40,392 nucleotides of DNA from an uncultured Bacteroidota bacterium (GTDB taxonomy: Bacteria; Bacteroidota; Bacteroidia; AKYH767-A; JABDAW01). The notes under the pieces are model-generated. The model saw only the letters and a list, made by a program, of their open reading frames with translations, searched no databases and was not told where the DNA came from. How positions within the stretch are numbered: the first letter of the stretch is position 1; each line of letters begins with the position of its first letter. Location: positions 1 through 40,392 of the forward strand of contig CAIWCG010000033.1 in the NCBI GenBank assembly GCA_903911135.1, written 5' to 3'. Shown here piece after piece: positions 1 to 40,392 of this stretch. The position numbers and the translations under genes are program-made.

Positions 1-111
1 CAGCGGCTACAGCGGATAGCGGGACGTACATGGGACGAGAAGGAACCATAGGCTCCTAAAGAGAATTATAAATTATAAGTTATGAATTATAAATGGGCGG
101 GAAGAGGCTGC
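1..111 (-). repeat. Dispersed 3'-end repeat, copy A (partial)
   Basis: Truncated by the window edge. Read on the minus strand it follows the folA stop: a pyrimidine-rich stretch, tandem AATT-containing motifs, GGAGCCTATGG, then the shared core GTCCCGCTATCCGCTGTAG. The same order occurs at 5077-5317 and 40159-40392, and a shorter form at 4573-4705. It has the same orientation as the preceding gene. Confidence 0.85.
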
Positions 112-114
112 CAT

Positions 115-597
115 TTATTTTCTGACGTACACCTTGAAGGAGTAATCGTAGGGATTCTTTTCGTCCTTCTGGTGGGTTTCTTCGCTGCTTAGGGTCCATT
201 GGCAGGTATCTATTTCGGGGAAATATACCTCGCCATCCAAGGTGATGTCGATGTCGGTTACGTAAAGTTTGTCGGCCATGTTCATGGCTTGGCCGAAGAC
301 CTCGCCACCGCCAAGAATAAACACTTCGTCGGCAGTTACCTGCTTGAGCGCCTGCTCCAAGGAGGCCTCGATGGTCACCCCATCGGCATGGAAATCCTGC
401 TGTCGCGTGATGACGATGTTCGTCCTGTTCGGCAGGGGCTTGCCCACCGATTCATAGGTCTTTCGTCCCATGATGACGGTATGGCCAGTGGTCACTTTCT
501 TGAAGTATTTCAGGTCGGCAGGCATATGCCAGGGCAACTGGTTGTGCACGCCTATCACATTGTTTCTCGACTTGGCTACGATGATGGAAATGGTCAT
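115..597 (-). CDS. folA: Dihydrofolate reductase
   Basis: Reduces dihydrofolate to tetrahydrofolate with NADPH, regenerating the folate that thymidylate synthase oxidises. The 160 residues match the usual family length. Visible motifs are the N-terminal ISIIVAKSRNNVIG, LPWHMPADLKYFK with the substrate-binding acidic region, the cofactor motif GRKTYES, and FILGGGEVF near residue 95. The gene starts 3 bases after the thyA stop on the same strand, so the two are almost certainly co-transcribed. The minus-strand 3' end runs straight into dispersed repeat copy A. Confidence 0.97.
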   Translation of the reverse strand: MTISIIVAKSRNNVIGVHNQLPWHMPADLKYFKKVTTGHTVIMGRKTYESVGKPLPNRTNIVITRQQDFHADGVTIEASLEQALKQVTADEVFILGGGEVFGQAMNMADKLYVTDIDITLDGEVYFPEIDTCQWTLSSEETHQKDEKNPYDYSFKVYVRK

Positions 598-600
598 GGG

Positions 601-1395
601 TTATATGGCTATGGGTGCTTTTATCAATGGATGCGGGTCGTAATTTTCTACCTGGAAGTCCTCAAACTGGAAGTCGAAGATGTTTTTCACGTCAGGGTTT
701 ATCTTCATGGTAGGCAAGGGTTTTGGAGTGCGGCTCATTTGCAGTTTCACCTGATCCATGTGGTTGAGATATATGTGCGCATCGCCAAAAGTATGGATGA
801 ACTCGCCATATTTCAGCCCGCAAACCTGTGCTATCATCATGGTGAACAAGGCATAGCTGGCGATATTGAAAGGCACTCCAAGGAAAATATCTGCACTTCG
901 CTGATAAAGTTGGCAGGACAACGTTCCATTGGAAACATAAAACTGAAACAAGATGTGGCAGGGCGGCAAGGCCATCTTTTCTATCTCGCCCACATTCCAG
1001 GCGGTAACGAGATGCCGTCTGGAATCAGGATTCTTCTTGATTTGCTCTATCAGGGTGGAGATTTGGTCTATCTTTCGGCCATCGGAGGTATCCCAAGAGC
1101 GCCATTGGTGGCCATAAACGGGACCAAGATTCCCGTCTTTATCAGCCCATTCATTCCAGATGGATACGCCGTTGTCATTTAGGTATTTGATGTTGGTATC
1201 GCCTTTCAGAAACCACAGCAATTCATGAATGATGGATTTGGTATGGAGTTTTTTGGTGGTCAACAATGGAAATCCGGCATTCAAATCAAACCGCATCTGA
1301 TAACCGAAAACGCTGATGGTTCCGGTACCTGTTCGGTCTGATTTTTCAACCCCTGTTCGGGTAACGTGGTCTAACAAGTCTAAATATTGCTTCAT
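601..1395 (-). CDS. thyA: Thymidylate synthase
   Basis: Methylates dUMP to dTMP using methylene-tetrahydrofolate. At 264 residues it has the length of the E. coli-type ThyA. Diagnostic segments are [20 protein letters not shown] at the N-terminus, the catalytic cysteine in [33 protein letters not shown] (dUMP binding) and the C-terminal IKAPIAI. It lies between an unknown gene (20-base gap) and folA (3-base gap) in one minus-strand operon. The thyA-folA pairing is common and links dTMP production to folate recycling. Confidence 0.98.
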
Positions 1396-1415
1396 TGGGC
1401 AAAAATAATTAAAAT

Positions 1416-1934
1416 TTATATTTCAGATGTTCCTTCACGCATGGCAATGATGGTTTGATTGAGCGAATGCATCATCATATAAAACCCGGCGTGCAGACTG
1501 ATGTATTGCTCTTCCGTCAATTGCTCAAATTCCTTATCGTATTCTATCATCAGATTGACCAAATCAAAAAGGACATCCTGTCTTAATTTCCTTTTGGCAG
1601 CCCTTTGTATGCTATTCAAATTATGATTTTTTACATCGTATTTTATCATGTCAATCCAATTTGCAATCGTCCCTTCATTGAATTGTCGGGTTATTAACGG
1701 AATATCACCATAAAACCGATAATAACAAACCATTATCATCATGTAGATTTTATAGATGGAAAGAAAAATCTTGGCATCCAGACTGCCAAAGCCATAACTG
1801 TAAACCATGCCATAAAGGTCGGGTTGCATCTCCGCTTGTCTTTTGCCAAACTCATCCAATTGCTCCTTGTTAAGCCCTCCGATGAACTCCACGAAAAAAT
1901 CAAACTCATCCTTGGTAATCTGTTCCAATATCAT
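1416..1934 (-). CDS. Hypothetical protein, first gene of the thyA-folA operon
   Basis: I do not recognise this 172-residue protein. It has no signal peptide. It is rich in aromatic residues and Met, with a helical look, a hydrophobic stretch around residues 60-72 ([17 protein letters not shown]) and acidic ends, so it is probably a soluble all-helical protein. It is placed in the operon by the 20-base gap to thyA. The start is supported by a perfect TAAGTTTG box only 4 bases upstream of the ATG, which predicts a leaderless transcript. A short 21-bp array (1991-2074) lies about 57 bases upstream. Confidence 0.8.
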
Positions 1935-1938
1935 CCTG

Positions 1939-1946
1939 CAAACTTA
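1939..1946 (-). promoter_or_regulatory. Bacteroidota -7 box (TAAGTTTG) for the thyA operon
   Basis: A perfect match to TAnnTTTG on the minus strand, ending 4 bases before the ATG at 1934. Transcription would start at or within a few bases of the start codon, leaving no room for a ribosome binding site. Confidence 0.6.
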
Positions 1947-1990
1947 TTAAAAAGGCAGGCAGTAAAGAATTTCCTCCATTATCTAGCCTT

Positions 1991-2074
1991 GGAACTGTCA
2001 TTTCCAGGCTTGGAACCGCTCGCTCCTTATCGGGAAATGGTGTTTCCCAATCTGGAAATTAATAGTAACTCCCT
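1991..2074. repeat. 21-bp tandem array, 4 units (GGAA...TTCC type)
   Basis: GGAA recurs at 1991, 2012, 2033 and 2054, exactly 21 bases apart. Units 1 and 3 are palindromic: GGAA-N7-TTCC, and GGGAA with TTCCC. Unit 2 is imperfect and unit 4 is decayed. It is the shortest of the six 21/42-bp arrays in the window and lies in the intergenic space upstream of the thyA operon. Confidence 0.65.
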
Positions 2075-2125
2075 AAATACTTGAAAAAGGCATAAAAAAA
2101 TCAAAGCATCAATTCAATAATTCCC

Positions 2126-2746
2126 TTATTTCGAATAAGGCATCATGAAATTGCTGACCTTATTCAAATCCCTAACCTTGGCAAGATACTCGCCAACATT
2201 GAAATCCAAGGCGATGGAATTGATGGAAGCAGGATTTTTTGCATTACCAAACGCCCTGCAAAGGCGAATGCCGATGGAACTCTTTCCCACCCAGGTCCGC
2301 ATGCCTGCAGTAGCAATGACCCGCTGCTGCAACTGGTTGTGGATATAGGTGAAATCGTAACCAGCACCTGCAAAGAAACCGGCATAGCTATAAAAATCCT
2401 TGCTTGACAAATGCCCAATGTTCCCTTGAATGAACAATGGCAAATCGGAATAGAAGTACTTCATCGAATCCGTCGAAAGCCGAACGTGATAACCTGCAGC
2501 CATTTGCGAATTCAATGAAATGGAAAGGTCGGAATAACGGAGCGTCAAATCCATCTGAGGTGAATAATTGATGGCAAAAACATTTTCGCTATTGCCGTTG
2601 TATGGATAGCTGTACCAGCCCAAACCCCAGGCACTATGCCATCGCTTTGCAAACTGAAAGCCTCGGCTCACATCGCCTTTATAGCTTTGGGCATCTGCGC
2701 TTATTGCAACAAATAAAATGAAGATGAGAACCAATAATTTTTTCAT
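2126..2746 (-). CDS. Hypothetical secreted / outer-membrane protein
   Basis: 206 residues. The start at 2746 is chosen because it places a clean signal peptide (MKKLLVLIFILFVAISADA, then QSYKG) at the N-terminus; the frame is open further upstream but that would bury it. The mature part alternates hydrophobic and polar residues and is rich in Tyr, Gly and Ser (for example GFFAGAGYDFTYI), as in small outer-membrane beta-barrels. No catalytic motif is visible. The stop codon sits inside a palindrome, CCTTATT-TCG-AATAAGG (2124-2140). The gene is transcribed divergently from the ybjQ-like gene. Confidence 0.8.
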   Translation of the reverse strand: MKKLLVLIFILFVAISADAQSYKGDVSRGFQFAKRWHSAWGLGWYSYPYNGNSENVFAINYSPQMDLTLRYSDLSISLNSQMAAGYHVRLSTDSMKYFYSDLPLFIQGNIGHLSSKDFYSYAGFFAGAGYDFTYIHNQLQQRVIATAGMRTWVGKSSIGIRLCRAFGNAKNPASINSIALDFNVGEYLAKVRDLNKVSNFMMPYSK

Positions 2747-2833
2747 GTTTGATAATTTTAATGCTGCAAATATGAAACATTGGAAAGAATTTATAGACAT
2801 TTAGTATTTTTACGCCGCTAAAAACATAAAATC

Positions 2834-3163
2834 ATGGACAAATCAATGGTCACCACTTCCTTCTCGCTCGAAGGATATCGAGTGGTTAAAAACATAGGCG
2901 TAGTAAGGGGAATAACCGTGCGATCGAGAAACGCCATTGCAAATATTGGCGCCAGCATCCAGTCGCTGTTCGGAGGAAACATATCCCTCTACACCGAACT
3001 TTGCGAGAAAGCACGTGAAGAAGCATTTGAATTATTGCTGCAGCATGCACAAGATTCAGGAGCCAACGCCATCATTGGGATGAGATATGATGCCAATGAG
3101 GTGAGTCCAGGCATAACAGAAGTGCTGGCATACGGAACGGCATTGGTAGTGGAAAAAATTTAA
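2834..3163 (+). CDS. YbjQ / UPF0145 family protein
   Basis: 109 residues spanning one YbjQ_1-type domain: VTTSFSLEGYRVVKNIGVV, then the characteristic VRGITVRSRN, a helical middle with LCEKAREEAFELLLQHA, and the typical GANAIIGMRYD followed by a beta strand ending in YGTALVVEKI. The family forms homopentamers. Its function is not firmly established, though it has been annotated as heavy-metal binding. It starts a plus-strand run with a secreted protein (18-base gap) and the epimerase. A near-match to the -7 box, TATTTTTA, lies shortly upstream. Confidence 0.93.
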   Translation: MDKSMVTTSFSLEGYRVVKNIGVVRGITVRSRNAIANIGASIQSLFGGNISLYTELCEKAREEAFELLLQHAQDSGANAIIGMRYDANEVSPGITEVLAYGTALVVEKI

Positions 3164-3181
3164 ACATCAATTAATAATTAT

Positions 3182-3973
3182 ATGAAGAGATTAATAATCG
3201 TTGCATTCCTGATCGGCTTTATCAAGCTTGAAGCTGCCGAATTGAAGTTGGAAGGTTTTTATCAGGGAAAAAATCTGTATGTCATCAACCCCTTCTCCGA
3301 TTTGACGAACACCAGTTTCTGTGTCACCGAGGTGATAGTGAACGGAACCGCCACCAGAGATGAGATACAATCAAGCTCTTTCGAGATAGACTTGGCAGCG
3401 CTAAACCTAAAGCAAGGCGAAAAGCTGACCGTAAGGGTAGGATACAAAGAAGGCTGCAAACCCAAGGTGGTAAATCCTGAAGTGCTGCAACCCACTGCCT
3501 CTTTCGTCATCATTTCCATCAAGGCCGATGCCACTACGCTGAAATGGTCCACGAGAAATGAGATGGGTTCCTTACCTTTTATAGTCGAGGAATTCCGCTG
3601 GAACAGTTGGAGAAAGATTGATGAAGTGCCTGGCTTGGGAACCCCCGAAAAAGCCAGCTACGATGTGTCAATAAGCCCACATTCCGGCATCAACAAATAC
3701 CGTATATCCCAGGTGGACTATACCAAGAAACCAGTATATTCAAAAAAACAAGGGCAATACATCACACCTGCCAATATCCCTGAAGTTACCTACACGGTAG
3801 CCGACAAGGGAACCAAAATCAAGTTCAGCGCCATCACGGTATATCAGATTTATGACGGCACAGGCAAGTTCATCAAGGAAGGAACCGACAAGGAAGCCGA
3901 CATATCGGACTTAGAGAAAGGTAAATATCATCTCTACTATGATGATAAGACCGAGGACTTCACCAAGAAATAA
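3182..3973 (+). CDS. Hypothetical secreted protein, possible T9SS-type C-terminus
   Basis: 263 residues with a signal peptide (MKRLIIVAFLIGFIKLEAA). The body looks beta-rich. Residues about 105-185 (SIKADATTLKWSTRNE...VPGLGTPEKASYDV...NKYRISQVDY) resemble the beta-sandwich that often precedes T9SS sorting domains. The C-terminal 60 residues (VYQIYDGTGKFIKEG, then DISDLEKGKYHLYY and a Lys-rich end) follow the pattern of a type A sorting signal, but this is inferred from pattern only. It lies 18 bases after the ybjQ-like gene and 3 bases before the epimerase gene. Confidence 0.82.
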   Translation: MKRLIIVAFLIGFIKLEAAELKLEGFYQGKNLYVINPFSDLTNTSFCVTEVIVNGTATRDEIQSSSFEIDLAALNLKQGEKLTVRVGYKEGCKPKVVNPEVLQPTASFVIISIKADATTLKWSTRNEMGSLPFIVEEFRWNSWRKIDEVPGLGTPEKASYDVSISPHSGINKYRISQVDYTKKPVYSKKQGQYITPANIPEVTYTVADKGTKIKFSAITVYQIYDGTGKFIKEGTDKEADISDLEKGKYHLYYDDKTEDFTKK

Positions 3974-3976
3974 ACA

Positions 3977-4381
3977 TTGGAAAAGATAGAGCATATAGGC
4001 ATAGCCGTTTCCGACCTGGAGGCCTCGAACAAGCTGTTTGCCGCCCTGTTCGGGCAGGCACACTACAAGATGGAGGAAGTAGCTGCCGAAGGCGTCAGCA
4101 CTTCGTTCTTCAAGATGGGCGAAAGCAAGATAGAACTCCTCGAGGCCACCAATCCTGATAGCCCCATAGCAAAATTCATTGCCAAAAAAGGTGAAGGCAT
4201 CCATCACATTGCCTACCTTGTGAAAGACATCAAAGCCGAAATGAGGCGCCTTGCCAACGAAGGATTCACCCTACTGTCGGAGGAGCCGAAACTTGGTGCC
4301 GACAACAAGCTGGTATGTTTCTTGCACCCAAAAACCACCAACGGCGTATTGATAGAACTCTGCCAAGAGCGAGAAATTTAG
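3977..4381 (+). CDS. mce: Methylmalonyl-CoA epimerase
   Basis: Interconverts (R)- and (S)-methylmalonyl-CoA in the propionyl-CoA/succinyl-CoA route. The 134 residues form a vicinal-oxygen-chelate (glyoxalase-like) fold. Typical metal ligands are present: His in IEHIGIAVSDLE, His in GEGIHHIAYLVKDI, and the C-terminal Glu in GVLIELCQ. The start is TTG, because no ATG or GTG in frame would preserve the first beta strand. It begins 3 bases after the previous stop, so it is probably translationally coupled. Confidence 0.95.
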   Translation: MEKIEHIGIAVSDLEASNKLFAALFGQAHYKMEEVAAEGVSTSFFKMGESKIELLEATNPDSPIAKFIAKKGEGIHHIAYLVKDIKAEMRRLANEGFTLLSEEPKLGADNKLVCFLHPKTTNGVLIELCQEREI

Positions 4382-4412
4382 CCCAACCATATTCCAATTC
4401 CATAATCTTTTT

Positions 4413-4420
4413 TAAATTTG
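4413..4420 (+). promoter_or_regulatory. Bacteroidota -7 box (TAAATTTG) for the tRNA
   Basis: A perfect TAnnTTTG match, 25 bases before the mature tRNA 5' end. This would give a short pre-tRNA leader. A clear -33 TTTG is not visible. Confidence 0.5.
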
Positions 4421-4445
4421 CGCACTTTTTAGCGAATAAGAAGCC

Positions 4446-4522
4446 GGGCCCATAGCTCAGTTGGTTAGAGTAGATGACTCATAATCATTTGGTCCTTGGT
4501 TCGAGCCCAAGTGGGCCCACCA
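4446..4522 (+). tRNA. tRNA with CAT anticodon (Met elongator or Ile2)
   Basis: 77 bases that fold into a full cloverleaf: acceptor GGGCCCA with TGGGCCC, D stem GCTC/GAGT, anticodon stem GATGA/TCATT with loop CTCATAA, T stem CTTGG/CCAAG, and an encoded CCA. The anticodon is CAT. It is not the initiator, because position 1-72 is a normal G-C pair and the three consecutive G-C pairs of an initiator anticodon stem are missing. C4-G69 and C5-G68 are pairs found in substrates of the lysidine synthase TilS, so it may decode AUA as tRNA-Ile2. Elongator Met remains possible. Confidence 0.95.
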
Positions 4523-4524
4523 AT

Positions 4525-4563
4525 AAAAAGGAGAATCTGTTTCAAGAACATTTTCTCCTTTTT
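4525..4563 (+). terminator. Rho-independent terminator after the tRNA
   Basis: The arm AAAAAGGAGAA (4525-4535) pairs with TTCTCCTTTTT (4553-4563), followed by more T residues. Confidence 0.8.
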
Positions 4564-4572
4564 TTCATTTTA

Positions 4573-4705
4573 GGAGCCTATGGTTTCTTCTCGTATCATG
4601 GCCAGTCCCGCTATCCGCTGTAGCCGCTGCATCCCCAAATCCGAAACAAGGCAGCGGGCTGCCGCTACTATCGGGGCTATGCTTTGACGGCAGGTTGCTT
4701 CGAAA
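4573..4705 (+). repeat. Dispersed 3'-end repeat, copy B
   Basis: Starts with GGAGCCTATGG, contains the shared core CCCGCTATCCGCTGTAGCC and ends with ATGCTTTGACGGCAGGTTGC. The inner CCGCTGC and GCAGCGG can pair as a stem. Unlike copies C and D it diverges after the TCGAAA that follows GGTTGC, and it lacks the AATT-rich lead-in. It lies directly after the tRNA terminator in the tRNA's orientation and forms an inverted pair with copy C across the 42-bp array. Confidence 0.85.
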
Positions 4706-4803
4706 CAGCTTTTAAAAATAGAATGTTCTATTCAAGGATGAAGAATTAATCAGTAGTTAAGTCGAATCGAATATTATATAAGGTGATTTTCTGATTTTTT
4801 TAT

Positions 4804-5037
4804 GCCATTCTCTTACTAGAGAATGGCTTAATCCACGCAGATTAGGCCGCTCTCTTACCAGAGGATGGCATAAACTACGCAGATTAAGCCATCCTCTTAC
4901 CAGAGAATGGCATAAACTACGCAAATTAGGCCGCTCTCTTACCAGAGAATGGCATAAACTACGCAGATTAGGCCGCTCTCTTATTAGAGAATGGCATAAA
5001 CCAGACAGATTATGCCATTCTCTAATAAGAGAATTGT
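4804..5037. repeat. 42-bp tandem array, 6 copies, of two alternating 21-bp halves
   Basis: Palindrome cores begin at 4805, 4847, 4889, 4931, 4973 and 5015, exactly 42 bases apart. Half one is of the type ATTCTCT-TACT-AGAGAAT flanked by GCC and GGC. Half two is of the type CATAAACTACGCAGATTAG. Units differ by scattered substitutions (ATTCTC, GCTCTC or ATCCTC arms). All parts of the unit are conserved, so this is not a CRISPR array. No ORF of convincing quality crosses the 4.6-5.3 kb island. Confidence 0.9.
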
Positions 5038-5076
5038 TAAAATTTTAACTTTTATAGCGTGGAAATGAAATGATAA

Positions 5077-5317
5077 CTGGAAATCTGACCTTTAATGTAG
5101 GTTATTTACATAAGCTGAAAGTCCTTTCGAGGCAACCTGCCGTCAAAGCATAGCCCCGATAGTAGCGGCAGCCCGCTGCTTGGTGTCGGAAATGGGGAGC
5201 AGCGGCTACAGCGGATAGCGGGACTGGCCATGATACGAGATGGAACCATAGGCTCCAAAAAAGAATTAGGAATTAGGAATTAAAAATTAGGAGTGGAATG
5301 GGGAGTGAGACGGGGAT
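5077..5317 (-). repeat. Dispersed 3'-end repeat, copy C (full length)
   Basis: The most complete copy. Read on the minus strand from the glycosylasparaginase stop it has a pyrimidine-rich lead, AATT tandem motifs, GGAGCCTATGG, the core, ATGCTTTGACGGCAGGTTGC, and a 60-base tail ending in GGTCAGATTTCCAG. The tail is shared with copy D, which runs to the window end. It has the same orientation as the gene it follows. Confidence 0.9.
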
Positions 5318-6301
5318 TTATTTGATGTAGGAATCGGAGTCTATCTTGTTGTTTTCGCCGTTTTGATGGAGTGCATAGGTGAAGCCCTTGTTTATGGAAT
5401 AGGCGCCATGGTCGCCCTGTTTGTTGATGGCGAGGTAGCCTACTTGCATGTTTTTGTAGTCGTATTTCTTTACGATGCGGTGGATGGCTTCCTCTACGGC
5501 TTCTTGTGGGGTTCTGCCGTTTCGCATCAGCTCTACGATGAGGAAGGAGCCGAGGGTTTTCATCACAAATTCGCCCAAGCCGGTGGCGCAGGCACCTCCT
5601 ATTTCATTATCTACATACATGCCTGCCCCGATGATGGGCGAATCGCCAACGCGGCCATGCATCTTGAAAGCCCAGCCACTGGTGGTGCAGGCTCCGGAGA
5701 TGTTGTTCTTGTCGTCGATGGCAAGGATGCCGATGGTGTCATGATTCTTTTCGCCGATTGGGGTGTAGTTGTTCTTTACCTTCCATTCTTCCCAAGCTTT
5801 CTTGGCGTTGTCGGTCAAAAGGTTCTCTTTCTTGAAACCTTGTGCCAAAGCAAACTGCAAGGCACCGTCTCCGCTAAGCATTACATGGGGCGTTTTCTCC
5901 ATCACCTTGCGAGCCACCGAGATGGGATGCATGATGTGTTGCAGAAAGGTCACCGAACCGGCATTGCCGTCCTTGTCCATGATGCAGGCATCGAGGGTCA
6001 CCATTCCATCGCGGTCAGGAAAACCGCCATATCCTACGCTGGTGTCGTTCGGGTCGGCTTCTGGCACCCAAGCGCCTGCCTCTACGGCATCCAGCGAGTT
6101 GCCTGTCTCCTTCATCTTGGCCATGGCAGCTTCGGTTGCCTTTCTGTTGTCCCAAGTGGCTATCACGAGTGGAGATTTGTTGGTATTTGGTGCACGCTTG
6201 GTTGGCTTGCTTTCCTTGTTTGCCCTTAGCAGCGAAGGAAAAAGGAGTCCTGACGCAGCGATGAGGGAAGTTTTCTTGATAAAATCCTTTCTGGTAATCA
6301 T
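5318..6301 (-). CDS. N4-(beta-N-acetylglucosaminyl)-L-asparaginase (glycosylasparaginase)
   Basis: An Ntn-hydrolase that cleaves the GlcNAc-Asn bond of N-glycopeptides. The 327 residues match the length of the Elizabethkingia enzyme. The precursor would self-cleave in NHDTIGILA, making Thr189 the N-terminal nucleophile of the beta chain; GRVGDSPIIGAGMYVDNE and GACATGLGE further on line the active site. The N-terminus (TRKDFIKKTSLIAASGLLF) is a Tat-like signal with Arg-Lys in place of Arg-Arg, so export, probably to the periplasm, is expected. It starts 27 bases after the DUF2779 gene on the same strand. Confidence 0.95.
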   Translation of the reverse strand: MITRKDFIKKTSLIAASGLLFPSLLRANKESKPTKRAPNTNKSPLVIATWDNRKATEAAMAKMKETGNSLDAVEAGAWVPEADPNDTSVGYGGFPDRDGMVTLDACIMDKDGNAGSVTFLQHIMHPISVARKVMEKTPHVMLSGDGALQFALAQGFKKENLLTDNAKKAWEEWKVKNNYTPIGEKNHDTIGILAIDDKNNISGACTTSGWAFKMHGRVGDSPIIGAGMYVDNEIGGACATGLGEFVMKTLGSFLIVELMRNGRTPQEAVEEAIHRIVKKYDYKNMQVGYLAINKQGDHGAYSINKGFTYALHQNGENNKIDSDSYIK

Positions 6302-6328
6302 GTTTTTGAGTTTTATGTGCTGGCGAAT

Positions 6329-7807
6329 TTATAATAATGATTCCAATAGTTCCAGAATCCTGACCATGGCAAGCGTGTCGGTTTTGCAATAGGCAAGGAG
6401 GGCATCACGGGTGTCGGCTATTTTGAACAAATCGGTTTCTGTTTGCAGCGCTTCGAAAGTGTTGCTTGCCATTCCGCCTTCCTTGATGGTCAACTCATCG
6501 TATTTCAAGTCAGGAATCAATGCTGGCAACACCGCCTTCAGGGAATAGGAACCTTTCATGGAAGGAGCATAGTATTGTTTCTTTGCGAAGGGAACGGCCA
6601 AATCCCTTATTCTGGATATTCGTTGCTTCAGTTCATCACGGTATTCGGGGAAGTCCTGCGACAAGTCGTTCATGATTTTCTTTTCGAAGTCTTTGTTGTA
6701 AACGAGAATGTCGCCGGGCTCTTTGGTGTCTTTCAATAATCTTTCGGCGAAGGTTCTTCTGGGGTCCAGTCCTGCTTCGGCAAGAAATTCCTTATGTATC
6801 AATTTGCCGTCAGGAGCCGATTTGTAATGCAGCGAGTATTGAAAGGGGATATGCTCGTATGGATGGGTTCCATCATAAATGGGCACTGCCGGCATGAAGG
6901 ATTCGAAGTCCAAGAAATAGAGCGGATAATGAAGCGAATGGATGAAATCGGTTATTGCCTTCATGTCGATGATGACCTTGTTGTTGTTTATGGCTTCGGC
7001 CTGAATTTTAATGGAGTCGGATAAGTTCATGGTATCAGGAATATCCTTTATCATCATGATTCCTTGATTATACAATTCAAATTGCTTCTTTTTATTGATG
7101 CCTCCAATGTCAAAAATGGAATCAGGAGGAATGTTTTTCCAACAAGTGCCGATAAAGTCGCAGGGATACGGGACATAGCAGTGTTCTCCTATATTTTTTT
7201 CAGGAATGATCTTATCCTTTAATGTTGATTTTGATACCTTTACCTGCTCAATGATATAGGCAGTTTTCTTTTCAATTATCTTCTTGACGGAGGTTTTGAT
7301 GAAGAGTTTGTTTAAGTCTAGTTCTCCATGTTTTATGTATTCACGATTGACATAAACCAACAAGAAGTCGTCCAATTCTAGGCCACTTCCTTTTATAACA
7401 TAGTTCTGTAATGCGGCATCCATCATATAAGTGTCGCTTATGCTTGCTGAACTTTTTACCTCCAATGCCATACATTTCCCTTGTGCTTTAACCAACAGAT
7501 CAACGGCAACCAATATCTCATCAAAGATAAAAGTCGCTTCATAAATTATTTCGTGACCTTCACCTAGTAGTTTTTGAGTTAATAATGCCGATTCCTCATA
7601 TTTAAAAACAGATGCAGGGGTAACATCAACACCTCCTGGATAGAGTTGCCGGGCGAGAATGCCTATGTTAGTGCCTCTATTGAATATCGATTGTTGGAAT
7701 AAACTGACCGGATCCCTTTGTGTATAAAAATTCTTATAGAGATACAAGGATTTCTGGCATTGCACACCTCGCAAAAAGGAAGATTTAGTCAATAAATAGT
7801 TTGCCAT
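6329..7807 (-). CDS. DUF2779-type protein: Cas4/RecB-like nuclease fused to a DEDD exonuclease
   Basis: 492 residues, no signal peptide. The N-terminal half looks like a PD-(D/E)XK nuclease: D103 in AVDLLV, E116 and K118 in ALEVKSS, then DAALQNYVI at the place of the Cas4/RecB Q-motif. One cysteine (C17) plus three late ones (C210, C216, C222 in CYVPYPCDFIGTC) match the Fe-S layout of Cas4 and AddB. The C-terminal half has DnaQ/RNase H-like exonuclease motifs: FLDFESF (D300, E302), YNKDFEKKI (D373) and YCKTDTLAM (Y473, D477). The pattern fits the DUF2779 (TM0106/YprB-like) group, whose role is poorly known. The motif assignments are by eye. Confidence 0.85.
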   Translation of the reverse strand: MANYLLTKSSFLRGVQCQKSLYLYKNFYTQRDPVSLFQQSIFNRGTNIGILARQLYPGGVDVTPASVFKYEESALLTQKLLGEGHEIIYEATFIFDEILVAVDLLVKAQGKCMALEVKSSASISDTYMMDAALQNYVIKGSGLELDDFLLVYVNREYIKHGELDLNKLFIKTSVKKIIEKKTAYIIEQVKVSKSTLKDKIIPEKNIGEHCYVPYPCDFIGTCWKNIPPDSIFDIGGINKKKQFELYNQGIMMIKDIPDTMNLSDSIKIQAEAINNNKVIIDMKAITDFIHSLHYPLYFLDFESFMPAVPIYDGTHPYEHIPFQYSLHYKSAPDGKLIHKEFLAEAGLDPRRTFAERLLKDTKEPGDILVYNKDFEKKIMNDLSQDFPEYRDELKQRISRIRDLAVPFAKKQYYAPSMKGSYSLKAVLPALIPDLKYDELTIKEGGMASNTFEALQTETDLFKIADTRDALLAYCKTDTLAMVRILELLESLL

Positions 7808-7910
7808 TTTTAATTTTTACAAAGGCGAAAATAGCATTTGTTCATTCATTCATGAAATGAGGATGTTTATATGCTATAAATCTTGATTTTTAATGATATA
7901 AGTCATTATT

Positions 7911-7918
7911 TAAACTTG
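7911..7918 (+). promoter_or_regulatory. Probable -7 box (TAAACTTG) for nadA-nadB
   Basis: Seven of eight bases match TAnnTTTG when the two n positions are counted as matches. It is followed by GTGCGCC, the GC-rich context seen after other -7 boxes here. The 5' end would fall just before the ATG at 7926, about 90 bases before the preferred nadA start at 8010. Confidence 0.45.
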
Positions 7919-8009
7919 TGCGCCTATGTTTCTTTGCATACTAATTTTAAGCCAAATGCCAGCATTATCAATTGCCCAGAAGGAACGCTTTATTGAAAGG
8001 TTCATGCAA

Positions 8010-9005
8010 ATGAATTCTTTCGTTGTTCCAAATTCCATAAATCAAACTATGGAATTAATAAATCATATTAGGGAATTGAAAAAAGAAAAGGATGCGATAC
8101 TTCTTTCTCACTATTATATGCCGGCTGAATTACAAATTCTTGAGGAAGAAGGTGGTGTAGCTGATTTTGTTGGTGATTCTCTTGGATTAAGTTTGGAAGC
8201 CGTAAAAGCTAGTGGCAAGAACATAATATTCTGCGGAGTAAGATTTATGGCAGAAACAGCGGCTATTCTTAATCCTTCAAAAAAAGTTCTAATTCCTGAT
8301 ATGGAAGCGGGATGTTCTCTAGCCTCTGGTATAAGCGCACAAGATGTTATTGGTTTGAAACAAAAATATCCTGGAGTCCCTGTAATTGCATATATTAATA
8401 CCTATGCCGAAACCAAAGCTGAATGCGATATTATCTGTACTTCTAGAAATGCCTTGAAGATTGCCCAATCGTTCCCTAACGACCGCTTGATATTTGTTCC
8501 TGATGAGTTCATGGGAAAAAATCTCAGGGAAGTCATTTATAAGGAAACCGGAAAGGAATTGATAGTATGGAATGCCAAATGTGAAGTGCATGAACAGTTT
8601 ACAAAAACCACCATCCACCAACTGATGGAATCCAATCCGGAAGCGGAAGTGCTGGTGCATTGGGAGGTGCCTGACGAAGCGGTGAAGGAATCATTAAGCA
8701 AAGGAAAAGGCATTGTAGGCAGCACCTCTGATATCATCAGTTATGTTTCAAAAAGTGATGCTACCGAATTTATACTTGGTTCGGAATGTGACCTGGGGGC
8801 AACCTTGCGGGGTCTTTATAAAGACAAAATATTTATAACCCCTTGTGTGAAATGTCCCTACATGAAGAAAATCAATCTGCAGAATACCTTGGATGCACTG
8901 ATGGCTATCGGGACAAAGGACGAAGAAAGATACTTGGTGAAGGTGCCCGAGCCAACAAGAACCAGAGCGGAGCTGCCATTAAGGAGGATGCTCGAGTTTT
9001 CATAA
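8010..9005 (+). CDS. nadA: Quinolinate synthase A
   Basis: Condenses iminoaspartate with dihydroxyacetone phosphate to quinolinate using a [4Fe-4S] cluster, for de novo NAD synthesis. Segments typical of the family are ILLSHYYMPAELQ, VADFVGDSLGLS, CGVRFMAETAAIL, MEAGCSLASG, VIAYINTYAETKA, LIFVPDEFMGKNL, and the Cys-rich CVKCPYMKKI near the C-terminus. The frame is open from an ATG at 7926, but the residues before 8010 do not look like NadA. Starting at 8010 gives 331 residues, close to family length, with GAAAGG upstream. A leaderless start at 7926 cannot be excluded. nadB follows after 3 bases. Confidence 0.95.
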   Translation: MNSFVVPNSINQTMELINHIRELKKEKDAILLSHYYMPAELQILEEEGGVADFVGDSLGLSLEAVKASGKNIIFCGVRFMAETAAILNPSKKVLIPDMEAGCSLASGISAQDVIGLKQKYPGVPVIAYINTYAETKAECDIICTSRNALKIAQSFPNDRLIFVPDEFMGKNLREVIYKETGKELIVWNAKCEVHEQFTKTTIHQLMESNPEAEVLVHWEVPDEAVKESLSKGKGIVGSTSDIISYVSKSDATEFILGSECDLGATLRGLYKDKIFITPCVKCPYMKKINLQNTLDALMAIGTKDEERYLVKVPEPTRTRAELPLRRMLEFS

Positions 9006-9008
9006 ACA

Positions 9009-10577
9009 ATGGGTGATAAACAGCAATTTGATTATTTGGTTATTGGGAGCGGTATCGCCGGACTCTTCTTTGCGCTGAAGGCGGCTAAGAATGGCAAGGT
9101 GGCAATCATTACCAAAAAGAACCAAAGTGAATCGAATACCAACTATGCTCAAGGGGGTATAGCTGCTGTTATGGATGTTCATGATACATTTGAAGGGCAC
9201 ATCATGGATACCCTGATAGCTGGCGATGGTTTATGCAATGAAAAGGCCGTGGAAATGATGGTCAAGGATGCTCCTGAATGCATCAACGAACTTATCGGTA
9301 TCGGGGTTGATTTTACAAAGGAAAACAACGGCGAGCTTGCTTTAGGACGTGAAGGTGGACATCATGCCAACCGCGTTGTTCATGCAAAGGACCTGACGGG
9401 TAGGGAGATAGAGAGAGCCTTGATAGCTGCCGTGAAAAAAGAGCCGAACATCTCGATATTTGAAAACCATCTTGCCATAGATTTGATAATGGAAAAGGAT
9501 GAAAAGACCAACGAGGACAAATGTTTTGGGGCGTATGTGTTCGATAGGAAAGAGGAGGTGGAAAAAGCGTTCCTTGCCAAGGTAGTTTTGCTGTGTGCGG
9601 GCGGAACGGGTAGGATATATCTCCACACTACCAATCCGGACATAGCCACGGGCGACGGCATTGCCATGGCCTATAGGGCTGGGGCCAAACTTGCTAATCT
9701 CGAGTTCGTGCAATTTCATCCTACCACCCTGTTTCATCCCGATGGCCACAGCTTTCTTATCAGCGAAGCCCTCCGTGGTTTCGGGGGAGTGCTTAAATTG
9801 AAAAACGGACAGGAGTTTATGCCATGCTACCACGAAATGGGTTCTTTGGCGCCAAGGGATATTGTAGCTAGGGCGATAGAAACCGAACTCAAGATTACCG
9901 GCGATGAATGCGTTTACCTCGACGTTACCCATCTTGATGCCGAAAAGGTGAAGGAGGAGTTCCCGACGATATACAACCAGTGCCTTTCGCTGGGGATAGA
10001 CATCACGAAACAGATGATTCCCGTGGTTCCTGCGGCGCATTACATGTGTGGTGGAGTGGTGACCGACCTGAATGCCCAGACTACCATCCAGGGGCTGTAT
10101 GCCTGCGGAGAAACTGCCTGCACTGGCGTACATGGTGCCAACAGGCTCGCCAGCAATTCGCTGCTGGAGGCGCTTGTGTTTGCAAAACGCGCCGTATTGG
10201 ATTCGGCCAAGAACCTTGATGCCATAAAGATTCCGAAGGATGATATTTATGACCAACCCCATGGCACCAGAGGCAACGGACTGACGGTGAGCTACGAAAA
10301 AGAAAGGCTTATCATTCAAAAAGCGATGAGCGGATACGTAGGAATATCACGCAATAACGCCGGACTTGCCAAGGCCATGACGATAATAGAGGAACTTATC
10401 GACAAGATAGAGACGCTCTACTTCTATTCGCCGCTCGATGCCAATTTGATAGAGCTTAGAAACATGGCCACGGTGGCCTATCTGGTCATCAGTGCGGCAG
10501 CGGCAAGGAAAGAAAGCCGCGGGCTGCACTATAATACCGACTTTCCGAACAAGATTAATTACGCCCCCATCAAGTAA
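9009..10577 (+). CDS. nadB: L-aspartate oxidase
   Basis: A flavoprotein that oxidises L-aspartate to iminoaspartate, the unstable substrate passed to NadA. The 522 residues match the family. The N-terminal FAD-binding motif is DYLVIGSGIAGLFFALKAA, with the second FAD contact in SNTNYAQGGIAAV. Active-site segments are REGGHHANRVVHAKD, LEFVQFHPTTL and MIPVVPAAHYMCGGV, and the C-terminal FAD contact is GANRLASNSLLEALVFAKRA. It begins 3 bases after nadA, so the pair forms a two-gene operon. Confidence 0.97.
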   Translation: MGDKQQFDYLVIGSGIAGLFFALKAAKNGKVAIITKKNQSESNTNYAQGGIAAVMDVHDTFEGHIMDTLIAGDGLCNEKAVEMMVKDAPECINELIGIGVDFTKENNGELALGREGGHHANRVVHAKDLTGREIERALIAAVKKEPNISIFENHLAIDLIMEKDEKTNEDKCFGAYVFDRKEEVEKAFLAKVVLLCAGGTGRIYLHTTNPDIATGDGIAMAYRAGAKLANLEFVQFHPTTLFHPDGHSFLISEALRGFGGVLKLKNGQEFMPCYHEMGSLAPRDIVARAIETELKITGDECVYLDVTHLDAEKVKEEFPTIYNQCLSLGIDITKQMIPVVPAAHYMCGGVVTDLNAQTTIQGLYACGETACTGVHGANRLASNSLLEALVFAKRAVLDSAKNLDAIKIPKDDIYDQPHGTRGNGLTVSYEKERLIIQKAMSGYVGISRNNAGLAKAMTIIEELIDKIETLYFYSPLDANLIELRNMATVAYLVISAAAARKESRGLHYNTDFPNKINYAPIK

Positions 10578-10726
10578 GCTTTTGCGCTTGCTGGTGATGC
10601 TTTTCTTGCCTTCATTATAGATCGAAGGGATACTATAATCAAGTCATCTTTGGTAATTATCAATAATGATGAGCTGGCTTTTTAAATAGCTTTGATGATT
10701 GACAATTAGGTTCTTATTAATTTAAT

Positions 10727-10734
10727 TACATTTG
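10727..10734 (+). promoter_or_regulatory. Bacteroidota -7 box (TACATTTG)
   Basis: A perfect TAnnTTTG match. It is followed 6 bases later by an ATG at 10741 that opens a 42-codon frame ending near 10869. More likely it makes a long leader transcript through the 21-bp array to the gene at 11304. Confidence 0.5.
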
Positions 10735-10901
10735 CAGCCGATGATTTACAACAATCAAAATATTTCAGTCTTACGGCTCCAGGAATTCCCCAGCAAAGGA
10801 TTTCTCCAGTTATTGGCAACTCGTTCGAGTTCTGATGCGGAAAATCTTAGCTTATGGAAATCTCAATAATCATCAATAAAAATACCTCTTTTAATAATCT
10901 C

Positions 10902-10913
10902 ATCATTAATGAT
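10902..10913. repeat. 12-bp palindrome ATCATTAATGAT, copy 1 of 3
   Basis: The same perfect palindrome recurs at 11973-11984 and 12129-12140. The third copy lies just downstream of the paaJ -7 box, which suggests a binding site. Confidence 0.4.
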
Positions 10914-10989
10914 CTTAATGGTAATAAGATTATTGCTGATGATGCCCTGAATACTCCAATTCACGCTGTAGAGAGTGGTTTTGCCTCCA

Positions 10990-11199
10990 CCGTTAATGAA
11001 AACGGAACCACCGTTAATGAAAACGGAACCACCACTTTCGAAAGTGGCACCGCCATTTTTGCTTTTGGCGCCACCATTTTCAATAATCACGCCGCCATTT
11101 TCGCTTTTGGTGCTGCCATTTTCACTTTTGACGCCGCCATTTTAACTAATGGCTCTACCGTTTTTAAAAACGGTGGCTCCGTTTTTGAAAACGGAAGGC
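10990..11199. repeat. 21-bp palindromic tandem array, 10 units with changing arms
   Basis: Units begin at 10990 and every 21 bases to 11179. Each has a 5-base arm, 6-base loop, 5-base arm and 5-base spacer. Perfect arm pairs are CCGTT/AACGG (units 1, 2, 9, 10), CCACT/AGTGG (unit 3) and CCATT/AATGG (unit 8). Units 4-7 keep the left arm CCATT but have a poor right arm. Both strands have open frames through the array that would give 7-residue repeats. I treat those as by-products of the 21-base period. Confidence 0.9.
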
Positions 11200-11303
11200 C
11201 GAAATATGGTTTTAATGTCATCGGAAGGATGGCTGAATGGCTGATTTCATCTTACAAATTTCCAATTTCTAAAATAAATATAAACAATTAAAATTAAAAA
11301 ATC

Positions 11304-11963
11304 ATGCCAGACATTCCAAGGGCTATTCCCGAAAAAAACGGCTACTACAATGTGGTCGTTCCCTACTTCCTGGTCGTAGCGAATCAGACTCGCTGGGGCA
11401 TTACAAACGCGAAACCATTGGCGCTGAACGAAGAATTCGGTGCCAATTGGGAACCTAACTATCTTTCTTGGTCGAACGACTCCGTTAAGAATCACTTGAC
11501 CATTGTAAACATTGATGATTTTGCCGTCAGTATGGACGATAAGATCAGATCCATCTGCGAAGATATTCCTTACTCCAAGCTATCATCTGCCGATAAATTG
11601 ACTTTGTTGATTGCTGACAAACCTACCAGTTATGGCAAAATCCACGCACAGTTGGAAGGCCCTAAAATGGACGTTAAAAAACAGGTTCATGGATTGACTG
11701 AAATGTATCTTCAGAATCCATTGACGCCTGATTCCACTGCCATGCCGAAAGGCAATATGGCTGTGGTGCTGTCTTATAAAGGCCTTGCCGGATTGTTGGA
11801 TAAAGACATCGCTTGGGGATTTGATGGCATAGCTGCCGGAAATATCTACAAGATAGCTCATCTTCCTGCTGATGATGGCAAAACTCTGTACACCAAAAGC
11901 CTGTATTTTCATGGCGTAGAGCTTGGAAATTGTGGCGTTATGTGCAGTTCCATCATGATTTAA
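11304..11963 (+). CDS. Hypothetical protein downstream of the 21-bp array
   Basis: I do not recognise this 219-residue protein. No signal peptide or membrane segment is visible. It has a Trp/Tyr-rich N-terminal part (FLVVANQTRWGITNAKPLAL) and a helical, charged middle. From about residue 110 the C-terminal part reads like a beta-sandwich (QLEGPKMDVKKQVHGLTEM, MAVVLSYKG, TLYTKSLYFHGVELGNCG). It is flanked by ATCATTAATGAT palindromes on both sides and has a convergent-style terminator after it. The start is the only ATG that includes the conserved-looking N-terminus. Confidence 0.72.
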   Translation: MPDIPRAIPEKNGYYNVVVPYFLVVANQTRWGITNAKPLALNEEFGANWEPNYLSWSNDSVKNHLTIVNIDDFAVSMDDKIRSICEDIPYSKLSSADKLTLLIADKPTSYGKIHAQLEGPKMDVKKQVHGLTEMYLQNPLTPDSTAMPKGNMAVVLSYKGLAGLLDKDIAWGFDGIAAGNIYKIAHLPADDGKTLYTKSLYFHGVELGNCGVMCSSIMI

Positions 11964-11972
11964 GATTGCTGA

Positions 11973-11984
11973 ATCATTAATGAT
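11973..11984. repeat. 12-bp palindrome ATCATTAATGAT, copy 2 of 3
   Basis: A perfect palindrome 9 bases after the stop of the gene at 11304. Confidence 0.4.
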
Positions 11985-12031
11985 GGCCCTTCTCCGCCAT
12001 CATCAATAAATCAGCAAAAGCATTAAAAGAA

Positions 12032-12063
12032 AAAAGCCGCCCTAAATGATTGGGGCGGCTTTT
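12032..12063 (+). terminator. Rho-independent terminator
   Basis: AAAAGCCGCC pairs with GGCGGCTTTT across a 12-base loop, followed by T-rich sequence. It separates the unknown gene from paaJ. Confidence 0.85.
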
Positions 12064-12112
12064 GTTTTGATGATGGTTTTACGTTTAAGCGGAGTATTGC
12101 GGGGGGATTTTC

Positions 12113-12140
12113 TAATTTTGCGGCTATAATCATTAATGAT
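12113..12140 (+). promoter_or_regulatory. paaJ promoter: -7 box TAATTTTG plus palindromic operator candidate
   Basis: A perfect TAnnTTTG at 12113-12120 is followed by GCGGC and then the third ATCATTAATGAT palindrome (12129-12140), which would overlap or directly follow the transcription start. That position suits a repressor site. The paaJ ATG is at 12150. Confidence 0.5.
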
Positions 12141-12149
12141 AATGACAAA

Positions 12150-13355
12150 ATGAATGCAACGTATGTAATTGATGGCATCCGAACGGCGATAGGGAGGCAT
12201 GGTGGTGCTTTGGCCACGGTTCGGACGGATGATTTGGCGGCTTTGGTGATAAGGGAGCTGCTAAGGAGGAACGCTGGGCTCGATGCTGGGGCGATAGATG
12301 AGGTGCTGATGGGCTGTGCGAACCAGGCTGGGGAGGATAACCGGAATGTGGCTCGTATGGGGCTTTTGCTGGCTGGCGTTCCGGTAAAGGTGCCGGGCGA
12401 AACGGTGAACATGCTGTGTGCATCGGGCATGGCTGCGGTAATCAATGCATCGGGAGCGGTGGCTTTGGGCAATGGCGAGGTGATGCTGGCAGGTGGTGTG
12501 GAGAGCATGACGCGTGCTCCGTTTGTTTTGTCGAAGAGCGCTCAGGCTTTTGGGCGAACGATGGAGATTTTTGATACCAGCATTGGCTGGCGGTTCGTTA
12601 ATGGGAAAATGAAACAGCTCTATGGGGTGGATTCGATGGGCGAAACGGCGGAAAATGTGGCTGAAATGTATAAGATAGGCAGGGAAGATCAGGATTTGCT
12701 GGCTTATAGGTCGCAGATGAAGGCTTCTAAGGCTAATGAGGCAGGGAGGTTTCAGCGGGAGATAGTTTCTGTTGAGATTCCGCAGGGAAAAAAGGCGGCT
12801 TTGGTTTTTTCTGTTGATGAATTCATCAAGCCGGAGACAACGATGGAGATTTTGACGAAGCTGAAACCGGCTTTCAGGGATGGAGGATCGGTTACGGCTG
12901 GCAATTCGTCGGGCATTAATGATGGAGCGGCGGCATTGTTGCTGGCATCGGAGCATGGTGCGAAAAAACATAACCTGCAACCGATAGCAAGGATAGTTTC
13001 TTCGGCAGTAGTGGGTGTTGAGCCTCGCATTATGGGCATTGGCCCGGTAGGTGCCGCCAATTTGGCGCTGAAAAGGGCGGGTTTGACTTGGAATGATATC
13101 GATGTGATAGAATTGAACGAGGCCTTTGCGGCACAGGGCTTGGCTTGCATTCGCGAATGGAAGCTTCAGGATGATGATGCGAGGATAAATCCGAACGGTG
13201 GAGCCATTGCCTTGGGACATCCGCTGGGCATGTCGGGCACACGGTTGATATTGACTGCTGCCAGAGAACTGCAGGAGCAAAAGAAACGATATGCCTTATG
13301 CACGATGTGCATAGGGGTGGGACAAGGTTATGCTACGGTTATAGAAAGGTTATAG
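12150..13355 (+). CDS. paaJ: Thiolase, 3-oxoadipyl-CoA / acetyl-CoA acyltransferase (PaaJ/PcaF type)
   Basis: Cleaves a beta-ketoacyl-CoA with CoA. The 401 residues carry the full thiolase set: nucleophile C90 in NMLCASGM, H357 in GGAIALGHPLGMSGT and C387 in TMCIGVGQG. GCANQAGEDNRNVARM, YDTTIGWRF-like DTSIGWRFVNGKMKQLYGVD and ALCTMCIGVGQG are closer to PaaJ/PcaF than to AtoB. The next gene starts on the base after the stop and is PaaY-like, supporting a phenylacetate or related aromatic acyl-CoA role. No other paa genes are in the window, so a general beta-ketothiolase role is possible. Confidence 0.9.
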   Translation: MNATYVIDGIRTAIGRHGGALATVRTDDLAALVIRELLRRNAGLDAGAIDEVLMGCANQAGEDNRNVARMGLLLAGVPVKVPGETVNMLCASGMAAVINASGAVALGNGEVMLAGGVESMTRAPFVLSKSAQAFGRTMEIFDTSIGWRFVNGKMKQLYGVDSMGETAENVAEMYKIGREDQDLLAYRSQMKASKANEAGRFQREIVSVEIPQGKKAALVFSVDEFIKPETTMEILTKLKPAFRDGGSVTAGNSSGINDGAAALLLASEHGAKKHNLQPIARIVSSAVVGVEPRIMGIGPVGAANLALKRAGLTWNDIDVIELNEAFAAQGLACIREWKLQDDDARINPNGGAIALGHPLGMSGTRLILTAARELQEQKKRYALCTMCIGVGQGYATVIERL

Positions 13356-13958
13356 ATGGCGAATATATTTGAATTCAAGGGGGTAAGGCCGGTGATACAT
13401 AAGTCGGCTTTCATACATCCTAATGCCACGGTGACGGGAGATGTGGTCATCGGCAAGGATGTTTATATAGGACCTGGGGCTGCGCTTCGTGGCGATTGGG
13501 GCAAGATTGTAATTGAGGATGGTTGCAATGTTCAGGAGAACTGTACCATTCACATGTTTCCCGGTTTGACGGTTACACTGAAGGCTGGTGCCCATATAGG
13601 TCATGGTGCGGTGATACATGGCTCCACCATCGGTCATAATGTGCTCGTTGGGGTGAATGCAGTGGTGATGGATCATGTAGTTATTGGGGATAATTGTATC
13701 ATTGGGGCGCTTACTTATATATCTGAGGGCACCATCATTCCGGAACGCAAGGTGGTGGTGGGGAATCCATCGAAGATAATTAAGGATGTGTCGGACAAGA
13801 TGCTGGAATGGAAGACCCAAGGGACAAAAATCTATCAGGCCTTGCCGAAAGATTGCCATGATACGCTGAAAGCCTGCAAGCCCCTGAGAAAAACTCCAAA
13901 AGAGAAGAAGAAAGCGGCACCATCTATTTATAAAACCTGGAAGCAGGTGAAGAAATAA
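13356..13958 (+). CDS. paaY: PaaY-like gamma-carbonic anhydrase / thioesterase family protein
   Basis: 200 residues of left-handed beta-helix hexapeptide repeats, with motifs VTGDVVIGKDVYIGPGAALR, IEDGCNVQENCTIH, AHIGHGAVIHGSTIGHN and PERKVVVGNPSKI. The three gamma-class zinc histidines are seen in NCTIHMF, AHIGHGAVIHG and nearby. The family member PaaY is a thioesterase acting on stalled ring-hydroxylated CoA esters in phenylacetate catabolism. The Lys-rich tail (TPKEKKKAAPSIYKTWKQVK) is PaaY-like. It begins directly at the thiolase stop, so the two are translationally coupled. Confidence 0.88.
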   Translation: MANIFEFKGVRPVIHKSAFIHPNATVTGDVVIGKDVYIGPGAALRGDWGKIVIEDGCNVQENCTIHMFPGLTVTLKAGAHIGHGAVIHGSTIGHNVLVGVNAVVMDHVVIGDNCIIGALTYISEGTIIPERKVVVGNPSKIIKDVSDKMLEWKTQGTKIYQALPKDCHDTLKACKPLRKTPKEKKKAAPSIYKTWKQVKK

Positions 13959-14055
13959 TCGGTTTTGGCGTAGAGGTATTGGGTGGTGGTTCCAATTATC
14001 TCCAATGATTTTCCATATTTGCATCACCAAAACCAAAAACCATTCATGAAACATA

Positions 14056-16599
14056 ATGAATAAACAGTTTGTTGTTTTCATTCTTTTGCTTTTTACCATT
14101 TCCTTTGCCAGTGCGCAGAATAAAACTGTAATCAAGGGCATAGTGGTTGATGCCATTAACAATGAACCGCTTCCTTTTGCCAATGTCATCTTCAATGAGC
14201 TGATGACGGGTACTGTTACTGATTCCATTGGCAAATACCAGATGCAGACGGACCAGCATGTGACCAAGATAAGCGTCACTTACTTGGGTTATAAACCCGA
14301 TACGCTGACGATTCAGCAGGGCAAGAGCCAGACTTTGAACTTCAAGCTTTATCCTGCCTCCACCGACCTGAAAGAAATGGTGTTTACGGCTAAAAAGGTG
14401 GATTATAAAAACAAGGAGAACCCGGCTGTGGAGCTGATAAAAAGGGTGGTGGAGCATAAATCGCTGAACATCATCGAAGGGTTCGACTATTACGAGTGCG
14501 AAAAGTATGCGAAGATTATATTTGGCGTGAGCAACCTGTCGGAAAAGCTGAAGAATGGGAAGTTTATGCGCAAGGTGAATTTCATTTTCAAGAATATGGA
14601 TACGGTGAAGATACCTGGCAAGGAAATGCTTCCCATCTATATCAATGAACAGCTGTCGGATTATTATTTCCGCAAGACTCCCGAGATACGAAAGGAAGTA
14701 GTGAAGGCAACCAAGCGAATCAATTATGCAGGATTCATAGATAATGAGGGCTTGACGTATTACCTGAATTACATTTATCAGAACATCAATATCTATGATG
14801 AGAATATTTCCCTGTTCACCAACCTGTTTGTGAGTCCTATTTCATCGCTTGCTCCTACGATGTATCGGTTTTACATCATGGATACCTTGTTGATAGGAAA
14901 GGACAGCTGCATCAAGCTTTCTTTCTTCCCGAGAAACAAGGGCGACATGTTGTTTCAGGGATATCTTTTCATTACCAAAGACAGTTTGTATGCCGTCAAG
15001 AAAATAGACATGACGGTGAACAAGGATATCAACCTTAACTGGGTTTCGGGCTTGCGGATCATTCAATCCTACGAGAAAAACAATACCAAGGGATGGGCCT
15101 TGACGGAAGATTACATCAATGCCGATTTCGGTGTGGGGAAGGATAATCTCGAACTGTATGGCGAGAAGTCCATTTCCTATAAAAACAATCTCTTCAATTC
15201 GGCAAGGCCAAATGAATTTTATGAAGGAGAAGCCTATTCCACCAAGGAAGATGCCAATGACAAGCCCGAAGAGTTCTGGACACACAGCCGTCATCACCGC
15301 TTGACGAATACCGAGAATGGAATCTATGCCATGATGGACAGCGTGTCGAAGGTGGGTGTCTATCGGCGGGATATGGCCTTGATAGAATGGCTCACTTCGG
15401 GATATCCCAACTTGGGTCTGTTCGAAATTGGGTCGGTGAATACTTTCTACAGTTATAATCCGGTGGAAGGTAACCGCGTGAAGTTCGGTGGAAGGACTAC
15501 GCCGGACTTGTCGAACAAGATTTTCCTTGACGGCTTTGCTGCTTATGGTTTCAGAGACATGAAATATAAATATGTCGCCTCGCTCACGTATTCCTTGACC
15601 AAAAAGAACATCTACCAGTTCCCTGTCAAGACCTTCAAGTTCGAAGTGGACAAGGATTTGAAGATTCCTGGGCAGGGCTTGAAACGCGACAATGAAAACG
15701 ATGTATTGCTGAACTTCAAGCGTGGTGCCAACGACAAATGGTTTTATGTAAACTCTTATTTCTTTGAGTTTTTGAACGAGTTCAAGAATCATTTCTCCTT
15801 TAATCTCACCTTGAAGAATACCACCTATGCCCCTGCCGGCAGCTTGTATTTCGCCACTTATGATGCCAACAAGAACCTAACAACCTCCATCAAGGATATT
15901 CATAATACCAGCGCTTCGCTAAACTTGCGTTATGCTCCCAAGGAACGCTTTTATCAGGGCAAGGTATTTCGGTTTCCCATCGTTAGTTTGTTGCCGGTGT
16001 TTAGGGTAGAGTTTACTGCCGGTCTCAAGAACCTCACCCATCAGGGCTACGACTATCAAAAGATTTATGCCAGCATCAGCAAGCGGTTCAGCTTTGCTCC
16101 GGTGGGATATACCGATGTGCTGCTCGAAGGCGGACAGCTTTTCGGGCAGTTGCCATACCCGCTGCTCATCTTGCCAAGGGCCAACCAGACCTATTCCTAT
16201 CAGCCTACTTCCTATAATCTCATGAACTTCATGGAGTTCATGAACGACCGAGTGGCAGCCATCAGCATCGATCATTATTTCGACGGATTCCTGCTGAACA
16301 GAGTCCCCTTGCTCAAGCAACTCAAGCTGCGCGAAATATTCATGTTCAAAGCCATGCAGGGAAGTCTTAGCACGCAAAACAATCCTGCCTATAGGCCCGA
16401 ACTGCCCGTATTTCCCGTGGCAGGAAACGGACAGCCCATCACTTATACCTTGACCAAGGAACCGTATATGGAAATCGGTTTCGGCATCGGGAACATACTG
16501 AAAGTGCTGCGGGTGGATTTTCTCGAACGCCTGAACTACCTCAACAACCTGAACGTGTCGAAATATGGTATCCGCTTCGAGGTGAAGATAGATTTCTAA
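14056..16599 (+). CDS. DUF5686 outer-membrane protein with carboxypeptidase-like regulatory domain
   Basis: 847 residues. A signal peptide (MNKQFVVFILLLFTISFASA) precedes a CarboxypepD_reg-like beta-sandwich at about 25-105 (VIKGIVVDAINNEPLPFANV, SVTYLGYKPDTLTI). The long remainder has the repeated aromatic beta strands of the DUF5686 outer-membrane barrel and ends with Phe (RFEVKIDF), the usual BamA-recognised C-terminus. Such proteins are widespread in Bacteroidota and mostly uncharacterised. A CATATTTG near-match to the -7 box lies about 35 bases upstream. Confidence 0.9.
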   Translation: MNKQFVVFILLLFTISFASAQNKTVIKGIVVDAINNEPLPFANVIFNELMTGTVTDSIGKYQMQTDQHVTKISVTYLGYKPDTLTIQQGKSQTLNFKLYPASTDLKEMVFTAKKVDYKNKENPAVELIKRVVEHKSLNIIEGFDYYECEKYAKIIFGVSNLSEKLKNGKFMRKVNFIFKNMDTVKIPGKEMLPIYINEQLSDYYFRKTPEIRKEVVKATKRINYAGFIDNEGLTYYLNYIYQNINIYDENISLFTNLFVSPISSLAPTMYRFYIMDTLLIGKDSCIKLSFFPRNKGDMLFQGYLFITKDSLYAVKKIDMTVNKDINLNWVSGLRIIQSYEKNNTKGWALTEDYINADFGVGKDNLELYGEKSISYKNNLFNSARPNEFYEGEAYSTKEDANDKPEEFWTHSRHHRLTNTENGIYAMMDSVSKVGVYRRDMALIEWLTSGYPNLGLFEIGSVNTFYSYNPVEGNRVKFGGRTTPDLSNKIFLDGFAAYGFRDMKYKYVASLTYSLTKKNIYQFPVKTFKFEVDKDLKIPGQGLKRDNENDVLLNFKRGANDKWFYVNSYFFEFLNEFKNHFSFNLTLKNTTYAPAGSLYFATYDANKNLTTSIKDIHNTSASLNLRYAPKERFYQGKVFRFPIVSLLPVFRVEFTAGLKNLTHQGYDYQKIYASISKRFSFAPVGYTDVLLEGGQLFGQLPYPLLILPRANQTYSYQPTSYNLMNFMEFMNDRVAAISIDHYFDGFLLNRVPLLKQLKLREIFMFKAMQGSLSTQNNPAYRPELPVFPVAGNGQPITYTLTKEPYMEIGFGIGNILKVLRVDFLERLNYLNNLNVSKYGIRFEVKIDF

Positions 16600-16672
16600 A
16601 CTGTTTTTCTTGATGATGTTCTTATGATAGCTCACCCATAGCGAAGCAATATCCTATCTTAATTGAATGAAG

Positions 16673-16705
16673 AAAGCCCTCGAATACTTGCTATTCGAGG
16701 GCTTT
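16673..16705. terminator. Bidirectional terminator between convergent genes
   Basis: AAAGCCCTCGAATA (16673-16686) pairs perfectly with TATTCGAGGGCTTT (16692-16705). It lies between the DUF5686 gene and the minus-strand gene ending at 16731. Confidence 0.85.
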
Positions 16706-16730
16706 CGCTTTTATGGCAGGTTATGATTTC

Positions 16731-17645
16731 TTAGACTGGGACGAGCATAAAATCGTGGTGGACGGTTTTACCTTTGCCTACAGTTAGGGTAATAGTTATA
16801 GTATGGTAACCGACTTTGGAGACTTCGAACTGCCATGTGCCACTTGGAAAACTTGTCAATTCATAATCGAAAAGGAGATTGGTGTGTGTGAGATGTTCGG
16901 GATGCTCGACAATTTTAATTTGGGCACCATCAATTCCAAGATTGGTGACGGAATCAAAAACCTTACCCAAGAGGTGATCGTGGCTAACACCGGTGGAAGT
17001 ATCGACCGTATATAAAAGTTTAAACTGGTCTTGGAAATCTTGGGGCATGTGAGAGATCACTTTGTCCATGTTGACAAGAATTTCTTCTATTTTAGGGATG
17101 GCAGTTTCTGAAATGTTATGAAGACAAACACTTTTGGCGATAATAGAGTTACTGGCAGTAGATGAACTGGTGTCGTAATCGGTTTTAAAAACCAAATCGG
17201 CATTCAAAACAAGAAGTGTAACTAGGTAATCATTTTCGAGAAGCAAATTTGGGAGTAGAGCTTTGAGATCATTGTAGATATTCTGACAGATGGAAGAGGC
17301 ATTTTCATCAGTGGCGTTGAAAATGGATGATTTAGTCCAGTTCATTTGACCTTTTAAAGTTACATCGGAGGTAACATTTGCAAAGGCATAACCTGTTTCG
17401 GCAAGGGGGCCAAAGATGTTTGCCATATCGTGCTTGTCGGAGGTTTTTTGAGCGGTGAAAGGCTTTGTGTCGGTGATTGCAATGTCGTAATTTTCGGAAA
17501 AATAGGTGTGTTTTAGGAGGAATTGAGTTCGGAAGTCCTTCATTGGTTTGTAGCCTGCATCGATAACCAGATGGTTGTCGAGAAGGAACTTTTTGAGGTC
17601 ATCATATTCCTTTTTTTTCTGTTGAAAAATGTTTGAAAATCCCAT
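16731..17645 (-). CDS. Hypothetical protein with C-terminal carboxypeptidase-regulatory-like domain
   Basis: 304 residues, no signal peptide. The N-terminal two thirds are helical and unknown (QQKKKEYDDLKKFLLDNH, a long helical stretch to about residue 215). The last 80 residues form a CarboxypepD_reg-like beta-sandwich (LLGKVFDSVTNLGIDGAQIK, FPSGTWQFEVSKVGYHTIT, HHDFMLVPV). This layout, a helical N-part with a beta-sandwich C-part, recalls the protein at 30186, but no sequence identity is obvious. A 21-bp array lies about 270 bases upstream of its start. Confidence 0.75.
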   Translation of the reverse strand: MGFSNIFQQKKKEYDDLKKFLLDNHLVIDAGYKPMKDFRTQFLLKHTYFSENYDIAITDTKPFTAQKTSDKHDMANIFGPLAETGYAFANVTSDVTLKGQMNWTKSSIFNATDENASSICQNIYNDLKALLPNLLLENDYLVTLLVLNADLVFKTDYDTSSSTASNSIIAKSVCLHNISETAIPKIEEILVNMDKVISHMPQDFQDQFKLLYTVDTSTGVSHDHLLGKVFDSVTNLGIDGAQIKIVEHPEHLTHTNLLFDYELTSFPSGTWQFEVSKVGYHTITITLTVGKGKTVHHDFMLVPV

Positions 17646-17916
17646 ATTTTTATTTTTTTATTTTTTTTTGAACATTGCAAAGAAACGAAAAAATATCAAC
17701 TCCAACATTTTTATGACTAAAACGGATAATAATTTTATATCGATTTGAAAAATGTGGGTAAAAAGATGGAATTATTTTGCTTAAATTAACACTGGCTTTT
17801 TTCAAAAGTGAAATGGGTGTTTGTGGAAATAAAAATGTTGAATCTGATGGTTAAAAGAGTGAAAATGGGGGTGGAAATAGTCTCAAAAAGTTCAAAATGA
17901 CCTGTTTTAAATGTTG

Positions 17917-18127
17917 TTCGATGCGATTTGATTGTTCTTAGATTTGATTTAAAGGTCGTTCGATGCCATGTGATTGTTCTTAGAATTGACTTGAAGATGC
18001 TTGGATAAGACTTGAAGGTGGTTCGATAAGATATGGTTTTTGAAAAGAAGGCATTTGATGGTGCTTCGATGAGGTTTAAGGATGGTTAGATTCGATTTGA
18101 TGAGGCTTCGATGCGACTTGGTTTCGA
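17917..18127. repeat. 21-bp tandem array, about 10 units (TTCGAT/TTAGAT type)
   Basis: TTCGAT or TTAGAT recurs at 17917, 17938, 17959, 17980, 18001 (TTGGAT), 18022, 18065, 18086 and 18107. The unit at 18043 is decayed and there is one 22-base step. The two forms mostly alternate, giving a 42-base superperiod like the array at 4804. Units carry GAT every 5-6 bases and are not clearly palindromic, so this array has the shared period but not the hairpins. Confidence 0.75.
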
Positions 18128-18322
18128 TTTTATGCTCTACGATTTCGCTTCGGAGGTGGGTAGTTTGGAGGATTTCAAGCTAAGAGGGGTGGAAAAGGGG
18201 GATGTGGGAGGGTTTTTTGGATTAGTTTTGGAGATGTTAAAATTTGTTTATAATTTGGCGGCGTTAAAATAATTAAGATTATGTAAAAAAGGACATATAA
18301 AATATTGCGTTAAGTTGATTCT

Positions 18323-18431
18323 CTGTACAGAAAACTAGTAATTTTAAATAACCGAGGATAATACAAGACGCTCATGCAATGCGTGAGCTTTTGGTTATTT
18401 CGGTTATAGGTATACTAGTACCTCTGTACAG
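18323..18431. repeat. Interrupted inverted repeat with four nested arm blocks
   Basis: Arms mirror around about 18377. CTGTACAG at 18323 and 18424; ACTAGTA at 18334 with TACTAGT at 18413; ATAACCGA at 18348 with TCGGTTAT at 18400; GCTCATGCA at 18370 with TGCGTGAGC at 18380 (one mismatch). The spacers between blocks are not complementary. It could be a foldback element, a structured RNA or a multi-site operator. Confidence 0.65.
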
Positions 18432-18544
18432 AATAACTCAAAATGTCTCACCCAGCTTTTTTTATATGGAACGAATAACAATTAAAATATAGGAGGAAGC
18501 CGAAAATCCTTGATCAGAGTAGGCAAAATAAAATAATTAAATAA

Positions 18545-18880
18545 ATGAAAAATTTAAAAAAAACATCAAAAAAATTCTTTCAAGTAGCTTTAATCTTGAT
18601 TGCGTGCTTTTGTTTTACTTCTTGTATGACATTGAATCATACGGTTGGAACAGGAGCGCAAAACAAAAGTACTCCAATTGCTTCCAAAAATGCTTGGTAC
18701 ATCTTATGGGGTCTTGTACCATTAAATGCTGATGCTGTCGATGGTGGTAAAATGGCTGCTGCTGCCAATGCCGGTTCAAATTACACCATTGAAAGCCAAA
18801 GTACTATTGTCAATTTTTTATTAAACATTTTAACAAGTGAAATCACAGTTTATTCACAAAATGTTAAAATTTATAAATAA
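18545..18880 (+). CDS. Small lipoprotein, Bor-like
   Basis: 111 residues with a lipoprotein signal: a basic N-terminus (MKNLKKTSKKFF), a hydrophobic core and a lipobox ending FCFTSC. The mature part (HTVGTGAQ, KNAWYILWGLVPLNADAVDG, NYTIESQSTIVNFLLNILTS, ITVYSQNVKIYK) follows the layout of Bor-like lipoproteins, with the WYxxWGLVPLN segment. Phage lambda Bor affects serum resistance, but a role here is unknown. It is followed by a strong terminator and looks monocistronic. Confidence 0.8.
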   Translation: MKNLKKTSKKFFQVALILIACFCFTSCMTLNHTVGTGAQNKSTPIASKNAWYILWGLVPLNADAVDGGKMAAAANAGSNYTIESQSTIVNFLLNILTSEITVYSQNVKIYK

Positions 18881-18911
18881 TATTTGATTAGTTAGTTTAT
18901 TTTGATTTTAG

Positions 18912-18943
18912 AAAAGAGCGGCATAATTCTGTGCCGCTCTTTT
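18912..18943 (+). terminator. Rho-independent terminator
   Basis: AAAAGAGCGGCA pairs with TGCCGCTCTTTT, followed by a T run. Confidence 0.9.
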
Positions 18944-19135
18944 TTCTTATTAGAGACAAAATGGATCTGATAGCAATTATTAGGCAAATGGATTTATAAC
19001 AAACTGGCATAAAATATGTATAAAGATAGTGGAAATTCGAGAGCCCCCTAATGCTGATTTCTAATTTTATTACTAATATTACACCCTAATATGAACTCAA
19101 TTAATTCTCAATTAAAAACATAAAAAATAATTAAA

Positions 19136-21665
19136 ATGAAAAAAATAATAATGATTTTAACAGTAATAATGATAGCTCTCTTCAGCCCAATAGCTATCCG
19201 TGCTCAAGTTCCACTTGACGAAAAATCCATCAAAACCACCATTGAGACAAGCAATCTGGTCATTGAAGGAGAAATAGTTGATACTAAAAGAATATTATAT
19301 CAACCGGACAAAGATTATGATATGGGTACAGTTTTTTTATTATATTTAATAAAACCAACTGCCGTATTTAAAGGTAAAACTGATTCAACAAGGAGGTATG
19401 AAATCCTAATGCGTTGGGGTTCTTATTCTAATTCTTCTTTAGGCTCTTTTACCACGCCAGATCAAAACAGAGTTATTGTACCAAAGAACGGAGTATTTTT
19501 CTTCGGAAATGAAATAAAACAACCTGATTATTGTGAACCATTTAGTAATGCTATTGATAGATGGTTTACTTGGTCAATAAATTATCAAACTTATTCAAGG
19601 GAAGATGTATTAAACTTTTTTGATGAAAAATTTAATCTTAAACCTGCAATATTTGAAGTGCCTGTATTGGAAAAAAAAAGTCCAAATGAAAGTAAAGCAA
19701 CAAGGATATTATATCAATCATGATTCAACAAATTCGATAAAACGATCAAAGCATATTAGTAGTGAAACTATCACTTTTGAATTTAATAATGCTCACCAAA
19801 CAGGGGTTGGTCCGTTTTATTTTGAATTTGATCTAATGGCTATTTGTATAGATACTTTAACTTTTTTTGATCACAATAGTTCTTTTGCATTTAAATATAG
19901 CAATGCAGCATTTGGTGATAGTATTGTTAGTAGGCATCATGTAACTGTAACAAAAGGACATAGATATAATGATACTACATATTATGATCCCAATTTATAT
20001 AAATCGGATTTTAATGATAGTATGATTATTGTTCCTTTTGGTATTAATCTTGCATTATCATCATGGAATAGAACACGAGTTTTAAATATTCCAGATACTA
20101 TTTTGCATTTTAAAATTGAAGTACAAGATTGTAGTCAGCCTGTAGATATTTTATGGAATTGAGCACCTGTTGGCGTTTCATTTTATACCCATAATGCTGA
20201 TGATTACCCTAATCTTGATACTGCTTACTTTGATCATTATACATCAGGTATTGGAGGGCTATATTGTGTCAATATACCTTATATTGATAGCTTTACGAAT
20301 GTTGTTTATCCAGGAAGTTATTTTAAAAATATTCCTTTCAATACAGCAAAAATGACAATTTATGGCAATAATTTTGGAAATGTAAAAGGGAGTGGAACTG
20401 TATACTTTAAAAATGCTGATGATGGTGGGGCAACTTATATACCTCTTAATCATTTTGATATTCCTGATTCAAATTGGACAAATACAAAAATAACATTCAA
20501 TGTTCCATCAATCATTGACTCCTTTCCACAAGTATTAGATACAACGCAATGGACCCATCCTTGCCCTGGAAGTGGAATATTTTATGTTCAAACTAATTCT
20601 GGACAAAAAGCATATAGCAACAATATTCCTGATAGTATTGTTACTTTTCCGTATGCCATAATAAATACAATTGCTAACATTGCATCATGGAGTCCACCAT
20701 ATAGAAAACTAAGATGTGATATTGCTAACCAAGATAACTTGGGTGGTTATGTATTTCATTTTGATTCTACAGCTATTCTTAATATAGATACTATGTTCGT
20801 ACCTTGTATTTTATATGCAAAAAAAGACTGGAGATGCTCTACATCAATACCTTATGATAGCATTGGTGCAAATGTAGTGGGTACAAATTTTAATAATTAT
20901 CCATATCTTTCAACAATATTTACAGTTCCTATGTTTCCTGGTAACCCTTATACTTTAGCTGAAACACAACCAAATATTCAATATTGTGTCACTGCTACAG
21001 ATACTATTCCATTTTTCTTTAGCATAAAAATTGCATTTTTAAATGATCCATCAATAATTCCTCAATTGAATGGTTTTAAATGGCAGTGTGATACTCTGTT
21101 AACTGATAGTATTAAGCCATTGAAATTAGATTTTCTTGGTACTTCAATACATGAATTTGGTCATGGGAATGTATTGAAACATGTAAACCAAAAAAATCAG
21201 GTAATGTATTATACAGGTGGATATGGACCTATTCCACCAAATCTGAGGAGACAAATAGTAACTGATGATCAAAATGGAGGGAGAAATGTAGTAATTAAAA
21301 GTGCATCTGATTTTTGGTTACCTTGTGGTACCTTAACTTATGGTTCTACTATTCCAGCCTTACATTGCACTGCTAGTGGAAGTTTCATTACAGAAATAAA
21401 TCCAAATGTTATTAGTTTTAAAGTATATCCAAATCCAGTAAGCAATGATTTATTAAATATTGAATATGAATTAAAACAAGATGCACCAGTAAACTTTATT
21501 ATTCTTGATAACATGGGTAAAGAGGTTTATAAGATTAATGAGAATCAAACATCAGGTAAGCATCTTGATAAAATGAATTTACAATCACTTTCAATAGGAC
21601 TCTATTATTTAGAAGTAATCATTAACAATAAAGGCGATACACAACCAATCATAAAAGTTCGATAA
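19136..21665 (+). pseudogene. Secreted metalloprotease with T9SS sorting domain, disrupted by a frameshift and a stop
   Basis: Three open pieces read as one protein of about 842 residues. Piece one (19136-19723) has a signal peptide (MKKIIMILTVIMIALFSPIA). Removing one A from the nine-A run at 19671-19679 joins it to the frame that is open from 19620. That frame is cut by TGA at 20160-20162 and continues without another stop to 21665. The last part has a zinc site of metzincin/matrixin spacing, HEFGHGNVLKH (H codons at 21150 and 21180), and a T9SS type A sorting signal (FKVYPNPVSNDLLNIEYEL, SIGLYYLEVIINNKG). The gene is visibly more AT-rich than its neighbours. It is a recent pseudogene, an assembly or sequencing error, or a gene relying on slippage and readthrough. 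Confidence 0.8.
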
Positions 21666-21684
21666 TTGTATAATGTTATTAAAC

Positions 21685-21713
21685 AAAAAGCATCCCTAAT
21701 AAGGATGCTTTTT
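21685..21713 (+). terminator. Rho-independent terminator
   Basis: AAAAAGCATCC pairs with GGATGCTTTTT. It lies 20 bases after the metalloprotease stop. Confidence 0.9.
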
Positions 21714-21793
21714 GTTTTTATATACTGCTTCTATAATTGCATCCGTTTCGGTGCACTCATAGAGGCAAGATGGTCATCAAAAGAAAAGGTCCA

Positions 21794-22171
21794 TCAGTTC
21801 TCCGTCACGGGCAAATACATCTGGGTCTCCCCTGCGCTCTCGCTGATGGAAACAGGCATTCCACCGGTAACGGTTTGGCTGATGGTGGTGTCGTAGCCTA
21901 CGGCATAAAGATAGTAATTGCCTTTCATCAAGCCCGATATGGTAATGGGCACCTTAGTGAATGGCACCGAAAAGTTGACGTCGAAATCGGATGGCGAAGT
22001 GCCAGGCAACTCGGAAGCGCCAAACTTGACATAGACCACGCATCCGGGAATGTCTTTGCCATGATGCTGTGGCGTGGCAATGATGGTGTTTTGTCCGCCC
22101 AAACCGGGCTTGGTGCACGATGCGACCACGATGGTCATCAAAATGGTGAGGAAGAAAAGGGTGTTTTTCAT
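21794..22171 (-). CDS. Hypothetical lipoprotein
   Basis: 125 residues. The signal MKNTLFFLTILMTIVVASC ends in a good lipobox (VVAS before Cys). The mature part begins TKPGLGGQNTI and is a small beta-rich domain (GCVVYVKFGAS, VPITISGLMKGNYYLYAVGY, TQMYLPV). The ATG at 22171 is preferred over an upstream TTG because it lies 3 bases after a TAATATTG box. No function can be assigned. It is 36 bases downstream of the glycosyltransferase gene on the same strand. Confidence 0.82.
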   Translation of the reverse strand: MKNTLFFLTILMTIVVASCTKPGLGGQNTIIATPQHHGKDIPGCVVYVKFGASELPGTSPSDFDVNFSVPFTKVPITISGLMKGNYYLYAVGYDTTISQTVTGGMPVSISESAGETQMYLPVTEN

Positions 22172-22174
22172 GTG

Positions 22175-22182
22175 CAATATTA
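22175..22182 (-). promoter_or_regulatory. Probable -7 box (TAATATTG) for the lipoprotein gene
   Basis: One mismatch to TAnnTTTG, on the minus strand, 3 bases before the ATG at 22171. This implies a leaderless mRNA. Confidence 0.45.
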
Positions 22183-22207
22183 TTTAGTTTAAATTATTGT
22201 TGTGCTG

Positions 22208-24205
22208 TCAACTGTTTCTACCCAACTGGCGGAATCCTTTGAGGATAATATTCAAATCATTGTTCACTTGGTAATCTTTGGCATAAAGGACATTCAGCTT
22301 TTCGATGGTCATCGCATCCTGATTGAAGTTCTTCAGGGCATCTACCGGCGAAATGATGCCAGGTTTTATCTTGGGCAATTTGTCGCCGTTGGTGGCAGTG
22401 CTGTTCTTGTTGGTTTCAGGAATATATCCCACCCAACTGCGCTTGCCTACCAACACCAGAAGGATGTTTCGCAGCAAGCCTATCGGATTCTTGACGAGGA
22501 ACACCATGACCGGAAACAACGCCAAGGCAATGAATGAAGCCAGTATGTCGAAGAGTTTTTTATTCCTTCTGTTAACTGGTTTGGTGATGGCGTTGATGTC
22601 GATGACATACAAGTCCCCTGGATTGTTCACCGAATTGCTGCCGATGATGTAGAGGCTTTCGGGTGGAGCTATCTTGTATTCCAGTTCTGCCCTGTTTATC
22701 TGCGACATCTTGTTGATGATTTGCTGAACGGGAATGTCTTTTGCGCAAAAGATGATTTCCCTTATCGAGTAAATCATCACCAGTTCATCCAGCTGGTCGA
22801 TGGTGCCGATGTAGTTCTTGGCATCGTCCTGATAATCGCCCGATTTCCTGTCAGGTTTCACAAACCCGATGAAGTTTGTTTGCGTGTCGCCGATATTCAG
22901 CAGGCTCAACACCCGTTTGCCTTCCTCCCTTTCTCCCACTATCATCACCCGTTTCTTTTCGTTGGAATCGAGGATGAAACTGTTCTTTCTGAAAAGATTG
23001 ATGAACAGCCGAACGCTGACAATGGATACGCTTGCCCAAAAGGTTCCAAGCAATATCAGCGCCCTGCTGAACCGATAGCTTTCCGGCAACAATGCATAGA
23101 TGACCAAAATGAAAACGGTACCCGAAAATATGCCCCGGATAATCTTGGACAATCGAATCGGCTTGTCGTACCCGCCACTGAAATATATGGAACTCAACCA
23201 AATGAGAATATATACCGGCACCACATAAATCATGAACTCGTGGGGGTAATGGGTGCCTGCCGTTTCCTTCACATTGTTTTGCCAATAATTCTTGAGTATG
23301 AACATGCCGCCATACATCAGTCCAAAATCGATGGCAGGAAGGAATATCATCTTTATAAACCGAACGAAAATGGCTATCGATGCCCTTAGATAAATGGCCA
23401 GATTGATGAGTGTGGTAAAGAGTTTGGCGTTCTTTTGCGAGAAATGCTTCTTGGCAAAAATAATCATGGCATTATAAAAGACAAACACATAATTCACACT
23501 GCTTTTCTTGGTGCTTTCTCCTTTATAATGAATGATTCTGGTTTCAGGGAAGTAATAATTCTTATATCCCGCCTTGATGATTCGATAGGAAAGATCGATG
23601 TCCTCGCCATACATGAAAAAATCCTCATCCAGCAATCCCATCTTGTCAAATGCATCCTTACGTACCATCATGAATGCACCCGACAAAACCTCCACTTCAT
23701 GAATTTTATCCTTATCCAAATATCCCAAATGATACTTCCCGAAAAGAGTCGAATTAGGGAAGATAGCAGCAAGTCCGAAGATCTTATAAAAAGCAGCAGA
23801 AGGAGTTGGCAACCCTCTCTTCGACTCCGGCAGGAAATTACCTTTGCCATCAATCATTTTCACTCCTAGGCCGCCTGCATCAGGATGTGAATCCATAAAT
23901 GATATCACCTTTTCGAAAGTATCCTCTTCTACTATTGTGTCAGGATTCAAGAGCAAAACATATCGACCGGTAGCAAGTATTATGGCTTGATTGTTGGCTT
24001 TCGAAAACCCTTTGTTGTCCTTATTTTCAATGACTTTTATCGTTGGAAATTTTTGTCTTACCATCTCCACCGAACCGTCAACCGAGTTATTATCTACAAC
24101 ATAAATCTCAGCTTTGATGGATGCAGAAGCCTTCAGAACTGACATCAAGGCCTGTTCCAAGAAATACTTGACGTTATAATTTACTATGACGATACTTAAA
24201 TCCAT
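22208..24205 (-). CDS. GT2 glycosyltransferase fused to a membrane sugar-transferase-like domain
   Basis: 665 residues from the ATG that begins MDLSIVIVNYNVKYFLEQAL, the usual GT2 start; eight residues of open frame before it are left out. Residues 1-260 are a rhamnosyltransferase-like GT2 (VVDNNSVDGSVEMV, NKGFSKANNQAI, LLLNPDTIVEED, FFMYGEDIDLSYR). Several membrane segments follow (about 265-410), then a nucleotide-binding CoA_binding_3-like segment (RVMIVGEREEGKRVLSLL, REIIFCAKDIPVQQI) and a short sugar-transferase-like end (KKLFDILASFIALALFPVMV, GKRSWVGYIP). The catalytic middle of a true phosphoglycosyl transferase is not visible, so the last part may be inactive. Probably makes a cell-surface polysaccharide. 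Confidence 0.88.
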   Translation of the reverse strand: MDLSIVIVNYNVKYFLEQALMSVLKASASIKAEIYVVDNNSVDGSVEMVRQKFPTIKVIENKDNKGFSKANNQAIILATGRYVLLLNPDTIVEEDTFEKVISFMDSHPDAGGLGVKMIDGKGNFLPESKRGLPTPSAAFYKIFGLAAIFPNSTLFGKYHLGYLDKDKIHEVEVLSGAFMMVRKDAFDKMGLLDEDFFMYGEDIDLSYRIIKAGYKNYYFPETRIIHYKGESTKKSSVNYVFVFYNAMIIFAKKHFSQKNAKLFTTLINLAIYLRASIAIFVRFIKMIFLPAIDFGLMYGGMFILKNYWQNNVKETAGTHYPHEFMIYVVPVYILIWLSSIYFSGGYDKPIRLSKIIRGIFSGTVFILVIYALLPESYRFSRALILLGTFWASVSIVSVRLFINLFRKNSFILDSNEKKRVMIVGEREEGKRVLSLLNIGDTQTNFIGFVKPDRKSGDYQDDAKNYIGTIDQLDELVMIYSIREIIFCAKDIPVQQIINKMSQINRAELEYKIAPPESLYIIGSNSVNNPGDLYVIDINAITKPVNRRNKKLFDILASFIALALFPVMVFLVKNPIGLLRNILLVLVGKRSWVGYIPETNKNSTATNGDKLPKIKPGIISPVDALKNFNQDAMTIEKLNVLYAKDYQVNNDLNIILKGFRQLGRNS

Positions 24206-24261
24206 CTTGATTAATATAACCGGATTCAAGCGATATTTATTTTCGCTGATTGCACGAGCCC

Positions 24262-24882
24262 CTATTTAACTAACGAATTTTCATAAGGAATACGATGCAG
24301 AATGGAGCGGCCTAAAGTCACTTCATCGGCATATTCCAAATCATCGCCAACAGATACCCCTCGAGATATGGTGGTAAACTTAATGTCAAAATCCTTCAAC
24401 CGTTTAAAAATATAAAATACGGTGGTATCACCTTCCATGGTAGCACTAAGGGCCATGATCACTTCCTTGATATCCCCATTTTCAACCCGTTCTATAAGAG
24501 AATCCACCTTAATGTCCTTAGGTCCTATTCCTTCCATCGGGTTGATGATGCCACCGAGCACGTGATATACACCTGCATATTGATTTGTATTTTCTATGGC
24601 AAATACATCGCGAATATCCTCGACCACACATACCAATGAGTGGTCTCGTTTCGAGCTGGTACAAATTTCGCAAAGCTCGTTATCGGTAATATTATTACAG
24701 TTCTCGCAATATTTGATGTTATTTCTCAATCGGATAAATGCATTGCTGAATCCTTCTACATCCTCCGGTTTTTGCTTTAATAAATACAAAACAAACCGCA
24801 GTGCAGTTTTCTTTCCAATACCTGGAAGACGGCCAAATTCATTCACCGCATCCTCTATCAATCGATTAGAAATGATATCCAT
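24262..24882 (-). CDS. recR: Recombination protein RecR
   Basis: 206 residues, the usual length. The N-terminal helix-hairpin-helix is in [20 protein letters not shown], the C4 zinc finger in [18 protein letters not shown], and the Toprim domain from [17 protein letters not shown] through [16 protein letters not shown]. RecR acts with RecO and RecF to load RecA at single-strand gaps. The next gene upstream on this strand stops 5 bases before it, so they are co-transcribed. Confidence 0.98.
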
Positions 24883-24887
24883 TTCGC

Positions 24888-25322
24888 TTATTGCCTATGA
24901 TGGTCGGCTTTCCAGTTTTTAATCGCTTTCTTGATTTCATCGTTGGTCAGGCCTTCATCTACGGCACGTTTTTCCAGCTCCAGATACTCTTCATCAGGAG
25001 CAAAACGCAGGGCGATTATCTGGCTCATCTTCAACCGTGGATCCAGGAGTTTGCCGGTCAACACATAATGCCTAAGGTTTTCCTCCGCCCTGATGGCCCT
25101 ATCCTGAACTTTTGCAGGGAATGCACGCATGTACCAAAAAATAATGGACATGGCAATGCTCATGGCAGTAATCAGCGAAGCAGAATATACCCGCTCGTGG
25201 TCGCCAAGAGATGAATAGAGATTTACCAAAGACCCGATGAAAATAGTAACGACTATCAGCGTTAAAACATAATGATACATGGGCACGAACCTTCTGTGGG
25301 TGTTATAATCTTGATATTTCAT
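24888..25322 (-). CDS. DUF6526 family membrane protein
   Basis: 144 residues from [20 protein letters not shown]; the few open codons before this ATG are excluded because a -7 box lies 24 bases upstream. Two membrane helices (about 15-35 and 48-66: [20 protein letters not shown] and [20 protein letters not shown]) are followed by a cytosolic helical tail with [20 protein letters not shown] and a C-terminal amphipathic helix. This fits the DUF6526 family, which has no known function. It sits directly upstream of recR. Confidence 0.85.
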
Positions 25323-25346
25323 AAAAATAATAAATTTTAATTGATG

Positions 25347-25354
25347 CAAATATA
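25347..25354 (-). promoter_or_regulatory. Bacteroidota -7 box (TATATTTG) for the DUF6526-recR operon
   Basis: A perfect match on the minus strand, 24 bases before the ATG at 25322. Confidence 0.55.
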
Positions 25355-25562
25355 AAGAGAAATTTACACTTCGATTTTTGATAGCTTGATAATCGGTTAT
25401 ATTTTTGCTTTTTAGGAATGATAATGGTTGATTTCAAGGCACCAAAAAACATTAAAATCCTTAAAAAGGGCAATCGCCTTAAGAGGATTGGTATGTGAGG
25501 CATTTGGCGGATAATTCACGCAAAAGCATAAATATCCAGAACAAAAAACTGATGATCAGCAA

Positions 25563-26324
25563 CTAGATGGAAGCAAACAGTTGGTACATTCCCCTGTTTT
25601 GCCAATACCACTTAATCAATTCGTCGAGCGTAGCTTGATATTTTATAGAGTCATTCATCAACTCATCCAAAGTTATTCCTTTCTCCGTCAATAAATATCC
25701 CGTCATGAAACCATATAGCCAATATCCCTTTCGGGTTTGATATTTTGACACATCATTCAGGCACTGGCGAGCATATTCTACACTTAAATGGCCATTGTTC
25801 ATCACCTTCGATGATCTGGCAATATAGAAAGCGTATCCTTCCAGTTTCCATTCTGGAGTTCTTAATACTTTAAAGAAACCATAACGGTTTTCTTGGAACG
25901 AATGGATGGTTTCATGAACAATGGTTGCTGCCAAGACGTGCAATCTTCCATCGATACCGATTAATGTATTCTCCTTAACATCCACCTTAGGAACAATCAT
26001 GGTGTTATTGATGAAAAACTCATGATATCCCAATAGTTCACGATTATAATCGCCGGTAAGCCTGTTATAAAACGAATCATGGATAAAGAATATCTTCTGC
26101 TTTTTGGTGGAGTCATATAATTCAGACTTCCTTAATTCTACGATGGCATTATCAATGATCTCAAAGATTTTATTGTCAATTCGTTCATTGGAATAAATAT
26201 TGAAATTTCGATACGAAACCTTCTCCTTGAAAAGCACTTGAGGAAACAATACCAGGTAAACATAAACACACAAGCATGCTACAAGCACCAACAAAAAATT
26301 GTTGATTATTCTTCCTGGTTTCAT
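25563..26324 (-). CDS. Membrane-anchored protein with HExxH zinc-protease motif
   Basis: 253 residues from the ATG at 26324 (MKPGRIINNFLLVLVACLCV); upstream open codons lie within the promoter. One N-terminal membrane helix (about 10-30) anchors an exported domain. HETIH at 137-141 has the HExxH form, and E162 in WKLEGYAFYIARS is placed like the third zinc ligand of gluzincins. GFFKVLRTPEWKLEGYA and GYWLYGFMTGYLL are the most distinctive segments. I know no named family for it, and protease activity is inferred from the motif. A divergent promoter is shared with the S9 peptidase gene. Confidence 0.75.
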   Translation of the reverse strand: MKPGRIINNFLLVLVACLCVYVYLVLFPQVLFKEKVSYRNFNIYSNERIDNKIFEIIDNAIVELRKSELYDSTKKQKIFFIHDSFYNRLTGDYNRELLGYHEFFINNTMIVPKVDVKENTLIGIDGRLHVLAATIVHETIHSFQENRYGFFKVLRTPEWKLEGYAFYIARSSKVMNNGHLSVEYARQCLNDVSKYQTRKGYWLYGFMTGYLLTEKGITLDELMNDSIKYQATLDELIKWYWQNRGMYQLFASI

Positions 26325-26359
26325 TATGTGCTTAAGTGATTCGTAATTTTCTAAGGCGT

Positions 26360-26367
26360 CAAAATTA
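26360..26367 (-). promoter_or_regulatory. Bacteroidota -7 box (TAATTTTG), divergent
   Basis: A perfect minus-strand match 35 bases before the ATG at 26324. Confidence 0.5.
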
Positions 26368-26409
26368 TGTATTATTAATGCCAAATCCTAATATTTTCCA
26401 TCTGATTTA

Positions 26410-26417
26410 TAATTTTG
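26410..26417 (+). promoter_or_regulatory. Bacteroidota -7 box (TAATTTTG) for the S9 peptidase
   Basis: A perfect plus-strand match, 23 bases before the ATG at 26441. Together with 26360-26367 it makes a divergent promoter pair. Confidence 0.55.
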
Positions 26418-26440
26418 GCTCTCAAATAAAAAGAAATAAT

Positions 26441-28504
26441 ATGAAAAATAATGCATCCAAACTCATTTACACTTTTATCTTTTCACTGATCATCTCTATC
26501 CCTTCGATGGGTCAATATCTTAAGCCGGAAACCCTCTGGAAATTCGGTAGGGTGGGCGAACCATCCTTGTCGCCTGACGGTAAAGTGGTGCTATATACCA
26601 TCCGCACCTATAACTTGGACAAGAACAAAGGCAACACCGACATTTACCGGATAAATATTGATGGAACCAACAAGACATTGCTTGCTGGCGACTCGATAAA
26701 CGAGACTTCGCCGAAGTGGAGTGGCGATGGGAAGAAGATTTATTACCTCTGCAACAAGTCGGGCAACGACCAGATTTGGAGCATGGATGCTGATGGCAGC
26801 AACAAGATGCAAGTGAGCAATTACAAGGGCGATATTAGCAACTACAACATGACTGCACATGGAAACATGTTCTGGTTTACGAGCGATGTGCAAGAAGACA
26901 AGACGACACAGGATATTTATCCAGACCTGCCTAAAGCTACCGGACGGATCATTGATAACTTGATGTATCGCCATTGGGATACTTGGGCTGACGGTACCTA
27001 TAGCCACGTGTTTGTGGCCTTGGCCAAAGATGGAAAGCTGCTAGACGGCAGCCCCTTCGACATCATGAAAGGTCAAAAGTATGATAGCCCTCTGAAACCG
27101 CATGGTGATGATGAGCAGATTGCTTTTGATGCCGAGGGAAGAAGGATAGCTTATACCTGCAAGAAACTCATCGGAAAGGACTATGCCGTGAGCACCAATT
27201 CCGACATTTATGTGTTCGACATTATCCGTGGTGTGGAGGAAAACATTAGCCAAGGAATGATGGGATATGATGTCAATCCGAAGTTCTCCAGCGATGGAAA
27301 CAAGCTCCTATGGCTAAGCATGAAGACTCCTGCCTATGAGGCCGACAGAAACCGTATTTTCGTTTATGATTTCATTACAAAAGAGAAGAAAGAACTTACT
27401 GTTGGCTTCGACTATAGCGTGGAAAAAGCGGAATGGAGCCCTGATGGAAAGATGATTTACTTCATCTCCGGCCTCAACGCCACTGACCAGGTGTATTCTT
27501 ATGATCTTGACCCTAAAGCCAAGACTCCCATCCGACAGATTACCCATGATGTAGCCGACCATACCACCTTCTCGCTTGCCTACAATGGTAAGGAAACCGT
27601 GATGGTTACCGCCATGATGAACATCAGCATGCCTACCGAACTGTTCAACATCAATCTCAAGACCGGCATAGGTACCCAGATAACTACCACCAACAAGGAT
27701 TTGCTGAATATCCTCAAGATGGGAAAAGTGGAGAAACGCATGGTGAAAGCCACCGATGGCAAAGACATTTTGACATGGGTCATCTATCCGCCCGACTTTG
27801 ATGCCACGAAGAAATATCCTGCCCTGCTCTATTGCCAAGGTGGGCCGCAAAGCACCGTGAGTCAGTTCTTTTCCTACCGTTGGAATTTCCAACTGATGGC
27901 AGCAAACGGATACATAGTGGTAGCTCCTAACCGCCGGGGGCTACCTTCTTTTGGCGAACAGTGGAATGCCGAGATATCAGGCGATTGGGGCGGACAGGCA
28001 ATGAATGATTTGCTTAGCGCCATCGATGATGTATCGAAGGAAACGTATGTGAACAAGGACAAGTTGGGTGCTGTAGGGGCCAGCTTTGGCGGTTATTCCG
28101 TCTATTGGCTTATGGGCCATCACAACAAGCGTTTCAAGTCGTTCATAGCGCACGATGGCGTCTTCGATTTGCCCAGCATGTATGGCATGACGGAAGAGAT
28201 TTGGTTTCCCGATTACGATCTTGGAGGCCCCTATTGGAAGACTCCCATGCCCGAGAGCTATACCCGCTTCTCGCCACATAACTTCGTGAAATATTGGGAC
28301 ACTCCGATACTGATCGTTCATAACGAAAAGGATTTCCGCGTGCCGGTAGAGCAGGGCATGGAAGCCTTTACGGCAGCACAGTTGAAGAACATTCCGAGCC
28401 GGTTTCTTTGTTTCCCCGATGAGAACCATTGGGTGCTGAAACCGCAGAATTCCGTGCTCTGGCAGCGAGTATTTTTCGATTGGCTCGATAGGTATTTGAA
28501 ATAG
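26441..28504 (+). CDS. S9 family prolyl oligopeptidase / dipeptidyl peptidase-like protein
   Basis: 687 residues. A signal peptide (NASKLIYTFIFSLIISIPSM) precedes a WD40-like beta-propeller (repeated SPDG, SGDG and SSDG turns, about residues 30-400), then an alpha/beta hydrolase. The triad is S548 in GASFGGYSVYW, D631 in NEKDFRVP and H663 in DENHWVLKP. The family cleaves short peptides in the periplasm. The start at 26441 is chosen for the signal peptide and the -7 box just upstream. Confidence 0.95.
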   Translation: MKNNASKLIYTFIFSLIISIPSMGQYLKPETLWKFGRVGEPSLSPDGKVVLYTIRTYNLDKNKGNTDIYRINIDGTNKTLLAGDSINETSPKWSGDGKKIYYLCNKSGNDQIWSMDADGSNKMQVSNYKGDISNYNMTAHGNMFWFTSDVQEDKTTQDIYPDLPKATGRIIDNLMYRHWDTWADGTYSHVFVALAKDGKLLDGSPFDIMKGQKYDSPLKPHGDDEQIAFDAEGRRIAYTCKKLIGKDYAVSTNSDIYVFDIIRGVEENISQGMMGYDVNPKFSSDGNKLLWLSMKTPAYEADRNRIFVYDFITKEKKELTVGFDYSVEKAEWSPDGKMIYFISGLNATDQVYSYDLDPKAKTPIRQITHDVADHTTFSLAYNGKETVMVTAMMNISMPTELFNINLKTGIGTQITTTNKDLLNILKMGKVEKRMVKATDGKDILTWVIYPPDFDATKKYPALLYCQGGPQSTVSQFFSYRWNFQLMAANGYIVVAPNRRGLPSFGEQWNAEISGDWGGQAMNDLLSAIDDVSKETYVNKDKLGAVGASFGGYSVYWLMGHHNKRFKSFIAHDGVFDLPSMYGMTEEIWFPDYDLGGPYWKTPMPESYTRFSPHNFVKYWDTPILIVHNEKDFRVPVEQGMEAFTAAQLKNIPSRFLCFPDENHWVLKPQNSVLWQRVFFDWLDRYLK

Positions 28505-28520
28505 AACATTACCATTCCTA

Positions 28521-28573
28521 ATCCCATTACCATCATGGCTCGCCGAAAGCGTGGCTATTATGGTGATGGGGAT
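28521..28573. repeat. Long imperfect hairpin after the S9 peptidase gene
   Basis: ATCCCATTACCATCATGGC on the left pairs with GGCTATTATGGTGATGGGGAT on the right with a few mismatches, around a CGCCGAAAGCG tip that could form a GAAA loop. There is no T run, so it is not a standard terminator. Confidence 0.55.
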
Positions 28574-28579
28574 GATGAA

Positions 28580-28600
28580 GGTATCACAAATAGTGATACC
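28580..28600. promoter_or_regulatory. Palindromic operator candidate upstream of the ORF6N gene
   Basis: Perfect 8-base arms GGTATCAC and GTGATACC around AAATA. It is about 70 bases before the ATG at 28671. Nearly the same palindrome occurs inside the gene at 28853-28875. Confidence 0.55.
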
Positions 28601-28617
28601 CCTAAAAAGCTTTCCTC

Positions 28618-28635
28618 TATATAATAACAGCAAGG
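28618..28635 (+). repeat. 18-bp direct repeat, left copy
   Basis: TATATAATAACAGCAAGG, identical to 29524-29541. The two copies bracket the ORF6N and DUF2442 genes. Confidence 0.7.
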
Positions 28636-28658
28636 TGCTTGCTCTTCTCCTATTAAGT

Positions 28659-28666
28659 TAACTTTG
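28659..28666 (+). promoter_or_regulatory. Bacteroidota -7 box (TAACTTTG), leaderless ORF6N promoter
   Basis: A perfect match ending 4 bases before the ATG at 28671. The mRNA is predicted to start at or next to the start codon. Confidence 0.6.
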
Positions 28667-28670
28667 CCGA

Positions 28671-29171
28671 ATGGAACTACAAATCATTCAAAGCAAAATC
28701 TTCATTATCAGAGGGCACAAAGTGATGCTCGATTTCAGCCTTGCCGAACTCTATGAAGTAGAAAACAGAATATTAAAACAGTCGGTAAAAAGAAACTTGG
28801 AAAGGTTTCCCGATGACTTTATGTTCATACTTACAAAAGAAGAATGGATAGAGGTTATCACAAATTGTGATAACCTACCCCGGACAGTTAAGTTTTCTCC
28901 TGCCTTACCTTTTGCATTTACCGAACAAGGTGTGGCCATGTTATCATCCGTCTTGAAAAGCAAGAAAGCCATTGCGGTAAACATTTCCATCATGCGGGCT
29001 TTCGCATTGTTGAGGCAGCATCTTACCGATTCGAAAGAATTGAAAGCAAGGATTGAGGAACTCGAAATAGAGATGAATCATAAGTTCAAGGATATCTATG
29101 AGGCATTGAATTTTCTGTTGAGCCCCAAGTCGGAAAGGACGCCGATAGGCTATAAACCGAAAAAGAAATAG
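28671..29171 (+). CDS. ORF6N domain DNA-binding protein
   Basis: 166 residues. The ORF6N domain spans about 8-95 (VMLDFSLAELYEVENRILKQ, VKRNLERFPDDFMFILTKEE, LPFAFTEQGVAMLSSVLKS, AIAVNISIMRAFALLRQHL), followed by a coiled-coil-like helix (ELKARIEELEIEMNHKF) and a basic tail. These proteins are related to phage KilA-N/Rha-type regulators and are common in Bacteroidota. The codons for VITNCDN lie on a perfect 23-base palindrome (28853-28875). It is monocistronic with a leaderless promoter. Confidence 0.93.
   Translation: MELQIIQSKIFIIRGHKVMLDFSLAELYEVENRILKQSVKRNLERFPDDFMFILTKEEWIEVITNCDNLPRTVKFSPALPFAFTEQGVAMLSSVLKSKKAIAVNISIMRAFALLRQHLTDSKELKARIEELEIEMNHKFKDIYEALNFLLSPKSERTPIGYKPKKK
28853..28875. 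promoter_or_regulatory. Palindrome inside the ORF6N gene matching the upstream one
   Basis: Perfect 11-base arms GGTTATCACAA and TTGTGATAACC around one A. The inner 17 bases differ from 28580-28600 only at one central base. Confidence 0.5.
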
Positions 29172-29255
29172 TGCTATAAGGAAGATCATCTTTGAACATT
29201 TTGACTTGATAGTAAAGGAATGGGGCAATTATTTCAATAAATAATGATGGAATAG

Positions 29256-29480
29256 ATTTATGACATTAAAAATATCTCCGTTTCCAAGGAGGAATTGGTA
29301 TTGGTAATAGGAACTCAAGAATACAGGTTCCAATTGAAGGATGTTTCCAAGAAACTACATGCTGCCAGCGAGGCCGAAAAGATGGATTTCAAGGTTTCGC
29401 CATCGGGTTATGGAATTCATTGGAAACAATTGGATGAAGACATTTCGATTCCCGCCCTATTGAAGAATCTGAATCGGTAA
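29256..29480 (+). CDS. DUF2442 domain protein with atypical start
   Basis: About 74 residues. IYDIKNISVSKEELVLVIGT, then EYRFQLKDVSKKL and SPSGYGIHWKQLDEDISIPA, match the DUF2442 pattern, including the GIHWxxLDEDI box near the C-terminus. The frame has no ATG or GTG. The full domain requires starting at ATT (29256), and a TTG at 29295 would lose the first strand. An ATG at 29260 is in another frame. It is either an ATT start or a copy that has lost its start by a small indel. Genes of this family often accompany small toxin-antitoxin-like genes; none is seen here. Confidence 0.65.
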   Translation: MYDIKNISVSKEELVLVIGTQEYRFQLKDVSKKLHAASEAEKMDFKVSPSGYGIHWKQLDEDISIPALLKNLNR

Positions 29481-29523
29481 TTTTTTCCCTTCCCCATCCT
29501 ATTTCCACAAAAAACCCCGCCTA

Positions 29524-29541
29524 TATATAATAACAGCAAGG
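29524..29541 (+). repeat. 18-bp direct repeat, right copy
   Basis: Identical to 28618-28635. It also continues into CAAGGAGTTT, a word of the array unit at 29594, lying exactly 63 bases (3 x 21) before that word in the first array unit. Confidence 0.7.
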
Positions 29542-29593
29542 AGTTTTTTGGCCGCCGAGTGCTACAAAAGAGCAAACGAGTGAAGTTTTAACG

Positions 29594-29846
29594 AAACTTC
29601 AAGGAGTTTGCCCGAAACTTCAAGGAGTTTATCCGAAACTTCAAGGAGTTTACCCGAAACTTCAAGGAGTTTGCCCGAAACTTCAAGGAGTTTACCCGAA
29701 ACTTCAAGGAGTTTGCCCGAAACTTCAAGGAGTTTGCCCAAAACTTCAAGGAGTTTGCCCGAAACTTCAAGGAGTTTGCCCGAAACTTCAAGGAGTTTGC
29801 CCGAAACTTCAAGGAGTTTGCCCAAAACTTCAAGGAGTTGCGAGAT
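29594..29846. repeat. 21-bp palindromic tandem array, 12 units
   Basis: CAAGGAGTT recurs at 29600 and every 21 bases to 29831 with no indel. The unit has arms AAACT and AGTTT around TCAAGG, with a 5-base spacer varying among GCCCG, ATCCG, ACCCG and GCCCA. The arms are invariant except in the last unit. Open frames on both strands encode 7-residue repeats (ETSRSLP on plus); these are products of the period, not evidence for a protein. Confidence 0.95.
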
Positions 29847-30152
29847 TTAATGCTTGATAGGTCATGAATATCCATTATCAAGGAATCATTTATCATTATC
29901 AAGACCCGTTTTGTAGTCTTCCCTCTCAAAATATCAATGAAAAATTTGCCTGAAAACGTCTAAAAATATTTTCTTGGAGATATTTTTCTAAAAAATGGTC
30001 AAGTTATTCATGAAAAAATAATTTTATTTATTGGAGGCATATTTCATTGAACGTGGCGGCCTGTATAACAAAACCATGATTTCATTGGATTGGTTTTTCA
30101 AATAAAATAATTTTATTTGAGTTTTATTTGGTACTTATCCATTTGGATTGTG
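29847..30152. other. Non-coding stretch between the array and the next gene
   Basis: AT-rich. The only structure seen is the word AATAATTTTATTT at about 30015 and again at about 30106, the second within a near-perfect palindrome of AAATAAAAT and ATTTTATTT. Confidence 0.4.
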
Positions 30153-30160
30153 TATTTTTG
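30153..30160 (+). promoter_or_regulatory. Bacteroidota promoter: TTTG (30127) and TATTTTTG
   Basis: A perfect -7 match with a -33-like TTTG at 30127-30130, 22 bases away. The ATG at 30186 is 25 bases downstream. Confidence 0.6.
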
Positions 30161-30185
30161 CTGCCTAATTAATCAAAACAAGATA

Positions 30186-30896
30186 ATGGCAATAGTAATT
30201 TATAAAGTAGATAGAGAAATCTTCACCAAGTTGACCGCCTTAGACGAGGCCCATACCTTGGCAAACTACATCAAGATACTTGGGCTTAGGCTGGCATTGA
30301 ATGTAGCCTCCTACCCCGGTTCGCCCAAGACACCCGCGCAATTGGCCACGTATTTCACTAATCTGGATGCGGCCAACACCACTTATGTTTTGGACAGGAC
30401 GGATGTCAATAAAAATGCCCTGTTAGACGAGATAGACCTGGTGATTGCGGCATTGAGACTGATGGCGAATTTTGTAGATGAAGTGGCGGCAGGCAATAAA
30501 ACATTGGTAGAACTTATTGGCTTCACCTCTACCGAGCCAAGTACTGCGAGTGTAGGGGTTCCTCCACAGGCAGAAAATGCAAAATTAACCTCTAAAACAG
30601 GTATCATAAATAAATTGTTTTATGCCTTTAACGCTTTGAAGCATACCGCCTCAACACTGTTGGTTTCTACCACCATGAAAGATATTATTCCGATTGTAAA
30701 TAACAGCAATCAGATTTCTATCCGCATCCCAGCCAATTCTCCAGGCGGAATCATCAATATAAATACCTTCACTTGCCATGTTACCGAGGTAGATTGCCCT
30801 GGTCAGAGCGGCAAACTTACAGGTTGGTCTTATGGAGTGAATGCGTCAGGGCTGTCGCCAGTTACGGTTCCTACCCCTACCACCATTCCGGAATAA
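30186..30896 (+). CDS. Hypothetical protein with N-terminal helical bundle (Fn3-associated type)
   Basis: 236 residues from the ATG at 30186; open codons before it overlap the promoter. No signal peptide. The N-terminal 110 residues are a helical bundle (FTKLTALDEAHTLANYIKIL, LDAANTTYVLDRTDVNKNAL, LLDEIDLVIAALRLMANFVD) ending in the turn LIGFTSTEPSTA. From memory, this resembles the helical region before Fn3-like domains in a group of Bacteroidota proteins of unknown role. The last 70 residues may be a beta-sandwich (QISIRIPANSPGGIININTF, GKLTGWSYGVN). Position after a 21-bp array parallels the gene at 11304. Confidence 0.75.
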   Translation: MAIVIYKVDREIFTKLTALDEAHTLANYIKILGLRLALNVASYPGSPKTPAQLATYFTNLDAANTTYVLDRTDVNKNALLDEIDLVIAALRLMANFVDEVAAGNKTLVELIGFTSTEPSTASVGVPPQAENAKLTSKTGIINKLFYAFNALKHTASTLLVSTTMKDIIPIVNNSNQISIRIPANSPGGIININTFTCHVTEVDCPGQSGKLTGWSYGVNASGLSPVTVPTPTTIPE

Positions 30897-30947
30897 CCTT
30901 TCAAGCAATGGATTCTTTTCTTGATGATAAATCAAGACTGAAGGAAT

Positions 30948-30984
30948 AAAAAAAGCCGCACCATTTATATAGTGCGGCTTTTTT
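30948..30984. terminator. Bidirectional terminator between convergent genes
   Basis: AAAAAGCCGCAC pairs with GTGCGGCTTTTTT. Long A and T runs on both sides allow use in both directions, for the gene ending at 30896 and for rplS. Confidence 0.9.
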
Positions 30985-31009
30985 ATTGCCTGAACTCCCG
31001 TGAGGGAAA

Positions 31010-31357
31010 TTACATTTTCTTTTCTTTGATTCTTGCGTTCTTTCCGCTTCTTTCGCGCAGATAGAAGATCTTGGCTCTACGAACCACACCAATCTTGTTG
31101 AGTTCTATTGCAGCTATCTGTGGCGACAACAAAGGGAAGATTCTTTCTACACCTACGCCATTGGAGATTTTTCTTACTGTAAAGGTTTTCGTTACACCAG
31201 TACCTTTTCTCTGCAGCACTACTCCTTGAAATAGCTGAATCCTTTCTTTCACACCCTCTTTAATTTTATATGAAACCGTCACGGTATCACCCGCTTTGAA
31301 ATTTGGGTATTCTTTCTTTTCGGTCAAAGTGTCATTTACATACTGTACTAAATCCAT
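31010..31357 (-). CDS. rplS: 50S ribosomal protein L19
   Basis: 115 residues covering the whole family: [60 protein letters not shown], then [21 protein letters not shown]19 sits at the interface of the 30S and 50S subunits. It is monocistronic here, with a TAATATTG box upstream on the minus strand and the bidirectional terminator after it. Confidence 0.98.
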
Positions 31358-31478
31358 GTTTTTAATTATTAATTGTTACTACTTGATTATTTTTGAGGGT
31401 GCAATATTAATAAAATTATTTGAAATCAGAAACAAATCCCAAATTCCCTTAATTTTATCGTTGAAATCCTGGGGCTTG

Positions 31479-34370
31479 CTACCTTATGAGGGCCACCTTT
31501 CCACGATATTCATGGCTGGTGCCAGTGAAATCATATACCTTTATATAATAGCCATACACTCCTTGTGGAGCATCGGTTGTGTTGTCCAGTCTTCCATTCC
31601 AGCCTGAAACGATGTCACTTGTAGAGTATATCGTTTCACCCCATCGGTTGAAAATATAGAGATAAAACTCGCTCACATTGGTGCCTGTTCCAGTGAACAC
31701 ATCGTTCAATTTGTTTCCATTGGGAGTAAACGAAGAAGGAATGAAAAACTCGAAATCATCATCAATGATAATTATCTTGGTCATCGAATCCCTGCATCCG
31801 AAATCGTTGGCCACCGTCAAAGTTACCTTATATACACCGGTATTGGTATATTTATAGAAGGGATTCTGTTCATTGGAATAACTGCCCAATCCATCCCCGA
31901 AATTCCAAGATGAAAATGTTTCATACAATGATAAATTGTTGAAACTTATTTCTGGATTCAATAAAGTGGTTTCATATGGATCAGCAATGAAGTTCGCAAA
32001 CGGAGTGGTATAGGTTGTAATCAAATCGGTAGCCACCAAGCTGGCGCTGCAACCGGATGAAGAGATGCAGGTCAAGGTAACCGTAAAGCTTCCGCCATGC
32101 TTATAAACATCGGTAGGGTTTTGATTCAAAGAAGTGTTTCCATCGCCAAAAGCCCAAGACCATAGAACAATAGAATCACCACCCGCAACAGTTGAATTAT
32201 CAATAAAATCAACTGACAGTGGCGTGCATCCTCTTCGAACACTTGGAGTAAATGAAACAGCAGGTGCATTGCTTACAATTACAGTTATGGCAGGAGCCAC
32301 GATAACACAGCCTGCGGCATCAGTAACGGTAACGATATAATTGGTTGTTGCATTAGGGCTTACATTTAGAGAACTGTTGGTAGCCCCACCTGGAGCCCAT
32401 ACATAGGAATATGGGGCAGCCCCACCAGCTACAGTAACTTGGATTGAGGCAGATTGCCCTGCACAAATTGTAACGTTGGCAGAGGTTGTAAGACTCATCA
32501 TTCCTGGTTGGGTAATCATTACCGTGGTAGTCGCAGTACATCCATTGGCATCTGTACAAGTTACTGCATAACTTCCAACAGGTAGATTTGAAGCTGTTTG
32601 AGTTGTTTGCACCGGAACAGTATTCCAAGAATAGGTAGCTGCTCCTGTTCCTCCTGTTATTGTAACTGTTGCACTGCCATTATTTCCATTGCACGCGGAA
32701 ACACTTGTTGTGGCAGAGATGACAGCATTAAAAGTAGCAGGTTCTGTAATGGTTACAGTTGTTGTTGCGGTACAATTATTTGCGTCTGTAATAGTTACAT
32801 TATAAGTCCCTACAGTTAAAGATGTTGCCGCTGCAGTTGTTTGAACGGGTGTAGTGTTCCAGTTATAGGCATAGGCAGTTGTTCCTCCATTTGCTGTAAC
32901 GGTTGCATTACCAGTATTTCCACCATGACACAACACATTGTTTTGAGTTGTAATGGAAGCGGTAAGCTGGGCTGGTTCCGTAATCGTAACTGATGTTGTT
33001 GATGTACATCCAGTGTTGTCTGTTACTGTAACCACATAGGTTCCTGCCACGAGAGTATTTGCGGTTGCTGTATTCTGAACTGGAGTGGTATTCCAATTAT
33101 ATAAATATCCTCCACCTCCATTTGCTGTGACTGTTGCCGCACCAGAATTGCCGCCAAAACAAGGTATATTTGTTTGGGCGGTTATTGAACAAGTTATTCC
33201 AGATGCTGCAGTTAAAGTATAGCTTGCTGTTGCAGTGCAGCCATTTGCATCTGTCGCTGTTACTGTAAAAGTTCCAGCTGATAAACTCGTTGCGGCGGCA
33301 GTTGTCTGAACAGGTGTAGAATTCCAACTATAGGTAATGGCGCCAGTTCCTCCACTCGCACTAGATGTAATGGAACCTTGTGTGGAACAGGTAATGTCAA
33401 CATGTGCTGTTATAGAAGCTGCAATAGCAGTAGCTGGTTGAGTTAATGTCACATTTGTTGTAGATGTGCAGCCATTGGGGTCTGTAATAGTTACAACATA
33501 TGAACCAGCTGCCAATCCTGTTGCCACAGAAGATGTTTGCATAGGCGCAGAATTCCACAAGTAGGTATATGGTGTTGAATTACCAACAACCGTAACTGTA
33601 GCAGTACCTGTGGATGCTCCAAAACAATTTACATCAGTATGTGATGTTGTTACATTATAGGCATAGGGCACCGCGGATAATGCCAAGAAGCACGCCTTTG
33701 TATAAGCAAAGGCTCCACCAGAATTAATAAAAGTGATTGTTGACAAGAGTTTTTGTTGGTCGGCACATGGAATGTTTATATCCAATGGATACATCATAGG
33801 ATTAGTTGGATTTCCAACTGAAGTGGAGGCATTTGCAGCTCTCGGGCATCGGCCAAATCCGGCATAGACATTTCCAGTGCCATTATACCAATCTTGAATT
33901 GTAAAAGTACCACTATTAACTACTGTGCCGTCAGTAAAACGGAGTATGATAGTAACTGTGCTGTTCAATTCAGTGGAAAAACATAACAAACTGATTTTTG
34001 TGAACGCAGCAGGGGTTGTAACAGTCATTGTTTTTGTTGTGCCGTTTGTGTCAAACAAAACATTTGGAACATTAAAAGGTCTTAGTTGGTATGTTCTTGT
34101 ACCACTTACAATAGTTCCACTATTGATGATTCCTCCACCAATGCCTGCACCTGCTGCAAATGCCGCGCTATACATTACCAGCATTGAATTATCCATTGCT
34201 GCCGATGTGCATGTTAACGAATTGGTTGGTATTTCAGCTATTCCATCAGCATCAAATCCAGTTACAGCAACAGGAGTAAATGTTTGCGAATAATTAGCCG
34301 TTGGGTTAAATAAAAATGCCAGACAAAGTATGAGAAAATGATATGGCCGAATCATTGTATTGGTCTTCAT
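31479..34370 (-). CDS. SprB-repeat / PKD adhesin-like protein with T9SS type B sorting domain
   Basis: 963 residues. A signal peptide (YHFLILCLAFLFNPTANYS) precedes a lectin-like N-terminal part (about 30-235), five SprB-type repeats and a sixth related one (about 238-690). Each has C-G-nn-G near its start, Y-x-W-n in the middle and VTxTDxxGC at the end. Two PKD-like domains follow (SVDFIDNSTVAGGDSIVLWS, WSWAFGDGNTS; SWNFGDGLGSYSNEQNPFYK). The last 90 residues are a type B (gliding-motility-type) sorting domain: FIPSSFTPNGNKLNDVF, IFNRWGETIYST, GVYGYYIKVYDFTG. Expected to be secreted by T9SS and attached to the surface; a role in adhesion or gliding is inferred. Confidence 0.93.
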   Translation of the reverse strand: MKTNTMIRPYHFLILCLAFLFNPTANYSQTFTPVAVTGFDADGIAEIPTNSLTCTSAAMDNSMLVMYSAAFAAGAGIGGGIINSGTIVSGTRTYQLRPFNVPNVLFDTNGTTKTMTVTTPAAFTKISLLCFSTELNSTVTIILRFTDGTVVNSGTFTIQDWYNGTGNVYAGFGRCPRAANASTSVGNPTNPMMYPLDINIPCADQQKLLSTITFINSGGAFAYTKACFLALSAVPYAYNVTTSHTDVNCFGASTGTATVTVVGNSTPYTYLWNSAPMQTSSVATGLAAGSYVVTITDPNGCTSTTNVTLTQPATAIAASITAHVDITCSTQGSITSSASGGTGAITYSWNSTPVQTTAAATSLSAGTFTVTATDANGCTATASYTLTAASGITCSITAQTNIPCFGGNSGAATVTANGGGGYLYNWNTTPVQNTATANTLVAGTYVVTVTDNTGCTSTTSVTITEPAQLTASITTQNNVLCHGGNTGNATVTANGGTTAYAYNWNTTPVQTTAAATSLTVGTYNVTITDANNCTATTTVTITEPATFNAVISATTSVSACNGNNGSATVTITGGTGAATYSWNTVPVQTTQTASNLPVGSYAVTCTDANGCTATTTVMITQPGMMSLTTSANVTICAGQSASIQVTVAGGAAPYSYVWAPGGATNSSLNVSPNATTNYIVTVTDAAGCVIVAPAITVIVSNAPAVSFTPSVRRGCTPLSVDFIDNSTVAGGDSIVLWSWAFGDGNTSLNQNPTDVYKHGGSFTVTLTCISSSGCSASLVATDLITTYTTPFANFIADPYETTLLNPEISFNNLSLYETFSSWNFGDGLGSYSNEQNPFYKYTNTGVYKVTLTVANDFGCRDSMTKIIIIDDDFEFFIPSSFTPNGNKLNDVFTGTGTNVSEFYLYIFNRWGETIYSTSDIVSGWNGRLDNTTDAPQGVYGYYIKVYDFTGTSHEYRGKVALIR

Positions 34371-34526
34371 TTTTGTTATGTGTTTACAGTAATAATTAAT
34401 TTGAGAATGTAAAATTACTAAAAATATTTTAAATAAAACAAATTTTTCTGCCTTTTATCCTTAAGTTCTTAATTGGGGTTTTATAGATGAAATAGTTGAC
34501 AATAGGTTTAATTCCATTAGTTTGTT

Positions 34527-34534
34527 TTACTTTG
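34527..34534 (+). promoter_or_regulatory. -7-like box (TTACTTTG) for the MFS gene
   Basis: One mismatch to TAnnTTTG, followed by CGCC. It ends 9 bases before the ATG at 34544. Confidence 0.45.
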
Positions 34535-34543
34535 CGCCATAAT

Positions 34544-35785
34544 ATGAGTCTAAATAAAGTACATAAAAATCCTTTTAATGTTATAGTAATTGTAGCTGCT
34601 TTAGGCTATTTTGTTGACATTTATGACCTCATTTTATTCAGCATTGTCAGGGTGCCGAGTTTAAAATCATTGGGATTAAGCCGAGAAGAGATAATGAATG
34701 TAGGCATCAGTTTGATGAATTGGCAAATGACTGGCATGCTTCTGGGAGGTTTGCTTTGGGGTATTCTTGGCGATAAGAAAGGTCGGGTTTCAGTTCTTTT
34801 CGGATCCATCATCATGTATTCTGCTGCTAATTTCTTGAATGGATTCGTAACTGACGTCAACCAATATGAATGGCTTCGGCTCATTGCAGGAATAGGTTTG
34901 GCTGGCGAATTAGGTGCAGGTATTACGCTTGTAAATGAAACCATGTCGAAAGAGAACAGGGGATATGGAGCCACAATAGTTGTAACGGTAGGAATAGGTG
35001 GTGCATTGCTGGTAGGGTATGTGGGCGCAAACTACGAATGGAACACCGCATATTTCATTGGTGGAGGCTTGGGATTATTATTATTATTTCTTCGTTTGGG
35101 TGTCTATGAATCCGGCATGTATCAGTCGGTGGCCACAAAAGCCGTCAGCAAAGGAAATTTCTTTTATCTTTTCTCCTCTCGAGAACGTTTTATCCGATAC
35201 ATCAGCTGCATTGCCCTGGGCTTGCCGGTATGGTATGTCATCGGGATATTGATGTTCTTCATTCCGGAATTATCAATCAAGATGGGCGTCATCGGTACCG
35301 CAAGCGCTGGCACCGGAATACTATGCTGCTACTCCGGCCATATCCTTGGCGATTTCTGCTGCGGTCTTTTCAGCCAGTATTTCAAGACCCGCAGAAAAGT
35401 CGTGTTGGTGTACCTCATCTTCACATCCATCTGCATCCCGATTTATTTACTCCAGCAAAACATAACCACCCGAACACTTTACATGCTTTGCGTCATTTTG
35501 GGTGTGTCATCAGGTTTTTGGGTCGGTTTCATGTCGATAGCATCCGAACAATTCGGCACCAATATCCGAGCAACCGTTACCACTACCGTTCCAAATTTTG
35601 TAAGAGGGGCATTGGTGCTGATGATGCTGTTGCTGAATTTTCTTCGCGAAGACATCGATTTACCAATAATTACAAGCATGCTTATCGTAGGCGTTGTGGT
35701 CATGACATTATCCATTGTTTCCCTTTTCGGGTTGAAGGAAACATTTGGCAAAGACCTGAATTATATCGAAGGAGAAACAATCTGA
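34544..35785 (+). CDS. MFS transporter
   Basis: 413 residues with about 12 membrane segments. Family signatures are YFVDIYDLILFSI in helix 1 (the Asp pair typical of the aromatic acid/metabolite:H+ symporter groups), loop 2-3 motif GILGDKKGRVSVL, and helix 4 RLIAGIGLAGELGAGITLVN. The substrate cannot be read from the sequence. The ATG at 34544 is chosen over earlier codons because the hydrophobic start and the -7-like box fit. A CoA-binding protein gene follows after 17 bases. Confidence 0.92.
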   Translation: MSLNKVHKNPFNVIVIVAALGYFVDIYDLILFSIVRVPSLKSLGLSREEIMNVGISLMNWQMTGMLLGGLLWGILGDKKGRVSVLFGSIIMYSAANFLNGFVTDVNQYEWLRLIAGIGLAGELGAGITLVNETMSKENRGYGATIVVTVGIGGALLVGYVGANYEWNTAYFIGGGLGLLLLFLRLGVYESGMYQSVATKAVSKGNFFYLFSSRERFIRYISCIALGLPVWYVIGILMFFIPELSIKMGVIGTASAGTGILCCYSGHILGDFCCGLFSQYFKTRRKVVLVYLIFTSICIPIYLLQQNITTRTLYMLCVILGVSSGFWVGFMSIASEQFGTNIRATVTTTVPNFVRGALVLMMLLLNFLREDIDLPIITSMLIVGVVVMTLSIVSLFGLKETFGKDLNYIEGETI

Positions 35786-35802
35786 CCTGATAAATCAAGA
35801 AC

Positions 35803-36177
35803 TTGGAAAAATTCAATACCCTCATAATCGGTGCCTCCACCAACCCTGAAAGGGAGTCATTTCATGTGGTCAAGTTGTTCATCAAAAAACAGTTTCCCAT
35901 CCTGGCCATTGGACAAAAAGAAGGCATGATAGACTCGGTTTCCATCCAAAAAGGCTTGCCTCCGTTTCAAGATATCCACACCATTACTTTATATGTTGGG
36001 GCAAAGAACCAAGCGGCATTTTACGATTATATCCTTCAAATAAAATCTAAAAGGCTTATTTTCAATCCAGGTGCCGAGAACTTGGAATTATTCAATTTGG
36101 CTGTAAATAATGGAATAGATGCCGTAAATGCCTGCACCAGAACGATGCTTACCGTTGGCAATTACGATTCCTTTTAA
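35803..36177 (+). CDS. CoA-binding domain protein
   Basis: 124 residues of a single Rossmann-like CoA_binding_2 domain: TLIIGASTNPERESFHVVKL (nucleotide-binding loop), FPILAIGQKEG, KGLPPFQDIHTITLYVGAKN, RLIFNPGAENLELFNLAVNN and GIDAVNACTRTML. Start is TTG, 17 bases after the MFS stop; no ATG is available at the right place. The family includes YccU-like proteins with no firm role. Confidence 0.9.
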   Translation: MEKFNTLIIGASTNPERESFHVVKLFIKKQFPILAIGQKEGMIDSVSIQKGLPPFQDIHTITLYVGAKNQAAFYDYILQIKSKRLIFNPGAENLELFNLAVNNGIDAVNACTRTMLTVGNYDSF

Positions 36178-36847
36178 TGCAATTATCAATAAATAAATAA
36201 TAGTGATATTCATAAGGAATAAGTTTCCTATGCGATGTCCCTTATATATATTGTATCCAAATACTTGGTTCTCTTCCATTGAAAAACAAGAAAAATCCAA
36301 GTTTCCTATTAGTTGCCACATGTTCAATATTTCTTATAAAACATACCACCTAAGCCAATTTCCAAGGAGGCTTTTGAGATTTGGAAGAAAAAATCGCCAT
36401 TTGGTGTCATTCCTTCTAGGATATAGCGTCGCCAATACCTTGGCGGTGCATATCCCAAGAGGAAATAGCGTCGCCAAGACCTTGGCAGTGTCTATCCTAA
36501 GAAGAAATGCCATCGCCAAGGCCTTTTTGGTGATTATACCAAAAGGAAAATGCATCGCCAAGACTTTTGGGGAATGATTTCATTTATTAATGCCTTCAAA
36601 ACAAAATTGCTTTCCCATTTCAAGATTTAGTGGTTTAAGATTTACAATTCCTATTTCATTGTAGATGTTCATATAATTGCTTTGCGTCTGGCAAGCTATC
36701 AAAAGAACAATAGCATCATCGTCATTAAAGGGGAAAATATTAGTATTTGAGAAGGCCTTTGGAGCATTCATAATGGCTGCGATTTTTATATTTCAATTTA
36801 CAATTGTATATTCGCACCCTTAAATATTAATAATATACAAGAAAACT
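36178..36847. other. Intergenic stretch between the CoA-binding gene and the isomerase gene
   Basis: Holds the 42-bp array (36394-36575). A 63-codon minus-strand frame (36580-36771) has no clear promoter or homology. The part before the array has only AGGAATAAGTTTCCT-like palindromic words. A TATATTCG box at 36808 may serve the isomerase gene. Confidence 0.4.
36394..36575. repeat. 42-bp tandem array of two alternating 21-bp halves, about 4.5 units
   Basis: TCGCCA recurs at 36394, 36429, 36471, 36513 and 36555. The first step is 35 (a 7-base loss), the others exactly 42. Half one is palindromic: CGCCAA-TACC-TTGGCG, CGCCAA-GACC-TTGGCA, CCAAGGCCTTTTTGG. Half two is weaker (ATTCC...GGATAT, TATCC...GGAAATA). 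Confidence 0.85.
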
Positions 36848-38953
36848 ATGGCAATTATAGGTAAAATCAGAAACCGTGCAGGTTTGATCATCGGAACTAT
36901 CGGGGTATCAATGGTGGCGTTTATCGCTGGTGATTTGATTACAAACAACAGGTCGTTTTTATTCGGAAATAAGAATGAAATAGCAGTGGTAGCAGGCCAA
37001 TCCATCACACCACAGGAATTCAACAGCAGGGTAGAATTAATGGTTAACAATTATAAATTGAACCAAAATAAGGATAATGTCGATCCTCAAGTAAACGATC
37101 AATTGCGTGAACAAGCCTGGAATGAAATTGTGAAGGAGATAGTTTATGGCAAGGAAAATGAACAACTTGGAGTAAAGGTGTCGGATGATGAATTGTATGA
37201 CATGATTACCGGAAAAAACCCGCATCCACAAATCCGTCAGGCATTTACCGACCCCAAAACAGGTTCTTTTGATCCTCAAACCGTTGTGAACTTCCTTAAG
37301 AATTTGGACCAGCAAGGCGATACCATGAAAACAAGATGGATGTCTTTTGAAACTGAAATCAGAAAGGAAAGATATGAAACCAAATTGAAAAACTTGGCCA
37401 AATTAGGCGTATTCCCAACAACTGCTGATGCAAAAAGATTTTTCAACAATTCTTCCAATGCAGCTTCCATCAAGTATGTGGTATCTGAATTCAGAACCAT
37501 GCCTGATAGCAACATAAAAGTTACCGAAGATGATTTGAAAGCATATTACAATGCTCATCAATATGAATTCAAACAAAATGAAAATACTCGAAAGATAGAA
37601 TATGTTTCTTTCGATGTAAATCCATCTGAAGACGACCAAAAGGCAGCAGCAAATTGGGCTAACAAAACAAAAGACGATTTCCAAGCCTCTACCATCCCTG
37701 ACAGTTTGTTTGTGAATAGAAACAGCGATACAAAATATAACGATGAAGGAACGATATTCAAAAAGGGAGTTCTTCAAGGCGATTTGGATACCATCATGTT
37801 CCATGAAAAAGAGGGCTACATTTATGGCCCTTATATGGAAAACGGATTCTTTAAATTGGCCAAGTTGAGTAAGGTTTATAATGTTCCTGATTCTGTAAAG
37901 GCACGACATATTCTCGTCAAGATAAAACAAGGTGAAAATCCTGATTCGGTAGTGATGAGAGTAGACAGCATCCGCAAGTCAATCAAAGCCAAGAAAGTTA
38001 AGTTTGATGATTTGGCAAAACAAATGTCGGAAGATCCAGGCTCTGGTTCAAAAGGTGGAGATTTAGGTTGGTTTAAAGAAGGTGCAATGGTAAAACCTTT
38101 CAATGACTCTTGTTTCTTCGGTAAGAAAGGGGATATGCCGATTGTTGTATCTCAATTCGGGGTGCATTTGATTGAAGTAATGGATCAAAGCAAGACATCT
38201 AAAAGAGTGAAAGTTGTTTTCGTTGACAGAAAGATAGAACCTACCACCAAAACTTTCAATGCTGTTTTGGCTAAGGCAAATGATTTTATTTCAAAGACTC
38301 CAAATGGCGATCAGTTTTCTGCAACGGCCAAAACATTAGGGTTGTCTGTAAGACCAGTGGATAATTTAAAAGAAGTGGACAAGACTCTTCCAGGACTTGA
38401 ATCAGCAAGAGAGTTGGTCGTTTGGGCTTATCGTTCAAAGAAAGGCGAAATGTCTAAGATATACGCCGTTGGAAACAGATATGTTATCGGGCACTTATTG
38501 GAAATAAAAGATAAGGGATTTGCTACTCTAGATGCTGTGAAACAAAGAGTGGAAATGATGGCAAAAAGAGAAAAGAAAGCCGAAGCCCTGACACAGAAAA
38601 TGGCTGCTGCCGGAACTTCTGTTGATGATATCGGATCAAAAATGAGCATAAATGTTGATACCGCCAGCAGCGTCACATTTATGGGTAGCAGCATACCAGG
38701 AAAAGGATTTGAACCGGAATTGATTGGTAAAATATTTACCATGAAAGCTGGCGAAACTTCCAAGCCGATGAAAGGCAACGCTGGTGTTTATGTGGTAAAG
38801 GTTGAAAGTTTCACCAATCCTCCTGCACCAGCTAACTTCAATGAAATGAAAGCAAGATTGGCTCAACAATTCCAACAAAAGAGCGAATCAGGTTTCTTCG
38901 AAGCATTGAAAGACTTGGCTAACATTTTAGACAACAGAGGAAAATTCTTTTAG
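36848..38953 (+). CDS. PpiD/SurA-like peptidyl-prolyl isomerase, periplasmic folding factor
   Basis: 701 residues. An N-terminal membrane anchor (AGLIIGTIGVSMVAFIAGDL) is followed by a SurA_N-like helical chaperone region (about 45-205), then a parvulin domain at about 350-450 (KARHILVKIKQGENPDSV, FDDLAKQMSEDPGSGSKGGD, LGWFKEGAMVKPFNDSCFFG, SQFGVHLIEVMD) and a C-terminal chaperone-like part. It is the Bacteroidota form of PpiD, helping outer-membrane and secreted proteins fold. A terminator follows. Confidence 0.95.
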   Translation: MAIIGKIRNRAGLIIGTIGVSMVAFIAGDLITNNRSFLFGNKNEIAVVAGQSITPQEFNSRVELMVNNYKLNQNKDNVDPQVNDQLREQAWNEIVKEIVYGKENEQLGVKVSDDELYDMITGKNPHPQIRQAFTDPKTGSFDPQTVVNFLKNLDQQGDTMKTRWMSFETEIRKERYETKLKNLAKLGVFPTTADAKRFFNNSSNAASIKYVVSEFRTMPDSNIKVTEDDLKAYYNAHQYEFKQNENTRKIEYVSFDVNPSEDDQKAAANWANKTKDDFQASTIPDSLFVNRNSDTKYNDEGTIFKKGVLQGDLDTIMFHEKEGYIYGPYMENGFFKLAKLSKVYNVPDSVKARHILVKIKQGENPDSVVMRVDSIRKSIKAKKVKFDDLAKQMSEDPGSGSKGGDLGWFKEGAMVKPFNDSCFFGKKGDMPIVVSQFGVHLIEVMDQSKTSKRVKVVFVDRKIEPTTKTFNAVLAKANDFISKTPNGDQFSATAKTLGLSVRPVDNLKEVDKTLPGLESARELVVWAYRSKKGEMSKIYAVGNRYVIGHLLEIKDKGFATLDAVKQRVEMMAKREKKAEALTQKMAAAGTSVDDIGSKMSINVDTASSVTFMGSSIPGKGFEPELIGKIFTMKAGETSKPMKGNAGVYVVKVESFTNPPAPANFNEMKARLAQQFQQKSESGFFEALKDLANILDNRGKFF

Positions 38954-38979
38954 TAGTTATCCAATTATCCATACAGATA

Positions 38980-39010
38980 CCCCCACAATTTATTGAGAAA
39001 ATTGTGGGGG
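38980..39010 (+). terminator. Rho-independent terminator
   Basis: CCCCCACAATTT pairs with AAATTGTGGGGG, followed by TTTTC. Confidence 0.9.
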
Positions 39011-39063
39011 TTTTCTTTTGATTATTAATTTTTTAATTAGTTTTGATGTTCTAAAATAGCGCC

Positions 39064-40158
39064 ATGGAGAACCTAACCGTAAAATTCAACAACACCAAAG
39101 ACCCTGATTTCATTACCGATTTGAGGGAACAGGTGAACGATTATTTCGTCAGCCACCACCTCTCACATTATGCCAATGCAGCCATGATATTCAAGACCAT
39201 CATCATCCTCACCATTACCTTTGGCTCGTATGCCTTGATTCTTACCAACTGGTTTGCGCCATGGCAAATGCTGTTGCTCGCCATCATCTTCGGCTTGGGA
39301 GTGGCTGGCATCGGATTCTCCATTCAGCACGATGCCAACCATGGAGCCTATTCATCCAACCCTACCGTAAACAGAATACTGGGACTTACCCTGAATCTCA
39401 TCGGTGGCAATGCCTTCACCTGGAAAATCCAGCACAACATACTCCACCATACCTATACCAACATCTACAACCTCGACGAAGACCTCGATGCAGGCATCAT
39501 CGTACGGCTTTCTCCCAATGCACCCCTTCGCAAGTTCCACAAATACCAGCAATATTTCGCTTTTGCCGCCTACAGTCTCGTCACGCTCATGTGGTTTCTC
39601 ATCAAGGATTTCAAGAAGATAAAAAGATATAATGGCCAAGTGAATCCCGGCTACAAAAAACACATCCCCACCAGCGAATGGATCATCCTGCTGCTCTCGA
39701 AAATCATCTATACCACCTATGCCATCGTCATTCCGTTGCTGGTTTTACACATCCACTGGTGGCAGTTCCTCATCGGATTTCTCATCATGCATTTCACCAC
39801 CGGCGTAGTGCTTTCGGTGGTCTTTCAATTGGCGCATGTGGTAGATGGAACCGAACAACCCATGCCCGACGACCATGGCCTGATAGACAACGCTTGGGCA
39901 GTGCATCAATGCCGAACCACCTCCAATTTTGCCAAGAAAAACAAGCTGGTATGCTGGTATGTAGGCGGACTGAATTTCCAGATAGAACACCACCTCTTTG
40001 CCAAGATATGCAGCATCCATTATCCTCAAATAAGCGACATAGTGAAACGCGTAGCCTTAAAACACGGTGTGCCCTACCACGAACAAAAGACCCTCTTCGC
40101 AGCCATCAAATCGCATTACCGTTTCCTGAAAATATTAGGAAATCCCAACGCCGTTTAA
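39064..40158 (+). CDS. Membrane fatty acid desaturase (acyl-CoA / linoleoyl-CoA desaturase type)
   Basis: 364 residues, four membrane helices in two pairs. The three histidine boxes of front-end type desaturases are present: HDANH (89-93), HNILHH (124-129) and QIEHH (306-310), with Gln in place of the first His in the last box, as in delta-6-like enzymes. It has no cytochrome b5 domain. It introduces double bonds into membrane lipid acyl chains. Dispersed repeat copy D follows directly. Confidence 0.94.
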   Translation: MENLTVKFNNTKDPDFITDLREQVNDYFVSHHLSHYANAAMIFKTIIILTITFGSYALILTNWFAPWQMLLLAIIFGLGVAGIGFSIQHDANHGAYSSNPTVNRILGLTLNLIGGNAFTWKIQHNILHHTYTNIYNLDEDLDAGIIVRLSPNAPLRKFHKYQQYFAFAAYSLVTLMWFLIKDFKKIKRYNGQVNPGYKKHIPTSEWIILLLSKIIYTTYAIVIPLLVLHIHWWQFLIGFLIMHFTTGVVLSVVFQLAHVVDGTEQPMPDDHGLIDNAWAVHQCRTTSNFAKKNKLVCWYVGGLNFQIEHHLFAKICSIHYPQISDIVKRVALKHGVPYHEQKTLFAAIKSHYRFLKILGNPNAV

Positions 40159-40392
40159 CTTGTAGCCTCCCACTCCGCCTAATTCCTAATTTTTAATTCC
40201 TAATTTTTTTTTTGGAGCCTATGTGTTCTACTCGTCCCATCTTCGTCCCGCTATCCGCTGTAGCCGCTGCTCCCCATTACCGATACAAAGCTGCGGTCTG
40301 CCGCTACTATCGGGGCTATGCTTTGACGGCAGGTTGCCTCGAAAGGACTTTCAGCTTATGTAAATAACCTACATTAAAGGTCAGATTTCCAG
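40159..40392 (+). repeat. Dispersed 3'-end repeat, copy D (cut by window end)
   Basis: The same order as copy C: pyrimidine-rich lead directly after the stop, AATT tandem, T run, GGAGCCTATG, core, ATGCTTTGACGGCAGGTTGC, then the tail ending GGTCAGATTTCCAG at the last base. It matches 5077-5317 along its length and has the same orientation as the desaturase gene. Confidence 0.9.

Follow-up and report, generated by a model that had tools for sequence, protein, structure and literature searches.

Bacterial intergenic repeats are normally recognised by their shared sequence. The locus described here is a tandem array of 21-bp units with short palindromes, in which the two palindrome arms show matched changes. 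Such matched changes can be read as selection for the hairpin or as the product of template switching during DNA replication. The array lies in a stretch of 40,392 nucleotides, here called the window, from the genome of an uncultured Bacteroidota bacterium (GCA_903911135.1, contig CAIWCG010000033.1). The reading that we prefer, at a probability of roughly 0.55, is that the array belongs to a genus-wide class of intergenic minisatellites in strict 21-bp register, produced by slippage or exchange together with template switching and subject to a separate constraint on the register.

The ten-unit array and its paralogue

The array occupies positions 10990..11199 and consists of ten exact 21-mers without indels, each laid out as arm, loop, arm and spacer of 5, 6, 5 and 5 bp, respectively. 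Because it is dyad-symmetric, it is strand-neutral, and no strand is assigned to it, to its parts or to the other arrays of the window. The fixed loop and spacer lengths and the matched arm changes described in an earlier note on this DNA are confirmed exactly. The arms are perfect 5-bp matches in units 1-3 (10990..11052; CCGTT/AACGG twice, then CCACT/AGTGG) and in units 8-10 (11137..11199; CCATT/AATGG, then CCGTT/AACGG twice), with CCGTT/AACGG common to units 1, 2, 9 and 10. Units 4-7 (11053..11136) retain the left arm CCATT next to degraded right arms, TTTGG, AATCA, TTTGG and TTTGA, which form 3, 3, 3 and 2 pairs. Perfect 5-bp arms at one register thus occur in 6 of the 10 units, compared with 0.5 on average and never more than 2 in 300 trials with permuted columns, and the pairing of left arms with their own right arms reaches 41 of 50, against 34.7 +/- 1.8 after permutation (p = 0.0005). 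Circular shifts of the arms lower the pairing smoothly (41, 38, 35, 34, 32, 31 and so on), because the centre is made up of CCATT units and the two ends of CCGTT units. Given this block layout, the covariation within the array amounts to some two or three events rather than ten.

A DNA search of the whole genome of the bacterium (G000) with this array found only two other related loci, and the same search in 40 relatives found no related locus. A paralogous array, C78:21721-21929, shares with it about 45 bp of similar upstream flank. In a gap-free alignment of the two arrays, 10 arm differences are one-sided and none is compensated; hand realignment that allows for gain and loss of units, by which the arrays appear to differ, leaves about 3 one-sided differences and again no compensated one. 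Independent variation of the arms in homologous arrays would, by the earlier note, speak against its reading; on this small scale, it is seen. The note had also suggested that units 4-7 may show decay or a different state: the right arms there are indeed degraded, but the paralogue has the same degraded middle, which is therefore older than the duplication rather than a product of recent decay. Furthermore, the two arrays are related by a loop inversion. The 12-bp core ATTTTCAATAAT of unit 5 (11076..11087) recurs, exactly reverse-complemented to ATTATTGAAAAT, in the sixth unit of the paralogue, and the tail AATCACGCC is carried, besides unit 5, only by that same unit of the paralogue.

The array is flanked by a nadB-like gene (9009-10577) and an open frame (11304-11963) that has no Pfam match. 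The former is part of a nadA-nadB-like pair (7926-10577), and a protein search of G001 and G002, two further genomes of the genus, gave no close match to the nadB-like product. A further open frame of 145 amino acids runs across the array itself (10854..11291, + strand), with heptads such as TVFKNGG, and stop-free frames are slightly in excess in array units, both of which would fit a gene for a heptad-repeat protein. The pattern of change is not that of a gene, however: differences from the paralogue fall on the three codon positions 17, 16 and 13 times, without bias, and column variability has less period-3 power than the null, with p<0.05 in 1.1% of arrays (n=188). The paralogue also has upstream in-frame stops, and all Pfam matches of the frame are sub-threshold. 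We judge the frame to be non-coding and consider a coding role of the array highly improbable.

A genus-wide class in strict 21-bp register

Further arrays of the window were located with Tandem Repeats Finder. The array at 4778..5060 belongs to the same class and has a 42-bp period, each 21-bp half with its own dyad; the one at 17879..18036 has a 21/42-bp period and a weak dyad; the one at 29555..29867 comprises about 12 near-identical 21-bp units with the imperfect dyad AAACTTCAAGGAGTTT; and the one at 36389..36577 has a 42-bp period and the core CGCCAAGACCTTGGCG. Beyond the window, lag scans covered 520 kb of G000, with 69 (lag 21) and 80 (lag 42) regions, and 782 kb of G001, where the corresponding counts are 145 and 165. 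At lags other than multiples of 21, the two scans mostly gave 0-3 regions, and up to 7 at near-multiples; periods 20 and 22 are nearly absent, and the periods of the arrays are almost exclusively 21, 42 and higher multiples of 21.

In the same two samples, the density is 160-210 arrays per Mb, which extrapolates to roughly 600-800 arrays per genome, with a median length of about 250 bp. The estimate for G001 is perhaps a little too high, since 20 of the 38 contig left ends in that genome fall in 21-bp arrays, although these make up 5% of the sequence; its assembly breaks at arrays, possibly through length variation in the population. The arrays account for 22% and 31% of intergenic DNA, shares that are approximate given that genes were called by a simple ORF-based method, and, whatever the gene orientation, they occupy about half or more of those gene gaps that reach 150 bp.

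Comparison by eye of the consensus units of 115 arrays showed that unit sequences are mostly unrelated between loci. Hundreds of unrelated loci share a length quantum and a symmetry, and sequence-based repeat finders would not group them. We found no description of such a class in the open-access literature, which is weak evidence of its novelty. Neighbouring units are 0.83 identical in the interior of arrays and 0.70-0.73 at their ends; as tandem units of 10-100 bp located between genes, with a homogenised interior, these arrays are intergenic minisatellites. An arrangement in mirror order at the scale of whole arrays was set aside, being confounded by the degenerate array ends.

The third genome of the genus, G002, also carries 21-bp arrays. 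They were not seen in small samples of 17 genomes from other genera. In G003, from another genus of the same family, about 70 kb contain heptamer arrays and no clear 21-bp class, and smaller samples from elsewhere in the order show no such class. There is one lag-21/42 match in G007, and two 21-bp matches in a Peribacteria contig (L106) were discarded because they look like coding repeats. A comparison of array synteny between G000 and G001 yielded only 82 reciprocal best hits with a median identity of 53% and 19 syntenic pairs, all of them without arrays, and hence no informative gap.

Dyad symmetry and paired changes

Among the 188 arrays of period 21, 54 are dyad-rich, with complementarity in 7 or more of 10 column pairs, compared with about 16 expected under column permutation of the same set (slightly different trimming gives 52); about half of the arrays have no clear dyad. 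Of the 40 period-42 arrays, whose halves are unrelated (lag-21 identity 0.27), 21 are symmetric at p<0.05 and 14 carry dyads at two axes 21 bp apart, also at p<0.05. Neither dyad axis dominates in dyad-rich arrays, where column variability is lowest in the arms (0.16) and highest at both axis centres (0.23-0.24), and the 10.5-bp harmonic is raised in the spectrum of column variability.

An initial test of covariation, in which own-arm pairing (0.513) fell below cross-unit pairing (0.539), was biased because the axis had been chosen by cross-unit pairing; it was replaced by a control that uses sham column pairs of equal consensus complementarity, with confidence intervals bootstrapped over arrays. 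By this standard, covariation is real in dyad-rich arrays: double changes, in which both columns of a pair depart from the consensus, are complementary in 0.55 of cases in paired columns against 0.35 in sham columns, a rate ratio of 2.2 (95% CI 1.8-2.6), in counts of units rather than independent events. In a distance test on all arrays, the excess of pairing is of much the same size at 0-21, 21-42 and 42-63 bp; no hairpin-specific covariation therefore appears in the overall average, and the effect is confined to the dyad-rich class. The earlier note had described compensatory arm change and asked whether arms covary across many arrays. Both hold for the dyad-rich class; in the all-array average, however, arms covary no more within units than between neighbouring ones, and the ten-unit array contributes only its two or three events. 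One-sided arm changes in dyad-rich arrays outnumber compensated ones by about 8 to 1 (1935 against 235).

If the arrays were transcribed, the hairpins could act in RNA, as terminators, mRNA stabilisers or a small RNA. The array folds better as RNA than its shuffles do (z = -7.2), although folding as DNA is also favourable for palindromic repeats (z = -4.6). Arrays are in mild excess between convergent genes, with 44 arrays to 63 gaps of at least 150 bp, against 38 arrays to 79 such gaps between divergent genes; yet all gene orientations are represented, divergent genes often have an array between them, dyads are of much the same strength whatever the orientation of the genes, and no strand skew follows transcription. 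One-sided changes of the G.T type on the transcribed strand are hardly above control (230:161 against 1563:1283), and no Rfam family reaches its gathering threshold within the array. A role of the arrays as RNA hairpins appears decidedly unlikely.

In-register inversions and probable template switching

Selection for pairing does not predict that unpaired columns invert in register, but template switching does. In dyad-rich arrays, unpaired columns take the inverted state in 0.35 of double changes against 0.13 (rate ratio 3.3, CI 2.6-4.2), and in mid-dyad arrays, in 21% against 12% of double changes (about 1.9 times the control). Exact in-register inverted 10/11-mers, for example the pair GTCCTTAGAC/GTCTAAGGAC, are present in 21 of 188 arrays, compared with 0.4 expected with permuted columns. 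We infer that a mutational source has left its mark on these arrays.

Template switching has been reported to homogenise arms and invert spacers (PMC8604942), and hairpins have been reported to be created and maintained via the compensatory changes that result from it (PMC8794818). The arrays display these hallmarks, namely, arm homogenisation, seen as compensatory changes above control, and inversion of the loop between the arms. The likeness to quasi-palindrome template-switch mutation covers arm homogenisation, loop inversion and compensatory changes (PMC8604942, PMC8794818); unlike the arrays, however, the latter is a mutational process that defines no repeat family and sets no 21-bp period. 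The matched arm changes resemble copying flips at hairpins at least as much as selection for the hairpin, and recombination that inverts a short segment would produce loop flips identical to those of template switching. Selection may be acting on top of the mutational source. As for the view of the earlier note that the hairpin or dyad itself is kept, the dyad is real, whereas its selective upkeep is not established, considering the preponderance of one-sided changes and the in-register loop inversions. The arrays provide a large natural data set on a disputed point, whether matched arm changes reflect selection or template switching, and in-register inversion of unpaired loop columns tells the two apart more clearly than do counts of compensatory changes alone.

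Possible origins of the register

Twenty-one bp correspond to two turns of B-DNA. Under our preferred reading, slippage or unequal exchange would spread and homogenise the units, and template switching by DNA polymerase, or else short inversion, at hairpins would copy one arm onto the other and flip the loops, such that palindromes and 'compensatory' arm changes could arise without selection on the hairpin. The exact multiples of 21 would be kept by a further factor, for which the likeliest candidates are a two-helical-turn constraint and a 21-bp ruler within the machinery that generates the arrays; template switching and slippage alone do not give a fixed 21-bp period, which counts against this reading. 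So does the lower variability of the arms relative to the axis centres, which selection would also give, and the finding that spacer inversions in yeast needed arms of over 9 bp (PMC8604942), whereas the inner arms at the inverted core of the ten-unit array are 3 bp long.

Alternatively, the register could be under selection as a DNA lattice, with dyads that recur every two helical turns and so face the same side of the helix. A protein acting as a dimer or polymer would bind the array by recognising hairpins or the shape of the dyads, not sequence, and would serve nucleoid organisation or insulation between genes. The near absence of periods 20 and 22, the paired axes 21 bp apart in 14 of the 40 period-42 arrays, the low variability of the arms along with the raised 10.5-bp harmonic, and the occupation of about half or more of the longer gaps whatever their orientation are all consistent with such a lattice. 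However, there is no common sequence to recognise, about half of the arrays lack a clear dyad, and A/T phasing at 10.5 bp was looked for in the arrays and is absent; overall, selection for a lattice seems rather doubtful. It is possible, and we suggest this tentatively, that a system specific to the genus, equipped with a 21-bp ruler or a two-turn protein lattice of its own, makes or maintains hundreds of dyad arrays of arbitrary sequence, a fifth to a third of intergenic DNA, in which register and symmetry are inherited but sequence is not.

Relation to known repeats and neighbouring elements

The BrickBuilt MITE-minisatellite of Porphyromonas gingivalis has a 23-nt unit of one shared sequence, 19 copies, and a leader and tail with terminal inverted repeats (PMC4596501). 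In common with the arrays, it consists of imperfect intergenic tandem units of about 20 bp dispersed over a Bacteroidota genome (PMC4596501). In contrast, the arrays have a 21-bp period, number in the hundreds and have unrelated units: only two other related loci were found in the same genome, the 115 consensus units are mostly unrelated, and no common flank and no conserved leader or tail with terminal inverted repeats was found. A BrickBuilt-like mobile element with an internal minisatellite, carried around by conserved flanks, would nonetheless account for the similar upstream flank of the paralogue and for the position of many G000 arrays between inverted copies of a dispersed repeat. That repeat is Rfam Flavo-1, of which no copy was detected in G001 and G002, genomes that still have arrays; it is absent beside the ten-unit array, and its orientation mostly follows gene 3' ends. 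Flavo-1 was rejected as a terminal inverted repeat of the arrays. Moreover, most arrays do not share units, and we regard mobility of this kind as unlikely.

REPs resemble the arrays as small intergenic palindromes in high number but share genome-wide sequence tags and form no strict tandem arrays (PMC3733652); here, period and dyad are the only common features, and no common sequence tag was found among the palindromes. The heptanucleotide TAACTGA repeats of Beggiatoaceae are likewise abundant short intergenic tandem repeats in one lineage, but with 7-bp units (PMC4679880), of which the 21-bp units show no residue (lag-7 identity 0.245, null 0.254). CRISPR arrays also consist of regular tandem units, with repeats that are sometimes palindromic; in the arrays described here, no unique spacers separate the repeats, the units abut, and what recurs is the full 21-bp unit.

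Heptanucleotide arrays (e.g., ACCTAAT, CAATTAA) replace the 21-bp arrays in relatives outside the genus, at 4542-11860 of contig L211 (G011) and at 2118 of L070 and 8384 of L071 (both G003). Flavo-1 (RF01705), an Rfam sRNA motif, is strongly expanded in G000, with at least 136 matches at E<=0.001, including copies in the window at 4600-4682 (-), 5148-5229 (+) and 40240-40321 (-); its copies often bracket 21-bp arrays as inverted pairs, most of them turned towards gene 3' ends. G001 has a different dispersed repeat, of about 200 bp, in the same position and orientation beside arrays (e.g., C3 3794-4029). Finally, a DUF805b cis-regulatory RNA (RF02914) is located at 18490-18525 (+) of the window, just downstream of the array at 17879-18036.
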